Source: Intestinibaculum porci
Lineage (GTDB): Bacteria > Bacillota_I > Bacilli_A > Erysipelotrichales > Coprobacillaceae
Assembly: GCF_003925875.1 (NCBI RefSeq)
Contig: NZ_AP019309.1
Location: 1,550,001 to 1,614,000, forward strand
Length of the DNA: 64,000 bases
Direction of reading: 5' to 3'
Part shown: positions 1-64,000 of the stretch, in pieces
Layout of the letters: the number at the start of each line of letters is the position of its first letter
Numbering within the stretch: the first letter of the stretch is position 1
The notes under the pieces: generated by a model
The model's database searches: none
What the model was told of the DNA's origin: nothing
What the model saw: the letters and a program-made list of their open reading frames with translations, nothing else
Position numbers and translations under genes: made by a program

Positions 1-1
1 G

Positions 2-256
2 ATGATTGAAAAGGCGGGGATGATTGTCCAATATGCGAAATTATTTAAAAGACCCACTCCATTAAGCGGAGAAGATGGTTTAAGTGACTGGATCAGGATG
101 TTTGTGACGAAACCATTTATCGGAATCGATCAGCAGGAAAAGAACCAAATGATTGAAGAATGCGTGGAAAGCTTACGAAAAGATATGTATCATCATGGCA
201 CCTGGTATGCGGATTACGTCCGTTTAAGAATGAAAGCAATTAAGAAAGTGAAGTAG
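2..256 (+). CDS. SAM-dependent methyltransferase, C-terminal part (partial)
   Basis: The frame is open to the left edge, so only about the last 84 codons are present and the true start lies outside the window. The segment PLSGEDGLSDWIRMF resembles the C-terminal substrate-side region of class I SAM-dependent methyltransferases of the trans-aconitate methyltransferase type. The AdoMet-binding fold itself is not in view, so substrate cannot be inferred. The DUF3267 gene follows after 6 bp, suggesting co-transcription. Confidence 0.6.
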   Translation: MIEKAGMIVQYAKLFKRPTPLSGEDGLSDWIRMFVTKPFIGIDQQEKNQMIEECVESLRKDMYHHGTWYADYVRLRMKAIKKVK

Positions 257-262
257 AGATTT

Positions 263-865
263 ATGGCACAGCAGCAACTCTCGCCGAGGCAGGCACAGCG
301 ATTACAAAATTTTGAAGATATTTTTGCGGACCGTCGGGAAAAAGGTTTCCTTGCGAAAGTCATCATCGTTCGGCTTAAAGATACGATTATTATGCCTCTG
401 ATCGCCTTGCTTTTATGGGGGATCACCTATGGGGTTATGCAATACTTACATGTTGATTTTCCTTATTGGCTTCTTCTTGGCCCGACACTTATTTTAGGGG
501 TTATTCTGCGGGAATTATTACGTGGCTTGGCCTATGCGATGGCGAGTCGTCATGGCTTTAGTGATTTATGTTTTCATATGACCTGGCGCCGTCTGCTTTT
601 TAAGTGTGATCTGGTAATGCCAATTTCGCAGAAAGGCTACGCCTGGGGAAATTTATGCCCTTGGCTTTTACTAGGCCTCGTACCGATTCTTTTAGGCGTC
701 TTTTATAAAAATCATCTCTTTTTGGCTTATGGGATTTTCATGCTCATTGCTTGTTTGAGTGATCTGCTTGTCTTTTTCAAAGTGATGCGCTTTAAAAGCT
801 CGGCAGCACGAGTTGATGTGATTGATCATCCAGTGCGTTCTGGCTATGTTTTCTTTGAAAAATAA
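263..865 (+). CDS. DUF3267-like membrane protein without the HExxH motif
   Basis: A 200-residue membrane protein with about four hydrophobic segments (roughly residues 43-63, 67-95, 130-147 and 150-172). Its arrangement and its C-terminal DHPVRSGYVFF look like DUF3267, a family regarded as putative membrane zincins with a HELLHG motif. Here the equivalent stretch reads RELLRGL (around residues 93-99), so both metal-binding His are Arg and zinc catalysis is unlikely. The ATG has only a weak upstream purine stretch and lies 6 bp after the methyltransferase stop, so translational coupling is plausible. Family call is moderate; function is unknown. Confidence 0.6.
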   Translation: MAQQQLSPRQAQRLQNFEDIFADRREKGFLAKVIIVRLKDTIIMPLIALLLWGITYGVMQYLHVDFPYWLLLGPTLILGVILRELLRGLAYAMASRHGFSDLCFHMTWRRLLFKCDLVMPISQKGYAWGNLCPWLLLGLVPILLGVFYKNHLFLAYGIFMLIACLSDLLVFFKVMRFKSSAARVDVIDHPVRSGYVFFEK

Positions 866-893
866 AAAAATCCGGTTGATGGCCGGCATGCTT

Positions 894-916
894 GGGATAC
901 AAACGTATCCTTTTTT
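894..916 (+). terminator. Rho-independent terminator after the DUF3267-like gene
   Basis: Stem GGATAC (895-900), loop AAAC, stem GTATCC (905-910), then six T. It ends the leftmost plus-strand operon and touches the stop codon of the converging minus-strand gene. Confidence 0.75.
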
Positions 917-1139
917 AATTGTCGAAATAAGCATCAACCGTTTCGCCAACTTTAACAACGGTTATCATACTGATAAGAATCAATAAGATCAAAGCCACAA
1001 AGACCGGTAAAGCGTTGGCGATAACAAAGTAAAGAATACTCAGAAAAGCTATGACCGCCAGAAATGCTTTACCTTGCTTGAAAGGCACCAGGCAGACACT
1101 TAAGAGGACAATGGGAAAAACATTCATCATTTCATTCAT
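915..1139 (-). CDS. Small membrane protein
   Basis: A 74-residue protein that is hydrophobic almost throughout, with probably two or three membrane segments, a short polar loop (PFKQGK) and an acidic tail. The start is the ATG at 1139 because GGAAG lies about 10 nt upstream; the longer reading frame back to 1172 has no ribosome binding site. No family recognised. It forms a pair with the similarly small membrane gene at 1268-1534, also on the minus strand. Confidence 0.6.
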   Translation of the reverse strand: MNEMMNVFPIVLLSVCLVPFKQGKAFLAVIAFLSILYFVIANALPVFVALILLILISMITVVKVGETVDAYFDN

Positions 1140-1250
1140 ATTTATCACTTCCTTGACTAATAGTATAGGCATTTTTATATTGATGCTCTATCAATCCTAT
1201 GTAAAAGAATGTAAAGAAATGCTTCGCATGTAAAGATTATGTAATAGAAA

Positions 1251-1269
1251 AGCCTGCTTTGGGCAGGCT
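1251..1269 (-). terminator. Hairpin at the end of the 1268-1534 gene
   Basis: AGCCTGC (1251-1257) pairs with GCAGGCT (1263-1269). Read on the minus strand it is followed by a short TTTC tract. The stop codon of the minus-strand gene lies in the stem. Confidence 0.45.
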
Positions 1270-1534
1270 AATGGTTATGATTGAGAGTTGAGGGACGTCG
1301 ATCGCGCCGACGAAATAAATAAGCGATCAGTTCACCGGTCAGCGCTCCGGCCGCCGCAAAATAAGCATGCTCAATAATTGCATTTAAACTTAAGGTGAGA
1401 GCAATTACAAAACCAAGGAAGGCACCGCCCATAATACAGAGGCAGTCTCTTTTGCTTTGCTCGACGGGAATAATAAAACATAAACCAAGCACAATAAAAG
1501 GCAGGGCACCATATAAAAATTCAAAAGCCAACAT
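1268..1534 (-). CDS. Small membrane protein
   Basis: An 88-residue protein with three predicted membrane segments (about 5-22, 33-52 and 57-72) and a strongly basic tail (RRRDRRP) that probably stays in the cytoplasm. A GAGAGGTGAG ribosome binding site precedes the ATG at 1534. No conserved domain recognised. Its size and topology resemble the neighbouring 915-1139 gene. Confidence 0.6.
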   Translation of the reverse strand: MLAFEFLYGALPFIVLGLCFIIPVEQSKRDCLCIMGGAFLGFVIALTLSLNAIIEHAYFAAAGALTGELIAYLFRRRDRRPSTLNHNH

Positions 1535-1614
1535 TTTCTCACCTCTCTCATCATAAGTGTAAACGATTTTTTATGTGAACGCATGCAGGAAATGTAAATA
1601 TTATGTTAAGATAT

Positions 1615-1662
1615 TGTATAATCGCAAGAGATAGACTCTGTATAATCGCAAGAGATAGACTC
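1615..1662. repeat. Perfect 24-bp tandem duplication
   Basis: Two adjacent identical 24-bp units, 1615-1638 and 1639-1662, each beginning TGTATAAT, which looks like a -10 element. It lies just upstream of the promoter of the acetyltransferase gene. Confidence 0.9.
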
Positions 1663-1691
1663 TTGTCATTATAAGAAATCTTTTATATAAT
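1663..1691 (+). promoter_or_regulatory. Sigma-A-type promoter of the GNAT gene
   Basis: TTGTCA (1663-1668), 17-bp spacer, TATAAT (1686-1691), 36 bp upstream of the chosen ATG. Confidence 0.65.
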
Positions 1692-1727
1692 CTTTATTAT
1701 ATGTAGAATATGAAAAGGAGGATCTTT

Positions 1728-2216
1728 ATGCAAATCCGAAGAGCAGAGGTTAAGGATATTCCGTCACTGATCACATTATTAAATGAAGTATTAGAAATCC
1801 ACGCCCGGATCAGATCAGATATTTTTATTTCTGGGACAACCAAATATACCCATGAAGAATTAGAAAAGATGATTCAGGATGATCAAAAGCCGATCTTCGT
1901 GGCGGTTGATGATCATGACGATGTCTTAGGGTATGTTTTTACACAAATTGTCAAACAGCCGTTTTCTACTAATATGGTGCCTTTCACATCATTATTTATC
2001 GATGATCTATGTGTGGATAATAAAACCCGCGGCCTTGGCGTTGGCAAGGCCTTATTGGATTTTGTGAAAGCAGAAGCGAAACGCTTAGGCTGTTATGAGG
2101 TAACTCTTAATGTCTGGGCCGGTAATGATGCGGCGATACGTTTCTACGAAAAAAATGGCTTAAAAATCAAGGAAACAACGATGGAATTTATTCTTGATGA
2201 AAAAGCGGATCATTAA
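1728..2216 (+). CDS. GNAT family N-acetyltransferase
   Basis: A 162-residue single-domain GNAT protein that should transfer an acetyl group from acetyl-CoA to an amine. Acetyl-CoA motif A is visible as RGLGVGKAL (about residues 103-111), preceded by the usual beta strand LFIDDLCVD, and the C-terminal NDAAIRFYEKNGLK matches the NxxAxxFYxxxGF signature. The start is the ATG at 1728; the ATG at 1710 lies in front of the AAGGAGG ribosome binding site (1714-1720) and is not used. It is monocistronic behind its own promoter. The substrate cannot be told from sequence. Confidence 0.85.
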   Translation: MQIRRAEVKDIPSLITLLNEVLEIHARIRSDIFISGTTKYTHEELEKMIQDDQKPIFVAVDDHDDVLGYVFTQIVKQPFSTNMVPFTSLFIDDLCVDNKTRGLGVGKALLDFVKAEAKRLGCYEVTLNVWAGNDAAIRFYEKNGLKIKETTMEFILDEKADH

Positions 2217-2238
2217 CCGTTTACATTGATCGTTTCAC

Positions 2239-2267
2239 TTGTCAGATCGATGAAAAACTGATACACT
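2239..2267 (+). promoter_or_regulatory. Promoter of the 76-aa membrane protein
   Basis: TTGTCA (2239-2244), 17-bp spacer, TACACT (2262-2267), followed by an AAAGGGGG ribosome binding site. Confidence 0.5.
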
Positions 2268-2291
2268 CCCTTTCAAGTAAAGGGGGAAAAG

Positions 2292-2522
2292 ATGATGCAA
2301 TACATCAAACATAGTATTTATGCCATCTTGCTTTTTGGGATGGCAGTGCTTGGTGATGTACTTTACAGTACACACATTCATTTACAGACATCTTACTTAG
2401 GAGTGTCCTTACAAAAGGGAATAGCGATTACGCCACGATTACCGCTGATTTTAGTTGGCTTTTTAGCTATTTACTTAACAATTTATCATTTCTTGCCAAG
2501 AAAGCATGAAAATATATTTTAA
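2292..2522 (+). CDS. Small two-helix membrane protein
   Basis: A 76-residue protein with two hydrophobic segments (about 8-24 and 48-67) joined by a polar loop. AAAGGGGGAAAAG precedes two consecutive ATG codons (2292, 2295). It has its own promoter and terminator. No family recognised. Confidence 0.6.
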   Translation: MMQYIKHSIYAILLFGMAVLGDVLYSTHIHLQTSYLGVSLQKGIAITPRLPLILVGFLAIYLTIYHFLPRKHENIF

Positions 2523-2524
2523 AG

Positions 2525-2547
2525 CATCCTTGATTGGATGTTTTTTT
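2525..2547 (+). terminator. Terminator after the 76-aa gene
   Basis: CATCC (2525-2529), 6-nt loop, GGATG (2536-2540), then seven T. Confidence 0.65.
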
Positions 2548-2588
2548 GATATAATTCTTAAACCTTTCTTAAACTTTGCGCTATGCTC

Positions 2589-2617
2589 TTTCCACTTTCT
2601 AAAGGCTCATATATAAT
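2589..2617 (+). promoter_or_regulatory. Probable promoter of the CPBP protease gene
   Basis: TATAAT at 2612-2617 with a weak -35 (TTTCCA, 2589-2594) at 17-bp spacing. Confidence 0.4.
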
Positions 2618-2638
2618 AGGCGGGAAAGGGGTGTTATT

Positions 2639-3487
2639 ATGCATCAACACACATCCTGGAAGGACCATTTGATCATCACTTTGATCCTGACTATTGTTTT
2701 ACTATTTCTAGGTCAGCTTTGCGGCCTTGTTTTTTCACTTATTCAAACGAATAATCCGTTTCTTAAAACCTTTTTGTTTTATGATAGCAACCTGGGTGTC
2801 TGGGTTGTGATAGGAGGATTTTGTCTGCTTTTTAAGCGGGAAAGACCACTTCTTGATATCGTAAAGGAAGGGCGTGGAAATACGACATTAAGTCTCTTTT
2901 TTGGCTTATTATCAGGGATTGTCCTCAATGCCTTTTGCGTTATCTTAGCTTATTTACACAATGATTTTACTTTACTGTTCAATAGCTTTGCGCCATTGCA
3001 GCTGCTTGCTTTACTGTTTGCCGTCCTTATTCAGTCAGGGGCAGAAGAACTTTTAGTACGAGGATTTATGATGCAGCGGTTAGAGCGTCGTTACAGTCCG
3101 CTTTTAGCGATGATTGTCTCGTCCATGCTTTTTGCGGCTTTGCATCTGTTTAATCCGCATGTCACGATGATCGCGGTGATCAATCTTTTTCTCTTTGGTT
3201 TTTTTATGGCTTTAGTCACTACTTTTTATCAGAGCTTATGGATGGTGATCGGTATTCATGCGGCTTGGAATTATACCCAAGCGATCATCTTTGGCTTACC
3301 TAATAGCGGAATTCCTGCCACATATTCCATCTTTTCATTAATGCATCCAATGAAAAGTGCCTTCTATGATCCGCTATTTGGAATCGAAGGTTCCCTCTGT
3401 GCGATGTTATTACTGATTTTACTGATCGCCGCAATGGCTTTTCTCAACGTTTATAAGTGGAAGAGCGCATTTTCGAAACATGAATAA
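2639..3487 (+). CDS. CPBP family intramembrane glutamic endopeptidase
   Basis: A 282-residue polytopic membrane protein of the CPBP/Abi (Rce1-like) protease family. The three signature motifs are all present: EExxxR as E136-E137-x3-R141, a conserved His in FAALHLFNPH (H169), and HxxxN as H207-N211 in GIHAAWN. It should therefore be catalytically competent within the membrane. Such proteins in Firmicutes are linked to bacteriocin self-immunity or prenyl-type processing, but no bacteriocin gene is next to it, so the role stays open. A GAAAGGGG site precedes the ATG. It converges on the LysR gene. Confidence 0.85.
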   Translation: MHQHTSWKDHLIITLILTIVLLFLGQLCGLVFSLIQTNNPFLKTFLFYDSNLGVWVVIGGFCLLFKRERPLLDIVKEGRGNTTLSLFFGLLSGIVLNAFCVILAYLHNDFTLLFNSFAPLQLLALLFAVLIQSGAEELLVRGFMMQRLERRYSPLLAMIVSSMLFAALHLFNPHVTMIAVINLFLFGFFMALVTTFYQSLWMVIGIHAAWNYTQAIIFGLPNSGIPATYSIFSLMHPMKSAFYDPLFGIEGSLCAMLLLILLIAAMAFLNVYKWKSAFSKHE

Positions 3488-3509
3488 AACCCGCAAAAAT
3501 GCGGGTTTT
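3486..3509. terminator. Bidirectional terminator between the CPBP and LysR genes
   Basis: AAAACCCGC (3486-3494) pairs with GCGGGTTTT (3501-3509), giving A- and T-tracts on both sides. The stop codon of the LysR gene overlaps the right arm. Confidence 0.85.
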
Positions 3510-4395
3510 ATTGTAACCTTTTTTCATAGTTTGTCAGCGCATCAATGAATTTTTGGGTAGGTTTTGACATCTGAATAGCACTTTTCCAGACCATCTTTAG
3601 AGGAAACGTGATCGCTGGCTCGATGCTTTTGAAAGTTAAAGCAGAAGCGTCATCGGTATGGATGATCCCTTCGTAACAGAGACAGTAACCAAGGCCTTCT
3701 TCAACCATTAATGAGGCATTAAAAAGGAGGTTTGTCTTCGCAACGACGCGACAGTCGCTTTTGGATAAGTGCAGATACTGCTCTAAGAGTCGTTCATTAG
3801 CCATTTGTCTAGAGATAATCAGCGGTAAATTCTTTAAATCCGATATGTGAATGGCATCAGTTTGCGATAAAGGATCGTCTTTACGCATCAACAGTCCTAA
3901 ATGATCAGTATAATGTAAAGGTAAGACCTGATACTTATGGTTATTGACCGTCCCGCTGATAATGCCCGTATCAATCAGACCATTTTCGAGCTGCTCCAAA
4001 ACCTGGGTTTCATCACCGCTAATAATTGAAAAACGTAAAGCGGGATAATGACTTTGGAGAGATTTCATAACGGTCACGAGTTCTTTAACGCCGCGCGTCT
4101 CGGCTGAGCCAATGACCACTTCCCCCGTTAAATGTTCATCGGATGAAATAATATCATTTTTAGTTTTTCCCACTAAAGTTAATATTTCTTCCGCTCGCGT
4201 TCTTAAAAGCATCCCTTCTTCTGTTAATGCGATTTTACGATTCCCTCGTATAAAAAGCTGTTTGCCGAGTTCCTTCTCGAGATCTTTTAACTGACGAGAA
4301 AGGGTCGGCTGAGAAAGATAAAGCGTTTGAGCCGCTTTAGATATACTTTCTTCCTGACAGACAGCTAAGAAATATTGTAAAACACGTAATTCCAT
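3508..4395 (-). CDS. LysR family transcriptional regulator
   Basis: A 295-residue LysR-type regulator. Residues 1-60 form the N-terminal winged HTH (LRVLQYFLAV, then ISKAAQTLYLSQPTLSRQLK as the recognition region), and residues about 90-290 form the periplasmic-binding-like effector domain. The start is the ATG at 4395, preceded by GAGAGGTGA; upstream in-frame ATGs up to 4491 lack a ribosome binding site. LysR proteins usually control a divergent gene; here the divergent neighbour is an Rrf2 regulator about 200 bp away. The effector is unknown. Confidence 0.9.
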   Translation of the reverse strand: MELRVLQYFLAVCQEESISKAAQTLYLSQPTLSRQLKDLEKELGKQLFIRGNRKIALTEEGMLLRTRAEEILTLVGKTKNDIISSDEHLTGEVVIGSAETRGVKELVTVMKSLQSHYPALRFSIISGDETQVLEQLENGLIDTGIISGTVNNHKYQVLPLHYTDHLGLLMRKDDPLSQTDAIHISDLKNLPLIISRQMANERLLEQYLHLSKSDCRVVAKTNLLFNASLMVEEGLGYCLCYEGIIHTDDASALTFKSIEPAITFPLKMVWKSAIQMSKPTQKFIDALTNYEKRLQ

Positions 4396-4541
4396 AAAAT
4401 CACCTCTCATGCTTATTTTAACACGTTTCATGAAAAACAATAAAGCATTTTCTATACTTTTTATATCAGTATTGTATGATTTCTTTATCAAATGAAGAAA
4501 TCTGTATGATCAAAAGTTTTCCCTAATCTATTTATTAATCC

Positions 4542-4569
4542 TTGTCAGCGTAGGAGAAATATGTAAAAT
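4542..4569 (+). promoter_or_regulatory. Promoter of the Rrf2-DUF2200 operon
   Basis: TTGTCA (4542-4547), 16-bp spacer, TAAAAT (4564-4569) directly preceded by TG, followed by an AAAAGGGAGAG ribosome binding site. Confidence 0.55.
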
Positions 4570-4598
4570 AGAATTGTATGTGAAAAGGGAGAGTGTAT

Positions 4599-5075
4599 AT
4601 GCAAGTTTCTACCAAATTTACTATTGCGATTCATATCCTTGTCGCAACGGAATATTTCAATAATCAAAAGATGAAAGTCACCAGTGACTTCTTATCTATG
4701 TCAATTGGTTCTAATCCTGTTATCATTCGTAATCTGATGCTCAATCTCAAAGAAGAACATTTAATTGAAATTAAACGTGGTCCAGGGGGTATTTCATTAT
4801 TAAAACCACTTAATGAAATTACGTATTTAGATGTTTATAAAGCGGTCGAGACAAAAAGTACAGATGAGCTTTTTAAATATCATGAGCACCCGAATATTGA
4901 GTGCCCAGTTGGACGCAATATTCACCAGGCTTTGGAAGATTCATTAGATGAGATTCAGCAGGCTTTTGAAAAAGAATTATCCTTACACAAAGTGGAAGAT
5001 GTTTATGATAATGTGCTTAAGCAATTATCATTAGAAAAAGTATCAAAACAGGAGGAGAAAGCGCATGCCTTCTAA
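4599..5075 (+). CDS. Rrf2 family transcriptional regulator
   Basis: A 158-residue Rrf2-family winged-helix repressor: the N-terminal STKFTIAIHILV and the wing segment KRGPGGISLLKP are typical. Only one Cys is found in the region where IscR and NsrR carry three cluster-binding Cys, so an Fe-S cluster is unlikely and it is closer to the YwnA-type members. The ATG at 4599 sits 6-8 nt after GGGAGAG. It overlaps the DUF2200 gene by 11 bp, suggesting a coupled two-gene unit. Confidence 0.8.
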   Translation: MQVSTKFTIAIHILVATEYFNNQKMKVTSDFLSMSIGSNPVIIRNLMLNLKEEHLIEIKRGPGGISLLKPLNEITYLDVYKAVETKSTDELFKYHEHPNIECPVGRNIHQALEDSLDEIQQAFEKELSLHKVEDVYDNVLKQLSLEKVSKQEEKAHAF

Positions 5076-5421
5076 GATTTATTCGATGTCATTTGCGAAA
5101 ATCTATCCTTTGCTTGTCCAAAAAGTCGTTCGCAAAGGTCGTTTACCCGAAGAAGCCGATGCCGTGATCAGCTTGTTGACGGGGTATAGCAGTGAGGAGA
5201 TTCATGCAGCCTGTGAAGCGAATGTGGATTATTCAACCTTCTTTGCCAATGCGCCGCACTATCATGAACATGCCGATGCGCTTAAAGGACGCGTCTGCAA
5301 TGTTCGCGTTGAAACAATCGAGGAACCCTTGATGAAACAAATCAGACAATTAGATTTACTTATTGATTTGTTGGCGAAGGGAAAATCATTAGAAGCTATT
5401 ACGTCATTATTTGGCGAATAG
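5065..5421 (+). CDS. DUF2200 family protein
   Basis: A 118-residue protein recognisable as DUF2200, a small family of unknown function, by its N-terminal KIYSMSFAKIYPLLVQKV and the GYSSEEI segment followed by a DYSTFF motif. Length is normal. GGAGGAGAAAGCGC precedes the ATG, which overlaps the 3' end of the Rrf2 gene. The stop codon is only 33 bp before the truncated transporter frame, so a deletion end point probably lies right behind this gene. Confidence 0.8.
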   Translation: MPSKIYSMSFAKIYPLLVQKVVRKGRLPEEADAVISLLTGYSSEEIHAACEANVDYSTFFANAPHYHEHADALKGRVCNVRVETIEEPLMKQIRQLDLLIDLLAKGKSLEAITSLFGE

Positions 5422-5453
5422 CTTTTTCTTTATCCCAGGCGCCACAGGAAAAA

Positions 5454-6443
5454 ATGGGTCTGCTTATGGGTATTGCCTTGATGATTACCGGGGTAGCTCC
5501 AGCCATTGGCCCAACGCTTGGCGGTACTATGATCATGCATGTCGACTGGCGTGCCATCTTTTGGTTTTTAATGCCATTTCTCATCTTTTCTTTGTGTGCG
5601 GGCAGTTATGCGATCCGGCAGTCATTGCCACTAAGCAAACCTTCATTTGATCTTTTAGGTTATTTTTTTCTCGCCTTATCTTTTATTTGCCTGATTGTCG
5701 GGGCATCATTAAGTTCACAGGGCTGGACATCACCTCGCGTCCTGCTGTTAATGCTTGGCTTCATCGTATTTCTAATGCTGTTTGTCATGCATAGTTTACA
5801 TCATGACAATCCGATTATTCATCCTCAGATTTTTGCAGTCAGACCTTTTACTGCCAGTCTAATCACTTATGTCTCCACAAATTTCATGACTTTAGGTCTC
5901 GGTTTTCTCATTCCTAACTTTCTGCAGTTAACTCTGCATAAAAGTGCCTTAACCGCTGGTGTTATCATGATGCCTGGCGCTGTCGTCGCGTTGCTTTTTA
6001 TACCTTTATCAGGTAAAATCTACGATCAGCGCGGTGTTAAAGGAAACGCATTAGCGGCCGTTATTTTTATGATGTTAGCTCAGCTTCTCTTTTTCTTCAA
6101 TGTCAGCCATGCCACGCTTATTTCCTGTCTGATCATTTATATGATTTATGCCTTAGGGCAAGGCTTTTCGATGGGCACTTACATGACCCATGCATTAGCG
6201 CAAATTCCAGAAAAAGAAAGTGCTGATGGCAATGCGATCTTTAATACGCTTTTACAGCTTTTTGGGGCAATTGGCACATCTATTGTCTCCAGCGTCGTGG
6301 CAACGAGTCAAAAAGGCGGGATCACTGCTTCCAACACAGCGATTGGGACAGCGCATGGTTATCTTTTATTAGTAGCTTTATCAGTGGTTGCGTTTATTTG
6401 TGCCTTGATCACCATTCATGATGATCATGCTGCAAAAGCTTAA
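5454..6443 (+). pseudogene. 5'-truncated DHA2-type MFS drug exporter
   Basis: A 329-codon frame matching the C-terminal two thirds of DHA2 (14-helix, EmrB/QacA-type) proton-driven multidrug exporters: the conserved motif APAIGPTLGG, then WRAIFW, and further membrane helices to residue about 320. Family members are usually about 450-480 residues, so roughly the first four helices are missing. The frame stays open leftward through SLSQAPQEK, which still reads like the family, into the end of the DUF2200 gene where homology stops. AGGA lies 5 nt before the ATG, so a truncated product might be made, but a working exporter is unlikely. The adjoining Rrf2 gene may once have regulated it. Confidence 0.7.
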
Positions 6444-6479
6444 TAATCCATCAATAATGTAAAGTGATTCTGTTTATAT

Positions 6480-6510
6480 AAGTGCGCTTCTTTGCAAGAC
6501 GCACTTTTTT
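6480..6510 (+). terminator. Terminator after the MFS remnant
   Basis: AAGTGCG (6480-6486) pairs with CGCACTT (6500-6506), followed by a T-run to 6510. Confidence 0.75.
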
Positions 6511-6640
6511 CATTCTTTTACTTATTATATTTACAATAATGCTTGTTTTTATGTTAACATATAATTATAAACAAGCCGGGAAACTTGTTTGTGATTATAT
6601 GGATCATATTAAAATAAAGTATGGGATATGGGGTGAAGAT

Positions 6641-7315
6641 ATGAAGATCCTTTTAATTGATGATGATCTCACTTTTGCATGCCAGCTGAGAGAAGATGCG
6701 CTCGCTTATTTTGGTCATGATGTCACTGTCATCATAGAAACGCAATATCGGTTATCAAGCGATGATGATATTGATGCTTTTTTTATCGCGATTCAATCAG
6801 ATGATCTTCGCGGCTTCGAATTAGCGCAAGCGCTGCAGGAAAAATATAAAGCTCCACTGGTGATCTTTGTGTCAAATAATGCGGAGCTTGTCTTCAAAGC
6901 GTTAGTGATCGGGATGTTTCAGTTTATTCGAAAAGAGCACTATCAGGAAGATCTCGAAGCTGTTTTTCCGCAGCTGAAAGCGGAATTAGAAAAACGTATT
7001 TATTCGATCACGATCGAAACATCCGGACGTACGTTAACGATTATACCGCCACGTATTGAATATTTCGTGGTTATTAACCACGAATTAATTGTTGTTTCTA
7101 ATAATCAGCCTACCGTTTTACGTTCCACTGTGAAAAAGGCCTTAAATCTTTTTCACTATCCGTATTTAGTGCAGATTCGTCGCGGCACGGTGGTGAATCT
7201 TGATTATGTTACATCGGTAAAAGGTCACATTTTAATGATTGATGAAAAATCATTTACGATCTCACGAAAGTACTATGCGGATTTTAAATCAGCTTGGAAA
7301 AAATACCATATTTAG
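6641..7315 (+). CDS. LytTR-type response regulator with an atypical receiver
   Basis: A 224-residue regulator: CheY-like receiver (about 1-118) and LytTR DNA-binding domain (about 122-224, including VQIRRGTVVNLDYV). The acidic pocket D7-D9 and the conserved Lys (IRKE) are present, but the phospho-acceptor position in IDAFFIAIQ is Ala (A50), where a typical receiver has Asp (xxFLDIQ). The protein therefore probably works without phosphorylation. The start is the ATG at 6641 behind GGGGTGA; the longer frame to 6482 runs back into the preceding terminator. No histidine kinase gene is adjacent. Directly behind the stop lie two box-like direct repeats, a promoter and a tiny peptide gene. Confidence 0.85.
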   Translation: MKILLIDDDLTFACQLREDALAYFGHDVTVIIETQYRLSSDDDIDAFFIAIQSDDLRGFELAQALQEKYKAPLVIFVSNNAELVFKALVIGMFQFIRKEHYQEDLEAVFPQLKAELEKRIYSITIETSGRTLTIIPPRIEYFVVINHELIVVSNNQPTVLRSTVKKALNLFHYPYLVQIRRGTVVNLDYVTSVKGHILMIDEKSFTISRKYYADFKSAWKKYHI

Positions 7316-7346
7316 TGCATTGTACGTCATATAATTGCATTATACG
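7316..7346 (+). promoter_or_regulatory. Two direct repeats, candidate LytTR boxes
   Basis: TGCATTGTACG (7316-7326) and TGCATTATACG (7336-7346) match at 10 of 11 bases with 20-bp periodicity, about two helical turns. They end 9 bp before a -35 element. LytTR proteins bind paired direct repeats in this position, so these may be the operator of the upstream regulator. This is inference. Confidence 0.45.
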
Positions 7347-7355
7347 ACAGATGTA

Positions 7356-7384
7356 TTTACAAAAATAAAGATATCGCATATCGT
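7356..7384 (+). promoter_or_regulatory. Promoter of the 19-codon peptide gene
   Basis: TTTACA (7356-7361), 17-bp spacer, TATCGT (7379-7384). The poor -10 is consistent with a promoter needing an activator bound at the repeats just upstream. Confidence 0.45.
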
Positions 7385-7429
7385 AGACATGTGTTCAAGA
7401 AAGGCGTCGTGTCTTTGAGGAGCACCGTT

Positions 7430-7489
7430 ATGGGAGATACAATATATAAGCAGAATCGGGTTTGGTGGGCTGAGTTTCTGCCGGACTAG
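7430..7489 (+). CDS. Putative 19-aa peptide
   Basis: A short frame starting at ATG 7430, 7 nt after GAGGAG (7417-7422). It would encode MGDTIYKQNRVWWAEFLPD. The stop lies in the first arm of a strong terminator, so the whole transcript seems to consist of this ORF. There is no signal peptide or membrane segment. The Trp-Trp pair recalls short hydrophobic pheromones, but no homology is claimed. It could also be a leader or a non-coding RNA with a chance ORF. Its place directly behind the LytTR gene suggests it is that regulator's target or partner. Confidence 0.45.
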   Translation: MGDTIYKQNRVWWAEFLPD

Positions 7490-7512
7490 TCAGGTAGGTG
7501 ACTAGTCCTTTT
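7483..7512 (+). terminator. Strong terminator after the 19-aa ORF
   Basis: A perfect 10-bp stem, GGACTAGTCA (7483-7492) with TGACTAGTCC (7499-7508), 6-nt loop, then TTTT. It separates the peptide transcript from the downstream glycosidase-like gene. Confidence 0.9.
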
Positions 7513-7685
7513 AATTATGCCTTTTCTCATCACATAAAAAGCGCAAAGAACCCATAATTACCCACAATATGACTAAAATATAACTCAACTATAAAAATAA
7601 AAAGAAGTTCCTTAAGTATACTTTAAGCACCCTTGATAAATTTTCTTTTCTCCCTTATGGTGAAAAGGCGAAAGGAGTGCGTTTT
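7513..7685 (+). promoter_or_regulatory. AT-rich leader of the DUF5722-like gene
   Basis: About 170 bp with no ORF. It holds a near-palindrome at 7611-7627 around a perfect AAGTATACTT core (7614-7623), which could be an operator or the -10 area. No convincing -35/-10 pair was found. An AAAGGAG site (7671-7677) precedes the downstream ATG. Confidence 0.35.
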
Positions 7686-9677
7686 ATGAAACGAGTATTG
7701 ATCAGCGTGATGACGCTGACCATGATGTTTGGGATTATGAGTGGAAAGGTGCAAAGTGTTCAGGCCGCAGCCACATCATTTCAGGTTTCTGTTACGTCAT
7801 CAAAAGTGACAATAAATGTGAAGGGATATAAAACATCGGGGACAATCTATGGCTATGATGCCAATAGCTATGCAAAAAAGGATAGCCTTAAAGGCATCAG
7901 CAAGGATCTGACCAATACGGGCTCTTTTAAAGTCGGTAGTTATACCAAAGGGAAAAGTCAGACATATAGTTTTGATCGCTATACCAAAGAAGGGAAGGAT
8001 CTTCTCTATAGTAAGTATTATCTGCTTTCAAGCAGTGGCAAGATTATTAAGGGACCGGTCTATGCTACTAAAATCACCTCAGTTAAAAAGAAGATTGGCT
8101 TTACGCAAAATACCAAAAAGGGACTCTATAATGAAAATAGTACGAATATGTCATATGCCAAGGATTTAGGCGTATCATCCATTACAGTGAATTTAGATTT
8201 AGCTTCATTAATGTATGTTAATTCGCATCCGGAAGGATCAATTGCTTTCAAATCACAGGGGAAGACTTATTATTTTGATGCGTCCATGGTCGCTAATTAT
8301 GATGCGATGATCAGCACTGCCAGCAAGAAAAGTATGAATGTCATTGCGATTATTGCGGCCTGGAAAACCAGTGATACCAATCGCTTTTCTTCTTCATTGC
8401 GTTACAAATCTTCAGTAGGGTCACCGTTATTAGGGACCAATACTTCTAATGATATCGGCCGTGATGAATATATCGCGATGATGGAGTTCCTCGCTAACCG
8501 TTATTCGAAAAGCAAGTCAAAAGGGCTGATTAACACTTATGTGATCTCTAATGAAATTGATTTCACGCCCTATTTCTATAACTGTAAGTCGCTGAATACT
8601 TTTATGGCCGAATATGAACGCTCTCTGCGTTTAGCCAACTTAGCGGTAAAGAAGTATGCTGGTGATGCGAACGTGGCGGTGCCATTTACTCATTACTGGA
8701 ATGGTGATGAAAACAAATTAGGAAAAGAAAACAGCGGTTATTCGCTTAAACCTTATCAGATGCTCAACTGGTTAGCGAAAACAACCAATGCGCAAGGAGC
8801 GTATGACTGGGCGATTGCGCCACATATTTATAGTTCTTTAAATACGAAAAGTAATTTCTTGAAAGACGATTCTAAACGTGGCTGGGTCAATGGCAACTAT
8901 AAAACAAGTAAGCAGCTGACTTTTACGAATGTGGAAATCCTGCAAAAATATTTATCGACATCTGCTTTAAAATATAATGGGAAAATACGCTTTGTCTATT
9001 TAACGGAAAGCGGTGTTTCTTCTTCAAGTAACAGCACCAAAGCGAAAAACGAACAGGCTGCCTCTTTAGCTTACGTGTATCTGAAGATTGCTAATTTAAG
9101 CTGTATTAAGAGCTTCAACTATTATCGTCTGCAGGATCATGAAGCAGAAAGCAAGCATCACTTATCGATTGGCTTATTAACGACGGCTGGAAAGAAGAAA
9201 CCGGCTTATACGGTTTATAAAAATATTGATACGTATAACATGCGAACAACTGCCAATAAATATCTGAAATACCTCAGCTTCTATAAAAACGGAAAGACGT
9301 ATTACAGCGTTGCTAATGGTAAGATCAAGTCCTACCAGACACCGATGTCCGTTTTTAGTGGGTATAAATGGTCCTTTAGTTTCCGTAATGCCTTAAAAAG
9401 TTCATTAAAAAAGAATGATCCAGGCATGATCTACAATGTCAAGGCATCGAAAAAGACGAAAACCGCGATGACAATTTCTTACCGTAAAGCAGTCGCAGCG
9501 ACGGGTTATCGTATCAAAGTGAATGGCAAGACGAAAGTGACAACGAAAAAAACATCAGCCCGCATCACCGGACTGAAATCTAAAAAGTCATATAAAATTA
9601 CAGTGCAGGCTTATAAAACGGTGAAAGGCAAGAAACATTATGGCTTTACCACAAGCGTGACTCTCAAAACGAAATAA
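7686..9677 (+). CDS. Secreted glycosidase-like protein (DUF5722-type) with C-terminal Fn3 domain
   Basis: A 663-residue exported protein: Sec signal peptide about residues 1-29 (cleavage near VQAAA), a small N-terminal beta domain, a central TIM-barrel-like domain about 125-520, and a C-terminal fibronectin III-like domain about 580-663 rich in Lys and Thr. The central domain carries VISNEID and YLTESGVSS, which fit the acid/base NE and nucleophile TE of clan GH-A glycosidases; the region looks like DUF5722. The substrate is unknown. The start is the ATG at 7686, 8 nt after AAAGGAG. No sortase motif is present, so it is either released or held by charge. Confidence 0.7.
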   Translation: MKRVLISVMTLTMMFGIMSGKVQSVQAAATSFQVSVTSSKVTINVKGYKTSGTIYGYDANSYAKKDSLKGISKDLTNTGSFKVGSYTKGKSQTYSFDRYTKEGKDLLYSKYYLLSSSGKIIKGPVYATKITSVKKKIGFTQNTKKGLYNENSTNMSYAKDLGVSSITVNLDLASLMYVNSHPEGSIAFKSQGKTYYFDASMVANYDAMISTASKKSMNVIAIIAAWKTSDTNRFSSSLRYKSSVGSPLLGTNTSNDIGRDEYIAMMEFLANRYSKSKSKGLINTYVISNEIDFTPYFYNCKSLNTFMAEYERSLRLANLAVKKYAGDANVAVPFTHYWNGDENKLGKENSGYSLKPYQMLNWLAKTTNAQGAYDWAIAPHIYSSLNTKSNFLKDDSKRGWVNGNYKTSKQLTFTNVEILQKYLSTSALKYNGKIRFVYLTESGVSSSSNSTKAKNEQAASLAYVYLKIANLSCIKSFNYYRLQDHEAESKHHLSIGLLTTAGKKKPAYTVYKNIDTYNMRTTANKYLKYLSFYKNGKTYYSVANGKIKSYQTPMSVFSGYKWSFSFRNALKSSLKKNDPGMIYNVKASKKTKTAMTISYRKAVAATGYRIKVNGKTKVTTKKTSARITGLKSKKSYKITVQAYKTVKGKKHYGFTTSVTLKTK

Positions 9678-9683
9678 GGATAT

Positions 9684-9712
9684 AGCGAAGTGCTTTAGGC
9701 ATTTCGCTTTTT
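9684..9712 (+). terminator. Terminator after the glycosidase-like gene
   Basis: AGCGAA (9684-9689) pairs with TTCGCT (9703-9708), helped by inner TGC/GCA, then TTTTT. Confidence 0.75.
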
Positions 9713-9740
9713 ACGATACAATAGGGATGGAGGTGGTGTT

Positions 9741-9992
9741 ATGTATACGAGCCAAGTCGATTTTTTACTTATTGATCGCATCAATCATGCTTTGAAAGAG
9801 GCTTCTTTACCTTATGAAGTCCATGCCTATAGCGGCTGCGCCGCATGCGGTTTACACCTGGTTTTCCAAGAGGACACGCAGCGAAAAGAAGCTTTAGACG
9901 TTATTAATAAGATTTTAAAGACAAAGTGGTTAGCAATTGTCGAAAACGAGCAGGATCCAACAATGTTATATGTGAAATCAACTTTTGAATAA
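9741..9992 (+). CDS. Hypothetical small cytosolic protein
   Basis: An 83-residue protein without membrane segments. GGAGGTGGTGTT precedes the ATG. It contains a CAAC pair (YSGCAACGL, about residues 31-39) that could bind metal or form a disulfide, within an alpha/beta-like pattern. I do not recognise a family. Confidence 0.55.
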   Translation: MYTSQVDFLLIDRINHALKEASLPYEVHAYSGCAACGLHLVFQEDTQRKEALDVINKILKTKWLAIVENEQDPTMLYVKSTFE

Positions 9993-10001
9993 AATGATAT
10001 C

Positions 10002-10022
10002 ATCTAGTATTATATACTAGAT
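10002..10022. promoter_or_regulatory. Perfect inverted repeat, candidate operator
   Basis: ATCTAGTAT (10002-10010), 3-bp centre, ATACTAGAT (10014-10022). It ends 3 bp before the -35 box of the hemolysin III promoter and is not followed by a T-run, so an operator fits better than a terminator. Confidence 0.5.
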
Positions 10023-10025
10023 ATG

Positions 10026-10054
10026 TTGACTTTCTGTAAAAGCAGTGGTACAGT
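10026..10054 (+). promoter_or_regulatory. Promoter of the hemolysin III gene
   Basis: TTGACT (10026-10031), 17-bp spacer, TACAGT (10049-10054). The expected start point almost coincides with the GGAGGTG ribosome binding site, so the 5' leader is very short. Confidence 0.65.
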
Positions 10055-10073
10055 ATACGCGGAGGTGATGGTT

Positions 10074-10751
10074 ATGTCACGAACAAAATTAGCGGATCGT
10101 GTATTACCAACTTACACAAGAGGAGAAGAAATCTTTAATATGGTGACCCATATTGTTGGCGGTGCGATCGGCGTGGCCGCATTAGTGCTCTGCATTGTCC
10201 GTTCCGCTTTGCATCATAGCGGCTTTGGGATCGCTTCAAGCATTGTTTATGGGATCTCAATGATTTTATTATATACCATGAGTTCGATTTATCATGGCTT
10301 ATCACCAAAGCATGATATTGCGAAAAAAGTTTTTCAGATCATGGATCACTGCACGATTTTCGTGCTTATTGCCGGCACCTATACACCGATTCTTTTATGC
10401 AGTATTATGAAAGCATCTGTCGTGTGGGCTTGGGTCTTATTTGGCATCATCTGGAGTGTCACTGCATTAGGTATTACCCTTAATGCCATTGATATTAAAG
10501 CTTTTGAAAAGTTCTCAATGGCTTGTTACTTAGTGATGGGCTGGTGTATTATCTTTAAGTTTAACTTAGTGATGCAGACAATGGATCTGAAAGGCATTAT
10601 TTTATTAGTATTAGGCGGTGTTGCTTATACTATTGGGACGCTTTTCTATGGTAAGCAGAAAACGACAAAATATATGCATAGTATCTGGCATTTATGGATC
10701 TTAGTGGGAACGCTTCTCCATTTCTTATGTATTTATCTTTATGTTTTGTAA
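10074..10751 (+). CDS. Hemolysin III / PAQR-type membrane protein
   Basis: A 225-residue seven-helix protein of the hemolysin III (YqfA, PAQR-related) family. The family's putative metal-site residues are visible: SSIYHGL, MDHCTIF, and the C-terminal MHSIWHLW stretch with two His. Proteins of this family are implicated in membrane homeostasis; haemolysis is not a safe inference. The start is the ATG at 10074, spaced 6-7 nt from GGAGGTG; the ATG at 10068 is too close. It has its own promoter and terminator, and an inverted repeat upstream suggests specific regulation. Confidence 0.85.
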   Translation: MSRTKLADRVLPTYTRGEEIFNMVTHIVGGAIGVAALVLCIVRSALHHSGFGIASSIVYGISMILLYTMSSIYHGLSPKHDIAKKVFQIMDHCTIFVLIAGTYTPILLCSIMKASVVWAWVLFGIIWSVTALGITLNAIDIKAFEKFSMACYLVMGWCIIFKFNLVMQTMDLKGIILLVLGGVAYTIGTLFYGKQKTTKYMHSIWHLWILVGTLLHFLCIYLYVL

Positions 10752-10771
10752 AAAGGCGCAAGCCTTTTTTT
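10750..10771 (+). terminator. Terminator after the hemolysin III gene
   Basis: AAAAAGGC (10750-10757), GCAA loop, GCCTTTTTT. The stop codon touches the stem. Confidence 0.8.
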
Positions 10772-10839
10772 CTTTTTGGGAAATTTTATGAGCAAGTGTC
10801 TTCACGACGTATATAATAGAAAGGAAGGAAGGTGGAATA

Positions 10840-11703
10840 ATGGGGAAGAAAGCTGTTTTCTTTGACGCGGATGGGACCATACTCAAAAGAAATGTCATTC
10901 GTCCAAGCGTCATCGCTTCTTTAACAAAATTACAGGAGAAAGGGATCTTAACGGTTTTATCAACTGGTCGTTCACTGCCATCGATTCATGCGAGTGCCCT
11001 CAATGATATTGATTTAAGCAATGTGATCAGCGCCGCTGGCGGCTGCGTGATCATCGATCATAAGGTGGTTTCACATGATTATCTCACATATGATCATTTA
11101 AAAGAGTTAATCGATTATCTTGATAGCTATGGCCTTTATTATACGTTAGAATGCAATGATTATCTCTATATCAGAAAAGGAACTTTGGATCATCATAAAA
11201 GGCGCTTTGCGGTTGACGACAATGCCAGTACTGAAGAGAAAGCCAAATGCGCAAAACGTCTTCATAACTTTTTGGTGCAGCTCAAAGAAACGGATGATCC
11301 GCTCTCTTTGCATGTCAATAAAATTCACTGGTTTGAAAATGATGCCATGTATGATTCTGGTAAGACACCATTAAGTTTTGAAGACATCAATGCAAAATTT
11401 GGTGATCGCTTCAATGTTAATCCATTATCTTTTATGCCTGGCAATGGTGGCGGTGAAATTAATGAAAAAGCGATTACCAAAGCGAAAGGAATGGATCTGA
11501 TCATCAAACATTATCATATTGAGGCTGATGATGTGTATGCTATTGGGGATGGCTTTAATGATTTACAGATGCTTGACCACGCAGCGCATGCGATCGCCAT
11601 GGGTAATGCGCCCAAAGCAGTCAAAGAAGCCTGTGAATATGTCACGGATGATATCGATCATGATGGCTTCCAAAAAGCGTTCCAGCATTATCATCTGATC
11701 TAA
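10840..11703 (+). CDS. Cof-type HAD family hydrolase
   Basis: A 287-residue haloacid-dehalogenase phosphatase of the Cof (IIB) class. Motif I is FFDADGTIL with the nucleophile D9 and D11, the Thr motif is STGRS, and motif IV is GDGFNDLQML near residue 232. A large IIB cap lies between about 85 and 195. Such enzymes dephosphorylate sugar phosphates or cofactors; the substrate is not predictable. AAGGAAGGAAGGTGG precedes the ATG, and TATAAT at 10812-10817 is a probable -10. Confidence 0.85.
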   Translation: MGKKAVFFDADGTILKRNVIRPSVIASLTKLQEKGILTVLSTGRSLPSIHASALNDIDLSNVISAAGGCVIIDHKVVSHDYLTYDHLKELIDYLDSYGLYYTLECNDYLYIRKGTLDHHKRRFAVDDNASTEEKAKCAKRLHNFLVQLKETDDPLSLHVNKIHWFENDAMYDSGKTPLSFEDINAKFGDRFNVNPLSFMPGNGGGEINEKAITKAKGMDLIIKHYHIEADDVYAIGDGFNDLQMLDHAAHAIAMGNAPKAVKEACEYVTDDIDHDGFQKAFQHYHLI

Positions 11704-11706
11704 AAA

Positions 11707-11732
11707 AAAACGATGCTTAGGCATCGTTTTTA
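11707..11732. terminator. Bidirectional terminator
   Basis: AAAACGATGC (11707-11716), TTAG loop, GCATCGTTTT (11721-11730), with A- and T-tracts outside. It serves both the HAD gene and the converging diguanylate cyclase gene, whose stop codon is in the loop. Confidence 0.85.
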
Positions 11733-12814
11733 AATACATGGTATTGATTGCGACCGTGCTTTTTAGAATAATAGAGAGCGGTATCGGCTTTTTTAAGAAG
11801 ACTTTTATAAGTGGTAACGTTTTTGACTTCCGCCATGCCAATCGAGCAGGTGACCGGACTTTTCTCTTTAAAGGTGTCCATTAACGTGTTCATAAAATCA
11901 TCTGTTTTCTTTTTGGCGTTCTCGAGCGTGGCATCTTTCATAAAGACAATAAACTCGTCGCCGCCAAAACGGCCGATGATATCTTCCTGACGAAAGTTTT
12001 TCCGTAATGAAGCAGCGACTTCACGTAAAACTTCATCACCATAGATATGTCCGAAAGAATCATTGAAGGTTTTAAAATGATCGATGTCAATAATGAGTAA
12101 AACGCCGCAGTAGCCTTTCTTTAAGGCTTCGGCAATCAAATGTTCACTCAGCTCTTTGGTATAGACTTTGGTCAGGCCATCAAAGTTCTTTTCATTTTCA
12201 ATGGTCATTTCATAGGCGAACTGCCGAATCAGCTTCGATGTCAGGACAAAGTTACAATAGATCGCCAGTAAGCCGAAGATCGTCGCATCGAAGATATCAT
12301 CAAATAAGATCTTTCCGCTTTTGTAAAGAGAAGTAAAGATGATAAAGATGACGACATTGGAAATGACTAGCGGTATATTGTAACGGGGCGGATCGATGAA
12401 TAAAAAGGGCAGTAAAACAAGAATGACATTAAAAGTCACTGCTAGGCCGCTGTAAGAATATTTGGTGCCCATCAGCGTGGAAAATAAAAAAAACAGGCAG
12501 ATAAAGCAGTTATAAATAATGCGGCCGATTTTCTCATGACGAAAGACAGAGGTTTCCGAAAGCAGGAAATAAGCGATAGAAATAACGGCAAGATAGCTAT
12601 AAGGGACGATAAAATGTTTAGAAAAGAGTCCGCTTAACACACACAATAAATACAAAATATCATAAATCATTAGAAAGAAAGCAATATCACGTAAGTTCTT
12701 AATATTACGCTGATAAAGTCGGCCTTTGATTTTGCGATAGGTTTTGTTATCTAACCCGCCGTATAAGAAGGTGTTGACAATTTCTTTGCGGGAATGATGT
12801 TTAAAGAGTTCCAT
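11717..12814 (-). CDS. Membrane-bound diguanylate cyclase (GGDEF)
   Basis: A 365-residue protein with about six N-terminal membrane helices (roughly 43-200), followed by a GGDEF domain (about 212-362) that makes c-di-GMP from two GTP. The active site GRFGGDEFIVF is intact, and RQED lies five residues before GGDEF, matching the RxxD inhibitory I-site, so product feedback is expected. AAGAGGTGATACCCC precedes the ATG. No EAL, HD-GYP or PilZ protein is in this window. The membrane sensor part is not of a named type. Confidence 0.9.
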   Translation of the reverse strand: MELFKHHSRKEIVNTFLYGGLDNKTYRKIKGRLYQRNIKNLRDIAFFLMIYDILYLLCVLSGLFSKHFIVPYSYLAVISIAYFLLSETSVFRHEKIGRIIYNCFICLFFLFSTLMGTKYSYSGLAVTFNVILVLLPFLFIDPPRYNIPLVISNVVIFIIFTSLYKSGKILFDDIFDATIFGLLAIYCNFVLTSKLIRQFAYEMTIENEKNFDGLTKVYTKELSEHLIAEALKKGYCGVLLIIDIDHFKTFNDSFGHIYGDEVLREVAASLRKNFRQEDIIGRFGGDEFIVFMKDATLENAKKKTDDFMNTLMDTFKEKSPVTCSIGMAEVKNVTTYKSLLKKADTALYYSKKHGRNQYHVFKNDA

Positions 12815-12972
12815 GGGGTATCACCTCTTAATTATTATAACGAATATGTTTTGACAATTCTATTTTGTGGTGAAAAATAAATATTTTTTTAAACAGAAGA
12901 GCATCTTTATATAATGAATCCAAAAGGATTGAAAAAAACGATTTATCACTGAAAAAATTGTTTCGTTGGGAA

Positions 12973-13000
12973 TTGTCTTTTTGCTTGTTTTATGTATAAT
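12973..13000 (+). promoter_or_regulatory. Promoter of the lspA operon
   Basis: TTGTCT (12973-12978), 16-bp spacer, TATAAT (12995-13000). Confidence 0.6.
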
Positions 13001-13043
13001 AGGGGGCAAGCAGAGCTATGATCAAAGAAAGGGGAAGGTAAAG

Positions 13044-13550
13044 ATGCAGACAATAACGAAAAAAACAGTCATCGGCTATGGGGTGATCGCTGCGCTGGTG
13101 GTCGTCTTCGATCTGCTTAGTAAAGCGATGATTGTGTCTCATATGCATTTATATCAGAGTATCACGCTGATTCCTCATTTCTTCTTGTTAACCTATATCC
13201 AGAATCGCGGCGCCGCCTGGGGGATTATGCAAGGCCGGTTAGGGCTCTTTAGTCTGATCGGGATCGCCGCCGGCATCGCGATGGTTTATTACTTTTTTAA
13301 GAGCCAGAAAGAGCAAGTCCTTTTGCGTTTAGGTTTAGCGTTGGCTTTTGGCGGGATGTTAGGCAATTTATATGATCGTTTAATCTTAGGCTATGTCCGT
13401 GATTTCCTGAATTTCTATATCTTTGGATATGATTTTCCAGTTTTCAATGTTGCAGATATGGGCGTGACGATCGGAATGGCTCTGATTATCTTACAATTTG
13501 TGATCGAGGAGTATAAGGTATGGACATTAAAAAAATCAATGCCGAAGTAA
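13044..13550 (+). CDS. lspA: Lipoprotein signal peptidase (signal peptidase II)
   Basis: A 168-residue aspartyl peptidase with four membrane helices that cleaves the signal peptide of prolipoproteins after diacylglycerol transfer. The conserved blocks are present: NRGAAWG (N54), GGMLGNLYDRL (N108, D111), the catalytic D120 in YVRDF and D138 in FNVADMG. The start is the ATG at 13044 behind AAAGGGGAAGG; the longer frame to 12966 reaches into the promoter. It overlaps the downstream pseudouridine synthase gene by 31 bp, the common lspA-rluD order of Firmicutes. Confidence 0.95.
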   Translation: MQTITKKTVIGYGVIAALVVVFDLLSKAMIVSHMHLYQSITLIPHFFLLTYIQNRGAAWGIMQGRLGLFSLIGIAAGIAMVYYFFKSQKEQVLLRLGLALAFGGMLGNLYDRLILGYVRDFLNFYIFGYDFPVFNVADMGVTIGMALIILQFVIEEYKVWTLKKSMPK

Positions 13551-14443
13551 CAGACGCTAATGTGCGTTTAGATAAAACTTTAATGAAATATTTAACGGAT
13601 GTATCACGCACCAATGTGCAAAATTACATCAAAGAGGGGTATGTCACCGTCAATGGCAAAAAAGCTAAAGCGAGCATGAAATGCGCGGCTGGCGATGAAA
13701 TTGAAGTGACGATTCCAGAACCTGAAAATACCGATATCTTACCAGAAGATATCCCTTTAGATATTGTTTATGAAGATCATGATGTGATTGTCGTCAATAA
13801 GCCCTCGGGGATGATCGTCCATCCTAGTGCGGGGGTGTATAGCGGGACTTTAGTGAATGCACTGCTTTACCACTGTGACGATTTATCTGGCATTAATGGC
13901 GTCACGCGTCCGGGCATCGTGCACCGCATCGATAAGGAAACCTCGGGTTTATTAATGGTTGCTAAAAATGATTTTGCCCATCAGTCACTCGCTAAGCAGT
14001 TAGAAGCGCACAGTGTGACGAGACGTTATATCGCCTTAGTACATGGCGTGATCAATCATAATTTAGGCCGCATTGAAGCGCCGATTGGCCGCGATCCGAA
14101 AGATCGTCAGAAGATGGCCGTTTCAGCCCATAATTCCAAATCCGCTATCACAAATTTTAAAGTGTTAGAGCGTTACAATGATATGACTTTAGTGGAATGC
14201 CGCCTGGAGACTGGACGTACACATCAGATTCGTGTCCATATGCAATATATTGGGCATCCAGTTTATGGGGATCCAAAATATGGCTATAAGAGCGATGATC
14301 AAAGTCATGGGCAGTACTTACATGCAAAAGTTTTAGGTTTTGTGCATCCGCGCACGCAGGAAGAATTGTATTTTGAAAGTGATCTGCCGGATTATTTTCA
14401 AGAAAAGATTGATGAATTAAGAGGTGAGGCTGATGAGTCATAA
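13520..14443 (+). CDS. RluD-family 23S rRNA pseudouridine synthase
   Basis: A 307-residue RluA/RluD-type enzyme that isomerises uridine to pseudouridine in 23S rRNA. An S4 RNA-binding domain spans about 16-63 (RLDKTLMKYL to VTVNGKKAK), and the catalytic domain spans about 85-290 with the active-site Asp D138 in HRIDKETSGLL. GAGGAG precedes the ATG, which lies inside the end of lspA, so translation is probably coupled. The target position in the RNA cannot be told from sequence. Confidence 0.9.
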   Translation: MDIKKINAEVTDANVRLDKTLMKYLTDVSRTNVQNYIKEGYVTVNGKKAKASMKCAAGDEIEVTIPEPENTDILPEDIPLDIVYEDHDVIVVNKPSGMIVHPSAGVYSGTLVNALLYHCDDLSGINGVTRPGIVHRIDKETSGLLMVAKNDFAHQSLAKQLEAHSVTRRYIALVHGVINHNLGRIEAPIGRDPKDRQKMAVSAHNSKSAITNFKVLERYNDMTLVECRLETGRTHQIRVHMQYIGHPVYGDPKYGYKSDDQSHGQYLHAKVLGFVHPRTQEELYFESDLPDYFQEKIDELRGEADES

Positions 14444-14906
14444 AATTATTACCTGGGATGAATACTTTATGGGCGTTGCCAAGCTTTCAAGCTTCCGCTC
14501 GAAAGATCCTAATACCCAGGTTGGCGCCTGTATTGTCAATCCGGAAAATAAAATTGTCGGCGTTGGCTATAATGGCTTGCCTTGGGGCTGCGAGGATACA
14601 GAATTTCCTTGGAGTGTTCGTGAAGGGAATCTTTATGACACCAAATATCCCTATGTCGTTCATGCGGAGTTAAACGCGATTCTTAATTCCACGCAGAAAC
14701 TCAATGACTGCCGGATTTATGTTTCTTTATTTCCTTGTCATGAATGCGCCAAAGCAATTATTCAGTCTGGCATTAAAGAAATTGTTTACGAAGATGACAA
14801 ATATGATGGCACGCCAAGCAATCGTGCCTCTAAGCGGATGTTAGATGTCGCAAAGGTCCGTTATCGTCAGATTAAAGGCATCGATATTGAAGTGAAAGAA
14901 GGGTAA
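14433..14906 (+). CDS. Deoxycytidylate deaminase (ComEB-type)
   Basis: A 157-residue zinc deaminase converting dCMP to dUMP for thymidylate synthesis. The zinc site is HAE (H77, catalytic E79) and PCHEC (C102, C105). The start is the ATG at 14433, about 6 nt after GAGGTGAG; the GTG at 14424 lies inside the ribosome binding site. The ATG lies within the 3' end of the pseudouridine synthase gene (11-bp overlap), so the three genes form one operon. Confidence 0.9.
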   Translation: MSHKIITWDEYFMGVAKLSSFRSKDPNTQVGACIVNPENKIVGVGYNGLPWGCEDTEFPWSVREGNLYDTKYPYVVHAELNAILNSTQKLNDCRIYVSLFPCHECAKAIIQSGIKEIVYEDDKYDGTPSNRASKRMLDVAKVRYRQIKGIDIEVKEG

Positions 14907-14912
14907 GAAAAA

Positions 14913-14931
14913 AGATCCCCGCGCGGGATCT
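14913..14931 (-). terminator. Terminator for rnhC, probably shared
   Basis: AGATCCC (14913-14919) pairs with GGGATCT (14925-14931). On the minus strand it is followed by TTTTTTC; on the plus strand the T-tract is poor. The rnhC stop codon overlaps the stem. Confidence 0.75.
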
Positions 14932-15835
14932 ACTTTCCTTTCATCATAGCATTGACACGTTTTGTATTTGTAAAATTGAGCTTAGCGACTTTTCTCAGAA
15001 TTTTTTCTCCATATTTAGCGCAGATATCAGCAGCGACCTGATCAACAGCAGCGCTATTACCACGGATTAATTTCATCTTCAGGCTCTTCGACATTGATGC
15101 AAAATACTGAAGATAAGCATATTTAGAAATGATTTCGGCAGCGAGGACCGCCATGTACTGTTCATCGGCATGTTCTTCAAACATCAGATCTTTTACGACG
15201 ATGACCTCACTCTTAAGATAATTGAAGTAAGTTTTTGGTGAGACAAACTGATCGATGACTTTGAATTCTACGGTTGTCTTAGCCTTTTGTAAGACATTGA
15301 CTATGGCCTGATTGAAGAGACGGGCACGAATATTCGCCTGATTAATTCCGGAATCGATCATCTTGTTGTAATGTGAATTATCCAAAACGAGCAGTGAGAA
15401 GATCACTTTGGATTTGATCTCCTTGGCATATTCGACAATTTCCTGCGGGGTTAACGCATCAACATCATCAATCTGCAAATCTTTGATGAAACTGATGTTT
15501 TCCTGTGGTACATAGCAGGCAACGACGCATAGCGGACCAAGGTAATCATTTGAGCCGGTTTCCGCGGCACCGATATGGTGCACTTTACAGAATTCATTGG
15601 ATTCTTTGGCTTTCTTGATTCTGGTGGCAAGTTTTCTGCTCCAGTGCTTCGCTTCGTGGATCGCATTCTGACCTGTGAATGTGGCGACTAAAGATGTATC
15701 GACGACAACATCACAGCCTATCGCATGGGCTTTGAGAAGAATTGTATCATCTTCAAATGGAACCATTTGACTATCATAAAATTTTCTCATTTTATTCAAC
15801 GTATTTTTGCTAATCTCGACTTTAATTGGTTCCAC
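14930..15835 (-). CDS. rnhC: RNase HIII homologue with an altered active site
   Basis: A 301-residue protein with an N-terminal TBP-like substrate domain (about 1-80) and an RNase HII-like catalytic domain. RNase HIII cuts RNA in RNA/DNA hybrids with a D-E-D-D metal site. Here the usual GSDETGTGDxxGP reads GAAETGSNDYLGP (89-101), so the first Asp is Ala (A91), while E92, D195 (IDQF) and D224 (HADEQY) remain. Activity is therefore doubtful. The start is GTG at 15835 with GAGGTGAAG upstream. Its position divergent from cvpA-mutS2 is the normal rnhC neighbourhood, supporting orthology. Confidence 0.8.
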   Translation of the reverse strand: MEPIKVEISKNTLNKMRKFYDSQMVPFEDDTILLKAHAIGCDVVVDTSLVATFTGQNAIHEAKHWSRKLATRIKKAKESNEFCKVHHIGAAETGSNDYLGPLCVVACYVPQENISFIKDLQIDDVDALTPQEIVEYAKEIKSKVIFSLLVLDNSHYNKMIDSGINQANIRARLFNQAIVNVLQKAKTTVEFKVIDQFVSPKTYFNYLKSEVIVVKDLMFEEHADEQYMAVLAAEIISKYAYLQYFASMSKSLKMKLIRGNSAAVDQVAADICAKYGEKILRKVAKLNFTNTKRVNAMMKGK

Positions 15836-15878
15836 GTATCTTCACCTCATCTTCTATTTTATCATAAGGCTTACAATT

Positions 15879-15907
15879 TTGACAGTATAAATTGATTTTG
15901 CTATACT
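15879..15907 (+). promoter_or_regulatory. Promoter of cvpA-mutS2-uvrC
   Basis: Near-consensus TTGACA (15879-15884), 17-bp spacer, TATACT (15902-15907). Confidence 0.8.
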
Positions 15908-15923
15908 ATTTTGGGTGATGAAC

Positions 15924-16727
15924 ATGCAATTAAATGTCTCTGCGCAGACGATTGATCTCGTCGTTGGCGTTTATCTTCTTATCAATTTAGTGATCGGTTA
16001 TCAGCGAGGCTTGTTTGCAAGATTATATGATCTTTTGTCGACAATCCTCGTTTTTGTCATTGCCGTCAATATCGCTACGCCGCTTGCTCATAATATTCAT
16101 TTTTATTCGAGCGGCAGTGATTTGATTGCCGGCTTAGTAGAACCAACAGTGAATTATCTGATGGCCTTAGTGTCCTCCATTATTGTCCTTTATATCCTTA
16201 AATTGCTTTTAGGACATATTCTCAAACCGTTTTTTAAACATCTCAAAGAGTCGAGTCATTTCACTTCTTTTGCCGGCGGTCTTTTAGGCATGGCTTTTTC
16301 ACTTGTGAAAAGCCTGCTGATCTGTTATGTGGCCCTCGCCATGGTGCTTCCCACCTTGTATACCAATGGTCAGGAAAAGGTTGCTCAAACCAGCTATGCA
16401 CATATGATCGTTGATCTTTTGCCGTCTTACTCTGGCGATCTATCCTTGCTGACAGATGCCCAGGCTTTAGATGGGCATGTCAAAGTAAGTGATACGCAGA
16501 TGTTAGGGGCGTTGATGCGCGTTAGCTTAACCGGCTATAGCTGGCATATTATCAGTGAAAGTCAGATGTTAGAGCTTATGAATAATCAATTTGGTGAGGA
16601 TATTATAAAATATGGTGTCACCTTAAATGCTAAACAGAAAGACATGGTGGTAGACTTATTGAATAAGTCATCGATTGATATTTTAAAGAGAAGTACAATT
16701 TTATCGAAAATAAAAGTGAGTGAATAG
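15924..16727 (+). CDS. cvpA: CvpA family membrane protein
   Basis: A 267-residue protein with four N-terminal membrane helices typical of CvpA (IDLVVGVYLLINLVIGYQRGL at the start, then the FAGGLLGMAFSLVKS motif) and a longer soluble C-terminal part of about 110 residues. The family was named from colicin V production, but its general role is envelope-related and unresolved. The start is taken as the ATG at 15924, spaced 6 nt from GGTG; the ATG at 15918 is too close. It is directly followed by mutS2. Confidence 0.8.
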   Translation: MQLNVSAQTIDLVVGVYLLINLVIGYQRGLFARLYDLLSTILVFVIAVNIATPLAHNIHFYSSGSDLIAGLVEPTVNYLMALVSSIIVLYILKLLLGHILKPFFKHLKESSHFTSFAGGLLGMAFSLVKSLLICYVALAMVLPTLYTNGQEKVAQTSYAHMIVDLLPSYSGDLSLLTDAQALDGHVKVSDTQMLGALMRVSLTGYSWHIISESQMLELMNNQFGEDIIKYGVTLNAKQKDMVVDLLNKSSIDILKRSTILSKIKVSE

Positions 16728-16728
16728 T

Positions 16729-19026
16729 ATGAAAAATAATTATGAAACCTTAGAATTTCCGGTGATTCGCCAAATGATTGCGGATCGCGCGATTACCAGC
16801 CTCGCAAAAATGCATATTCAGGCTTTAGATGTTACTGAAGATAGCGAGGAGGCGAATGAAGCCCTCAAAAAAGTCTCTTGTGCGATGGATATGCATCGTA
16901 TCTTAGGCCGTTTACCATTAACTCCGATGGATGATATCACCTTATCCTTAAAGAAAGCGGATATGGATGGCACCTTAACATGTGAAGAGTTATGGAACAT
17001 TAATAGCGTCCTCAAAAATGTAAAATCGTTACATAACTATTTTGCCTCTTATGAAGGTGATCTTACAGCCATTCGTGATGAGGTGGAAGGTTTAGTCGGC
17101 GATGATCAATTATCTAATGAAATTGAACGCTGCATTGAACCAGATATGCGCGTCAGTGATCATGCCTCACCGGCTTTATATCGTTTACGTAAAGCGATGC
17201 TCTCAATGCAAAATCGTATTCGTAAAACGATGGAAGGCTACTTAAAAGACAATAAGGATCTCTTATCAATGGATACCTTATCTTCGAAAAATGATCATTT
17301 GGTTTTACCAGTCAAAGCCGGGCATAAAAATGATATCAAAGGGATTGTCCATGCCACTAGTGCGACCAGTCAGACATATTTTATTGAACCGGAAAGCGTT
17401 GTCGCGATGAACAATGAATATAATACATTAGTCAGTGATGAGCATGAAGAAGTGCAGCGTATTCTTCATCAGTTAACGAAGCAGGTTGCCCGTGTTCGCT
17501 ATCATCTGAAGTTTGATCAGGAACTTATGGAAGCTCTTGATTTTATCTTCGCCAAAGCGCGTTTCGGCGTCGAATATGACTGCTGTATCCCGGTGATGGG
17601 TGCGCAGCAGCTCTCTTTAAAACAGGCACGTCATCCGCTGATCGATCAAAAGAAAGTGGTTGCCAATGATATTATTTTAGATACTCAGGCGTTAATGATT
17701 ACGGGGTCAAATACCGGCGGGAAAACAGTCGCTTTAAAAACAGCTGGTTTATTAGCGTTAATGGGACAATGTGCTTTGCCGGTGCCGGCCGTCAGTGCCG
17801 AGATTCCTTTTTATCGCGGGATCTTTGTGGATGTCGGTGATGAACAGTCGATCGAAGCCTCGCTATCGACTTATTCTTCCCATATGAAACGATTAATCCA
17901 GATTACTCAGGAAGCTGATGATACTTCATTAGTTCTCATTGATGAAATTGGTTCGGGAACGGATCCGCAGGAAGGGGCAGCTTTAGCAAAAGCGATCATC
18001 AGTTATTTATTAGATCGTGGTGCCACCTTATTATTAAGTACCCATTATGGGGAATTAAAAACCTTTGGCAAAGCTCGTGATGATATCACTTTAGCATCCG
18101 TTGGCTTTGATATGGAAACGATGCAGCCAACTTACCATTTAACGCTCCATAGCGTGGGGATGTCTTATGCTTTTGAAATTGCAGAATCGTTAGGCCTCAA
18201 AGATGAAATCGTCAAAGCGGGTCTCGCTTATAAAGAAGAATCCGTGACTCAAGAAGCAAAATTAATGGAAAAACTGGAAAAACAGGAACAGGAGATCGCT
18301 TTAAAACAGGAGAAAGTCGATACACTGCTCGCGGATAATGAAAAGCTGCATGAGAAATACAGCCGTCAGTTAGCGGGAGCGAAAAAACAAAAAGAACAGA
18401 TACTGAATGCAGCACATGAAAAAGCGAATAGTATTTTAGAAGAATCCAAAGCAATGGTTGATGAAGTCGTGGCGGACTTAAAGGCGAAAGGATCCCTCAA
18501 AGATCATGAAGTGATTGCGGCGAAACATGATTTGGATGATCTGAAATATAAGAAGAAAGAAAAGAAAAAAGTGCAAACGCATGTTTTTGCTTTAGGCGAT
18601 CATGTCCGGATTGATGCGATGAACCGAGAAGGGGAGATCAGCGCGATTGGCAAGAATCATGAAGTGACAGTTTCAATTGGCGGTCTGCCGATTAAATTAA
18701 AAGATACAGAAATTACTTTCTTACATGGTAAGACCAACGTGAAAGTGAAAAAAGCGCGCACCTATAGTGCCACGAAGAAGACGGGCAGCTATGAGGTCAA
18801 TGTCATTGGCATGCGTTATGTGGAAGCGATGGAGACCGTGGATAAGTTCTTAGATGATGCCTTAATGTTAGGCTATCCATCGATTCGTATTATTCATGGG
18901 ATGGGCACTGGGACACTGCGAAAAGGCATTCGAAAAATGCTGGATCATAAAGATTTTGTGGAAAGTTATCGCGATGGCGGTCCCAATGAGGGCGGCTTAG
19001 GCGCGACACTGGTATATTTCAAATAA
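16729..19026 (+). CDS. mutS2: MutS2 ATPase/endonuclease
   Basis: A 765-residue MutS2, the MutS paralogue lacking the mismatch-recognition domain; it acts on recombination intermediates or stalled, collided ribosomes. Walker A is GSNTGGKTVAL (near residue 325), Walker B is LVLIDEIGSGTDP, followed by a coiled coil (about 505-600, Lys/Glu rich) and a C-terminal Smr domain (about 690-765). In the Smr domain HGMGTGTLRKG is intact, but the usual LDLRG is IGMRY. The ATG is 1 bp after the cvpA stop, and uvrC follows 1 bp after its own stop. Confidence 0.95.
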   Translation: MKNNYETLEFPVIRQMIADRAITSLAKMHIQALDVTEDSEEANEALKKVSCAMDMHRILGRLPLTPMDDITLSLKKADMDGTLTCEELWNINSVLKNVKSLHNYFASYEGDLTAIRDEVEGLVGDDQLSNEIERCIEPDMRVSDHASPALYRLRKAMLSMQNRIRKTMEGYLKDNKDLLSMDTLSSKNDHLVLPVKAGHKNDIKGIVHATSATSQTYFIEPESVVAMNNEYNTLVSDEHEEVQRILHQLTKQVARVRYHLKFDQELMEALDFIFAKARFGVEYDCCIPVMGAQQLSLKQARHPLIDQKKVVANDIILDTQALMITGSNTGGKTVALKTAGLLALMGQCALPVPAVSAEIPFYRGIFVDVGDEQSIEASLSTYSSHMKRLIQITQEADDTSLVLIDEIGSGTDPQEGAALAKAIISYLLDRGATLLLSTHYGELKTFGKARDDITLASVGFDMETMQPTYHLTLHSVGMSYAFEIAESLGLKDEIVKAGLAYKEESVTQEAKLMEKLEKQEQEIALKQEKVDTLLADNEKLHEKYSRQLAGAKKQKEQILNAAHEKANSILEESKAMVDEVVADLKAKGSLKDHEVIAAKHDLDDLKYKKKEKKKVQTHVFALGDHVRIDAMNREGEISAIGKNHEVTVSIGGLPIKLKDTEITFLHGKTNVKVKKARTYSATKKTGSYEVNVIGMRYVEAMETVDKFLDDALMLGYPSIRIIHGMGTGTLRKGIRKMLDHKDFVESYRDGGPNEGGLGATLVYFK

Positions 19027-19027
19027 T

Positions 19028-20800
19028 ATGAATCAGAATTTAGAATATATCAAAAAGAAGTTAGCTTTACTGCCTTTATCACCAGGCTGTTATTTGATGA
19101 AAAATAAAAATGGCAAGGTGATTTATGTCGGCAAGGCGAAAAAACTGAAAAACCGTGTGTCTTCTTATTTTACCGGTGTCCACAATTACAAAACAACGAA
19201 ACTGGTTGATCATATCTGGGACTTTGATTATATCCGCACGGATTCTGAAAAAGAGGCATTGCTTTTAGAAATTAACTTAATTAAAGATTATACCCCAGAA
19301 TATAACATTATGTTTATGGATAATACGTATTATCCTTACATTGAATTAACGAATGAAGAGCATCCACGTTTAAAGATCGTTCGATCGGCCAAAAATAAAA
19401 AAAGCCGCTATTTTGGGCCATTCCCTGATGCGACGGCGGCGCGTAATACATATAAGCTTTTACAGCGATTATTTCCCTTACGCAAATGTAATGTCATTCC
19501 CAATAAACCTTGTCTCTATTATTCTCTGCATCAGTGTTTAGGACCTTGTATTTATGACGATACTAAAGAGGCGGAGAAAGATTTACGTAACCAGGTCATT
19601 AAGTTTATGAAGGGTGATACGAAAGAAAAAATTGAGGAACTGACAAAAGCGATGGAGAAGGCCAGTGAAGAGCTTAATTTTGAATTAGCGATGGAATATC
19701 GTGATCTCATTAAATCGGTTGAATATGTGACAAAACGTCAGCATATTGACTTTAATGATTATGGCGACCGTGATATTCTTGGCTACTATGTCGATAAAGG
19801 CTATTTATCTGTGCAGTTATTCTTTATGCGTGGCGGTCATTTGCTTTCTCATGAATATGATTTGGTGCCTGTCTCGGATGATGCGCAGGAAGACCTGTTA
19901 CAGTTTTTAGTGACCTTCTATCAGACGAACAATGTCCCCAAAGAGTTATTGGTGCCTCAGGATTTCGATATTTCCCTGATTTCGGAAATCTTAGAAACGA
20001 AAATCCTCCAACCCCAGCGCGGTGATAAGAAGGATCTTGTCGATATGGCCAATCGCAATGCGAAAGAAGCATTGGAAAAGAAATTCCTGCTTCGCCAGCA
20101 AAACGAAGCCAAAACGATCGGGGCAATTGAAGAGTTAGGACGACTCTTACAAATTGAGACGCCGCATATGATTGAGCTTTACGATAACTCGAATATCCAA
20201 GGGGCTTATGCCGTAGCCGGAATGGTTGTCTTTAGAGACGGTGTCCCAAGTAAAAAAGATTATCGTCGCTTTAAAATCAAAACGGTGGAAGGACCGGATG
20301 ATTATGCCTCGATGAAAGAAGTCATTTATCGCCGCTACTATCGTAACTTGATGGAACAGCGGGAAATGGCAGACTTAATCATAGTCGATGGGGGGATCGG
20401 ACAGATCAATGCGGCGAAGGAAATTATTGACAGCTTACATGTACCAGTGCATTTAGCTGGTTTAGCGAAGGATGATAAACATTCTACCGCGATGCTCATT
20501 GACCGCGAGGGCAATGAAGTACCCATTGACCCTAAAAGTCAGTTATTCTTCTTATTGACAAGAATGCAGGATGAAGTCCATCGCTATGCTATTAGCTTCC
20601 ACCGACAGGTGCGCTCTAAGTCGCTCTTTGCATCGATTCTTGATGAAGTCGAGGGGATTGGGGAAGTGCGCAAGCGCAAACTCCTGAATAAATTTAAGAG
20701 TGTCAAAAAGATGAAAGAGGCCAGCGTCGAAGAGTTAACGGAAGTTTTACCGCAAAAAGTGGCGCAGGAACTTTATCAGGTGCTCCATCGTGAGGATTAA
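19028..20800 (+). CDS. uvrC: Excinuclease ABC subunit C
   Basis: A 590-residue UvrC, which makes both incisions in nucleotide excision repair. The N-terminal GIY-YIG domain begins PLSPGCYLMKNKNGKVIYVG (13-32). A Cys cluster region follows (about 150-175), then the UVR motif (about 200-235), the RNase H-like UvrC domain (VDGGIGQINAA) and C-terminal helix-hairpin-helix motifs. Length is normal. The ATG is 1 bp after the mutS2 stop with no clear ribosome binding site, so translation is probably coupled. Confidence 0.95.
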   Translation: MNQNLEYIKKKLALLPLSPGCYLMKNKNGKVIYVGKAKKLKNRVSSYFTGVHNYKTTKLVDHIWDFDYIRTDSEKEALLLEINLIKDYTPEYNIMFMDNTYYPYIELTNEEHPRLKIVRSAKNKKSRYFGPFPDATAARNTYKLLQRLFPLRKCNVIPNKPCLYYSLHQCLGPCIYDDTKEAEKDLRNQVIKFMKGDTKEKIEELTKAMEKASEELNFELAMEYRDLIKSVEYVTKRQHIDFNDYGDRDILGYYVDKGYLSVQLFFMRGGHLLSHEYDLVPVSDDAQEDLLQFLVTFYQTNNVPKELLVPQDFDISLISEILETKILQPQRGDKKDLVDMANRNAKEALEKKFLLRQQNEAKTIGAIEELGRLLQIETPHMIELYDNSNIQGAYAVAGMVVFRDGVPSKKDYRRFKIKTVEGPDDYASMKEVIYRRYYRNLMEQREMADLIIVDGGIGQINAAKEIIDSLHVPVHLAGLAKDDKHSTAMLIDREGNEVPIDPKSQLFFLLTRMQDEVHRYAISFHRQVRSKSLFASILDEVEGIGEVRKRKLLNKFKSVKKMKEASVEELTEVLPQKVAQELYQVLHRED

Positions 20801-20802
20801 TC

Positions 20803-20830
20803 TTGCAATTTGAAAGCGGTCTTTTATAAT
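20803..20830 (+). promoter_or_regulatory. Promoter of the VanY-like gene
   Basis: TTGCAA (20803-20808), 16-bp spacer, TATAAT (20825-20830), 21 bp before the ATG. Confidence 0.6.
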
Positions 20831-20851
20831 GGATAGAAAGGATGTGAATTC

Positions 20852-22009
20852 ATGAAAAGATTAAAAACGTGGCATTTGTTTGCCTTGGCGATCGTATTAT
20901 TTACGGCATCCTTCTATTACATTAATATCAAGTATGATCGCTTTTACCGGGTCAAAGGCATCAATAATGAAAATCGTCAGCTGATTGAAAAGTATTTAAC
21001 GAGCAGTGAACAGGATTATCTGGTTGAAAATCAGATTCCGATCGCGAAGTTTATTAAATATATCAAATATAAGGATTTTAAGCTGAAAAACTATCAGTAT
21101 TATAATTTACTGCAGGATACTGATCGCTATAGCAGTAAAAAGACCGTCATTCAAACTGGCAATGCCATTGTCGATGCGCTTTCTTCTCGTTATGATTCCA
21201 ATTTTTATAAATTAGCGCAGACCATTATCGAGAATGATCTCGAGTATGGCCTAATCCATAGTAAGGATTTTAAAGACGAGAATATCAGTTATTATGGCTT
21301 GATGCGGCCTTTATATAGTGCGAAAGATATCTCGTACATCACTGATACCGCGACTTATTTAGATGATTTAGCACTGCGGAATGTTTATGATGATGATGCT
21401 TTGTCGTTTTTTACGGCTGTCTGCGCGGATTATAAGAAAAATTCTTTAAAGACGCTGATGCAGGAGTCTAATGATACAAACGTTGAACTGATCACTCGTC
21501 CCGCGGGGACAGATTTATATCTCAACAGCAATAAATATATTGGCTCCTACGTACCGGAAAGTTTAGTTTTATTGCAGGATGTCAGCCGTCTCAAATATGG
21601 GATGTATTTGCGCTATGATGCTTATCATGCGCTGCTGAAATTAAATGCGGCCATCAAAAAACAGTCTTCGTGCCTGGTTGTTTATCAGGCTTATACCTCT
21701 TATAAACAGCTTGCTGAAGGCGCGCGGGGACACGATGAATTTCAGCTTGGCTTAAGCGTGAAATTTACAGTGAATAATGAGGACTACAAATATTTTGACA
21801 AGACGCAGGAAAGTCAATGGCTAGTTAAGAACGCTTATAAATATGGTTTTGTCTTACGTTATCCTAAGGATAAGGTTAAAGTGACCAAACACGCTTATGA
21901 TGCCCATATTTATCGCTATGTCGGAACAAGACTGGCAGAAAAAATGTATGAAGACAATTTGGCTTTGGAAGAAATTCATAAACAAATGGATGAGGTGAAC
22001 AAATCGTGA
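20852..22009 (+). CDS. VanY-like (M15B) protein lacking zinc ligands
   Basis: A 385-residue protein with one N-terminal membrane anchor (about 8-25). The C-terminal third (about 245-375) follows the VanY D,D-carboxypeptidase pattern: AYTSYKQLAEGARG, then WLVKNAYKYGFVLRYP, then HIYRYVG. In active enzymes the zinc motif is SEHQTGLAVD; here it reads DEFQLGLSVK (295-304), so the zinc His is Phe and the Asp is Lys. Only the final His region (H352) is kept. It is thus probably a non-catalytic wall-binding homologue. The residues 30-240 are not recognised. It overlaps the phosphodiesterase gene by 4 bp. Confidence 0.65.
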   Translation: MKRLKTWHLFALAIVLFTASFYYINIKYDRFYRVKGINNENRQLIEKYLTSSEQDYLVENQIPIAKFIKYIKYKDFKLKNYQYYNLLQDTDRYSSKKTVIQTGNAIVDALSSRYDSNFYKLAQTIIENDLEYGLIHSKDFKDENISYYGLMRPLYSAKDISYITDTATYLDDLALRNVYDDDALSFFTAVCADYKKNSLKTLMQESNDTNVELITRPAGTDLYLNSNKYIGSYVPESLVLLQDVSRLKYGMYLRYDAYHALLKLNAAIKKQSSCLVVYQAYTSYKQLAEGARGHDEFQLGLSVKFTVNNEDYKYFDKTQESQWLVKNAYKYGFVLRYPKDKVKVTKHAYDAHIYRYVGTRLAEKMYEDNLALEEIHKQMDEVNKS

Positions 22010-22470
22010 AAAAAGTAGTAGTATTATCAGATAATCATGGCTTTGATGATATTCTTGATGAAATTAAAATCTTAGAACCTGATGCCGATTATTTTATTCA
22101 CTGCGGCGATAGCGAAGCGCGGCGCCGGCAGTTGTTAGATGGCATGATCTGCGTTGCCGGGAATAATGACTGGGGGATTGATCTGCCTCGCTATGCGAAG
22201 ATTCAAATTGAAGATCTCAAGATTCTCATTACCCATGGTCAGTATTATGGCTATTTCAGCCGTCAGCAGTTAATGGAAGTGGATCTTAAGAAGCATGACT
22301 GTCAGGCGTTGTTTTCTGGCCATACCCATATTCCTGATTTTAGTGAAAAAGATGGTTTCTATTTTTTAAATCCTGGCTCAACGACATTGCCGCGCGGCGG
22401 CTCTTCTCGCTCATACGCGGTCGCGATGATCGACGGCAGTCATATGGATGTAGAATTTAAAGAACTGTAA
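22006..22470 (+). CDS. YfcE/MJ0936-type metallophosphodiesterase
   Basis: A 154-residue calcineurin-like phosphoesterase of the YfcE family. Metal-binding motifs are DNHG (near 9-12), HCGD (near 34), GNND (near 54), THG (near 76) and GHTH (near 106), all present. Such enzymes hydrolyse phosphodiesters with Mn2+; the natural substrate is unknown. The start is GTG at 22006 behind GAGGTGAAC, in ATGA-like overlap with the upstream gene. A second YfcE-type gene lies at 54641-55201. Confidence 0.85.
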   Translation: MKKVVVLSDNHGFDDILDEIKILEPDADYFIHCGDSEARRRQLLDGMICVAGNNDWGIDLPRYAKIQIEDLKILITHGQYYGYFSRQQLMEVDLKKHDCQALFSGHTHIPDFSEKDGFYFLNPGSTTLPRGGSSRSYAVAMIDGSHMDVEFKEL

Positions 22471-22497
22471 GGCATTGTTATATCAATGTCTTTTTTT
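22471..22497 (+). terminator. Terminator after the phosphodiesterase gene
   Basis: GGCATTG (22471-22477) pairs with CAATGTC (22484-22490, one G-U), then seven T. Confidence 0.7.
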
Positions 22498-22508
22498 GAA
22501 GGGTCTTT

Positions 22509-22897
22509 ATGAAACGAATGAAAACGAAGATGTCTTTGTGGCATCTTTTCATGAATGATTCACGCATAAACCTGTTGATCAGATTACGGTAGGCGAGATC
22601 TGCACGAACTGTGAGTATTCAACCACAACTTTTTATCGTCATTTTACTGATAAGTATGATCTGATTGCCTATGATTATACGTCTCATATCGCTTCATTTA
22701 TGATAAAAATCAATAATGAGTATTCCTGGCGGGAGGCCATGCAGGAAGGGGTAGCCTATCTTTCTAGTCAAGAGGCATATCTTAAAAATCTCTTTAAACA
22801 TACCAAAGGCCAGGATTCTTTCTTCGTCAGTAACTCTTTCATTGATAAAAATAAAAAAATACTTGCACTCACAAACTTCTCATGCTATTATAGGTGA
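22509..22897 (+). pseudogene. Broken TetR/AcrR family regulator
   Basis: Translation gives a TetR-type HTH, HKPVDQITVGEICTNC followed by TTTFYRHFTDKYDLI, but these residues are not in frame with the ATG at 22509. The upstream frame (KTKMSLWHLFMND) fits the first TetR helix, so a frameshift lies near 22558-22570. The C-terminal effector domain is cut short: a Tyr-Tyr-Arg-stop ending replaces the expected last helices just before an inverted repeat. The gene is therefore decayed. It lies directly before the tRNA cluster, a usual site for insertions and deletions. Confidence 0.65.
22863..22891 (+). promoter_or_regulatory. Promoter of the tRNA-Arg cluster
   Basis: TTGCAC (22863-22868), 17-bp spacer, TATTAT (22886-22891), 20 bp before the first tRNA. 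Confidence 0.5.
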
Positions 22898-22909
22898 GCA
22901 GTTTGTGAG
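22868..22909. repeat. Inverted repeat around the tRNA promoter
   Basis: CTCACAAACT (22868-22877) and AGTTTGTGAG (22900-22909) form a perfect 10-bp inverted repeat with a 22-bp centre that contains the -10 box. It is also the point where the TetR remnant ends. Confidence 0.8.
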
Positions 22910-22911
22910 AT

Positions 22912-22988
22912 GTCTACGTAGCTCAGCTGGATAGAGCACACGCCTTCTAAGCGTGCGGTCATGGGTTCGAATCCCCTCGTGGACGCCA
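22912..22988 (+). tRNA. tRNA-Arg (anticodon TCT), copy 1
   Basis: A 77-nt cloverleaf with encoded CCA: acceptor GTCTACG/CGTGGAC (one G-U), D stem GCTC/GAGC, anticodon stem CACGC/GCGTG, loop CTTCTAA with anticodon TCT (reads AGA), T loop TTCGAAT. The T stem ATGGG/CCCCT has a T-C mismatch at pair 50-64, shared by all three copies. Confidence 0.95.
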
Positions 22989-22998
22989 TCTTAAAAAT

Positions 22999-23018
22999 AA
23001 AGAGACTTCTGTCTCTTT
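22999..23018 (+). terminator. Hairpin in the first tRNA spacer
   Basis: AAAGAGAC, TTCT loop, GTCTCTTT. It could end part of the transcripts or act as a processing signal. Read-through is needed because the following tRNAs have no promoter of their own in the short spacers. Confidence 0.5.
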
Positions 23019-23023
23019 CATAC

Positions 23024-23100
23024 GTCTACGTAGCTCAGCTGGATAGAGCACACGCCTTCTAAGCGTGCGGTCATGGGTTCGAATCCCCTCGTGGACGCCA
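23024..23100 (+). tRNA. tRNA-Arg (anticodon TCT), copy 2
   Basis: Identical over all 77 nt to copy 1, including the T-stem mismatch; 35-bp spacer before it. Confidence 0.95.
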
Positions 23101-23110
23101 TTTTAAAAAT

Positions 23111-23129
23111 AAGAGACTTTTGTCTCTTT
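23111..23129 (+). terminator. Hairpin in the second tRNA spacer
   Basis: AAGAGAC, TTTT loop, GTCTCTT; a near copy of the hairpin in the first spacer, so the duplicated unit is tRNA plus hairpin (about 111-112 bp). Confidence 0.5.
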
Positions 23130-23134
23130 CATAC

Positions 23135-23211
23135 GTCTACGTAGCTCAGCTGGATAGAGCACACGCCTTCTAAGCGTGCGGTCATGGGTTCGAATCCCCT
23201 CGTGGACGCCA
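23135..23211 (+). tRNA. tRNA-Arg (anticodon TCT), copy 3
   Basis: Identical over all 77 nt to copies 1 and 2; followed by a different terminator hairpin. Confidence 0.95.
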
Positions 23212-23222
23212 TCTTAACATTC

Positions 23223-23243
23223 AAGGGCCATTTGGTCCTTTTT
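23223..23243 (+). terminator. Terminator of the tRNA cluster
   Basis: AAGGGCCA (23223-23230) pairs with TGGTCCTT (23233-23240, one G-U), then a T-run. Confidence 0.7.
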
Positions 23244-23258
23244 ATTTTATGTATAAAA

Positions 23259-23283
23259 AGCGCTCCTTTATTCATGAGCGCTT
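23259..23283 (-). terminator. Terminator of the 176-aa membrane protein gene
   Basis: AAGCGCTC (23259-23266) pairs with GAGCGCTT (23276-23283); on the minus strand it is followed by TTTTT. The stop codon lies in the loop. Confidence 0.7.
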
Positions 23284-23798
23284 ATAACGTCGATCTGAAA
23301 CGTCCGTAACTTAATATATAGTAAATCAAAAGCAATGAGAATCAGTTCACTTAAGGAATTAATCGCGCCACTTTTCATAATTGCCAATCCCATGAGAAAG
23401 AGCGCTAAAAACAGTAAGCTTCTTAATACAAAAGCAAAATGAGGCTGGATCAGAGAACACTCATAGATATCAATGATCTGGGCGATTAAGAGAATGATCA
23501 CACTGCTTAAGGTGAGAAAAAGATGAATGCGGCTGTCTAAGGATACGTCTTTATGATAAGGAAAGAAGAGCATGCCGGTTATCATCGTTATCGCTGAAGC
23601 GATTAAAAGATGTGGGTAGGCGGGATGCTGATTGAAGAAGAGCATTTTGCGATAAAGATAGACAGCGAACAGTTCAATCGTTAAAACTGTGATAAAGCTG
23701 TAATGTGGCATTGATGCCACAACCGATAAATTTTCTGTAAATAGATTAGCCTGAGACGCTAAAACTGTGAACATACCAAGAAAAAACATAGATATCAT
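23268..23798 (-). CDS. Hypothetical polytopic membrane protein
   Basis: A 176-residue protein with five or six hydrophobic segments (about 1-18, 32-50, 62-80, 90-108, 120-142 and 145-162). No conserved domain recognised. ACGGTGATTTT precedes the ATG at 23798. Its size and helix spacing would fit a small sensor or transporter-like protein, but nothing specific supports that. Confidence 0.6.
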   Translation of the reverse strand: MISMFFLGMFTVLASQANLFTENLSVVASMPHYSFITVLTIELFAVYLYRKMLFFNQHPAYPHLLIASAITMITGMLFFPYHKDVSLDSRIHLFLTLSSVIILLIAQIIDIYECSLIQPHFAFVLRSLLFLALFLMGLAIMKSGAINSLSELILIAFDLLYIKLRTFQIDVISAHE

Positions 23799-23852
23799 AA
23801 AATCACCGTCTCTACTTTACCATATTTCTTCCGTGCATCCTAGACATGTTCA

Positions 23853-23881
23853 TTGAGAAAAGAGGGAAATACTGATATAAT
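23853..23881 (+). promoter_or_regulatory. Promoter of the RNase J-like gene
   Basis: TTGAGA (23853-23858), 17-bp spacer, TATAAT (23876-23881). Confidence 0.65.
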
Positions 23882-23913
23882 TGATTGAGAATTTAAAGAA
23901 AGGACATTAACAA

Positions 23914-25611
23914 ATGAAAAAAGACATTGTAAAATTTCTGGCATTAGGCGGGCAGGCCGAAAATGGCAAAAGCAACTATTGCATTGAAATTAATAATAAG
24001 ATCTTTATCGTCGATTCAGGATTCCGTTTTCCTGATTCCGATAAACTTGGCGTCGATGTCATCATTCCAAGTTTTGATTATCTTTCTGAGCATCAGGATC
24101 AGGTGGAAGCCATCATAATAACCCATGGACATGACGATGTCATGGCAGCTTTACCTTATCTTTTACAGGAATTACCTGGGGTGCCGGTTTATGCGCCAAG
24201 CTTAACAGCGGATTTAATTGAACAGATGATTGAACGTTTCGAACGTCATCATAAGATCAATCTGCACTTAGATTTACATCGCGTCCATCGCGATGCCAGT
24301 CTGACAATTGGCGATGTACCAATTGAATTTTTCCCAGTTACACACTCTATTCCGGGAGCGATTGGCGTTGCTTTCTGGACTAGCAAGGGTTATATCGTCT
24401 ATGCCTCTGAGTTCATTATCGATTTTGGAGCACCGGAAGGGTTCCGCTGCGATTTACAGAAGATGATGGAAATCGGCAAAAAAGGCGTATTGATTCTTTT
24501 AGTAGAATCTAGTTATGCGAAAAAGGATGGTTATACGTCACCAAAACATAAACTGACTAAACTGATTGAACCAACCTTTGAAGAAGCGACGGGACGTATT
24601 ATTATTTCTTCTTATGCGCAAAACGTTTTTAGAACAAAGGAAATTGTCGAATTAACGAAAAAATATCACCGTCGTATCGTTTTTTATGGTCGTGATAAAT
24701 ATGATCATACCAATAGTATCTTACGTTTAGGTAAAAAGATGCGGAAACCAGTGATCCAGGTGGATAACCATATCTTAGGGAAAAAGGAAAACATTGGCAA
24801 TCCAGTTAAGGATCGCAACTACGTCATCTTATTAAGTGGTTCACCGCAAAATATTTATAGTGATATTGATGATATCTTAGATGGCGGCGATGAATTATTA
24901 AAGATCGGTAAAGGGGATACATTTATCGTGGCTTCACCTGTTTTACCAGGCACGGAAAAGATTGCCAATCGCGCGGATAATAACCTCTATCGTACAGATG
25001 CAAATATTGTGTTATTGAAAAATAAAGTCTTATTATCAATGCATGCCTCAATCGAAGATATTAAAGTCGTGATGCAGATCTTCCATCCAAAATACTATAT
25101 TCCAATCAAAGGGGAATATCAGGCTTTTGTGAAAAATGCGTCGATTGCTCGGGAGATGAATATTCCTGAGGAAAATATTATTATCGCTGATAATGGCGAA
25201 ATGATCACTTTCAAAGATGGCGAATTAGTGCCAGGACGCGAAAAGATCGAAGTAGAAGATGTGATGATCGATGGCATCGGCGTTGGTGATGTCGGCGCCA
25301 AAGTCATTGATGACCGTATTCAGTTATCTAATGATGGGGTTGTCGTTGTGGGGGTAACGATCGATCGTAAGACCAAGAAGATCATTGCTCAGACAGACTG
25401 TCAGACTCGTGGCTTCGTTTATTTGAAGGATGCTGGTTATGTCATCCGTCAGGTTATTAGTATCTGTGAAAATGTCGTTGGACAGCTTGTCGAACATCCA
25501 GAAATGGATATTCAGGATATCCGAAACCAGATGAAAGATCAAAGCATGAAATATATTGTGAAAGAGACTGGTAAAAAGCCTGTCTTTATCTCTGTTGTCA
25601 TTGAAGTTTAG
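23914..25611 (+). CDS. RNase J family protein with degenerate metal site
   Basis: A 565-residue metallo-beta-lactamase/beta-CASP protein colinear with RNase J (beta-lactamase core, CASP insert, C-terminal domain). RNase J needs HxHxDH plus later His and Asp ligands. Here the motif is HGHDDV (H71, H73, D75, V76 in place of His), the second-shell GD is SE (E166), the SGHG segment is missing (SMHASIEDIK), and the final HGEY is KGEY. H144 is kept. It resembles the weakly active RNase J2 subunit, which partners RNase J1, more than an independent nuclease. AAAGAAAGGA precedes the ATG. A full RNase J1 is expected elsewhere. Confidence 0.8.
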   Translation: MKKDIVKFLALGGQAENGKSNYCIEINNKIFIVDSGFRFPDSDKLGVDVIIPSFDYLSEHQDQVEAIIITHGHDDVMAALPYLLQELPGVPVYAPSLTADLIEQMIERFERHHKINLHLDLHRVHRDASLTIGDVPIEFFPVTHSIPGAIGVAFWTSKGYIVYASEFIIDFGAPEGFRCDLQKMMEIGKKGVLILLVESSYAKKDGYTSPKHKLTKLIEPTFEEATGRIIISSYAQNVFRTKEIVELTKKYHRRIVFYGRDKYDHTNSILRLGKKMRKPVIQVDNHILGKKENIGNPVKDRNYVILLSGSPQNIYSDIDDILDGGDELLKIGKGDTFIVASPVLPGTEKIANRADNNLYRTDANIVLLKNKVLLSMHASIEDIKVVMQIFHPKYYIPIKGEYQAFVKNASIAREMNIPEENIIIADNGEMITFKDGELVPGREKIEVEDVMIDGIGVGDVGAKVIDDRIQLSNDGVVVVGVTIDRKTKKIIAQTDCQTRGFVYLKDAGYVIRQVISICENVVGQLVEHPEMDIQDIRNQMKDQSMKYIVKETGKKPVFISVVIEV

Positions 25612-25616
25612 AAAAG

Positions 25617-25638
25617 ATGCGGGAAACCGCATTTTTTT
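25617..25638 (+). terminator. Terminator after the RNase J-like gene
   Basis: ATGCGG, GAAA tetraloop, CCGCAT, then seven T. Confidence 0.85.
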
Positions 25639-25696
25639 CTATCCTTTTCATTTGTCTTGACGTTTGATATAATGAGGGACGTTGAGGAGGGAGAAT

Positions 25697-28054
25697 ATGG
25701 CAAGAAAACAGACGTCAAAAAAAGCGTCCACTAAAAAGACGACAAAGAAGAATACGAAAAATACAAAAACGTCTTCTAAAAAAGCAAAAGAAACACAGCC
25801 GACTGAAAAACTGATCAGTGATGCTGTGAAGTTCCGTCTTTTAGCGTTAGCTGGACTCTTTTTCGTGGCGATTGCCTTTTATGGATATGGCGTAATTGGT
25901 CATGCCTTACACCAGGTGTTTGCCTTCCTGTTTGGCACATCTTTTACGCTCGCAGCGGCCTTTATCATTCTGATTGGGGCACTTCTTTATATGCTCATTT
26001 ATGCGCGTACTCCACGCTTATCATCACCGGAATGGGTGGGTGTTTTACTCATTTTTGTGGCTGCCCTCATAATTTACTGCTTTGATGACCATCATTATGG
26101 GATCAAGGTGATTAATGATTATGTCGAAAAAGGGCAGTTTGTTGGCGGCGGCATGGTGGGCTATCTGCTTTATGGTATTTTAAGTGCCTTGTTTGCGCCC
26201 ACTGGCACCTTATGGGCGGCCATTTTAATGATTGCCGTTGGCGTGATCTTTATTTCGGCGCGCATGCTCTTTAAATATCGCCAGTATGAAGCGGAATTAC
26301 CGGAAGAAGAGGAACTCGAAACGCCGATGATGGAGCGGATGAAAAAGCCGAAGTTCTTCGATATGAGCGATAAAACGCAAGTTCAGAAATCGAAAAAAGA
26401 GAAAGATGATTTCTTATTCCCGGAAGAAGCTTTTGAAGAACCAGTAAAGAAGAAAGTTTCTGCGCCAAAGCCGGTGAAGAAAGAAGCGGCACCAGCACCA
26501 GCGATGAAAGCGATGGAGCCAAAGCCAATCAAAGTCAAAACCGAAAAGAAGGAAGATTTAAAACCATTGGAAACACCAAAACCGGTCAAAACCAAACATG
26601 GGGAATATCAGCTGCCTTCTTATAAATTGCTTAATCCCGTACCGGAAAGTGCTTCGAATAAGGATGAATTACGTAATGCGACAGAAACCGGTCATAACTT
26701 AGAGATGATTCTCGATCAGTTCGGGGTCCATGTCCATGTCGAGGACTTACAGATTGGACCGACTGTTACGAAATATGAATTACGCTTAGAAGTCGGGACC
26801 CGTGTATCGCGTATTTTATCCCTCCAGGATGATATTCAGCTGGCTTTAGCGGCGAAAGATATTCGTATCGAAGCGCCGATTCCCGGGAAACCATTTGTCG
26901 GCATTGAAGTGCCTAATAAGAGTGCCTCAATGGTCCCTTATAATGAAATTTTCCAGATGCATATGCGGGAGAAATCCTGGGACAATAAAGTGGCCGTGCC
27001 GCTAGGAAAGGATGTCTCTGGCCAATTAATTACAGCGGAACTTAATAAGATGCCGCATTTACTGATCGCTGGGGCGACTGGCTCAGGGAAGTCGGTTTGC
27101 GTCAACTCAATTATTACTTCATTATTAATGAAGGCGACACCGGAAGAGGTGCGTCTGATCTTAGTCGATCCAAAGAAAGTCGAATTATCCAATTACAATG
27201 GTGTTCCGCATTTATTAAGTCCGGTTGTGACGGATCCGAAAAAGGCCGCTGGGGTCTTACAGGAAGTCGTGGTTGAAATGGAGCGCCGTTATGAAGTGTT
27301 CGCTGACAACAATAAGCGAAATATGACGTCTTATAACACTTTTGCGAAAGAGTTTAATAAAACCGCGAAAGAAGGCGAAGAAAAAGAAGTGATGCCTTAT
27401 ATCGTGGTGATCCTTGACGAAGTTGCCGACCTGATGATGGTCGCTTCCAAAACCGTTGAAGACTGTATTATGCGTTTAGCGCAGATGGCGCGTGCGGCTG
27501 GGATCCATATGATCGTCGCGACGCAGCGTCCTTCCACCGATATTATCACTGGGGTAATTAAGGCGAATATCCCATCACGTATTGCTTTTGCGGTCTCTTC
27601 AAGTATTGACTCGCGAACAATTTTAGATACTTCTGGTGCTGAAAAGCTCTTGGGTAAAGGGGATATGCTCTTTAGTCCGATGGGCGCCAGTTCGCCGATC
27701 CGCGTGCAGGGGGCTTTTGTGGGTGATGATGAAGTTGCCCGCGTGGTTGATTTTGTCTCCCATCAGATGGAAGCCAATTATGATGACAAATATGTCAATG
27801 CAAAAGTCACTGGCTCAATTGGTGAAGATGGCGGGGATGATGGCGATGAAGATGAAGAGTATGAAGAATGTCGCGCTTTTGTCATTCAGGCGCAGAAAGC
27901 ATCCACTTCCTTATTACAGCGTCGTTTCCGTATCGGTTACAATAAAGCGGCCCGCATTATTGAACAGTTAGAAGAAAATGGCGTCATTGGGCCAGCTAAT
28001 GGCTCGAAGCCGCGTGAAGTGTATATCAAGACAAGTGAACAGGAAGAAATGTAG
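25697..28054 (+). CDS. ftsK: DNA translocase FtsK/SpoIIIE
   Basis: A 785-residue ATP-driven DNA pump that clears the chromosome terminus from the division septum. Order: very Lys/Thr-rich N-terminus (1-40), four membrane helices (about 50-195), a Lys/Pro/Glu linker (about 215-310), then the RecA-like motor with Walker A GATGSGKSV (near 459) and Walker B VVILDEVADLMM, and a C-terminal winged-helix gamma domain (RRFRIGYNKAARII). The start is the ATG at 25697 behind GAGGAGGGAG; the TTG at 25682 is inside the ribosome binding site. The gene stands alone. Confidence 0.95.
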   Translation: MARKQTSKKASTKKTTKKNTKNTKTSSKKAKETQPTEKLISDAVKFRLLALAGLFFVAIAFYGYGVIGHALHQVFAFLFGTSFTLAAAFIILIGALLYMLIYARTPRLSSPEWVGVLLIFVAALIIYCFDDHHYGIKVINDYVEKGQFVGGGMVGYLLYGILSALFAPTGTLWAAILMIAVGVIFISARMLFKYRQYEAELPEEEELETPMMERMKKPKFFDMSDKTQVQKSKKEKDDFLFPEEAFEEPVKKKVSAPKPVKKEAAPAPAMKAMEPKPIKVKTEKKEDLKPLETPKPVKTKHGEYQLPSYKLLNPVPESASNKDELRNATETGHNLEMILDQFGVHVHVEDLQIGPTVTKYELRLEVGTRVSRILSLQDDIQLALAAKDIRIEAPIPGKPFVGIEVPNKSASMVPYNEIFQMHMREKSWDNKVAVPLGKDVSGQLITAELNKMPHLLIAGATGSGKSVCVNSIITSLLMKATPEEVRLILVDPKKVELSNYNGVPHLLSPVVTDPKKAAGVLQEVVVEMERRYEVFADNNKRNMTSYNTFAKEFNKTAKEGEEKEVMPYIVVILDEVADLMMVASKTVEDCIMRLAQMARAAGIHMIVATQRPSTDIITGVIKANIPSRIAFAVSSSIDSRTILDTSGAEKLLGKGDMLFSPMGASSPIRVQGAFVGDDEVARVVDFVSHQMEANYDDKYVNAKVTGSIGEDGGDDGDEDEEYEECRAFVIQAQKASTSLLQRRFRIGYNKAARIIEQLEENGVIGPANGSKPREVYIKTSEQEEM

Positions 28055-28078
28055 AGATCGGAAACACCGATCTCTTTT
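28054..28078 (+). terminator. Terminator after ftsK
   Basis: GAGATCGG (28054-28061) pairs with CCGATCTC (28067-28074), then TTTT. Confidence 0.8.
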
Positions 28079-28215
28079 CCAGTTTCTAGAAACAATTCAC
28101 CATTGTTTAGTAATAAGCGAAATTGAAATGTGAATATTGTGTTAAGTGATGGAGAAAAATATCACTGAGCTTTCGCGGACAAGGGCATTTATCGCCTTTC
28201 TAAGGGAGAAAAAAA

Positions 28216-28287
28216 GTGAACGAAAAAAAGTATCAGGGAATCAAGATATTTTACAAAGTTTTTCCATCACATGAAAATATTCTTTAA
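28216..28287 (+). CDS. Possible 23-aa leader ORF
   Basis: A GTG-started frame with AAGGGAG 7-8 nt upstream, encoding a basic 23-residue peptide rich in Lys and Phe. It lies in the otherwise gene-free 289-bp stretch between ftsK and the lipoprotein gene, and its end overlaps the putative -35 box of the latter. It may be chance. The stretch 28079-28215 shows nothing else beyond a weak GGC/GCC hairpin. Confidence 0.2.
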   Translation: MNEKKYQGIKIFYKVFPSHENIL

Positions 28288-28311
28288 AAACACAAATACC
28301 CATGGTAGAAT
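28283..28311 (+). promoter_or_regulatory. Promoter of the nucleoside-binding lipoprotein gene
   Basis: TTTAAA (28283-28288), 17-bp spacer, TAGAAT (28306-28311). Confidence 0.45.
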
Positions 28312-28343
28312 AATAATAGATAAATCGAAAGGGGTAATAATTT

Positions 28344-29432
28344 ATGAAAAAATTATTAGCATCTGCCTTAGCAGCAAGCATGCTGCTGGTAGGATGTAGC
28401 AGTGGAAGCTCAGCGAAAAAAGCAGAACTTGCACTGATCACTGACTCAGGAGGAATTAATGATAAGTCCTTCAACCAGTCTGCCTGGGAAGCCGTAAAAG
28501 AATACGGCGACAAAAAAGATGTTGGCTACAAATATTACAAACCAGCATCATTCGATACCGCTGGCTACAAAGATCAGATTAAAAATGCGGTAAAGAACGG
28601 CGCGAAATTAGTTGTTTTACCAGGCTACAAATTCGCTGATGCCTTAGGCGATATTCAGGAAGACAAGAACTACAGTAAAGTGGATTTCGTATGTATCGAC
28701 TTTACACCAACAAAAAATGGTAAATCTGTAGAACCTGCGAAAAATGTTTTCTGTGCGACTTACAAAGAATATCAGCCAGGTTATTTAGCTGGCTACGCTG
28801 CTGTTAAAGATGGCTATACAAAGTTAGGCTTCATGGGTGGTATCTCATTACCAGCCGTTATTAACTATGGTTATGGCTATTTACAGGGTGCTAATGATGC
28901 TGCTAAAGAAGCAGGCAAGAAAGTACAGGTTAAATACACTTACACTGGTACTTTCAATGAATCACCATCAATCAAGACCAAAGCAACTGGCTGGTACAAT
29001 GGTGGTACTGAAGTCATCTTCTCTTGCGGTGGACAGATCTGTAACTCAATCTTCGCAGCTGCAAGTGATACAAAGAAGAAAGTCATTGGTGTAGACTCTG
29101 ATCAGCAGTCTCAGTCTGATACAGTTATTACTTCCGCTATGAAGAATGTAAAACAGACTGTTAGTGATGAAATTACAAAAGTTTACAACAAGTCTTTCAA
29201 GGGTGGCGCTTATTTACTTGATGCTTCAGGTAACTATGTTGGTTTATCACCAGACTTCTCAAGATTAAAGAAATTCAAAAAAGCTGATTACGATAAGATC
29301 TTCAAGAAAGTAAAAGACAACAAAGTCAAGATCATTACCGCAACTGATGAAACAGCTTCTAAGGGTGATCCAACAAAGACTAAGAAATTAAAGAAAAAAT
29401 TGACAAACGTTAAAGTTTCTTACGAAGGTTAA
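28344..29432 (+). CDS. BMP family nucleoside-binding lipoprotein
   Basis: A 362-residue lipoprotein with lipobox LLVGC (C18), exported by Sec and anchored after LspA processing. The mature part is the BMP/Med (PnrA-like) substrate-binding fold, recognisable from LITDSGGINDKSFNQSAW, the YLAGYAA segment and VIGVDSDQQ. Such proteins bind nucleosides for the ABC importer encoded directly downstream, so purine or pyrimidine nucleoside salvage is likely. CGAAAGGGG precedes the ATG. A terminator separates it from the ATPase gene, which fits the higher dose usually needed for binding proteins. Confidence 0.9.
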   Translation: MKKLLASALAASMLLVGCSSGSSAKKAELALITDSGGINDKSFNQSAWEAVKEYGDKKDVGYKYYKPASFDTAGYKDQIKNAVKNGAKLVVLPGYKFADALGDIQEDKNYSKVDFVCIDFTPTKNGKSVEPAKNVFCATYKEYQPGYLAGYAAVKDGYTKLGFMGGISLPAVINYGYGYLQGANDAAKEAGKKVQVKYTYTGTFNESPSIKTKATGWYNGGTEVIFSCGGQICNSIFAAASDTKKKVIGVDSDQQSQSDTVITSAMKNVKQTVSDEITKVYNKSFKGGAYLLDASGNYVGLSPDFSRLKKFKKADYDKIFKKVKDNKVKIITATDETASKGDPTKTKKLKKKLTNVKVSYEG

Positions 29433-29439
29433 TCTGTGA

Positions 29440-29469
29440 AGAGGGGTGGATAATCCATTCCTCTTTTTT
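29440..29469 (+). terminator. Terminator after the binding protein gene
   Basis: AGAGGGGTGGA pairs with TCCATTCCTCT (G-U pairs included), then a T-run. It probably lowers expression of the transporter genes relative to the lipoprotein. Confidence 0.75.
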
Positions 29470-29505
29470 GTATGAAAAGACTTTTCTTATTTCATGAAAA
29501 GTTGT

Positions 29506-29533
29506 TTGTTTCAAAATACATTTCATGTATAAT
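29506..29533 (+). promoter_or_regulatory. Promoter of the ABC ATPase-permease operon
   Basis: TTGTTT (29506-29511), 16-bp spacer, TATAAT (29528-29533). Confidence 0.5.
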
Positions 29534-29555
29534 ATCGCTAAGAGGTGAAATTTAA

Positions 29556-31091
29556 GTGGACTACGCTATTGAAATGCTTCATATTACCAAGGAATTCCCT
29601 GGTATTAAAGCAAACGATGATATCACTCTCCAGGTCAAGCAAGGTGAAATTCATGCCTTATTAGGAGAGAACGGGGCCGGGAAATCAACATTAATGAGTA
29701 TTCTGTTTGGCTTATACCAGCCAGATATCGGAACGATTAAAATCCATGGTCAGGAAGTCAAAATCAATGACCCGAATGATGCCAACAAATATAAAATCGG
29801 GATGGTGCATCAGCACTTTAAATTAGTACATAACTTTACGGTTTTAGAAAACATCATTTTAGGTATTGAGGAAACGGGGTTTGCCGGCAAAATTAAACGC
29901 GCCGGGGCACGCAAGAAAGTGATGGAACTTTCCGAAAAATATCACTTGAATGTCGATCCAGATGCAAAAATTGAGGATATTACGGTCGGCATGCAGCAGC
30001 GTGTAGAAATTTTGAAAATGTTGTTCAGAGATAATGAAATTCTCATTTTCGATGAACCAACAGCGGTGTTAACGCCGCAGGAAATCGATGAACTGATGCA
30101 TATTATGAAAGACTTAATCAAAGAAGGTAAGTCAATCATCTTTATTACGCATAAGCTCAACGAAATTAAAGCGGTCGCTGATCGCTGTACGATTATTAGA
30201 AAAGGGAAATATGTTGACACAGTCAATGTGGCTGATGTCTCAAAAGAACAGTTATCAGAACTGATGGTTGGTCATAAAGTCAACTTCATCGTTGATAAAG
30301 CGCCAGCGCAGCCAGGCGATACAGTTTTACATGTCGAACATCTGACTTATCAGCCAAAAGGCGCTAACAAGCCATTGTTAAATGATGTCTCTTTCGATGT
30401 CAGACGCGGGGAAATCGTCTGTATCGCGGGGATTGATGGCAATGGTCAGTCAGAACTTGTTTACAATATTTCTGGGATCGAGAATCCAACAAGCGGTAAG
30501 ATTACCTTAAATGGAAAAGATATTACCCATGATTCGATTCGTCACCGTAATGATGACGGTTTAGCGGTGATTCCAGAAGACCGTCATAAACATGGCTTGG
30601 TCTTAGACTATAACGTGGCGGAAAATATGATTCTGAAATCTTATTACAAACCAGAATATCAGTCACATGGTTTTCTTAAATTTGATGAGATGTATAAAAA
30701 TGCTGATCATTTGATCGAAGAATATGATGTCCGCAGCGGTGAAGGTGCGAAGTCAAGTGCCCGCGGGATGTCTGGCGGGAACCAGCAGAAAGCAATCGTG
30801 GCGAGAGAAATTGAATCGGGCAGCGATTTACTTATTGCCGTGCAGCCAACGCGAGGCTTGGATGTTGGGGCCATCGAATTTATTCACAAACAGATTGTTA
30901 AACATCGTGACAACAATAAAGCTGTTTTATTAGTATCCTTAGAATTAGATGAAGTCATGACCGTCAGCGATCGCATCTTAGTAATGTATGAAGGTGAAAT
31001 CGTTGGGGATCTTGATCCAAAACAGACAAACGTCAAAGAGTTAGGTCTTTATATGGCTGGTTCAAAGCGAGGTGCAGGATATGAAAAATAA
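29556..31091 (+). CDS. Nucleoside ABC transporter, tandem ATP-binding protein
   Basis: A 511-residue ATPase with two ABC domains in tandem, as in the YufO/NupA and ribose-type importers. The N-terminal domain has a canonical Walker A GENGAGKST and Walker B ILIFDEPTAVL. The C-terminal domain has the degenerate Walker A GIDGNGQSE and signature SGGNQQK, normal for this class. The start is GTG at 29556 with AAGAGGTG upstream. It overlaps the first permease gene by 11 bp. With the BMP lipoprotein and the two permeases it forms a complete nucleoside importer. Confidence 0.9.
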   Translation: MDYAIEMLHITKEFPGIKANDDITLQVKQGEIHALLGENGAGKSTLMSILFGLYQPDIGTIKIHGQEVKINDPNDANKYKIGMVHQHFKLVHNFTVLENIILGIEETGFAGKIKRAGARKKVMELSEKYHLNVDPDAKIEDITVGMQQRVEILKMLFRDNEILIFDEPTAVLTPQEIDELMHIMKDLIKEGKSIIFITHKLNEIKAVADRCTIIRKGKYVDTVNVADVSKEQLSELMVGHKVNFIVDKAPAQPGDTVLHVEHLTYQPKGANKPLLNDVSFDVRRGEIVCIAGIDGNGQSELVYNISGIENPTSGKITLNGKDITHDSIRHRNDDGLAVIPEDRHKHGLVLDYNVAENMILKSYYKPEYQSHGFLKFDEMYKNADHLIEEYDVRSGEGAKSSARGMSGGNQQKAIVAREIESGSDLLIAVQPTRGLDVGAIEFIHKQIVKHRDNNKAVLLVSLELDEVMTVSDRILVMYEGEIVGDLDPKQTNVKELGLYMAGSKRGAGYEK

Positions 31092-32196
31092 AACAGGATT
31101 CTTACAAAAAGAAGGAACAAGATCATTCCTCTCTTCTCTCATTGCCATTGCCATCGGTTTATTATTTGGGTTTATCATTATGCTCATCTCTGAACCGGGC
31201 TCAGCGCTGCAGGGAATTGGGATTCTTTTATCGGGCGGCTTTGATAGCGGCATGACCTCACTGGGCAATGTCCTTTACTTAGCAGTGCCTGTTATGATGA
31301 CCGGGTTATCGGTGGCTTTTGCCTATAAGATGGGCGAATTCAATATCGGGGTCCCAGGTCAGTATGTCGTTGGTTCATTTGTTGGTTTATACATTGCCAT
31401 TAAGTGGACATTCTTACCAAATAGTATCGCTTGGATCGTCGCTATTTTACTAGGTGGTCTGGCGGGAGCAATCTGGGCTTTCGTACCAGGGATCCTTAAA
31501 GCGAAGTGTAACGTCAACGTCGTTATTTCTGGGATTATGATGAACTATGTTGGTTTATTATTAGTTATCCAGGGGGTAAAAAGTTCCATTTATGAATCGA
31601 CCGGAGCGCAGTCACAGGTTGTCTCTGCGGCCAGAGCCATTCCAAAATTTGGCATGGATGTGATCTTCCCTGAATCAAGTGCGAACTTTGGCTTTGTGAT
31701 TGCCTGCTTACTTTGTGTATTGGCGTGGGTCATCATGAATAAAACGACCTTTGGTTATGAATTAAAAGCCACTGGTTTCAATAAAGATGCAGCGAAATAT
31801 GCTGGTATGAATGAAACCAAAAATGTCATTATGGCTTTAGTCTTAGCTGGTTTCTTTGCAGGATGCGGCGGCGCCATCGCTTACCTTGGCGGCACTGGGA
31901 AAGCTTTACAGATTTCTGAAGTTTTACCTCCTGAAGGGTTTAACGGGATTCCAGTAGCCTTACTTGGCTTCTCTAATCCAATCGGCTGTATCTTTGCATC
32001 ATTATTTATCGCTTATGTCAATGTCGGCGGTTCTTTTGTCCAGAATATCTTCCCAATTGAAATCGTTGATATTATTACCGGTGTCATCGTTTACTTTGCA
32101 TCCTTCACATTATTTATTAAATTAATGTTTGCTCGTCATGAAGCAAACAAGGAAAAGAAACGACTTGAAGCCGCAGAAAAAGGAGGCGCACAATAA
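31081..32196 (+). CDS. Nucleoside ABC transporter permease 1
   Basis: A 371-residue inner-membrane permease of the branched-chain/ribose permease class (BPD_transp_2), with about 8-10 helices and the typical VVISGIMMNYVG and GGSGKALQ-like blocks (here GGTGKALQISEVLPPEGFNG, the cytoplasmic coupling region near 275-295). The start is the ATG at 31081, spaced 6 nt from GAGGTG; the GTG at 31072 is inside that site. Its stop overlaps the ATG of the second permease by one base. Confidence 0.9.
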   Translation: MKNKTGFLQKEGTRSFLSSLIAIAIGLLFGFIIMLISEPGSALQGIGILLSGGFDSGMTSLGNVLYLAVPVMMTGLSVAFAYKMGEFNIGVPGQYVVGSFVGLYIAIKWTFLPNSIAWIVAILLGGLAGAIWAFVPGILKAKCNVNVVISGIMMNYVGLLLVIQGVKSSIYESTGAQSQVVSAARAIPKFGMDVIFPESSANFGFVIACLLCVLAWVIMNKTTFGYELKATGFNKDAAKYAGMNETKNVIMALVLAGFFAGCGGAIAYLGGTGKALQISEVLPPEGFNGIPVALLGFSNPIGCIFASLFIAYVNVGGSFVQNIFPIEIVDIITGVIVYFASFTLFIKLMFARHEANKEKKRLEAAEKGGAQ

Positions 32197-33158
32197 TGAG
32201 CCTGGTTTATTTCTTATTTGCACAGACATTATTATTTGCGATTCCATTAATGATTGTCGCTTTAGGCGGTATGTTCTCTGAACGAAGCGGTGTTGTCAAC
32301 TTAGCTTTGGAAGGGATCATGATCATTGGTGGTTTCTCAGGAGTATTCTTCATGCATTACATGCAGGAAAATGACATTATGCATGGGATGCCATTATTAT
32401 TCCTTTCGTTATTAATTGCTGGCGTTGTAGGATTGTTATTCTCACTCTTACATGCTTTTGCGGCGATTAACTTACGCGCTGACCAGACGATTTCTGGTAC
32501 AGCCTTAAATATGTTAGCACCAGCCATCGGGATCTTTATTGCGAAAGCTGTTCAGGATGGTTCTCAGAACGTTTCTTTCACAAATGAATTCCGTATTACC
32601 AAAGTGCCAGTTTTAGGCGATATCCCAGTCTTAGGCGATCTCTTCTTTAAAAACTGTTATGTCACAACATTTTTAGCAATTGCGATCTTACTGATCAGTG
32701 CTTATTTCTTATTAAAGACACGTACTGGTTTACACATCCGTGCCTGCGGGGAAAATCCTCAGGCCGCAGATGCAGCTGGGATCTCTGTTTATAAGACTCG
32801 TTACTTAGGTGTTATCCTTTCGGGGATCTTAGGTGGTATGGGTGGTCTCATCTATATCATTCCAATCTCAACAGAGTTTACATGTTCCGTTGATGGGTAT
32901 GGGTTCTTAGCTTTAGCCGTATTAATTTTCGGTAACTATTCACCATATCGTATCGCTGGCGCAGCTTTCTTCTTTGGGATTACCAAGACCTTAGCATATA
33001 CTTATAACTCAGTTCCATTCTTAGCAGCCTTAAAACTGCCAGATACGGTTTATAAGTTAATTCCTTATATCGCCACATTAATCTTATTAGCCTTCACATC
33101 GAAGAATTCCGCTGCCCCTAAAGCAGATGGTATTCCATACGATAAGTCAAAGCGATAA
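32196..33158 (+). CDS. Nucleoside ABC transporter permease 2
   Basis: A 320-residue permease of the same class. GGMFSERSGVVNLALEGIM (26-44) is the hallmark N-terminal block, and GLHIRACGENPQAADAAGI (about 179-197) is the coupling region. It should pair with permease 1 as a heterodimer. AAAGGAGGCGCACA precedes an ATG that overlaps the previous stop (TAATG). Confidence 0.9.
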   Translation: MSLVYFLFAQTLLFAIPLMIVALGGMFSERSGVVNLALEGIMIIGGFSGVFFMHYMQENDIMHGMPLLFLSLLIAGVVGLLFSLLHAFAAINLRADQTISGTALNMLAPAIGIFIAKAVQDGSQNVSFTNEFRITKVPVLGDIPVLGDLFFKNCYVTTFLAIAILLISAYFLLKTRTGLHIRACGENPQAADAAGISVYKTRYLGVILSGILGGMGGLIYIIPISTEFTCSVDGYGFLALAVLIFGNYSPYRIAGAAFFFGITKTLAYTYNSVPFLAALKLPDTVYKLIPYIATLILLAFTSKNSAAPKADGIPYDKSKR

Positions 33159-33165
33159 TGATTCT

Positions 33166-33195
33166 GATCCTGCTTTTAAGAGCAGGATCTTTTTT
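33166..33195 (+). terminator. Terminator of the nucleoside importer operon
   Basis: GATCCTGCT (33166-33174) pairs with AGCAGGATC (33181-33189), 6-nt loop, then six T. Confidence 0.9.
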
Positions 33196-33251
33196 GTGCG
33201 AGTTCCTCTGAAATATGTTATAATTTCTACAAAGGAAGAGGGAAGATGATT

Positions 33252-34034
33252 ATGAAAAAGATTGTAAGTATGATGGTGGCTTTGATGATGATCTTTTGTC
33301 AGAGCATCAGCATCAAGGCAGAAGGCCTGCCGGCAGTTGAAAAGATCACCTGGCAAAGTTACCAGTATAGGAACGATGCCCAACAAGTACGTTTTTCCTG
33401 GACGTCTGTGCCCGGTGCTGATGGCTATGAAGTTTATTTTTATAATGATATTGATCACTTTAGCATGCCCATCGAGAGACTGAACTACACGACTTATGTC
33501 TGGAGCACACAAGATGGATCGTATCGCAATTTTGGTGTGAGAGCCTATAAAAAAGTCAATGGTAAAACGATCTATGGCCCGTGGAAGTATTTTTTCTTCA
33601 CGGATGAGGATCTTGATCGCCTCACGAATAAACGATTATGCTATAAAGCACCAAAGGGATATCGCAGCGTTCGGATCGTCTCTGTAAACTCTCAAAAGGT
33701 GAGCTTCAAGAAGTCTTTTGTCATTGATGAATATGACACATGCTATGCTGGCAGCGGGAAAACAAAAACCTATCGCTTTGCGAAAAACTGTCAGTATTTT
33801 ACCTGTGATGAACAAATGCATAAACAGACAGGATACTGGAAATTAATTAAGGTGAATCAGGCATCATTTTTAAAAAGCTTTAAAAAACATGCTTATTTTT
33901 ATCCGCAATATTTTAAGCCTTATATTAAGACGATCAAAGGGAAGAAGTATAAGGTGATATTAGGCGGCGAAATCGCTTATGTGAAGATCAAAAATAATAA
34001 AATTGCAGTTATAAAACTCTTAGAAAACTGTTAG
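33252..34034 (+). CDS. Secreted Fn3-domain protein of unknown function
   Basis: A 260-residue exported protein. The signal peptide is about residues 1-23 (KKIVSMMVALMMIF, cleavage near IKAEG). Residues about 28-115 look like a fibronectin III domain: KITWQSY, VRFSWTSVPGADGYEVYF and FGVRAYKKVNGKTIYGPW, as often found in Firmicute surface proteins. The C-terminal half is rich in Lys, Tyr and Phe and is not recognised. A purine-rich GGAAGAGGGAAG precedes ATG 33246 and ATG 33252; I prefer 33252 for its spacing and standard signal sequence. It resembles the C-terminal domain of the 7686-9677 protein in style. Confidence 0.65.
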   Translation: MKKIVSMMVALMMIFCQSISIKAEGLPAVEKITWQSYQYRNDAQQVRFSWTSVPGADGYEVYFYNDIDHFSMPIERLNYTTYVWSTQDGSYRNFGVRAYKKVNGKTIYGPWKYFFFTDEDLDRLTNKRLCYKAPKGYRSVRIVSVNSQKVSFKKSFVIDEYDTCYAGSGKTKTYRFAKNCQYFTCDEQMHKQTGYWKLIKVNQASFLKSFKKHAYFYPQYFKPYIKTIKGKKYKVILGGEIAYVKIKNNKIAVIKLLENC

Positions 34035-34041
34035 CAGGCAG

Positions 34042-34066
34042 GAGGACACTTGGTGTTCTCTTTTTT
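34042..34066 (+). terminator. Terminator after the Fn3 gene
   Basis: GAGGACAC (34042-34049), TTG loop, GTGTTCTC (34053-34060, one G-U), then six T. Confidence 0.75.
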
Positions 34067-34111
34067 GGCGCACTTCAGAAAATAGCATTTTAGATTTCGC
34101 GATGAACATAA

Positions 34112-34139
34112 TTGACAGGTTTCAAAGAAATGTTATAAT
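34112..34139 (+). promoter_or_regulatory. Consensus promoter of the structured RNA
   Basis: TTGACA (34112-34117), 16-bp spacer, TATAAT (34134-34139): both boxes fully consensus, the strongest promoter in the window. The expected start is about 34146, exactly the first base of the closing stem. Confidence 0.85.
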
Positions 34140-34145
34140 GAGGGT

Positions 34146-34305
34146 GACCTAAGAGTATATATGAATTTCCTACATAATCGATAAGGGAATCTGACTGGTC
34201 GTTACCGTGTTGAAAACCTGGGCGTATGCACTAGGGATCCTGAAGTAACGCCAAGGTGCCCACCTGTACATAACAGGGATAATCGCAAGCCTCTTAGGTC
34301 TTTTT
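34146..34305 (+). ncRNA. ssrS: Probable 6S RNA
   Basis: A roughly 160-nt RNA closed by a perfect 10-bp stem, GACCTAAGAG (34146-34155) with CTCTTAGGTC (34291-34300), directly followed by TTTTT. The start point predicted from the consensus promoter coincides with the stem. The long rod with an interrupted centre, strong promoter and the GAAGTAACGCC...GGTGCCCACCTG region fit 6S RNA, which binds the housekeeping RNA polymerase holoenzyme. It does not carry SRP RNA, tmRNA, RNase P or T-box hallmarks. The family call rests on remembered patterns, so a covariance search is decisive. Confidence 0.6.
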
Positions 34306-34319
34306 AACGAGGTAAATGT

Positions 34320-34544
34320 ATGGCAAATGAAATGGAACAGCTGATTGCAGAAATCAATGCATTAGCACATAAAAGTAAAGAAGTCGGTTTAACCGATGAA
34401 GAAAAAGAGCGTCAGCAGGCACTGCGCGCCAAATATATTGAAATCTTTAAAGGGAACCTTCGTTCTCAGCTTGAAAACATTCGTGTTGTCGATCCGAATG
34501 GAAACGATATCACGCCTAGACGTAAACATAAAAAGGTAAATTAA
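34320..34544 (+). CDS. ynzC: DUF896 (YnzC) family protein
   Basis: A 74-residue protein matching the short helical-hairpin YnzC/DUF896 family (EMEQLIAEINALAHKSKEVG, then LTDEEKERQQALRAKYIE). In Bacillus related genes belong to SOS-linked loci, but no such role is shown here. CGAGGTAAATGT precedes the ATG, only 15 bp after the T-tract of the structured RNA, so its mRNA is probably read-through of that RNA or comes from a weak own promoter. Confidence 0.85.
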   Translation: MANEMEQLIAEINALAHKSKEVGLTDEEKERQQALRAKYIEIFKGNLRSQLENIRVVDPNGNDITPRRKHKKVN

Positions 34545-34570
34545 TTTGTAAAATGATTAGTTTACCTTTT
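34531..34570 (+). terminator. Terminator at the end of ynzC
   Basis: AAAAGGTAAA (34531-34540) pairs with TTTACCTTTT (34561-34570), long AT-rich loop, further A/T-rich run behind. The stop codon lies in the loop. Confidence 0.55.
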
Positions 34571-34625
34571 AATAATAATTTTTTTTGTATATAATGAGTC
34601 ATAGAACTAGGGGGACTATATAACT

Positions 34626-36611
34626 ATGGATTCGACACTATCTATTGCGACAATTCGTTCTTTAGTGATCGATATGATCAATAAGGCGAATTCTGGCCAT
34701 CCCGGGATGGCTATTGGCTCAGCGCCAGCACTTTATACATTATGGACAAAGGAATTAAGAGTCTTTGCCGACCAGCCAAAATGGCAGAACCGCGATCGCT
34801 TTGTTTTGGCGAGTGGTCACGCTTGTGCGCTTCTTTATTCATTACTCCATTTATCTGGCTATGATCTTTCAATGGAAGATTTAAAACAGTTCAGACAATG
34901 GGAATCTAAGACACCAGGTCATCCTGAAATGAGAATCACCGAAGGCGTTGATGCTTCTTCGGGTCCTCTTGGTCAGGGCCTTCCAACCGCTGTCGGAATG
35001 GCTATTGCCGAAAAGTTTTTAGCGGAAAAATTTAATAAAGATGGCTTTGATGTTGTTGATCATTATACTTATGTTTTATGTGGTGATGGTGATATGCAGG
35101 AAGGAGTCACTTATGAAGGCTCTTCACTCGCAGGTCATTTGGCATTAGGAAAACTTATTGTCATTTATGATGCCAATAATGTCACTCTTGATGGACCATT
35201 ATCTTATTCATTTAGCGAAAACGTTAAAAAACGTTATGAAGCGATGAACTGGCAGGTTATTGAAGTGGCTGACGGTGAAGATATCAATGCCATTTCTAAA
35301 GCTATTAAAAAGGCGAAACGGGAAAAATTTAAACCATCATTAATTATCAATCATACAGTGATTGGTCGCGGCAGTGCTAAAGAGGGCACAAATGCGGTTC
35401 ATGGTGCACCGCTCGGCGCTGAAGATGGCAAGCGTGCAAAACAGTCTTATGGCTTTGATTATGATGAAGAATTCTTTGTACCAGAAGAAGTGTATGACGA
35501 TTTCAAGAAAAACGTTTATACACGCTCTAAACGCGCCTTCAATAAATGGTTTAAGATGATGAGCCGTTACAGAGAAGAATATCCAGAAGATTATAAAGCT
35601 TATGAAGCTGCCATTTCTGGTCGCTACTATTTAGATATTAAACCATTGTTAGATCAGTTCCAGCCTGGGATGAGCGAAGCAACCCGTAATACGAGCTTAA
35701 CATGTATTCAGGAAGTCGCTAAACAGCTTCCGACTTTTATTTCCGGAACGGCTGATTTAGCCTCTTCTACCAAGACGACAATCAAAGGGGAAGAGCGCTT
35801 CTCACCAGAAAACTATGCTGGTCGTAATATGTACTTTGGGATCCGTGAATTTGCGATGGTCTGCATCATGAACGGGATCACTTTACATAAAGGAATCAAG
35901 ATTGCGGCTGGCGGTTTCTTAGTCTTCTCAGATTACTTCAAAGCCGGCTTACGTATGGCTTGTCTGCAGGAACTGCCAATTATCTTACCATTATCCCATG
36001 ATTCTATTGCCGTCGGGGAAGATGGGCCAACCCATCAGCCTGTTGAACAGCTTGCTTCATTGCGTTCAATGCTGGACTTATTAGTTATTCGTCCTGCTGA
36101 TGCTAATGAAATGGCTTGTGCCTGGAAGATTGCTGTAGAATCACAGTCTACCCCAACTGCGCTTATCTTAACCCGTCAGAATGTCGAAAACTGTACCAAT
36201 GCGGCTTACGAAGATGTCATCCGCGGCGCCTATATTGTTTCTCCGGAACAGGATGAATTAGATGGTATTATCATTGCCACTGGTTCAGAAGTCGAATTAG
36301 CCTTAAAGACTCAAAAAGAATTATTTGCGTTAGGCTATAAAGGGGTCCGCGTTGTCTCAATGCCATGTACGGAATTATTCGATGCCCAAAATAGTGAATA
36401 CAAAGATTATATCTTACCAAAATCATGCCGTCGTCGTATGTCGATTGAAATGGCGAGTGACTTTGGCTGGTATAAATATATCGGTTTAGATGGTTATGCG
36501 ATGTGTGTGAATACCTTTGGTTCAAGTGCACCAGCAAGCCGGGTGATTCCGGAATATGGTTTCACTGTTGAAAATGCGGTTCAGAATTATTTAAAATTAT
36601 GTGACGAATAA
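34626..36611 (+). CDS. tkt: Transketolase
   Basis: A 661-residue thiamine-diphosphate enzyme of the non-oxidative pentose phosphate pathway, moving two-carbon units between ketose and aldose phosphates. HPGMAIGSAPALY near the N-terminus, the ThDP motif GDGDMQEG (about 155-162) with DANN following, the HGAPLG loop and the EDGPTHQPVEQLASLR block in the pyrimidine domain are all present. Length is normal. AGGGGGAC lies about 10 nt before the ATG, with TATAAT at 34590-34595 as a likely -10. It stands alone, ended by a strong terminator. Confidence 0.95.
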   Translation: MDSTLSIATIRSLVIDMINKANSGHPGMAIGSAPALYTLWTKELRVFADQPKWQNRDRFVLASGHACALLYSLLHLSGYDLSMEDLKQFRQWESKTPGHPEMRITEGVDASSGPLGQGLPTAVGMAIAEKFLAEKFNKDGFDVVDHYTYVLCGDGDMQEGVTYEGSSLAGHLALGKLIVIYDANNVTLDGPLSYSFSENVKKRYEAMNWQVIEVADGEDINAISKAIKKAKREKFKPSLIINHTVIGRGSAKEGTNAVHGAPLGAEDGKRAKQSYGFDYDEEFFVPEEVYDDFKKNVYTRSKRAFNKWFKMMSRYREEYPEDYKAYEAAISGRYYLDIKPLLDQFQPGMSEATRNTSLTCIQEVAKQLPTFISGTADLASSTKTTIKGEERFSPENYAGRNMYFGIREFAMVCIMNGITLHKGIKIAAGGFLVFSDYFKAGLRMACLQELPIILPLSHDSIAVGEDGPTHQPVEQLASLRSMLDLLVIRPADANEMACAWKIAVESQSTPTALILTRQNVENCTNAAYEDVIRGAYIVSPEQDELDGIIIATGSEVELALKTQKELFALGYKGVRVVSMPCTELFDAQNSEYKDYILPKSCRRRMSIEMASDFGWYKYIGLDGYAMCVNTFGSSAPASRVIPEYGFTVENAVQNYLKLCDE

Positions 36612-36617
36612 TGACAA

Positions 36618-36643
36618 ACCTGAGAGTGATCTCAGGTTTTTTT
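36618..36643 (+). terminator. Terminator after tkt
   Basis: ACCTGAGA (36618-36625), GTGA loop, TCTCAGGT (36630-36637), then seven T. Confidence 0.9.
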
Positions 36644-36742
36644 GATCTTTTTAGAAATGATCCTTCAAAATATCATAAGAGCATACTTTGAGGAATGAAA
36701 TAACTGTGAATGAAAGAACTTAAGATTATCTTAAAAAATCCT

Positions 36743-36770
36743 TTTTCAATCGCCTTAGTTCATGTATAAT
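36743..36770 (+). promoter_or_regulatory. Promoter of the LCP gene
   Basis: TTTTCA (36743-36748), 16-bp spacer, TATAAT (36765-36770). Confidence 0.5.
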
Positions 36771-36801
36771 TCATGAGAAGAGAGAGAGGAGCTTGAACAA
36801 A

Positions 36802-38322
36802 GTGTTTAATCGAAGAATCTTTTCACTGATTCAGATCATTGCGTCGATTGCCTTTTTAATCACGATGATCACATCTGGATTATTTCCAGTCAAGTATATT
36901 ATTATATTTATTATTATTTTTGTGGTTTTAGTCATCTTATTTGACAAAATGATGAAGCCTAAGAAAGTTTTAGTCGCGGCGCCGCGTCATGCCCGGGGCT
37001 ATAAGAAAGTCAAAAAGAATGGTAAAAGACAGCTTGTTGGCCGCGTTTTAACATTGCTTGTCTCAATTTTCTTATTTGTTGGCTGCTTCTATGTCCATAC
37101 CGGATCAAGTACGATCGCCACTTTAACGAGCAGCGATAATACGATCACGACCCGTTATAATCTTTATACTTTAAAAAGTAAAGGGTATAATAGCGTAAGT
37201 GATTTAGAAAACAAAACGATCGCCAATGCTGGCAGCTTTGATAGTACTGACTTCAATACGGCGAGCAAAGCACTGCAGAAGAAAATCAGCTATCAGGCTA
37301 AGGCTTTTACGTCTTACCAGCAAATGGAAAATGCTCTCTATAACGGCGAAGTAGATGCTATTTTAATGAACGGCTATTATGAGACAATGATGAAGAAATA
37401 TCATGCTAACTTTGTTAATGATGTTTCAGCTGTATGGTATACTGAGATGAAAGAAACAGCTAGCAGCACTGCCGCGGCAAAGGATTTCTCAAAAGATACG
37501 TTTACGATTTATTTATCAGGTGTTGATAGCCGTGGCGGGGTAACGAAAACATCACGTTCGGATTCCAATATCTTAGTGACGATCAATCCAAAAACTAAAC
37601 AAATCTTAATGACCAGTATCCCGCGTGACTATTATGTCAACTTTGCGATGGCCCAAGGGGCAAAAGATAAATTGACGCATGCAGCGTTATTTGGGACGAT
37701 TAACTCAATGCGGACGATTGAAAAATTTATGGGTATTAAGATTGATTTCTATTGTCGTGTTAACTTTGAAGCGCTCGTTAAAATTGTCGATGCGTTAGAT
37801 GGCATTAAAGTCTACTCTGATAAAGCCTTTACGCCATGGACCAACCATAGTGTGCGCATTAAAAAAGGCTGGCAGACAATGGATGGAAAAACGGCTTTAG
37901 CGTTTGCTCGTGAACGTAAGACGTATACCGAAGGGGACCGTCATCGTGCCGCTAATCAGCAGGCAGTGATGAAAGCCATTATTAAAAAAATGGAATCACC
38001 AAAGATTCTGACGAATTTCTCTCAGCTGATGAGTGCGATTAGCGGCTTATTCCAGACCGATATTTCAACGGCGCAGTTACGCCAGTTAGTCAATTATCAG
38101 CTTGACAACAATGTCGATTGGACCTTCTCACAGTCGGTCTTAAAAGGAACCTCACAAAAGCAGTTAGGCGGTCTGTTAATGCCAAATACTGCCATTTATT
38201 ATATGACCCCTGATGCAAAGTCTATTTTAGAAAATGCGACTTACATTACCGATATGCAAGCTGGCAAGAAGATAACTGTCAGCAGTGATTCTTCTTTGGC
38301 GAGTGAAACGGATGAAACTTAG
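36802..38322 (+). CDS. LytR-CpsA-Psr (LCP) family protein with binding-protein-like insert
   Basis: A membrane protein of about 506 residues with two or three N-terminal helices (about 10-55 and 90-110), a region about 120-220 (ENKTIANAGSFDSTDF, then MENALYNGEVDAILMNGYY) resembling half of a solute-binding-protein fold, and an LCP domain about 235-470 (FTIYLSGVDSRG, SDSNILVTINPKT, ILMTSIPRDYYV). LCP enzymes transfer anionic glycopolymers from lipid carriers to peptidoglycan. The start is uncertain: GTG 36802 has 10-nt spacing from AGGAG, while TTG 36793 is only 1 nt from it. Confidence 0.85.
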   Translation: MFNRRIFSLIQIIASIAFLITMITSGLFPVKYIIIFIIIFVVLVILFDKMMKPKKVLVAAPRHARGYKKVKKNGKRQLVGRVLTLLVSIFLFVGCFYVHTGSSTIATLTSSDNTITTRYNLYTLKSKGYNSVSDLENKTIANAGSFDSTDFNTASKALQKKISYQAKAFTSYQQMENALYNGEVDAILMNGYYETMMKKYHANFVNDVSAVWYTEMKETASSTAAAKDFSKDTFTIYLSGVDSRGGVTKTSRSDSNILVTINPKTKQILMTSIPRDYYVNFAMAQGAKDKLTHAALFGTINSMRTIEKFMGIKIDFYCRVNFEALVKIVDALDGIKVYSDKAFTPWTNHSVRIKKGWQTMDGKTALAFARERKTYTEGDRHRAANQQAVMKAIIKKMESPKILTNFSQLMSAISGLFQTDISTAQLRQLVNYQLDNNVDWTFSQSVLKGTSQKQLGGLLMPNTAIYYMTPDAKSILENATYITDMQAGKKITVSSDSSLASETDET

Positions 38323-38327
38323 GTTAA

Positions 38328-38350
38328 AGCGAAGTGTCTCTTCGCTTTTT
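38328..38350 (+). terminator. Terminator after the LCP gene
   Basis: AGCGAAG (38328-38334) pairs with CTTCGCT (38340-38346), then TTTTT. Confidence 0.8.
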
Positions 38351-38352
38351 CT

Positions 38353-38381
38353 TTTACAAATCATTTTGTCTATGTTATAAT
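38353..38381 (+). promoter_or_regulatory. Promoter of yneF
   Basis: TTTACA (38353-38358), 17-bp spacer, TATAAT (38376-38381). Confidence 0.75.
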
Positions 38382-38408
38382 ACTTTTCGAAAAAATGGAG
38401 GTAACACT

Positions 38409-38615
38409 ATGGCTATTTGGTATGTTTTAATTGGTGTAGTCATCGGTATGATTGCCGGTTTCTTCTTAGCGCGTTACTTATTCAAGAAAGAAATGAAGAA
38501 GAATCCACCAATCAACGAAAAAATGATCCGTGCAATGTTTAGAGAAATGGGACGCAAACCAAACGAAGCACAGATTCGTCGTATTATGAAAAACGTGAAT
38601 GATTCATATAAATAA
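38409..38615 (+). CDS. yneF: UPF0154 (YneF) family membrane protein
   Basis: A 68-residue single-span protein: one N-terminal helix (about 3-24) and a basic cytoplasmic tail with NPPINEKMIRAMFREMGRKP (37-56), the UPF0154 signature. Function unknown in all Firmicutes. The start is the ATG at 38409 behind ATGGAGG; the frame upstream to 38334 contains the promoter. Confidence 0.9.
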   Translation: MAIWYVLIGVVIGMIAGFFLARYLFKKEMKKNPPINEKMIRAMFREMGRKPNEAQIRRIMKNVNDSYK

Positions 38616-38633
38616 GGATTCGTCCTTATTTTT
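38611..38633 (+). terminator. Terminator after yneF
   Basis: AATAAGGA (38611-38618), TTCG tetraloop, TCCTTATT (38623-38630), then TTT. It contains the yneF stop codon. Confidence 0.8.
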
Positions 38634-38644
38634 CTTTTGATGCG

Positions 38645-39277
38645 ATGAAGATTTATATTACAAGACATTCAAGAACACTCTGGAATGAGCAGAAACGCCT
38701 GCAAGGGAGAAAGGATTCTCCACTTACAAAGGAAGGCATCGCCAATGCGAAGGCCTTATCCGCATATGTGAAGGATCTGCCGATTGATGCGATCTACTCG
38801 AGTCCTATTCCAAGAGCTTATAAAACGGCAAAACTGGTTTTCCCTGATCGTGAAATTATCAAAGATGACCGCTTGATGGAAATGAACTTTGGTGTTTGTG
38901 AAGGGATGTATTTAGATGAGATTCCCGCAGATTTAAAAACAGTTTATACCCGTCTTTGGCAACATCCGGAATTATCAAAAGGGTTGCCAGAAGGGGAAAC
39001 CTATGATCAGATTGAAGCGCGCGTTTCTTCTTTCCTAGAAGAGATCACGCATTCTGATTTAGAGTCTGTCTTTCTTGTGACCCATGGTTTCTGTTTTACG
39101 ATTTTCGTTTCTCTGATGTTAGGTTTAAAACGAGAAGAGTATACAAAAGTGAACCAGCGCATTGTTAATGGCTGTTCGTTAACGATCTTTGATTATCAAG
39201 ATGGTCATTACACGCAGGAATGTTACGGGGATAACCATTTCCTGCCTTACAAAACGAAAGATGTTTTTGCACGTTAA
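38645..39277 (+). CDS. Histidine phosphatase (phosphoglycerate mutase-like) family protein
   Basis: A 210-residue branch-1 histidine phosphatase. The phospho-His motif is TRHSRTLWN (R7, H8), the acidic residue lies in MEMNFGVCEGM (E near 79-85), and the second His is in LVTHGFCFTIF. Usual members have RHGxT; the Gly-to-Ser change is mild. It could be a sugar-phosphate or cofactor phosphatase. The ATG lies 12 bp after the yneF terminator without a clear ribosome binding site, which is odd and leaves its expression uncertain. Confidence 0.8.
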   Translation: MKIYITRHSRTLWNEQKRLQGRKDSPLTKEGIANAKALSAYVKDLPIDAIYSSPIPRAYKTAKLVFPDREIIKDDRLMEMNFGVCEGMYLDEIPADLKTVYTRLWQHPELSKGLPEGETYDQIEARVSSFLEEITHSDLESVFLVTHGFCFTIFVSLMLGLKREEYTKVNQRIVNGCSLTIFDYQDGHYTQECYGDNHFLPYKTKDVFAR

Positions 39278-39301
39278 AAGGAGATCACTTGATCTCCTTT
39301 T
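39276..39301. terminator. Bidirectional terminator
   Basis: AAAAGGAGATCA (39276-39287) pairs perfectly with TGATCTCCTTTT (39290-39301). It serves the phosphatase gene and the converging plsY gene. Confidence 0.85.
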
Positions 39302-39911
39302 ATTTCATCCAGGTAATTTTTCTTTCAGTGCCTTGTTTGATGCGATCAATATTTGATGCATGCTTATAAATAACTAAGCAGGTAATCAGGATATTGGTAA
39401 TAATACACATTGTTGGTTCATTGAGGAATGGCGCCGCAATAACGACAGCAACGCAGCCTAACATTGATGATAATGAGACATACTTTGAAAGTTTTAAAAC
39501 GACAAAGAAGGTCACAAAGGCAATGAGGAAAGCATAGATGTTAGTCATCAAAGCATAAGCGATGGCGCTTGATACGCCTTTACCGCCTTTAAAGCCGGCA
39601 AAAACTGGATAACAGTGACCGATGATGCAGGCTAAGCCTGATAAGTAGTAGAAGTCCATCGAGATCCCCATCTGATGCACAAATAATAAAGTAATGCCCA
39701 TAGATACGATACATTTTGTCGCATCTAGGATAATTACGGCTAAACCGGCTGGCTTGCCTAAAACACGTCCGGCATTTGTACCGCCTAGGTTCCCTGAACC
39801 ATAGTTACGGACATCCTTATGAAAAAATAATTTCCCTATCACTAAAGCGAAAGGTATAGAGCCATATAAGTAGCTCATGACGATCAATAAGATTGGTATT
39901 AAGATCTTCAC
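39300..39911 (-). CDS. plsY: Glycerol-3-phosphate acyltransferase PlsY
   Basis: A 203-residue membrane enzyme that acylates glycerol-3-phosphate from acyl-phosphate, the first step of phospholipid synthesis. Conserved blocks: YGSIPFALVIGK, then GSGNLGGTNAGRVLGK (near 40-55), GHCYPVFAGFKGGKGVSS (about 95-112) and KHASNIDRIKQGTERK at the end. The start is GTG at 39911, 6 nt after GAGGTG; the GTG at 39920 lies inside that site. Monocistronic. Confidence 0.95.
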   Translation of the reverse strand: MKILIPILLIVMSYLYGSIPFALVIGKLFFHKDVRNYGSGNLGGTNAGRVLGKPAGLAVIILDATKCIVSMGITLLFVHQMGISMDFYYLSGLACIIGHCYPVFAGFKGGKGVSSAIAYALMTNIYAFLIAFVTFFVVLKLSKYVSLSSMLGCVAVVIAAPFLNEPTMCIITNILITCLVIYKHASNIDRIKQGTERKITWMK

Positions 39912-40059
39912 AATATTCACCTCGTGAGCTCATTATACAATATTCATTCGTTTTTTCAATTGAAAATGAATACGAAAGATTTGATCAGTAAAATGATAGA
40001 TGTAATTATAATATTGATATCATAAAAGAAACAGTTATGATGAAGGGGAGGTGAGGGAC

Positions 40060-40698
40060 ATGACATTGACAGAAATTTTAGATTTATTAACGAAGGAGAT
40101 CCATTCGGTTGTGATCGCGACGACCCATGAGGGTAAGCCAGTGACAAGGGTCATTGATGTGATGATGCATGATGAGCAGACATTTTATTTTTTAACGGCT
40201 AAAGGTAAAGCCTTTTATGAAGAGCTGATGGATCAAAAGTATATTGCTTTAACGGGCATGTGCTCAGGAGAAGCTTATAATAAAAAGGAAGCGAGTCTGC
40301 ATATGAAGGCCATCTCTGTACGCGGCGAGATTGAGAATGTCAAAACGGAACATTTAGATGACATTTTTGAACGAAATCCTTATATGGCAGATATTTATCC
40401 GACAAAAGAAAGCCGCCAGGCCTTAGAAGTATTTAAAATGACAAAAGGCAGCGGGGAAGTCTTTGATTTATCGACGAAACCGATCACTCGTTTCGCTTTT
40501 ACGATTGGAAGTGAAAAGCAAGAGACAAGCGGTTATGCCATTAATGACCACTGTGTTGGCTGTGAAGAGTGCGTGAAGGTTTGTCCGACAAATTGTATTC
40601 AGCACGAGACGATTCCTTTTGTGATTGATAATATGCATTGTCTTCATTGTGGAAACTGTTTAGCAGTCTGCCATTTTCAAGCAGTTGAAAAATTTTAA
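40060..40698 (+). CDS. PPOX-type flavin domain fused to a 2[4Fe-4S] ferredoxin domain
   Basis: A 212-residue protein. Residues 1-130 look like a pyridoxamine 5'-phosphate oxidase-like split-barrel FMN domain (VIATTHEGKPVTRVIDV, then FYFLTAKGKAFYEEL). Residues about 165-210 carry two ferredoxin clusters: CVGCEECVKVCPTNC and CLHCGNCLAVC. It is probably an FMN-dependent oxidoreductase with its own electron relay, suited to anaerobic metabolism. The start is the ATG at 40060 behind GGGGAGGTG. No partner gene adjoins it. Confidence 0.8.
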   Translation: MTLTEILDLLTKEIHSVVIATTHEGKPVTRVIDVMMHDEQTFYFLTAKGKAFYEELMDQKYIALTGMCSGEAYNKKEASLHMKAISVRGEIENVKTEHLDDIFERNPYMADIYPTKESRQALEVFKMTKGSGEVFDLSTKPITRFAFTIGSEKQETSGYAINDHCVGCEECVKVCPTNCIQHETIPFVIDNMHCLHCGNCLAVCHFQAVEKF

Positions 40699-40704
40699 TA
40701 CTAT

Positions 40705-40790
40705 TAAGGCGGTAAATATGTTATATTTATAAAGATGCGAGTAAAAGGATCGTAACGATATAAAAATATCATGTATGTATCGCCTTTTTT
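40705..40790 (+). terminator. Structured region ending in a terminator-like stem, before parE
   Basis: AAGGCG (40705-40710) pairs with CGCCTT followed by six T (40781-40790), enclosing about 70 nt with smaller stems, e.g. ATCGT/ACGAT and GATAT/ATATC. It may simply end the preceding gene, or be a leader attenuator for the topoisomerase IV genes. Confidence 0.4.
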
Positions 40791-40814
40791 CGCTTTCATA
40801 AGGAGGTTGATGAA

Positions 40815-42779
40815 ATGTCCAGTCATTATGATGAGTCTGATATTCAGATTTTAAAAGGACTTGAAGCCGTAAGAAAGAGACCAGGGATGTATATCGGTTC
40901 AACCGATAGTCGTGGTTTACACCACCTGATCTGGGAAATTGTCGATAACTCAATTGATGAAGCGTTAGCGGGTTATGGCAAAAAAATTACGGTGACTTTA
41001 CATAAAGATGACAGTGTGACTGTCGCCGATGAAGGACGTGGGATGCCGACAGGGACCAATCAGGAAACGGGTCGACCAACCCCAGAAGTCATTTTGACGG
41101 TGCTTCATGCCGGAGGAAAATTCTCGAGTGATGGCGGTTATAAGACTTCAGGCGGCTTACATGGTGTTGGGTCTTCTGTTGTCAATGCCTTAAGTGAATA
41201 TTTAGATTTAACCATCTATCGTGATGGTACTATTTATAAACAGCGTTTTTCGCAAGGCGGCAGTGTGATTGATGAACCGGAAATTGGCGGGAAAACCAAG
41301 AAAACCGGAACAGTCATTCATTTTAAACCAGATATTACGATTTTTAATAAAATTAACTTTAATTTCTCGACCGTTTCTGAACGTTTACGCGAAGATGCTT
41401 TTTTATTAAAAGGCATTGAAATGGTGCTTATTGATGAACGCAGTGAGCGCGAAGAACATTATCATTATGAACATGGGCTAGAAGAATTTATCAGCTGGCT
41501 CAATAGCGGAAAACATAAAAGCATTTCAAAGATTGTCAGCTTTGATGATACCGCCCATGAAATTGAAACGGAAATTGCCTTACAGTTTAATGATGGCTAT
41601 TCGGAAAATATTGTCTCTTTCGTTAACTTAGTGCGTACCGGTGATGGCGGAACCCACGAAATGGGCTTTAAATCGGGCTTAACGAAAGTGTTCAATGAAT
41701 ATGCCCGGAAATATGAACTGCTCAAAAAGAAAGATAAAAACTTAGAAGGCAGTGATGTGCGAGAAGGGTTAACAGCGATCATCTCGATTAAAGTGCCAGA
41801 AGAATTATTACAGTTCGAAGGGCAGACCAAAGGAAAATTAGGGACACCGATCGCCCGTAATATTTTAGAGCAGGTGACGATTGAACAGTTAACCTATTAC
41901 TTAGAAGAAAATAAAGAAGAAGCGGATGCGTTAGTCGCTAAGATGATCAAAGCGGCGAGTGCTCGTAATGCGGCGCGTAAAGCAAGAGAAGCGGAACGGG
42001 GCAGTAAAGCGAAAAGAGAACGTCAGATTTTAAGTGGAAAATTGGCCCCTGCGCAGTCAAAAAATAAGCATAAAAATGAATTGTACTTAGTCGAAGGGGA
42101 TTCCGCCGGCGGCAGCGCGAAGCAAGGCCGTGATCGTAAGTTCCAGGCCATCTTGCCGCTGCGTGGGAAAGTCGTCAATACGGAACGTGCATCGCTAGCG
42201 GATGTGCTGAAAAATGAAGAAATTGCGACGATGATCAATACGATCAATGCTGGTTATGGCTCAGATTTCCATGCCGAAGATTCGGCTTATGATAAAATCA
42301 TTATCATGACCGATGCCGATACCGATGGGGCACATATTCAGATCTTGTTATTAACGTTCTTCTATCGCTATATGAAAGGTCTTATCCAGGCTGGAAAAGT
42401 GTATATTGCCATGCCGCCATTATATAAAGTGGCGAAGAAAAATGGTAAACCGATCTACTGCTGGGATGATAAAGAACTCGAAGAAGCGAAAAAGAAAGTT
42501 GGCCGCGGTTATAATGTTCAGCGTTACAAAGGGTTAGGGGAAATGAATGCGGACCAGTTATGGGAAACGACGATGAATCCGGAAACCCGTACGCTTATTC
42601 AGGTGGGCATTGAAGATGCAGCTTTAGTGGAACGTCGCGTCTCTGTCTTAATGGGTGATAAAGTCGAACCACGTCGTGAATGGATTGAAGATAATGTGGC
42701 CTTCTCCATGGGCGATGACTTTGATGCTTTCACAATGGATCAGAAACAGTTATTAGGAGGTCATGATGGAAAACGATAG
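40815..42779 (+). CDS. parE: DNA topoisomerase IV subunit B
   Basis: A 654-residue GHKL ATPase/TOPRIM protein. RPGMYIGSTDSRGLHHLIWE and EIVDNSIDEA form the ATP site, TSGGLHGVGSSVVNALS follows, and EGDSAGGSAKQGRD plus DADTDGAHI are the TOPRIM metal motifs. GMPTG with PTPEVILTVLHAGGKF and KVVNTERA favour ParE over GyrB. Its partner parC overlaps by 14 bp, and no recF/gyrA context is present, also favouring topoisomerase IV. AAGGAGGTTGATGAA precedes the ATG. Confidence 0.9.
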   Translation: MSSHYDESDIQILKGLEAVRKRPGMYIGSTDSRGLHHLIWEIVDNSIDEALAGYGKKITVTLHKDDSVTVADEGRGMPTGTNQETGRPTPEVILTVLHAGGKFSSDGGYKTSGGLHGVGSSVVNALSEYLDLTIYRDGTIYKQRFSQGGSVIDEPEIGGKTKKTGTVIHFKPDITIFNKINFNFSTVSERLREDAFLLKGIEMVLIDERSEREEHYHYEHGLEEFISWLNSGKHKSISKIVSFDDTAHEIETEIALQFNDGYSENIVSFVNLVRTGDGGTHEMGFKSGLTKVFNEYARKYELLKKKDKNLEGSDVREGLTAIISIKVPEELLQFEGQTKGKLGTPIARNILEQVTIEQLTYYLEENKEEADALVAKMIKAASARNAARKAREAERGSKAKRERQILSGKLAPAQSKNKHKNELYLVEGDSAGGSAKQGRDRKFQAILPLRGKVVNTERASLADVLKNEEIATMINTINAGYGSDFHAEDSAYDKIIIMTDADTDGAHIQILLLTFFYRYMKGLIQAGKVYIAMPPLYKVAKKNGKPIYCWDDKELEEAKKKVGRGYNVQRYKGLGEMNADQLWETTMNPETRTLIQVGIEDAALVERRVSVLMGDKVEPRREWIEDNVAFSMGDDFDAFTMDQKQLLGGHDGKR

Positions 42780-45369
42780 TAAGATTTTAAAGATGTCCTT
42801 AGATGACATCATGGGAGACCGTTTTGGCCGTTATTCTAAATATATTATTCAGGACCGTGCTTTGCCGGATGTCCGTGATGGATTAAAACCAGTACAGCGC
42901 CGTATTCTTTATGCCATGTATAAAGAAGGCAACTTACCAAATAAGCCTTATCGTAAATCGGCAAAAACGGTCGGGGTTGTTATTGGTAACTATCATCCGC
43001 ATGGGGACTTTTCCGTTTATGAAGCGATGGTGCGTCTCTCGCAGGAATGGAAGATGCGCATGCCATTAGTTGACATGCAGGGGAATAACGGGTCTATTGA
43101 TAATGACCCGGCCGCGGCGATGCGATATACCGAAGCGCGTTTAGCGCCAATTGCCTTAGAGTTACTGCGGGATATTGATAAAGATACCGTTGAAATGGCT
43201 TTAAACTTCGATGATACGGAGTATGAACCAACGGTTTTACCAGCTAAATATCCTAACTTATTAGTCAATGGCGCAACGGGGATTTCGGCTGGTTATGCGA
43301 CTGATATTCCGCCGCATAACTTAGGTGAAGTCATTGATGCCACGATTTATCGCATTAAACATCCTCATTGCACTTTTGAACAGCTTCATAAATATATTAA
43401 AGGGCCAGATTTCCCAACGGGCGGGATTGTCGAAGGCTCAAAGGAAATTGCCAATGCTTTGCGCAAAGGCCGCGGCAAGGTTATTGTTCGTTCTCAGACG
43501 ACGATTGAAGAAAAGAAGAATATGAATCAGATTATCATTACGGAAATTCCTTATGAAGTGAATAAAGCCGAATTGGTTCGTAAGATTGATGAAATTCGCT
43601 TTAATCGTGATATTGATGGGATCTTGGAAGTCCGTGATGAATCGGATCGTACCGGTTTGCGGATTGTCATTGATTTAAAGAAAGATGTCGATGCGAATAA
43701 TACGCTTAACTATTTCTTTAAAAATACCGACTTACAAAAGAATTATTCTTATAATATGACAGCCATCAAGGATAAACGTCCTGAATTAATGGGCATTGAA
43801 GAGATTATTGATGGGTATATCAATCATGAAATTGAAGTCGTAACGAGAAGTTCACTCTTTGATTTAGAGAAGGCGAAGAAACGTGAACATATCGTTGAAG
43901 GCTTGATTAAGGCGGTATCGATCTTAGATGAGGTCGTGCATACGATTCGTCAGTCAAAAGATAAAGCGGATGCGAAGAAGAACTTAATGGCCGCTTATGG
44001 CTTTACTGAAGCGCAGGCGGAAGCAATTGTAATGTTACAGTTATATCGTTTAACCAATACGGATATTGTCGCACTGCAAAATGAACAAAATGAATTACAG
44101 GCCTTAATTGCCCATTTACAAGCGATCTTGGATTCCGATGAGGTGTTAAGAGGCGTTATTATTGATGATTTAAAGGCGATTAAGAAGAAATATCCAACCC
44201 CACGTTTAACGAAGATTCAGGAAGAAGTTCGTGATACATCGATTGACGATAAAGCGATGATTATCAGTGAAGACTGTTTAGTGTCTTTAACACGTGATGG
44301 CTATCTGAAAAAGATTTCTCTTCGTTCTTATAAAGCCAGCGCTGGGACACCTATTGGAAAAAAGGATGATGATCAGTTATGCGCTTTATTTGAAGCCAAT
44401 ACTGTGCAAACAATCTTAGCTTTTACAAACAAAGGCAATTACTGCTTTATTCCGGTTCATAAGATTGATGAATTCAAATGGAAAGATTTAGGCAAACATA
44501 TCAGTTATCTGATTAAGGTGCCTAATGATGAAAAATTCATCGGGGCTATTTTAGTGAAAGATTTCCAAAGTGAAAACTATGTTGTCCTCGCTTCTCGTCA
44601 GGGGCAGATCAAACGCGTGGCCATCAAAGATTTTGAAGTCAGTCGTTTCTCGAAACCATTAAAGTGTATGAACTTAAAAGATCAGGATGAACTCATTGAT
44701 GTGCAGCTATCTGATGGGCATAAAGGGCTCGTCTTAACTTCTAAAGCTGGTTATTGCGCTTTATATAGTGAATCAGAAGTTTCCATCTTAGGGATTAAAG
44801 CGGGCGGTATTAAAGGTTTGCGTCTCAATAATGATACTTTAGCCTTTATGCGCGTTTTTGATCCATTAAAAGTGGAATCACTCATGATCTTTAGTCATCC
44901 TTCGGGTATTAAGCGTCTTCACTTAAGTGATATACCAGCAACCAAACGCGGTAATAAAGGTGTTCTCATTTATAAGGCGCCAAAAACCAAACAAACGTCT
45001 ATTATTAATGGGTTTGTCATGGACACGAATGACACATTAGATCTCTATGGCGGGCAGGAGATGTTGACGATTACGGCAAAAGATTATAACTTTATGCCAT
45101 TATCTTCTCGGATGGGTACGATCAAAGATTTTAAAGATACGGATATTTCCTATATTTATGATGCCCGGATGTTAATCGCTGAACCTCACGCTGAGGAAAC
45201 GGGCGATATGAAAGTGGATTTAGAAGTCAAAGCGGAACCTTCATTATTTGATGAAGAAGAAGTGGAAACGATTGAACCAGTAAAGAAAAAAGAAGTGAAA
45301 AAGAAGAAAGAAAAGACAAAGTTTGAACCAATATCCTTTGACGATTTATTAAAGGATGACAACTTTTAA
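42766..45369 (+). CDS. parC: DNA topoisomerase IV subunit A
   Basis: An 867-residue type IIA topoisomerase subunit that cuts and rejoins the DNA gate during decatenation. The catalytic Tyr is in MRYTEARLAP (near 124), the quinolone-determining region includes HPHGDFSVYEAM, and QRRILYAMY is present. The C-terminal beta-propeller blades are seen as repeated NKGNYCF- and SRQGQIKR-like turns, followed by a Lys/Glu-rich tail. AGGAGG at 42755-42760 favours the ATG at 42766 over 42763. It overlaps the end of parE. Confidence 0.95.
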   Translation: MENDSKILKMSLDDIMGDRFGRYSKYIIQDRALPDVRDGLKPVQRRILYAMYKEGNLPNKPYRKSAKTVGVVIGNYHPHGDFSVYEAMVRLSQEWKMRMPLVDMQGNNGSIDNDPAAAMRYTEARLAPIALELLRDIDKDTVEMALNFDDTEYEPTVLPAKYPNLLVNGATGISAGYATDIPPHNLGEVIDATIYRIKHPHCTFEQLHKYIKGPDFPTGGIVEGSKEIANALRKGRGKVIVRSQTTIEEKKNMNQIIITEIPYEVNKAELVRKIDEIRFNRDIDGILEVRDESDRTGLRIVIDLKKDVDANNTLNYFFKNTDLQKNYSYNMTAIKDKRPELMGIEEIIDGYINHEIEVVTRSSLFDLEKAKKREHIVEGLIKAVSILDEVVHTIRQSKDKADAKKNLMAAYGFTEAQAEAIVMLQLYRLTNTDIVALQNEQNELQALIAHLQAILDSDEVLRGVIIDDLKAIKKKYPTPRLTKIQEEVRDTSIDDKAMIISEDCLVSLTRDGYLKKISLRSYKASAGTPIGKKDDDQLCALFEANTVQTILAFTNKGNYCFIPVHKIDEFKWKDLGKHISYLIKVPNDEKFIGAILVKDFQSENYVVLASRQGQIKRVAIKDFEVSRFSKPLKCMNLKDQDELIDVQLSDGHKGLVLTSKAGYCALYSESEVSILGIKAGGIKGLRLNNDTLAFMRVFDPLKVESLMIFSHPSGIKRLHLSDIPATKRGNKGVLIYKAPKTKQTSIINGFVMDTNDTLDLYGGQEMLTITAKDYNFMPLSSRMGTIKDFKDTDISYIYDARMLIAEPHAEETGDMKVDLEVKAEPSLFDEEEVETIEPVKKKEVKKKKEKTKFEPISFDDLLKDDNF

Positions 45370-45394
45370 AGGATACATCGCGTATCCTTTCTTT
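45368..45394 (+). terminator. Terminator after parC
   Basis: AAAGGATAC (45368-45376), ATCGC loop, GTATCCTTT (45382-45390), then CTTTT. Confidence 0.8.
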
Positions 45395-45437
45395 TCGTAA
45401 AGAATTAGTGTACAATACATAAGAAAAGGGTGATGAA

Positions 45438-46529
45438 ATGAGTGAATTAAGATGTTACGGATGTGGCGCGAAGATCCAAAGTGAAGATCCAAAAAGACCA
45501 GGCTACCTGCCAGCAAAAGCTAAGCAGGGAAAAGAGCAGGTCTTATGTCAGCGCTGCTTTAAATTATTACATTATCATACTAAGATCGCATCGCCATTAA
45601 CCCAGGATGACTTTTTAAAAGTCATTTCTAAAATTGGCGACAAAGATGCGCTGGTGGTTTATATTTTAGATTTATTTGATTTTAATGCGTCACAGATTCC
45701 TGGCCTGATGCGTCATATTGGTTATAATGATGTCTTAGTGTTAGCCAATAAACGTGACTTGCTGCCAGCTTCTTTAAAGGAGCATCGTTTGATGATGTGG
45801 GTGCGTCGCCAGTTAAAAGCTGAAGGCTTAAAACCGGTTGATGTCATTATCACAAGCGGGAAAAAGAATCTCAACTTTGATGAGATTTATGAAAAAATTG
45901 ATGCCTATCGTCATGGCCGTGATGTGTATGTTGTCGGGACGACGAATGTGGGCAAGTCGACATTTATTAATGGCTTGCTTAAACATTATGTCCAGGTGAC
46001 AACCCAAATCACCACGAGTGAATTCCCGGGGACAACTTTAGATCTCATCAAAATTCCTTTTGATGAGACAAGCAGTCTTTACGATACACCGGGCATCATG
46101 AATAATCGTCAGATGACTTCCCGCGTAGATGATAAAGTCTTAAAACTGATCATGCCGCAAAGTGAAGTTAAAGCGATGACATATCAGTTATCAGATAAAC
46201 AGAGCCTTTATATTGAAGGTTTAGCGCGCATGGATTATATTGAAGGGGAGAAAGGCAGTTTTACCTGCTTCTTCTCAAAACGCTTAAAGATCCATCGCAC
46301 GAAATTAGAAAATGCGGATGGTCTTTATAACCGTCATAAAACCTTAGCGATTACGCTGCCGGAGATTCAAACGATTGATCAGATGAAAGCCTACGAATTT
46401 ACATTTGATGGCACGAAGCAGGATATCGTCATTGCCGGGTTAGGTTTTATGAGTATTAAAACGAAAGGAAAAGTAGTGATCAGGGTCCCTGAAGGCATTG
46501 ATGTCATTGTCCGTGAACCCCTGGTTTAA
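45438..46529 (+). CDS. yqeH: Ribosome biogenesis GTPase YqeH
   Basis: A 363-residue circularly permuted GTPase needed for 30S assembly. An N-terminal zinc finger CYGCG ... CQRC (C6, C9, C37, C40) is followed by G4 ANKRD (near 108), then G1 GTTNVGKSTF (near 166) and G3 DTPG (near 216), the permuted order. GGGTGATGAA precedes the ATG. It opens a compact operon running to the U32 peptidase gene; the yqeH-yhbY-nadD-yqeK-rsfS order is conserved in Firmicutes. Confidence 0.95.
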   Translation: MSELRCYGCGAKIQSEDPKRPGYLPAKAKQGKEQVLCQRCFKLLHYHTKIASPLTQDDFLKVISKIGDKDALVVYILDLFDFNASQIPGLMRHIGYNDVLVLANKRDLLPASLKEHRLMMWVRRQLKAEGLKPVDVIITSGKKNLNFDEIYEKIDAYRHGRDVYVVGTTNVGKSTFINGLLKHYVQVTTQITTSEFPGTTLDLIKIPFDETSSLYDTPGIMNNRQMTSRVDDKVLKLIMPQSEVKAMTYQLSDKQSLYIEGLARMDYIEGEKGSFTCFFSKRLKIHRTKLENADGLYNRHKTLAITLPEIQTIDQMKAYEFTFDGTKQDIVIAGLGFMSIKTKGKVVIRVPEGIDVIVREPLV

Positions 46530-46535
46530 GAGTAT

Positions 46536-46823
46536 ATGTTAACAAGTAAACAGAAGAAATATTTAAAAAGTGAAGCTCACAGCTTAAAGCCGATCTTTCA
46601 GATTGGCAAAGATGGCGTCAGCCATAAACAGGCGATGACGATCTTAGATGCGTTAGAAAAAAAAGAACTCATCAAAGTGAAATTATTAGATACCTGTCCT
46701 TTAACTGTTCAGCAGGCTGCTTTAGAAATCTCAATGCAGACCAAAGCAGAGGTTGTTCATATTATTGGTCATACGATTATTTTATATAAAGAAAGTGAGA
46801 AAGAAATCTATAAATTACCATGA
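46536..46823 (+). CDS. yhbY: YhbY family RNA-binding protein (CRM domain)
   Basis: A 95-residue single CRM domain protein that binds pre-ribosomal RNA. LTSKQKKYLKSEAHSLKPIF and the QIGKDGVSHKQ loop (GKxG) are typical, as is the C-terminal GHTIILYKES. The ATG is 6 bp after the yqeH stop with only a weak GAG upstream, so coupling is likely. Its end overlaps the nadD start by 4 bp (ATGA). Confidence 0.92.
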   Translation: MLTSKQKKYLKSEAHSLKPIFQIGKDGVSHKQAMTILDALEKKELIKVKLLDTCPLTVQQAALEISMQTKAEVVHIIGHTIILYKESEKEIYKLP

Positions 46824-47905
46824 GAATAGGATTATTAGGCGGCAGTTTTGATCCCGTTCATAAAGGTCATATTGCGATTGCGAAAGAAGCGATTAAGGAC
46901 TTGCATTTAGATGCTTTTCACTTTATTCCGACAAAGAATAATCCCTGGAAAGATACCTGCGTCGCCAGCGCTAAAGATCGCATGGCAATGTTACAAATCG
47001 CGATTGATGATGCACGCATGAGCGTTGATCCCATCGAATGTGACAGTAGAAACAATGAAAAGAATTATACGATTCATACTTTAGAAGCCTTATGCAGCGC
47101 GCATCCTGATGATGAATTCTATTTCCTGATGGGAATGGATCAGGCTTGCGCTTTTGAAAAATGGGTTGAAGCGAAGAAGATCTCTGAAATGGTCCAATTG
47201 GTCGCTTTTAATCGCAGCGGTTACCCAGAAGATCATCAAAATTTAGAAACGTATCACTTTATAAAATTAGACAATCAGCCAATGCATGCTTCCAGCACTG
47301 AAATCAAAGCTGGCGATTTATCGATGATTGCCCCGCCAGTACTGCATTATGCCAGTATGCATGGCCTTTATATCGATACGATGATTCGGCCACGCTTATC
47401 AGAAAAACGCTACCAGCATTCTTTATCAGTCGCGAAGCTGACTGCCGAGTTTGCCCAAAGCAATGGCGCTGATCCTTTAAAAGGCTATATTGCCGGGGTG
47501 ATGCATGATGTCGCGAAGGAACTCGATCATGACTTAGCGAAAAAGATGATGAAAGCTTATTATCCGGATCACCTTGATAGCTCACGGCCAATCTGGCATC
47601 AGTGGTTATCAAGCTATGTAGCCAAACATGAGTTTTATATCGATGATGAGGAAATCCTCAAAGCGATTGAAGATCATACAACCGCTTCTACAAGTATGAC
47701 CACATTAGGGAAATGTCTGTACTGCGCGGATAAATTAGATCCTTTAAGAGGCTATGATTCTAGCGCTGGCATCGCTTTATGTAATAAAGATATCGATGCT
47801 GGGTTTGCCAGTCAGTTAATTCAATTTTATGAATTTTCAAAGAAGAAAAATCGTCCGATTGACGAGATCTTCTTTACCATCTATAAAAAATACGTGAAGG
47901 AGTAG
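46820..47905 (+). CDS. nadD: Nicotinate-nucleotide adenylyltransferase fused to YqeK HD hydrolase
   Basis: A 361-residue fusion. Residues 1-188 are NadD, which makes deamido-NAD from nicotinate mononucleotide and ATP: GGSFDPVHKGHIAIAKEA at the N-terminus and the SSTEIK motif near 163. Residues about 190-361 are YqeK, an HD-domain Ap4A hydrolase: YQHSLSVAK, then GVMHDVAKEL (HD pair) and a later ADKLDP. In many Firmicutes these are separate adjacent genes; the fused form is known from Mollicutes and relatives. No frameshift is needed to read through. Confidence 0.92.
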   Translation: MRIGLLGGSFDPVHKGHIAIAKEAIKDLHLDAFHFIPTKNNPWKDTCVASAKDRMAMLQIAIDDARMSVDPIECDSRNNEKNYTIHTLEALCSAHPDDEFYFLMGMDQACAFEKWVEAKKISEMVQLVAFNRSGYPEDHQNLETYHFIKLDNQPMHASSTEIKAGDLSMIAPPVLHYASMHGLYIDTMIRPRLSEKRYQHSLSVAKLTAEFAQSNGADPLKGYIAGVMHDVAKELDHDLAKKMMKAYYPDHLDSSRPIWHQWLSSYVAKHEFYIDDEEILKAIEDHTTASTSMTTLGKCLYCADKLDPLRGYDSSAGIALCNKDIDAGFASQLIQFYEFSKKKNRPIDEIFFTIYKKYVKE

Positions 47906-47907
47906 TT

Positions 47908-48255
47908 ATGGAAAAATTAGAATGTATTGTGAAAGCCATGGATGACAAGTTAGCTTCTCATATCGTGGCCATTGATATGCGTGGCGCGAGTCCGTTATTT
48001 GACACTTTTGTCTTATGTACTGCGTCAAATGCTCGTTTAATGCAGGCCATCAGCCAAAATGTCGAAGATGCTTTAGCTGAAAACGGCTTTACTATCAACG
48101 CGAAAGAAGGTTTAAGAGATTCTAAATGGATTCTCATTGACTGCGGTGATATTGTTTGCCATATCTTTGAATCTGAAGAAAGAGATGCCTACAACTTAGA
48201 AAAATTATGGGGCGATATGCCACGTATTGATGTAGACCAGTATTTAAAGAAATGA
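47908..48255 (+). CDS. rsfS: Ribosomal silencing factor RsfS
   Basis: A 115-residue Iojap/RsfS protein that binds uL14 and blocks subunit joining when nutrients are scarce. FDTFVLCTASNARLMQAIS and GLRDSKWILIDCGDIVCHIF are diagnostic. GAAGGAG precedes the ATG, 2 bp after nadD. The next gene overlaps by 4 bp. Confidence 0.95.
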   Translation: MEKLECIVKAMDDKLASHIVAIDMRGASPLFDTFVLCTASNARLMQAISQNVEDALAENGFTINAKEGLRDSKWILIDCGDIVCHIFESEERDAYNLEKLWGDMPRIDVDQYLKK

Positions 48256-48965
48256 GTTATCAGGAATTTGCCTATTACTATGATTCATTGATGGATCCAC
48301 AGTTTTATGAAGATTACATGGCCTTTTTAGATCAGCATGTATCGTTTCAAAATGCCATTGAGCTAGGCTGTGGTACGGGTGAGATGACTTTTCGTCTGTT
48401 AGATGAAGGCAAGAAAATCATCGCGACGGATTTAAGTGACGATATGTTAGAGGTAATGGCGGAAAAAGCAGAAATGAAAGGTGTCAAATTACCAATGTTT
48501 CGCATGGATATGTGCGACTTTGAAATCGATGGAAAAATGGATGCCGTGCTTTGTTTCTGCGATTCTTTAAACTATATTACGACTATTGATGGCGTCAAAA
48601 AGGTTTTTGCCAGCGCTTATCGTTCCTTAAAAAAGGGTGGGGCATTCGTTTTTGATGTCAATTCCCTTTATAAGTGTAATGTCATCTTAAAAGATTACTG
48701 TGAAGAAAACCGTGATGATGATTTTTACTTCCATTGGGATGTCAAATCTGATGGTCATGGCGATCTTGTCCATCATGTCATTATTGAAGACTTAGAAAAT
48801 AAAGAGCGCGTTGATGAAATCCACCATCAGCGCAGTTTCTCAAAAGAAACTTATGAGCTGTTATTAAAAGAAGCAGGCTTTACCAAGATCGCGGTCTACA
48901 GTGATTTTGGAGTTTATCAGGAAACATGTGAACGCCTGATTTTTGTCTGCATGAGGGAGGATTAA
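48252..48965 (+). CDS. Class I SAM-dependent methyltransferase
   Basis: A 237-residue methyltransferase commonly found behind rsfS. AdoMet motif I is AIELGCGTGEMTFRL (near 37-51), followed by ATDLSDDML, the acidic loop MDMCDFE, and CFCDSLNYI. The substrate is unknown; the conserved position suggests rRNA or a translation-linked small molecule, but that is inference. ATGA overlap with rsfS. Confidence 0.85.
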   Translation: MSYQEFAYYYDSLMDPQFYEDYMAFLDQHVSFQNAIELGCGTGEMTFRLLDEGKKIIATDLSDDMLEVMAEKAEMKGVKLPMFRMDMCDFEIDGKMDAVLCFCDSLNYITTIDGVKKVFASAYRSLKKGGAFVFDVNSLYKCNVILKDYCEENRDDDFYFHWDVKSDGHGDLVHHVIIEDLENKERVDEIHHQRSFSKETYELLLKEAGFTKIAVYSDFGVYQETCERLIFVCMRED

Positions 48966-49655
48966 ATGTTAGGAATTATTGGGGCAATGCCCGAAGAAGT
49001 CAATGAGTTATTAAAACTTATGGACGTTGAAGAAGAAAAAGAAGATTCAGGTTATAAATTCTATAAAGGAAAATTAGGTCAGAAAGAGACCGTTGTTGTT
49101 CAGGGCGGCATTGGCAAAGTCAATGCGACTATTTCTGCCACTTTATTAGTGCGTGATTTTGATATTGATCATGTCGTTAATATTGGGACAGCGGGCGGTT
49201 TATCACAGGAAGAAGAAGTCGGTGATATTGTCATTTCTGAAAAAGTCGTTCATCACGACTTTGATTTAACGGGCTTTGGCCGCGCTTATGGCGAAGTGCC
49301 AGGCTTTGGTGTTGGTTTTGAAGCGGATCATGAAATGGTGCGTTTATGCAAACAGATCTTAGATCAGAATAAAGCCCGTGCTTATACCGGCTTAATCGCT
49401 TCTGGTGATGCTTTTATTCATACTAAAGCACAGGTTGAAAAGATCTTAAGCCATTTCCCGGAAGCCATGTGTGCTGAAATGGAAGCAGCTTCCGTTGCGC
49501 AGGTCTGCACCGTCTTTAAGATTCCTTTTATTATTACCAGAGGACTTAGTGATATTTACAACAAAGGTAATAATGCCATTCAGTTTGATGAATATCTAAA
49601 AAAAGCGGCTGCTGTCTCCGCTACGATGTGCTATAGCTTAGCGCAGCAGTTATAA
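48966..49655 (+). CDS. mtnN: 5'-methylthioadenosine/S-adenosylhomocysteine nucleosidase
   Basis: A 229-residue Pfs/MTAN enzyme that releases adenine from MTA and SAH, recycling SAM by-products and feeding the AI-2 precursor pathway. GIIGAMPEEVNELL opens it, followed by VNIGTAGGLSQEEEVGDIV, and the active site CAEMEAASVAQVC with the catalytic Asp in RGLSDI. GGAGGATTAA precedes the ATG. Placed after a methyltransferase, it fits clearance of SAH. Confidence 0.95.
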   Translation: MLGIIGAMPEEVNELLKLMDVEEEKEDSGYKFYKGKLGQKETVVVQGGIGKVNATISATLLVRDFDIDHVVNIGTAGGLSQEEEVGDIVISEKVVHHDFDLTGFGRAYGEVPGFGVGFEADHEMVRLCKQILDQNKARAYTGLIASGDAFIHTKAQVEKILSHFPEAMCAEMEAASVAQVCTVFKIPFIITRGLSDIYNKGNNAIQFDEYLKKAAAVSATMCYSLAQQL

Positions 49656-49657
49656 AA

Positions 49658-51952
49658 ATGAAAAAGAAACTCGAATTATTAGCACCAGCTGGTGATATGG
49701 CCTCTTTAAAAGCAGCCATCGCTAGCGGTGCTAATGCCATTTATTTGGGCGGAAATGCCTTTAGTGCCCGGGCCTATGCGAAAAACTTTAATCGCGAAGA
49801 ATTAAAGGAAGCGGTTGCCTACGCACATTTACGTGATGTCAAAATCCATGTCACTTGTAATATTCTTTATAAAGATGAAGAATATGAGCAGTTATTAGAT
49901 TATATCGATTATCTTTATACGATTGGCGTGGATGCCATCCTTATTCAGGATATCGGCTTATTAAAGCTGGTGAGACAGTATTATCCTGATTTTGAAGTGC
50001 ATGTCTCTACCCAAATGTCGCTAACATCTTTAGCGGCAGTGCGTTATTTTGAAAAGCTCGGTGTGACACGCGTCGTCTTAGCTCGTGAAACGCCACTTGA
50101 AAATATCCGGCATATTTGTGAAAACAGCCCTTTAGAAGTAGAAGTTTTCGCCCATGGGGCGATCTGCGTCGCTTACAGCGGGCAGTGTCTCATGAGCTCA
50201 ATGATTGGCAAACGTTCCGGTAACCGCGGCGCATGCGCGCAGCCTTGCCGTCTGCCTTATACCTTAAAAGAAGATGGTCAGACGTTAAATAAAGAGCCGG
50301 TTTATCTGATTTCTCCTCGTGATCTCTGCACCATTGATCATATGCAGGACTTTATCGAAGCAGGTGTCACTTCCATTAAATTAGAAGGGCGTATGAAAAA
50401 GCCAGAGTATGTTGCAGCAATTGTCAAAGGTTACCGCAAAGCGATTGATTATGTTTATGATCAGACACCTGATTATACTAAAGAAGATGTCAATGATATG
50501 AAACAGATGTTTAATCGCCAGTATACCCATGGCTATGCTTTTTCTGATTATAAACTTGTCGATGGGGATTTTCCTGGCAATCGTGGCATGCCGCTTGGAG
50601 AAGTAATGGGTTATTCGAAAAAGCATCGCACCGTTCGCTTACATTTAACACATGAACTTAATCAGGGGGATTCCATTTTATTAACGGCCATTGATGCCGG
50701 ACGTCCCGTCAATAAAATGTATCAGCGCGGTAAGTTAGTGAATCAGGCGCTGCCAGGTGAAGATGTCGATATTGAATTTGATACCTATTGTGATCATGGT
50801 GAAGTGCGCAAAACGGTTTCTACAAAGCTGATCAAATCATTAGATACATTGATTCATCAGCCACGCTCATACCGTATCTTAGATTTGGAGCTCTATGCTT
50901 ATGAAGGCGCGCCATTAACGCTAGTAGGACGCTGTGATGGATTGAGCGTAGAAGCTTCGCTAGAAGAAAACTATCATCACGTGAAACCATTAACAGATGA
51001 GCGGATCAAAGCGCAGCTTGGCAAATTAGGCGCTACTGTGTATAAACCAGGAGACATCACGATTTATCGTAATGAAGATGTGGCTATGAAAGTATCGTCT
51101 TTAAATGCCTTAAGACGTGAAGTCACGACAAAAATGGACCAAGCGCTGATGAATGTTCAACGTTCAGGTAAGACTTTAACCTTACCAGCACCGATCATGC
51201 AGCCTTATGAAAAACGAATGATTATTACAGTACATACATTAGCGCAGCTAGAAGCGTTAATGGATCATTATGAGTATCTCTATTATTACTATGATGAATA
51301 TATCGAGGATGCATTAGCGCTATTTGCGAAACATCACCATGTTGCGGGGGTGTATTTACCACGTATTCTCTATGATCAGGAAATCAATGATTTACAAAAA
51401 CATCTGCAGGATGTCTCACGAGTGATCGTTAATGATTATGGCACTTTAGAATTATTTCAAGGTCGCGATGTGATCTTAGGACCAGGCATGAATATCTTTA
51501 ATCATTATAGTGCCAATAGTTTTGATCAAAGCGCCATTATTTCTTATGAATGTGATGCGTCGGCGTTAGAAATGATGAAACAGGTATCTCATGAAATGAT
51601 TTTGCCAGTGTATGGTTATATTGAAAATATGGTCTTAGAACACTGCGTCGTTTCACAGTATTACCATCACAAGAAGATTCCCCATTGTAATAAGTGTAAA
51701 GGCCATACATATGAGCTGGTAGACCGCAAGCAGGTGGGCTTTAAAGTCTTTACAGATGCATACTGTCGCAATCATATTCTTCATAACGTGCCGCTTTATA
51801 TTCGACATCATCAGCGGTATCCGTTTTCTGCTTTTGTGATGTTTTATGATGAAAAGAATCCATTAGCTTTAATGAGACAGATTGAAGCGGAAAAAGCGCT
51901 CGCTGATGGGAATAATCAGCCGATTTTAACGACAAAAGGTTACCTGAAATAG
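49658..51952 (+). CDS. U32 family peptidase/hydroxylase-like protein with DUF3656
   Basis: A 764-residue protein of the U32 family, long form. The N-terminal TIM-barrel begins ELLAPAGDMASLKAAI; the signature is EVFAHGAICVAYSGQCLMSS followed by GNRGACAQPCR (about 163-200), with Cys residues for an iron-sulfur site; further Cys (CNKCKGHTYEL near 680) complete the set. The middle (about 380-460) is DUF3656. E. coli members (RlhA, TrhP) hydroxylate rRNA or tRNA, so an RNA-modifying role is more likely than proteolysis. The ATG is 2 bp after mtnN with poor ribosome binding site. Confidence 0.85.
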   Translation: MKKKLELLAPAGDMASLKAAIASGANAIYLGGNAFSARAYAKNFNREELKEAVAYAHLRDVKIHVTCNILYKDEEYEQLLDYIDYLYTIGVDAILIQDIGLLKLVRQYYPDFEVHVSTQMSLTSLAAVRYFEKLGVTRVVLARETPLENIRHICENSPLEVEVFAHGAICVAYSGQCLMSSMIGKRSGNRGACAQPCRLPYTLKEDGQTLNKEPVYLISPRDLCTIDHMQDFIEAGVTSIKLEGRMKKPEYVAAIVKGYRKAIDYVYDQTPDYTKEDVNDMKQMFNRQYTHGYAFSDYKLVDGDFPGNRGMPLGEVMGYSKKHRTVRLHLTHELNQGDSILLTAIDAGRPVNKMYQRGKLVNQALPGEDVDIEFDTYCDHGEVRKTVSTKLIKSLDTLIHQPRSYRILDLELYAYEGAPLTLVGRCDGLSVEASLEENYHHVKPLTDERIKAQLGKLGATVYKPGDITIYRNEDVAMKVSSLNALRREVTTKMDQALMNVQRSGKTLTLPAPIMQPYEKRMIITVHTLAQLEALMDHYEYLYYYYDEYIEDALALFAKHHHVAGVYLPRILYDQEINDLQKHLQDVSRVIVNDYGTLELFQGRDVILGPGMNIFNHYSANSFDQSAIISYECDASALEMMKQVSHEMILPVYGYIENMVLEHCVVSQYYHHKKIPHCNKCKGHTYELVDRKQVGFKVFTDAYCRNHILHNVPLYIRHHQRYPFSAFVMFYDEKNPLALMRQIEAEKALADGNNQPILTTKGYLK

Positions 51953-52004
51953 TGATTTTCGATATTCACGCATAAATTTCTTTTATATTTTTGCTTTTCC
52001 TAAA

Positions 52005-52033
52005 TTGATTCTTAGGTTTGTCTATGTTATAAT
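52005..52033 (+). promoter_or_regulatory. Promoter of the XRE regulator gene
   Basis: TTGATT (52005-52010), 17-bp spacer, TATAAT (52028-52033). Confidence 0.7.
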
Positions 52034-52054
52034 TTGAATCAAGGGAGTGATACC

Positions 52055-52420
52055 ATGTCATTGGATTTAGATTTAGCACAAAGATTAAAAGCATATCGTA
52101 ATTTCAAACATTTAACTCAGAAAGAAGTGGCTGCCCATTTGAATGTTCCCCATTCTGCAATCTCTGATATCGAAAATGGGAAACGTGATGTCACGGTTGG
52201 CGAATTAAGAATTCTTTCACATTTGTATGGACGAAGCGTCGAAGAAATTATGTCTGGTAAGAAATACGATTATTATAATATTGCGAATATTGCAAGATTA
52301 TTATCGGAATTACCAGATGATGATCTGAAGGAAGTTATGTTTATTATTGAATATAAACGTAAACGTCTGGAAGAAAAAGAATCCAATAATAAAGCATCTT
52401 CAAAAAATGAAGGTATTTAA
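52055..52420 (+). CDS. XRE family transcriptional regulator
   Basis: A 121-residue protein with an N-terminal lambda-repressor-type HTH (about 6-62: AQRLKAYRNFKHLTQKEVAA, then VPHSAISDIENGKRD) and a charged helical C-terminus that probably dimerises. The start is the ATG at 52055 behind AAGGGAGTG. It has its own promoter and terminator. It lies 100 bp before the Rpn locus, so it could control it, but there is no direct evidence. Confidence 0.85.
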   Translation: MSLDLDLAQRLKAYRNFKHLTQKEVAAHLNVPHSAISDIENGKRDVTVGELRILSHLYGRSVEEIMSGKKYDYYNIANIARLLSELPDDDLKEVMFIIEYKRKRLEEKESNNKASSKNEGI

Positions 52421-52422
52421 GA

Positions 52423-52470
52423 AAAGGTATTCAGCATAGCACTTTGTGTGTTGTGCCAATACCTTTTTTT
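52423..52470 (+). terminator. Terminator after the XRE gene
   Basis: AAAGGTATT (52423-52431) pairs with AATACCTTT (52458-52466), with an inner AGCAC/GTGC stem, then a T-run. Confidence 0.75.
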
Positions 52471-52525
52471 GTTTTAGGAAACATTGTCATTTATTGAAAT
52501 GATTTTCTTTGCATAAGGATCAGAA

Positions 52526-52924
52526 ATGGCCGTAAAGAAATCATCAAAATGGAAAGTCAGACTTGTCATTGCGGTTTTATCCACAACTTTTTCAACAATG
52601 GCTGATCACAAAAAGAATGTTGCTATACTGAAAGAAAGAGAATTTACATTCAATGAAAAAGATGAACAGGAGATGAAAGATATGGAATCTTGGAGTAAAG
52701 GTATTTTTGAAAGCAAGAGAGATGATATTGCAGAAGAGGTCAAAAGAGAAGTACGTGAAGAAGGCCGTTTAGAAGGCGTAATGTTATTTAAGAAAGTGAA
52801 TCATCTGTTAGCGAAAGGCATGAGTGATGAAGAGATTCTTAAGGCTCTTCCTGATGTCACCGCTGAATTTGTGAAAGATGCCCGTGAAAGTTATGAAGAA
52901 GACCATCAGCTTTCCGGAAATTAA
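52526..52924 (+). CDS. Freestanding C-terminal part of an Rpn nuclease
   Basis: A 132-codon frame homologous to the last third of the Rpn protein at 53342-54286 (shared ILKERxFT, EQEMKxME, WSKGIFES, then VREE and a degenerate KGMSDEEILKALP repeat). The PD-(D/E)XK catalytic core is absent. AAGGA lies 6-7 nt before the ATG, so it may be expressed. An internal AGGAG (52668-52672) with 9-nt spacing to ATG 52682 would give an 80-residue C-terminal protein; the same signal is kept in the full-length gene. It is either a decaying remnant or a functional small antitoxin-like protein. TATACT at 52624-52629 is a possible -10. Confidence 0.6.
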   Translation: MAVKKSSKWKVRLVIAVLSTTFSTMADHKKNVAILKEREFTFNEKDEQEMKDMESWSKGIFESKRDDIAEEVKREVREEGRLEGVMLFKKVNHLLAKGMSDEEILKALPDVTAEFVKDARESYEEDHQLSGN

Positions 52925-52988
52925 ATGAAATCATGATCGATGGGACTCGCCTTAAGGGTGAGTTCTCTGTAAAAAAATGATGTGTTCA

Positions 52989-53016
52989 TTTTCACTTCAC
53001 ATAAGATATGTATAGT
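52989..53016 (+). promoter_or_regulatory. Promoter of small RNA copy A
   Basis: TTTTCA (52989-52994), 16-bp spacer, TATAGT (53011-53016); conserved in copy B. Confidence 0.6.
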
Positions 53017-53022
53017 AAATCA

Positions 53023-53137
53023 TGTCAGGAGACTGACACAAGCAAACATATAAATTTCCCTTCCCTAAAGTGTAAACAAAGATGTCAATCATAATAATAA
53101 GACATCATGAAGACCTGCCTCCCCAGCAGGTCTTTTT
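53023..53137 (+). ncRNA. Predicted small RNA behind the Rpn fragment (copy A)
   Basis: About 115 nt. The predicted start falls on hairpin 1, TGTCAG-GAGA-CTGACA (53023-53038, GNRA-type loop). An unpaired pyrimidine stretch TTTCCCTTCCC (53054-53064) follows. Hairpin 2 is GATGTC/GACATC (53081-53106). Hairpin 3 is the terminator AGACCTGC-CTCCCCA-GCAGGTCT (53111-53133) plus T-run. The CCTCC loop and the CCCTTCCC stretch are complementary to purine-rich Shine-Dalgarno sites, so translational repression in trans is a reasonable guess. No ORF of useful length lies within it. Confidence 0.6.
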
Positions 53138-53226
53138 AGTCATTTGCCATGGCTTTGTCTAAATTGAATGGAATAAGCCTCTTTTATATAAAATTTCTTC
53201 ATTTTTTTGTCGGATTTTTGTGAGAT

Positions 53227-53255
53227 TTGCAGGGTTAAAAGTCTTTAAGTATATA
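53227..53255 (+). promoter_or_regulatory. Promoter of the full-length Rpn gene
   Basis: TTGCAG (53227-53232), 17-bp spacer, TATATA (53250-53255), giving a leader of about 40 nt to the small upstream ORF. The stretch 53138-53226 shows nothing notable. Confidence 0.5.
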
Positions 53256-53298
53256 GATAAAGAAAAAGCTTCATCATTGAAAGTGAGGTGAATAAATC

Positions 53299-53352
53299 AT
53301 GATGAACACTTATTCGTTATCTAATGAAAAGGAGGAATTCTATGTCAAATGA
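53299..53352 (+). CDS. 17-codon upstream ORF overlapping the Rpn start
   Basis: ATG 53299 follows GAGGTG (53285-53290) at 8-nt spacing and encodes MMNTYSLSNEKEEFYVK. The frame runs through the Rpn ribosome binding site and stops 11 nt inside the Rpn gene, in a different frame. Such an arrangement typically couples or limits translation of the downstream gene. It may be only a regulatory ORF. Confidence 0.45.
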   Translation: MMNTYSLSNEKEEFYVK

Positions 53353-54286
53353 AAAGACAAAATTAGAAGAAAATAACCTTCCAGAATATGCTTATCTGGA
53401 TCTCAATGCGAAAAGAATTCTTCATAGCGTGAATATTCTGATGCTGATCTTTCGCGCGTTGATTGATGAATTCAAAGACATGAGCGATGAGGCATTAACG
53501 GCTTTATTAAAACCAGTGAAAGAGGGCTTAGAAAACTTCAGTACGATGATCAGAGAGGGGAATCCAGAACTTGATCATAATGATCAAAAACGGATTCTTG
53601 ATTTACTTTACGTCATCAATCGAAAAGAGAAACCGAAGATGTTTGTAGATGTAGAACTGCAAAGCACCAAAGAACGATTCGTAGAAATTCGTTCAACGCA
53701 GTATATCACGTCAATCTTAGCGAAAACACATTTTGTGGAGAACGCATTGGCGAAGGTGATCGTGATCTGGGTTAATATGGCTCCCACTAAACGTGAAGAA
53801 GGGACCATTTTAGTCAATCCGTCACATCTTTATGATCGCGTTCATGATATCTATTACCCTAGAGAAGCTATGAAGGCGTGTCCCACCATTATTTTGCTTA
53901 ACCTTTACGACATCAGAAAAGAGCGTGAAAAGGAAATCAGAAGTGCAAAGACGGATGTTATTGCGATTTTATCCACGATTTTTTCCACTACAATTGATTA
54001 CGAAAAGAAAGGTGCTATACTGAAAGAAAGAGGATTCACATTAGAAAAAGATGAAGAACAGGAGATGAAGACTATGGAATATTGGAGTAAAGGTATTTTT
54101 GAAAGTATGAGAGGTGATATTAAAAAAGAAGTACGAGAAGAAAGCTATGTAATCTTTACTTTATTTGCAGATGGTAAAAGTGATAAAGAGGTGCTTAAAG
54201 CTTTTCCAGAATTAACATCAACGGAAGTCGAAAAAATGCGACAGGAATTTGAAAAACTGAAGATTAAGATGAATGCAGGATCATAA
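53342..54286 (+). CDS. Rpn family PD-(D/E)XK nuclease, full length
   Basis: A 314-residue protein of the Rpn/PDDEXK_2 family, often labelled transposase but really a DNase linked to recombination and phage defence. The N-terminal nuclease domain (about 1-215) carries D87 in RILDLLYVI and D103-x-E105-x-Q107 in FVDVELQ, consistent with the active site. The C-terminal part (about 225-314) is helical. AAAAGGAGG (53327-53335) precedes the ATG at 53342; the ATG at 53324 is in front of it. Inside, TTGATT-16 bp-TATACT (53994-54021), AGGAG (54060-54064) and ATG 54074 could start a separate short protein. No inverted repeats or target duplications mark it as a transposon. Confidence 0.85.
   Translation: MSNEKTKLEENNLPEYAYLDLNAKRILHSVNILMLIFRALIDEFKDMSDEALTALLKPVKEGLENFSTMIREGNPELDHNDQKRILDLLYVINRKEKPKMFVDVELQSTKERFVEIRSTQYITSILAKTHFVENALAKVIVIWVNMAPTKREEGTILVNPSHLYDRVHDIYYPREAMKACPTIILLNLYDIRKEREKEIRSAKTDVIAILSTIFSTTIDYEKKGAILKERGFTLEKDEEQEMKTMEYWSKGIFESMRGDIKKEVREESYVIFTLFADGKSDKEVLKAFPELTSTEVEKMRQEFEKLKIKMNAGS
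53994..54021 (+). promoter_or_regulatory. Internal promoter within the Rpn gene
   Basis: TTGATT (53994-53999), 16-bp spacer, TATACT (54016-54021). The -10 is identical in the upstream fragment, where the -35 is weaker (CTGATC, 52602-52607). It lies 53 bp before the internal ATG. Confidence 0.45.
54074..54286 (+). CDS. Possible intragenic short Rpn protein
   Basis: A nested, in-frame 70-residue product beginning MEYWSKGIFES, made from ATG 54074 with AGGAG 9 nt upstream. It equals the helical C-terminal domain of the nuclease. In E. coli, short proteins produced from internal starts of rpn genes bind and block the full-length toxin; the conserved start signals here suggest the same design. Proposed from sequence only. 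Confidence 0.45.
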   Translation: MEYWSKGIFESMRGDIKKEVREESYVIFTLFADGKSDKEVLKAFPELTSTEVEKMRQEFEKLKIKMNAGS

Positions 54287-54340
54287 ACATATAGGACTGA
54301 CCTTAAAGGTGAGTTGTTTGTAAAAAAAATGAGGTGTTCA

Positions 54341-54368
54341 TTTTCACTTCACATAAGATCGGTATAGT
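54341..54368 (+). promoter_or_regulatory. Promoter of small RNA copy B
   Basis: TTTTCA (54341-54346), 16-bp spacer, TATAGT (54363-54368). Confidence 0.6.
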
Positions 54369-54374
54369 AGTCCT

Positions 54375-54494
54375 TGTCAGGAGACTGACAACAAACAAGC
54401 AAACATATAAATTTCCCTTCCCTAAAATGTAAACAAAGATGTCAATCATAATAATAAGACATCATGAAGACCTGCCTCCCCAGCAGGTCTTTTT
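54375..54494 (+). ncRNA. Predicted small RNA behind the full-length Rpn gene (copy B)
   Basis: About 120 nt with the same three hairpins as copy A: TGTCAG-GAGA-CTGACA (54375-54390), GATGTC/GACATC (54438-54463) and terminator AGACCTGC/GCAGGTCT with loop CTCCCCA (54468-54490). The C-rich stretch and loop are unchanged. The predicted start again coincides with hairpin 1. The 146 bp between its end and the next gene show nothing recognisable. Confidence 0.6.
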
Positions 54495-54640
54495 GTATGG
54501 CTTGGATCCAACTAGCGAAATCCATCTTACTTAGATATTCGTAGTGGTAGGGAGAAAAGCTGATTATTAGATCAATCATGCGATTATTGATAAATAGGGT
54601 GTTCAGATCATTCATTAGAATAAGTCAGGAACGCTTGTGT

Positions 54641-55201
54641 TTAGCGAGTTAGTTTATGTGCTTCAAAAGCGCTCGTAAGTTTTTTGAACTCTTCTAAGGT
54701 CTGCAGACCTTCTTCTAAGATTTCCGGTTTCACTTCTTCAAAGGTGGTGTGGTGGTAGAAATGAATAGCGAAAGGATTGGTTTCTAAAATGGCATAGGTG
54801 CCAAAGCCATAACTGCCGCGATTGATCATAACAGAGCCAGGATTAATGAAGTGAATGCCTTCAATGATCTGATGGGTTGGGACATGGGTATGCCCATGTA
54901 AGACAATCTGGCAATGATTTTCTTTGGCAGCCTTTAAAAGCATATCATAACCATAGTAGACTTTATACGTATGACCATGAGCTAATAAAATTTGATTATA
55001 AGTAATAGTATAAGGGAAGTGATCATCATAGTCATGATTGCCGCGAACGACGAGACGGAAAGGCGCTAACAAAGGATCGCTTGCTTTCAGGCTTGTATCA
55101 CCTAAACAAAACATTGTATCGACATGATCTTGTTCGTGGCTGATAATATTTTGGAGAATGGTATTTTCCATATGGGGATCACTGACAATAAGATATTTCA
55201 T
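54641..55201 (-). CDS. YfcE family metallophosphodiesterase
   Basis: A 186-residue calcineurin-like phosphoesterase, second of its kind here. Motifs: SDPHMEN (usual DxH), LGDTS, RGNHDYD, LAHGHTYK and LHGHTHVP, then FINPGSV, so all metal ligands are present. It carries a longer C-terminal tail than the 22006-22470 homologue. AAAGGAGGCCATTT precedes the ATG at 55201. Substrate unknown. Confidence 0.88.
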   Translation of the reverse strand: MKYLIVSDPHMENTILQNIISHEQDHVDTMFCLGDTSLKASDPLLAPFRLVVRGNHDYDDHFPYTITYNQILLAHGHTYKVYYGYDMLLKAAKENHCQIVLHGHTHVPTHQIIEGIHFINPGSVMINRGSYGFGTYAILETNPFAIHFYHHTTFEEVKPEILEEGLQTLEEFKKLTSAFEAHKLTR

Positions 55202-55346
55202 AAATGGCCTCCTTTACTATCAGTATAGCATAAGTTATAGTAAAAATGAAAATTTTCATTTTTACTAAGTAGAGAGTTCTCATGATGAATAGCCTTAAAA
55301 TTGATAATTGCGTTTACTTGAAATATAAATATTCACAAGGTAAGTG

Positions 55347-55375
55347 TTTACATAAGTTTACAAAGTTGGTAAAAT
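55347..55375 (+). promoter_or_regulatory. Promoter of the PTS IIB gene
   Basis: TTTACA (55347-55352), 17-bp spacer, TAAAAT (55370-55375). Confidence 0.6.
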
Positions 55376-55410
55376 AAAACTATAAGATAAGAAAAGGAGT
55401 AATAGATCAT

Positions 55411-55725
55411 ATGAAAACAATTTTATTAGTTTGTTCAGCTGGTATGTCAACAAGCTTATTAGTCACTAAAATGGAAGCTGCTGCTAAGGAACAGGGTGTT
55501 GAATGCAAAATCTTTGCTTTACCTTTCTCTGATGCACCAAGAGTATTAGAAGAAGTAGATTGTATCTTATTAGGCCCACAGGTTCGTTTCCAGAAAGCTT
55601 CAATCGAAAAATTAGCTGCTTCTCGTAAAGGCGGCGTCATTCCAGTTGATGTCATCGATATGAGAGATTATGGCACAATGAACGGTAAAGCTGTTTTAGC
55701 AAAAGCGTTAGACATGTTAAAATAA
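55411..55725 (+). CDS. PTS lactose/cellobiose-type IIB protein
   Basis: A 104-residue phosphotransferase IIB domain. The phospho-cysteine is C8 in LLVCSAGMSTSLL. IIB passes phosphate from IIA to the sugar bound by the IIC permease. No IIA, IIC or glycosidase gene adjoins it, so it is an orphan that must work with distant partners or in signalling. AAAGGAGTAATAG precedes the ATG. It has its own promoter and terminator. Confidence 0.9.
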   Translation: MKTILLVCSAGMSTSLLVTKMEAAAKEQGVECKIFALPFSDAPRVLEEVDCILLGPQVRFQKASIEKLAASRKGGVIPVDVIDMRDYGTMNGKAVLAKALDMLK

Positions 55726-55735
55726 TAGAAATGAT

Positions 55736-55766
55736 AGGTGAAGGCGAAATCTTCACCTTCTTTTTT
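55736..55766 (+). terminator. Terminator after the PTS IIB gene
   Basis: AGGTGAAG (55736-55743) pairs with CTTCACCT (55751-55758), then TCTTTTTT. Confidence 0.85.
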
Positions 55767-55860
55767 GTATAAAATCATATTTTATAAAACATCTTTTTCT
55801 CTTTTCTTTCCGATAGTCGTTTGCTATAATGAGCGTAATTAATAAGGGGGTACAAGATAC

Positions 55861-56133
55861 ATGGAAAAATGTATTATTACTGTTGTTGGTAAAGATCAGG
55901 TTGGTATTATTGCGAAAGTCTGTGCTTATTTAGCAGATCATAGCGTTAATATCCTCGATATTTCTCAGACCATTTTACAAGGCTACTTTAATATGATGAT
56001 GATCGTGGACGCGTCAAACGCTTCATCACCATTTGCAACATTAGTCGAAGAATTAGATGCTTTAGGTCAGGAAATCGGCGTAACCATCAAACTTCAGCAT
56101 GAAGAAATCTTTGATATGATGCACCGTATTTAA
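55861..56133 (+). CDS. ACT domain protein (UPF0237)
   Basis: A 90-residue single ACT domain, a small-ligand (often amino acid) sensing fold: [20 protein letters not shown] then [33 protein letters not shown] precedes the ATG, with TATAAT just upstream. It is 11 bp before the PFL-family gene; this ACT-DUF711 pair is conserved across Firmicutes and archaea, so the two probably act together. Confidence 0.9.
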
Positions 56134-56144
56134 GGGGAGGGCCT

Positions 56145-57509
56145 ATGATTAATATTTTAGAAGTTTCAGAAACAAACAAAATGATTGAACAGGAGAACTT
56201 AGATGTTCGTACGATCACGATCGGGATCAGCTTATTAGATTGTATTGATAGTAACGTTGATGTTCTCTGTGACAATATTTACAATAAAATTATACGGATT
56301 GCGAAAAATCATGTGCCGACCGCTCAGGCTATTGAAAAGAAATATGGCATTCCAATTGTCAATAAACGTATTTCCGTGACACCAATTGGGACGGTTGGGG
56401 CTTCGGCCTGCAAGACAACTGATGATTTTGTGAAGATTGCGAAGACGTTAGACCGCTGCGCCCATGAATTAGGTGTCAATTTTATTGGCGGTTATTCAGC
56501 GATCGTATCGAAAGGCATGACACCGGCTGAAAAATTACTTATCGAGTCAATTCCGCAGGCAATGAAAGAAACAGAACTTGTATGTTCATCTGTCAATGTT
56601 GGTTCGACGAAAACTGGTATTAATATGGATGCGGTGAAATTATTAGGGGAAATCGTGAAAGATACTGCTGAACTCACGAAAGAAAATGATTCCATTGGCT
56701 GCGCTAAGTTAGTTATTTTCTGTAATGCACCTGATGATAACCCATTTATGGCGGGAGCTTTCCATGGCGTCAGTGAAGCTGATGCCATTATCAATGTCGG
56801 TGTTTCTGGTCCGGGCGTTATGAACGAAGCGATCAAACAGGCGAAAGGCAAAGATTTTGGTGAATTATGCGAGATCATCAAAAAGACGGCTTTTAAAATT
56901 ACCCGTGTGGGTCAGTTAGTCGCAAAAGAAGCCAGCAAGGCTTTAGGGATTCCATTTGGTATTATCGATTTATCGTTAGCACCAACGCCAGCTGTTGGCG
57001 ATTCAATCGCTGACTGTCTTGAAGGCATGGGCTTAGAAAGAACAGGTGCCCCTGGTACTACGGCGGCTTTAGCTATTTTAAATGACCAGGTTAAAAAAGG
57101 CGGCGTCATGGCGTCATCTTATGTCGGCGGTCTCTCGGGCGCGTTTATTCCTGTTTCTGAAGATCAGGGTATGATTGATGCGGTTGAAGCCGGATGCTTA
57201 ACGATCGAAAAACTGGAAGCGATGACTTGCGTCTGCTCCGTGGGCTTAGACATGATCGCCATTCCAGGTGATACCAAAGCTACGACGATCTCTGGTATTA
57301 TCGCTGATGAAATGGCCATTGGGATGATTAATGCGAAGACGACCGCGGTCCGTGTCATTCCTGTTATTGGCAAAGGTGTTGGGGATACTGTTGAATTTGG
57401 CGGTTTACTTGGCTATGCGCCAATTATGCCGGTCAATAACTTTAGCTGTGATGAATTCGTTAATCGCGGTGGCCGTATTCCAGCGCCAATCCATAGTTTT
57501 AAAAACTAA
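56145..57509 (+). CDS. PFL family protein (UPF0210/DUF711)
   Basis: A 454-residue protein of the UPF0210 (DUF711) family, structurally related to pyruvate formate-lyase-type barrels but without a known reaction. Recognisable blocks are [31 protein letters not shown] and [32 protein letters not shown] precedes the ATG. It forms a two-gene unit with the ACT regulator. Confidence 0.88.
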
Positions 57510-57516
57510 TCTCTTA

Positions 57517-57545
57517 AGAGTAAGGCTCAGGCTTTACTCTTTTTT
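57517..57545 (+). terminator. Terminator of the ACT-PFL operon
   Basis: AGAGTAA (57517-57523) pairs with TTACTCT (57534-57540), with an inner GC pair region, then a T-run. Confidence 0.75.
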
Positions 57546-57616
57546 ATATGCTTTTGATATTTATTTATAATAAGAGAATCTCTTTGTGTTAAAATGAAGA
57601 AAAGAAGGTGAATAGA

Positions 57617-60187
57617 TTGCATTTACATTTTATTTTTACGCCCGAAAGTTTTCAGGTCGATGACCTTAATGTGAAAAACAAAGGGGATTTAGCACTGATG
57701 GAACGCTTTCAAAGTGATAAGTATGCCTCGCTTTACGCGTTAGCGTTCCAAAATGAAATTGATACGCCAACAGGACGTTTTCTTACCAGCGTGGCGAAAG
57801 CTTTTGTCGATACGATCTCCCGGCAAAGTGAAATTGAGGTAGCACGCGAAGAGACAAAAATTGAGCTGGATGAAGATATAATTGATCATTTACTATCGCA
57901 GGTGCCTTTTGCGATTGGCTCGGAATTTATTAACGAAAAATGGCTGCGTCTGAATATGAAAGCTTTGAATCAGGTCTTTCATGATGAATTAAAAGATTTC
58001 AATGGACCGGTATCCTTATACTTTGAAGAAAAAATGCAGGACTTAAAAGTTGCGAAACGGATCTATTTCCATCTTGTTGACTATCTTTATAATGAAGAAT
58101 ATCCTTTTGCCTTTATGGCAACTTATGCGACGAAAGATGCTCAGGGACGAATTCGTCATCGTCCTTTAGAAGCTGCATTAACCCAGTATAAGAAGGATCA
58201 GGGACAGTTAATTGCCTTATTATCATCATTAAACAAAGCCTCATCAAAGGTAAAAGAAATCCGTGATCTGATGGATAGCGGGGAACTCTTTCATCCGATT
58301 CGCTTAACGGTAAAAGAGGCCTATGCATTATTGAAACAGGTCCCTGTCATTGAATCATGCGGCATCAAATGTCGCGTGCCAAACTGGTGGAAACGCAAGC
58401 AGTCTTCGATTGGCTTAAGTTTAAAGTTAGGGGAGAAGGAACCTTCCTTAATGGGCTTAGACTCTTTATTAAATGTCAAGCCTTCTTTAGAAGTGAATGG
58501 GCATACTTTGACGAAAGCAGAGATTCAGGCCTTACTCAAACAGGAGGAAGGTTTAACATATCTCAATGGCAACTGGGTGGAAGTCAATCATAAAAGGTTA
58601 GAAGAATTGTTAGAAGAACTGGAACATTATGATGGTACGATGAGCTTAAAAGAAGCGCTGACCTCTTCTTTTTTAACTGATGAAAGCGGGGAAGAGATCC
58701 AGATTACCAATGGTGAGTGGCTGCGCTCTTTTAAAACGCAATTGCGTAAACCGGAAACGTTGGAAATGAGTGTCCCTGATGATCTGCAGGCGACGCTGCG
58801 TCCTTATCAGGTTCAGGGCTATAAATGGTTATCGATGATGAATACCTTTGGCTTTGGCGCCTGCTTAGCAGATGATATGGGCTTAGGAAAAACTTTGCAG
58901 GTTATTAGCTTTTTAGAAAAAATGCGAGAAAGTCAAGAAGCTCATGCACTTTTAATCGTGCCAGCTTCCTTGCTTGGGAACTGGGAGAGCGAATTAAAGA
59001 AATTTGCGCCACATCTTGATTTTACGATTTTACATACTTCTCGCGCTAAAGTGATCAAAGACTATGTCGATCATATTCCATTCTTAACGATTACCACTTA
59101 TGGTTTAGCAACGAAGATTGCAGCGTTAAGTGAAAGAAAATGGGATGCTTTAATCTTGGATGAAGCCCAGGCTATTAAAAATCCGAAAACAAAACAGAGT
59201 GTAGGTATTAAAAAGCTCTCTTCGCGGATGCGTATTGCGATGACCGGGACACCCATTGAAAATGATTACAGCAACTTATGGTCCCTCTTTGACTTCCTTA
59301 ATAAAGGTTTATTAGGAACACTCAATGAGTTTAAAGCCTTCACCAATGAACTTGCTCAGGATCCTGGCAATATCTCGAAACTGCGGGCGATGGTCTCACC
59401 ATTTATTTTACGGCGTCTGAAAACTGATTCATCCATTATTAAGGATCTCCCTGATAAAGTGGAAGTCACCGATCATATCCAGTTATCGAAAAAACAGGTT
59501 GCTCTCTACAATCAGGAAGTCGACAATTTAAAAGAGACAATTGTGAAAGTCCCGCCGAAAGAACGTCGTGGTCTGGTCCTCAAATACATTACTCGCTTTA
59601 AACAAATCTGTAATCATCCGGACCAGTTTGCCCATGATGAAATTTTTAAACCAAGCGATAGCGGAAAGTTTGAGATGCTGAAAGATGTCTGCGAGATTAT
59701 TTTAGAAAAACGTGAACGCGTTTTGGTATTTACCCAATATAAAGAACTTTGTGAACCATTATCCCATTATTTAGAATCAATCTTCCATAAGAAAGGCTTA
59801 ATTATTAATGGTTCTACGCCAGTGAAGAAACGTCAGGCTTACGTCGAAGCCTTTAATGGCGAAACTTATATCCCATATATGGTTTTAACGGTCAAAGCGG
59901 CGGGTACCGGCTTAAATTTAACGGGCGCTAACCATGTCATTCATTTTGACCGCTGGTGGAATCCAGCAGTAGAAAATCAGGCCAGTGACCGTGCTTACCG
60001 TATTGGTCAAACTAAAAAAGTGATTGTCCATAAATTTGTCTGCACCGGCACGATTGAAGAGAAGGTTGATGAAATGATTGCGAAAAAGCAAAAGATGGCT
60101 AATGATATTCTCGCTTCTGCGGGAGAAAACTGGATCACCGATTTAGATGATCGGGAATTAGTAGATCTCTTTACGTTGGAGGTGTAA
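57617..60187 (+). CDS. SNF2 family DEAD/DEAH-like helicase
   Basis: A protein of about 856 residues. The N-terminal 390 residues are a bacterial SNF2-associated region; the SNF2 motor follows: LRPYQVQGYKWL, Walker A ADDMGLGKTLQV (near 417), DEAQ box LILDEAQAIKNP (near 513), MTGTPIEN, and helicase C with HFDRWWNPAVENQASDRAYR (about 780-799). It should be an ATP-driven DNA translocase. The start is probably TTG 57617, 7 nt after AAGGTG; GTG 57608 is part of that site. The SWIM gene follows after 3 bp. Confidence 0.9.
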   Translation: MHLHFIFTPESFQVDDLNVKNKGDLALMERFQSDKYASLYALAFQNEIDTPTGRFLTSVAKAFVDTISRQSEIEVAREETKIELDEDIIDHLLSQVPFAIGSEFINEKWLRLNMKALNQVFHDELKDFNGPVSLYFEEKMQDLKVAKRIYFHLVDYLYNEEYPFAFMATYATKDAQGRIRHRPLEAALTQYKKDQGQLIALLSSLNKASSKVKEIRDLMDSGELFHPIRLTVKEAYALLKQVPVIESCGIKCRVPNWWKRKQSSIGLSLKLGEKEPSLMGLDSLLNVKPSLEVNGHTLTKAEIQALLKQEEGLTYLNGNWVEVNHKRLEELLEELEHYDGTMSLKEALTSSFLTDESGEEIQITNGEWLRSFKTQLRKPETLEMSVPDDLQATLRPYQVQGYKWLSMMNTFGFGACLADDMGLGKTLQVISFLEKMRESQEAHALLIVPASLLGNWESELKKFAPHLDFTILHTSRAKVIKDYVDHIPFLTITTYGLATKIAALSERKWDALILDEAQAIKNPKTKQSVGIKKLSSRMRIAMTGTPIENDYSNLWSLFDFLNKGLLGTLNEFKAFTNELAQDPGNISKLRAMVSPFILRRLKTDSSIIKDLPDKVEVTDHIQLSKKQVALYNQEVDNLKETIVKVPPKERRGLVLKYITRFKQICNHPDQFAHDEIFKPSDSGKFEMLKDVCEIILEKRERVLVFTQYKELCEPLSHYLESIFHKKGLIINGSTPVKKRQAYVEAFNGETYIPYMVLTVKAAGTGLNLTGANHVIHFDRWWNPAVENQASDRAYRIGQTKKVIVHKFVCTGTIEEKVDEMIAKKQKMANDILASAGENWITDLDDRELVDLFTLEV

Positions 60188-60190
60188 GCG

Positions 60191-60910
60191 ATGAGTTTTG
60201 TACATTATAGCCAGCCGACACTGCTGGAATTACAGAAAAAAGCCCAGGCTTCGACGGAAAAAGCCGGGAAGAAAGGACGTGCCATGCATCCGGTCGTTAT
60301 TCAGGGCCGTACCATCGCTAAAAGCTACTGGGGCAAAGCCTGGTGTGATACGATTGAAAGTTACGCTGATTATTCCTCGCGTTTAGATCGCGGGAAACGT
60401 TATGTTCGCGGCGGTACGGTTATTGATTTACAAATCAAAAAAGGGGTTGTTAAAGCCTTAGTCCAAGGTCGCCGTGTTCGTCCCTATAAGGTCACGATTG
60501 AAATTCAGCCGATCAGTCAGACCCGTCTTAATAAAATTAAGAAAGTCTGCGAAAAGCGCATTACTGATATCGAAGCCTTGATGAATGGTGATTTTCCAGA
60601 AGATTTACAGGAACTCTTTCTTAATAAAGAGGGGTTATTTCCCGGACCGCGCCAAATCTCTTTTGACTGCAGCTGTCCCGATTGGGCCCGTTTATGTAAA
60701 CATGTGGCTGCGGTGTTATATGGCATTGGCGCTATGTTTGATGAGAATCCTTTCTTATTTTTTGAATTAAGAGGGATTGATGTGAATTCTCTAGTCAGTG
60801 AAGCGTTAGTTAATCATGTTGATCAAATGCTTTCGCATGCACATGTGCATACGAAGCGAATGATTGATGATAAAGATATTTCAGATATTTTTCAATTAGA
60901 TGTCAAATAA
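60191..60910 (+). CDS. SWIM zinc finger protein
   Basis: A 239-residue protein with a SWIM zinc finger CSCPDWARLCKHVAAVLY (CxCx6CxH, about 157-174), a DNA- or protein-binding module. An N-terminal basic part (about 20-110) has GKAWCDTIESYADY and GRRVRPYKV, common to SWIM proteins next to SNF2 helicases. TTGGAGGTG, overlapping the SNF2 stop region, precedes the ATG. The pair probably forms one DNA-remodelling unit of unknown target. Confidence 0.88.
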   Translation: MSFVHYSQPTLLELQKKAQASTEKAGKKGRAMHPVVIQGRTIAKSYWGKAWCDTIESYADYSSRLDRGKRYVRGGTVIDLQIKKGVVKALVQGRRVRPYKVTIEIQPISQTRLNKIKKVCEKRITDIEALMNGDFPEDLQELFLNKEGLFPGPRQISFDCSCPDWARLCKHVAAVLYGIGAMFDENPFLFFELRGIDVNSLVSEALVNHVDQMLSHAHVHTKRMIDDKDISDIFQLDVK

Positions 60911-60935
60911 AAAGAGCATGCACAACATGCTCTTT
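60911..60935. terminator. Terminator between the SWIM gene and sstT
   Basis: AAAGAGCATG (60911-60920), CACAA loop, CATGCTCTTT (60926-60935). The T-tract is best on the minus strand, behind sstT. Confidence 0.8.
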
Positions 60936-62205
60936 AAGCTTCTTCTTTGTAAGTTTTATGACTGAAAAGTGACTGGTTCAAAAATGCAGGTAATGGTTTG
61001 CCAGCTTTGAGTCGATCACGATATTCAGCGGTCGCCGCAAAGAGGACATCACCTGAAGAATTGAGGGCGGTTTCCATGGAATCCTGAACAACTCCTAAAA
61101 TGACACCGACGCCGACAACTTGCATGGCAATGGCATTAGGAATACCAAATAAGGAGCAAGCTAAAGGAATCAGTAATAATGAGCCGCCCGTGACCCCCGA
61201 AGAGCCGCAGGCTGCTAAAGCGGCGAGGACGCTTAAGGCAATGGCGGTGACGATATTAAGATGAATACCTAAAGTATTCGCGGTAGCGAGCGTCATGACC
61301 GTAATGGTGATGGCAGCGCCATTCATGTTAATGGTTGCCCCTAAAGGAATAGAAATAGCATAAACGTCACGATCTAAACCTAAACGTTCACATAAGGCCA
61401 TATTAACGGGAATGTTGGCTGCGGAGCTGCGGGTAAAGAAGGCGGTGATGCCGCTTTCTTTGAGACAGCGGAAGACTAATGGATAGGGATTACGTTTTAA
61501 CGCGATCCCGACAATTAGCGGATTGACGACCAAAGCCACAAAAATCATACTGCCCATTAATAAAAGCAGTAAAGAGCCATATTTAGAGAAAATACCTAAA
61601 CCGTTTTGAGAAACAGATGTGTAGACGAGGCCCATGACGCCAAAGGGCGCTAAGTTAATAATCCATTGCACCATTTTGGTAAGACCGCTGGCAATATCAT
61701 TCATAATTGTAATGGTCTCTTTTTTAGCGACCGCTTTTAAGGCAAAGCCAGTAAGAATCGCCCAGAAGAGAATTCCGATATAATTTGCTTTGACTAAAGC
61801 ATTAACGGGGTTATCGACTAAATTCATTAATAAACTATTAACGATTTCTTTAATTCCGCTAGGTGCTTTAGAGGCCTGATAAGCCGATGCTAAAACAATT
61901 TTTTTGGGGAAAAGGGTGCTCGCAAAAACGGCAATGACTGCGGCGATGAGCGTTGAGAATAAATAAAAGAAAATGACCGATGTAAAGCGCCGATCTAAAT
62001 GGCTATTGCCCGCTAAAAGCGCGCTGGCTACTAGGAAAAAGACAAGTAAAGGGGCAATGGCCCGTAAAGCGCCGACAAATAAATTACCTAAGGTTGTTAA
62101 CATGGTCGCTTGCGGGAAGAGCAGGGCACAAGCGATGCCTAAGATCAAGCCGATGATAATGCGTAAAACTAAGCTTGTTTCGTTGTATTTTTTGATAATG
62201 AACAC
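60934..62205 (-). CDS. sstT: Serine/threonine:sodium symporter SstT
   Basis: A 423-residue DAACS-family (GltP-like) transporter importing Ser/Thr with Na+. Family blocks: IAPLLVFFLVASAL, FFTRSSAANIPVNM (hairpin 1 region, about 270-283), GATINMNGAAITITVMTL (about 296-313) and CGSSGVTGGSLLLIPLA (hairpin 2, about 339-355). The start is GTG at 62205 with AAGGAGAATTTCT upstream. It converges on the SWIM gene. Confidence 0.9.
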   Translation of the reverse strand: MFIIKKYNETSLVLRIIIGLILGIACALLFPQATMLTTLGNLFVGALRAIAPLLVFFLVASALLAGNSHLDRRFTSVIFFYLFSTLIAAVIAVFASTLFPKKIVLASAYQASKAPSGIKEIVNSLLMNLVDNPVNALVKANYIGILFWAILTGFALKAVAKKETITIMNDIASGLTKMVQWIINLAPFGVMGLVYTSVSQNGLGIFSKYGSLLLLLMGSMIFVALVVNPLIVGIALKRNPYPLVFRCLKESGITAFFTRSSAANIPVNMALCERLGLDRDVYAISIPLGATINMNGAAITITVMTLATANTLGIHLNIVTAIALSVLAALAACGSSGVTGGSLLLIPLACSLFGIPNAIAMQVVGVGVILGVVQDSMETALNSSGDVLFAATAEYRDRLKAGKPLPAFLNQSLFSHKTYKEEA

Positions 62206-62358
62206 AGAAATTCTCCTTTCGCCGTTCCATCATACCATGAATAAGGGAAGATACAAAGGAAATTCATAAGTAATATTCCGATTTCAATGAAAAATATTTT
62301 AAATATTTTGTAATAATACAATTCCATATCAGTGAAAAAATATTGATGGTCAAATGAA

Positions 62359-62387
62359 TTGCAGTCAATCGGTTTCTCCTCTATAAT
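62359..62387 (+). promoter_or_regulatory. Promoter of the DUF2156-GNAT gene
   Basis: TTGCAG (62359-62364), 17-bp spacer, TATAAT (62382-62387). The leader to the ATG is about 85 nt and holds a GGAGG at 62417-62421 that is not spaced for the main start. Confidence 0.65.
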
Positions 62388-62477
62388 GGTCATAGTAAGT
62401 TTTATGTGATAGAAATGGAGGAAACTTCTGAGCATATTGCATGAAACAGGAAAAAGTATGAATCGCTCAGAAATATT

Positions 62478-64000
62478 ATGCAGCCATTACAGCTCACTGA
62501 TTATGAAAAAATTAAGCCATATTTAGAAATGGCCAATTACGAAGGTTACAACTCGAACTTTGTGAATATGATGATGTGGAATCATGAATATCATGTTGAA
62601 TATGAAATTCATGAGCATTTTTGTGTGATGTTGCACAACTTTAAAGGAACGCGCTATTTTGCCATGCCTTTTACATCACCGGATTATCTAAAAGAAGCCG
62701 TCGATTATATGGTTCAGTATGCGAAAGACAATCATTTTAATTTTATGATTGATTTTGCTGTTCCTTCTTTTATTGAAAATATGAAGAAGATTTATGGCGA
62801 TCACTTTATGTTTGAACGTGAACGTGATCAGGATGATTATATTTATGATCGTCAAATGTTAGAAACGTTATCTGGAAAAAAGATGCAGAAGCGTCGTAAT
62901 CACTACAAAAACTTTGTCAAAGATTATCCAAATCATGAATACCGCGCTTTATCCGTTGATCGTGATTTTAACCTGATCTTAGATTCTTTAACCCGCTGGG
63001 AAGATGATCAGGAAGCTTCAGAATCCTTATTATCAGAAGTTTATGCAATTCTTTATCTGCTTTCTAGTGATCATCTTTTAGATATTAAGATGGGAGGCAT
63101 CTTTATTGATGGGGAACTGAAAGCTTTTACGATTGCCTCACCGCTCAATCATTCCACTATTCAAATGCATATTGAAAAAGCTGATAAAAATATCCGTGGT
63201 CTTTATCCCGCGATCTGTAAAGAATTTTTGGAACATGAATTTCCTGGCTTTCAGTATGTTAACCGTGAAGAGGATATGGGCTTAGACAATTTACGTCAGG
63301 CTAAAATGCAGCTGCATCCCTGTATGATGATTGAAAAATCACGTGTTTTCATCAATGACTCTTCAATGGCTATTGCCAATCGTGAAGATTTGGAAGATGT
63401 GAAAACTTTATGGTTAGATCGTTTTGAAGATGAGGATGAAGTGTCAACCGATTTCTACTTTACCCATGTCTATCCTCATGCCCAGACTTATATTATGCGT
63501 TTCCATAACCAGCTAGTCTGTGCCATTACGATTGAACATATGGCCATCAAAGATCACGAAAACAGCTACTATATTATGGGAGTAGCCACCAATCGGAAGT
63601 TTGAACATCAGGGCTGCATGAAAAAATTATTCCAGTATCTGCTTAAAGACTATCCAAATGATCGCCTCTATTTAACTGCATATCATCCTGACATTTATAA
63701 GTCTTTAGGCTTTAAGGAAACAGCTTATCTAAAACGCATTAAGCTGCAGAAAAGTGCTTATCGCGGCGAGACTGACATTAAGGTCATCTATGAGTTTAAT
63801 CATTTAAGTGACTTATATCAGGATTATGTTCAAGACTTCGCTGAATATCGTTTGCGCGATGATGATTATTATGCACATTTTCTCATTCCGCGTACCGTTG
63901 CCTTTAAACAAAAAATGGCGACCTTCGCAAAAGATCATGAGCAGGTTGGTTATATGATTTATGAAGAAACGGAAGAGGAATTACATATTACCGAATTTAT
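62478..64000 (+). CDS. DUF2156-like domain fused to a GNAT domain (partial)
   Basis: An open frame from ATG 62478 to the right edge (over 500 codons), so the C-terminus is missing. Residues about 1-290 resemble DUF2156, the GNAT-like fold of phosphatidylglycerol lysyltransferase C-termini (MQKRRNHYKNFVKDYP, then GGIFIDGELKAFTIASPL and HIEKADKNIRG, then NREEDMGLDNLRQAK). Residues about 295-420 are a second GNAT domain (MGVATNRKFEHQGCMKKLF, YHPDIYKSLGF). The architecture suggests an aminoacyl- or acyltransferase. The ribosome binding site is poor, and the frame is closed by a TGA at 62442 upstream, so no earlier ATG exists. Confidence 0.7.
   Translation, partial: MQPLQLTDYEKIKPYLEMANYEGYNSNFVNMMMWNHEYHVEYEIHEHFCVMLHNFKGTRYFAMPFTSPDYLKEAVDYMVQYAKDNHFNFMIDFAVPSFIENMKKIYGDHFMFERERDQDDYIYDRQMLETLSGKKMQKRRNHYKNFVKDYPNHEYRALSVDRDFNLILDSLTRWEDDQEASESLLSEVYAILYLLSSDHLLDIKMGGIFIDGELKAFTIASPLNHSTIQMHIEKADKNIRGLYPAICKEFLEHEFPGFQYVNREEDMGLDNLRQAKMQLHPCMMIEKSRVFINDSSMAIANREDLEDVKTLWLDRFEDEDEVSTDFYFTHVYPHAQTYIMRFHNQLVCAITIEHMAIKDHENSYYIMGVATNRKFEHQGCMKKLFQYLLKDYPNDRLYLTAYHPDIYKSLGFKETAYLKRIKLQKSAYRGETDIKVIYEFNHLSDLYQDYVQDFAEYRLRDDDYYAHFLIPRTVAFKQKMATFAKDHEQVGYMIYEETEEELHITEF

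Follow-up and report, generated by a model that had tools for sequence, protein, structure and literature searches.

A LytTR regulator of Intestinibaculum porci carries a receiver domain without the phospho-acceptor aspartate, has no kinase gene as a neighbour, and is directly followed by two direct repeats, a promoter at the spacing of LytTR-activated promoters and a terminator, at a site found only once in the genome. We give about an even chance to the explanation that this protein is a one-component pseudo-receiver regulator activating one dedicated, terminated RNA of ~120 nt. It is ranked ahead of a decaying or by-product unit, a functional peptide and a leader of the downstream gene, in this order. 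Unless another locus is named, positions refer to the window, which is the whole stretch of 64,000 nucleotides that was analysed.

According to the proposed mechanism, a protein of the AgrA/ComE type, having lost both the phospho-acceptor and the membrane partner once encoded beside it, would act as a one-component activator that does without phosphorylation. Its targets would be the pair of direct repeats that immediately follow its gene; bound there, it would switch on one weak promoter, giving rise to one terminated RNA of ~120 nt. The role of this RNA would most likely be regulatory, whether or not a 19-aa ORF on it is translated, and the unit would resemble agr P3-RNAIII in miniature. The switching of pseudo-receivers without phosphorylation has been called a mystery (2025 review, PMC12632262). 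What appears to be new here is a LytTR regulator that naturally lacks the aspartate and has one target, next to its own gene, and such a protein with one clear cognate promoter offers a compact test system of one regulator, one site and one short RNA.

The regulator and its receiver domain

6641..7315, + strand: regulator of 224 aa with an aspartate-less receiver (A50) and a LytTR DNA-binding domain, by Pfam and residue check
6558..6601, no strand assigned: imperfect palindrome of 44 bp with 18-bp arms, 16/18 complementary as DNA, from the RNA fold

The regulator ORF runs from an ATG at 6641 to a TAG stop at 7313-7315, and its codon score of 0.39 corresponds to normal, gene-like usage. The C-terminal LytTR domain (PF04397) was detected with 36.5 bits against a Pfam cut-off of 22.6. 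The N-terminal receiver (PF00072, E 1.6e-6) reached 28.7 bits, slightly below the cut-off of 30.2, and its assignment was also obtained from the full-length alignment with receiver + LytTR relatives. A single-sequence structure model, with a pLDDT of 41, did not confirm the fold. In the alignment, the phospho-acceptor column is occupied by alanine (A50), with the context FIAIQ versus FLDID in the relatives; the remaining acidic residues D7 and D8 are retained, as are S78 and K98. By this replacement of D by A at the phospho-acceptor, the regulator is classified as a pseudo-receiver protein.

The initial annotation had reported an alanine at this position and no adjoining kinase gene, and both observations were confirmed: Pfam detected no histidine kinase among the neighbouring ORFs, which encode an Rrf2 regulator, a DUF2200 protein, an MFS transporter and an exported DUF5722 protein. 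The direct neighbours, the MFS transporter fragment and the DUF5722 protein, include no membrane inhibitor of the LytTR regulatory system (LRS) type. The protein does not belong to the RRNPP (TPR) family either, as Pfam yields the receiver and LytTR domains only. A distant kinase may act on a different residue of the regulator.

A precedent for activity in this state is ComE D60A of Streptococcus mutans, a LytTR regulator that likewise has alanine at the phospho-acceptor and, although non-phosphorylatable, activates its own target promoter (PMC12323615). By analogy, the regulator described here most likely activates without phosphorylation. However, the ComE variant was engineered and the protein normally works with the kinase ComD (PMC12323615), whereas here the alanine is natural and no kinase adjoins the gene. 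The regulator also resembles the described aspartate-less pseudo-receivers, which lack the key Asp and are expected to work without phosphorylation; in a word search, the review of these proteins contained no LytTR regulators (PMC12632262).

The palindrome at 6558-6601 lies upstream of the regulator, in the gap that separates it from the MFS gene. As RNA it folds with 18 pairs at -18.3 kcal/mol, and the fold of 6535-6660 has a z of -4.0 against shuffles. It is possibly an operator or a 5' UTR hairpin, and no other full copy was found in the genome. The EmrB-type MFS gene (5065-6443) lies directly behind DUF2200; its match to the family profile sets in near position 125, and the gene looks truncated at its 5' end.

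Direct repeats and promoter

7316..7332, + strand: direct repeat 1, TGCATTGTACGTCATAT, with core GCATTGTAC at 7317-7325, a proposed LytTR half-site
7336..7352, + strand: direct repeat 2, TGCATTATACGACAGAT, with core GCATTATAC at 7337-7345
7356..7384, + strand: promoter TTTACA-17-TATCGT, 9/12 matches

The two direct repeats, previously described as 11 bp long with a period of 20 bp, could be extended to 17 bp each, of which 14/17 positions are identical at the same period, and the first begins one base past the regulator stop. The promoter recognised at that time was also recovered, with the -35 element TTTACA at 7356-7361 and the -10 element TATCGT at 7379-7384, which would place the transcription start near 7391. 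With 9-bp cores, whose register is free by ±1 base, the layout reads GCATTGTAC-11 bp-GCATTATAC-10 bp-TTTACA-17-TATCGT. In LytTR-activated promoters, the repeats are separated by 11-13 bp, a distance of 10 bp to the -35 element is strongly preferred, and several examples carry TTTACA-17 (PMC6193735). The spacing found here, 11 bp between the repeats and 10 bp to the -35 element, agrees with these published values. The hexamers alone are not above chance, with 6 occurrences in the stretch versus 5.2 expected.

The repeat alone (at least 14/17 at a spacing of 18-24) was reached in 5/2000 shuffles of 7316-7682, and the repeat with a correctly placed promoter in 19/10,000 shuffles of the same region and in 3/10,000 of 7316-7430. 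Across the window, with both strands counted (128 kb), the full repeat-promoter layout was present four times. The control site behind the regulator looks real, and we infer that it is bound by the LytTR protein. The likeness to LytTR sites is in the spacing and not in the letters: the core seems to fit the general LytTR consensus poorly.

In a search with 20 fixed positions that allowed up to 3 mismatches, the pair of boxes was unique in the 3.2-Mb genome. A looser search with the 9-bp form returned 45 matches versus 39 in the control, and 11 of the 45 share one motif and are presumably 16S rRNA copies, as judged by eye. Beyond these rRNA copies, the genome showed no regulon of further box sites above the control, and the simplest reading of the search is that the regulator would have one dedicated target site.

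The predicted transcript and its short open reading frame

7391..7512, + strand: predicted short transcript of ~120 nt, with a 5' hairpin (7391-7425), a hairpin (7450-7481) and the terminator, from the fold
7417..7422, + strand: Shine-Dalgarno GAGGAG, 7 nt before the ATG, from the sequence
7430..7489, + strand: 19-aa ORF MGDTIYKQNRVWWAEFLPD, of doubtful coding status by codon usage and homologue searches
7483..7512, + strand: intrinsic terminator with a perfect 10-bp stem, a 6-nt loop and TTTT (stem-loop 7483-7508)

The transcript is most likely a dedicated, terminated regulatory RNA, with or without a translated 19-aa ORF. The region 7389-7516 folds with a z of -3.17 against shuffles; this is mostly due to the terminator, as the fold is modest without it (z -1.53). 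This modest fold counts against the main explanation, and so do the absence of an Rfam match and of anything similar to the site or the RNA in 43 family genomes, plasmids and phages, as well as the apparently poor fit of the repeat core and the long branches of the regulator tree.

The 19-aa ORF preceded by GAGGAG and the perfect terminator, both part of the earlier description, were found as stated. The ORF extends from ATG 7430 to TAG 7487-7489, and its stop codon is held in the 5' arm of the terminator stem. As a gene, the ORF makes a weak case. Its length is unremarkable, since 19 stop-free codons have a probability of 0.24, and its log-odds codon score of -0.13 compares with a median of 0.43 for the genes of the window and with -0.26 for random stop-free sequence; a score at least this good is reached by 30% of random sequences, and one this poor by 1.5% of gene windows. 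The only notable features are the Shine-Dalgarno sequence and its joint occurrence with the terminator: 28 kb of stranded intergenic DNA contain 4 short ORFs with a Shine-Dalgarno sequence, and only this one has a terminator. No homologue of the peptide was detected in the 43 family genomes or in the PDB. The peptide is hydrophilic throughout (GRAVY -0.67, best 10-aa window -0.23) and therefore without an export leader. Together with the random-like codon usage and the missing homologue in the 43 family genomes, this does not fit a conserved peptide gene with export features, of the ComRS/Rgg type.

The ORF shares the frame of the regulator, and this frame is open for 57 codons past the TAG at 7313 (7316-7486), the last of them being those of the ORF, which has a probability of about 0.014 for a given frame and is likely chance. 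Longer readings of the frame gave no PHROGs match, and the 20-, 32- and 57-aa readings no Pfam match. The N-terminus of the peptide (IYKQ..VWWAEF) has an apparent likeness to MazF. A MazF/PemK remnant was rejected, as none of the three readings matched PF02452 and the genome has no PemK family.

In a further explanation, which is improbable, the 19-aa peptide would be the functional product and would act on the regulator or on another protein, inside the cell or after export, in a circuit without a kinase. A well-spaced Shine-Dalgarno sequence, a promoter and a terminator that enclose just this ORF, and a tandem Trp near the C-terminus, reminiscent of the type II XIP pheromones, would all suit such a peptide, but the random-like codon usage, the hydrophilic character and the missing homologue speak against it. 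Pseudo-receivers can bind ligands, yet a word search of the review that describes them found no mention of peptide ligands (PMC12632262), and none of the papers searched combined pseudo-receiver, peptide and LytTR.

In the initial annotation, the peptide was suggested as a possible signal bound by the regulator itself. A more far-reaching form would have the peptide made from the adjoining transcript as the ligand of the regulator, replacing phosphorylation at the receiver in an intracellular feedback circuit of one gene and one peptide. Binding of the peptide to the regulator is speculation, and the more far-reaching form is very improbable. Of the earlier interpretation, a LytTR regulator with neither the canonical phospho-acceptor nor a kinase neighbour, followed by one promoter at the published LytTR spacing and by a terminator, was upheld; the ORF as a peptide gene was not borne out by codon usage or by homologues in the searched sets, and a signal bound by the regulator was not supported either, as the peptide is hydrophilic and has no export leader, and the search revealed no LytTR pseudo-receiver known to bind a peptide.

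The position of the ORF at the terminator would also suit a leader or attenuator, in which translation of the Trp-Trp short ORF and the terminator would control read-through into the DUF5722 gene at 7677. The tandem TGG codons stand just ahead of the terminator, with the stop codon falling inside its 5' arm, and the DUF5722 gene starts 170 nt further on in the same direction; however, the best antiterminator pairing is 7 bp, G-U pairs included, and the downstream gene, which encodes DUF5722 + fn3 and is not a tryptophan gene, comes with a separate promoter-like sequence at 7633-7661. This explanation is quite improbable. A Trp-type attenuator was rejected, with no antiterminator alternative to the terminator beyond these 7 bp.

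Relatives of the regulator

No orthologue was found in one other species of the genus (an assembly 82% complete) or in class- and phylum-wide samples. The best matches are 28-36% identical, belong to the same family and lie in other neighbourhoods. Nearly all relatives keep the Asp, and most are accompanied by an overlapping membrane protein of ~400 aa, placed like AgrC. Two regulators from another genus (G036 and G033, loci L012 and L016) have Asn for Asp and Gln for Lys, and no membrane partner. In the tree, the regulator groups with these two with a support of 96/88, inside an Asp-containing clade; all three Asp-less members are without the partner, and the surrounding clade mostly keeps both. 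Therefore, a small partner-free branch of pseudo-receivers is supported, which suggests that Asp and partner were lost on a shared branch, and not by mere decay of one gene. The grouping could be partly an artefact of long branches. No boxed promoter was detected behind the Asn-receiver relatives, where no 8/9 repeat occurs.

Decay is the basis of another reading: behind an orphan regulator that is losing its function, real repeats and a real promoter would yield a transcript that is only a by-product or a decaying remnant, and the ORF would be spurious. The phospho-acceptor is lost, the sister species keeps no orthologue and nothing in the unit is conserved among the 43 family genomes, but the codon usage of the regulator is gene-like, its LytTR domain is intact and its other receiver residues are kept. 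The 57-codon open frame would fit an eroded 3' extension, yet the relatives terminate at a similar position and show no ancestral extension. Overall, decay is unlikely.

Some observations concern the relatives themselves. In the loci of the Asn-receiver regulators (L053, 7637-11051, and L054), which have no kinase, the regulator genes are followed by genes for a cyclophilin-like lipoprotein, an alpha/beta hydrolase and a metallo-beta-lactamase-fold protein, and a conserved intergenic stretch is present. Pfam gave no kinase match for the membrane partners of the Asp-containing relatives, so even there the usual two-component scheme may not apply. The AgrC-placed partners in L010, L011, L013, L014, L020 and L021 (ORFs at ~2175-3440) have a conserved His region, but a HATPase domain was not matched by Pfam, and neither an N-box nor a G-box was recognised by eye; the partners are possibly pseudo-kinases. 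In L056 (3559-7329), a LytTR regulator is apparently split into a receiver (3559-4044) and a LytTR part (6973-7329), with transposase-like genes between the halves (IS30-like by eye).

Comparison with known systems

In the agr system of Staphylococcus, an activator of the AgrA type, with receiver and LytTR domains, acts at P3, a promoter with direct repeats, and drives RNAIII, a regulatory RNA with a short ORF. The unit described here has the same association of an AgrA-type regulator with a direct-repeat promoter for a predicted RNA carrying a short ORF. However, it has no AgrC, AgrB or AgrD neighbour and no phospho-acceptor, and its predicted RNA of ~120 nt is unrelated to RNAIII, with no shared sequence (no Rfam match).

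ComRS/XIP and Rgg-SHP regulators are TPR (RRNPP) proteins, and type II XIP has a tandem Trp near the C-terminus. They share with the present unit a regulator gene followed by a short ORF, here also with a tandem Trp near the C-terminus, but the regulator here is a LytTR and not a TPR protein, and the ORF has neither leader nor homologue. Like the present unit, the LRS systems (HdrRM, BrsRM) regulate through LytTR proteins without a kinase; their repeats are separated by 11-13 bp, and the -35 element follows after ~10 bp (PMC6193735). Unlike the present unit, which has no partner and carries the repeats behind the gene, they have an adjacent membrane inhibitor and repeats before their own operon (PMC6193735).

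The gene downstream of the terminator (7677-9677) encodes an exported DUF5722 protein. Its paralogues lie in another cluster, and a leader for DUF5722 genes is improbable. Seven copies of DUF5722 exported proteins are found in this genome, most of them amid apparent exopolysaccharide genes (L090, L091, G000:C1 2385000-2430000); others occur in the sister species and hardly elsewhere in the family.
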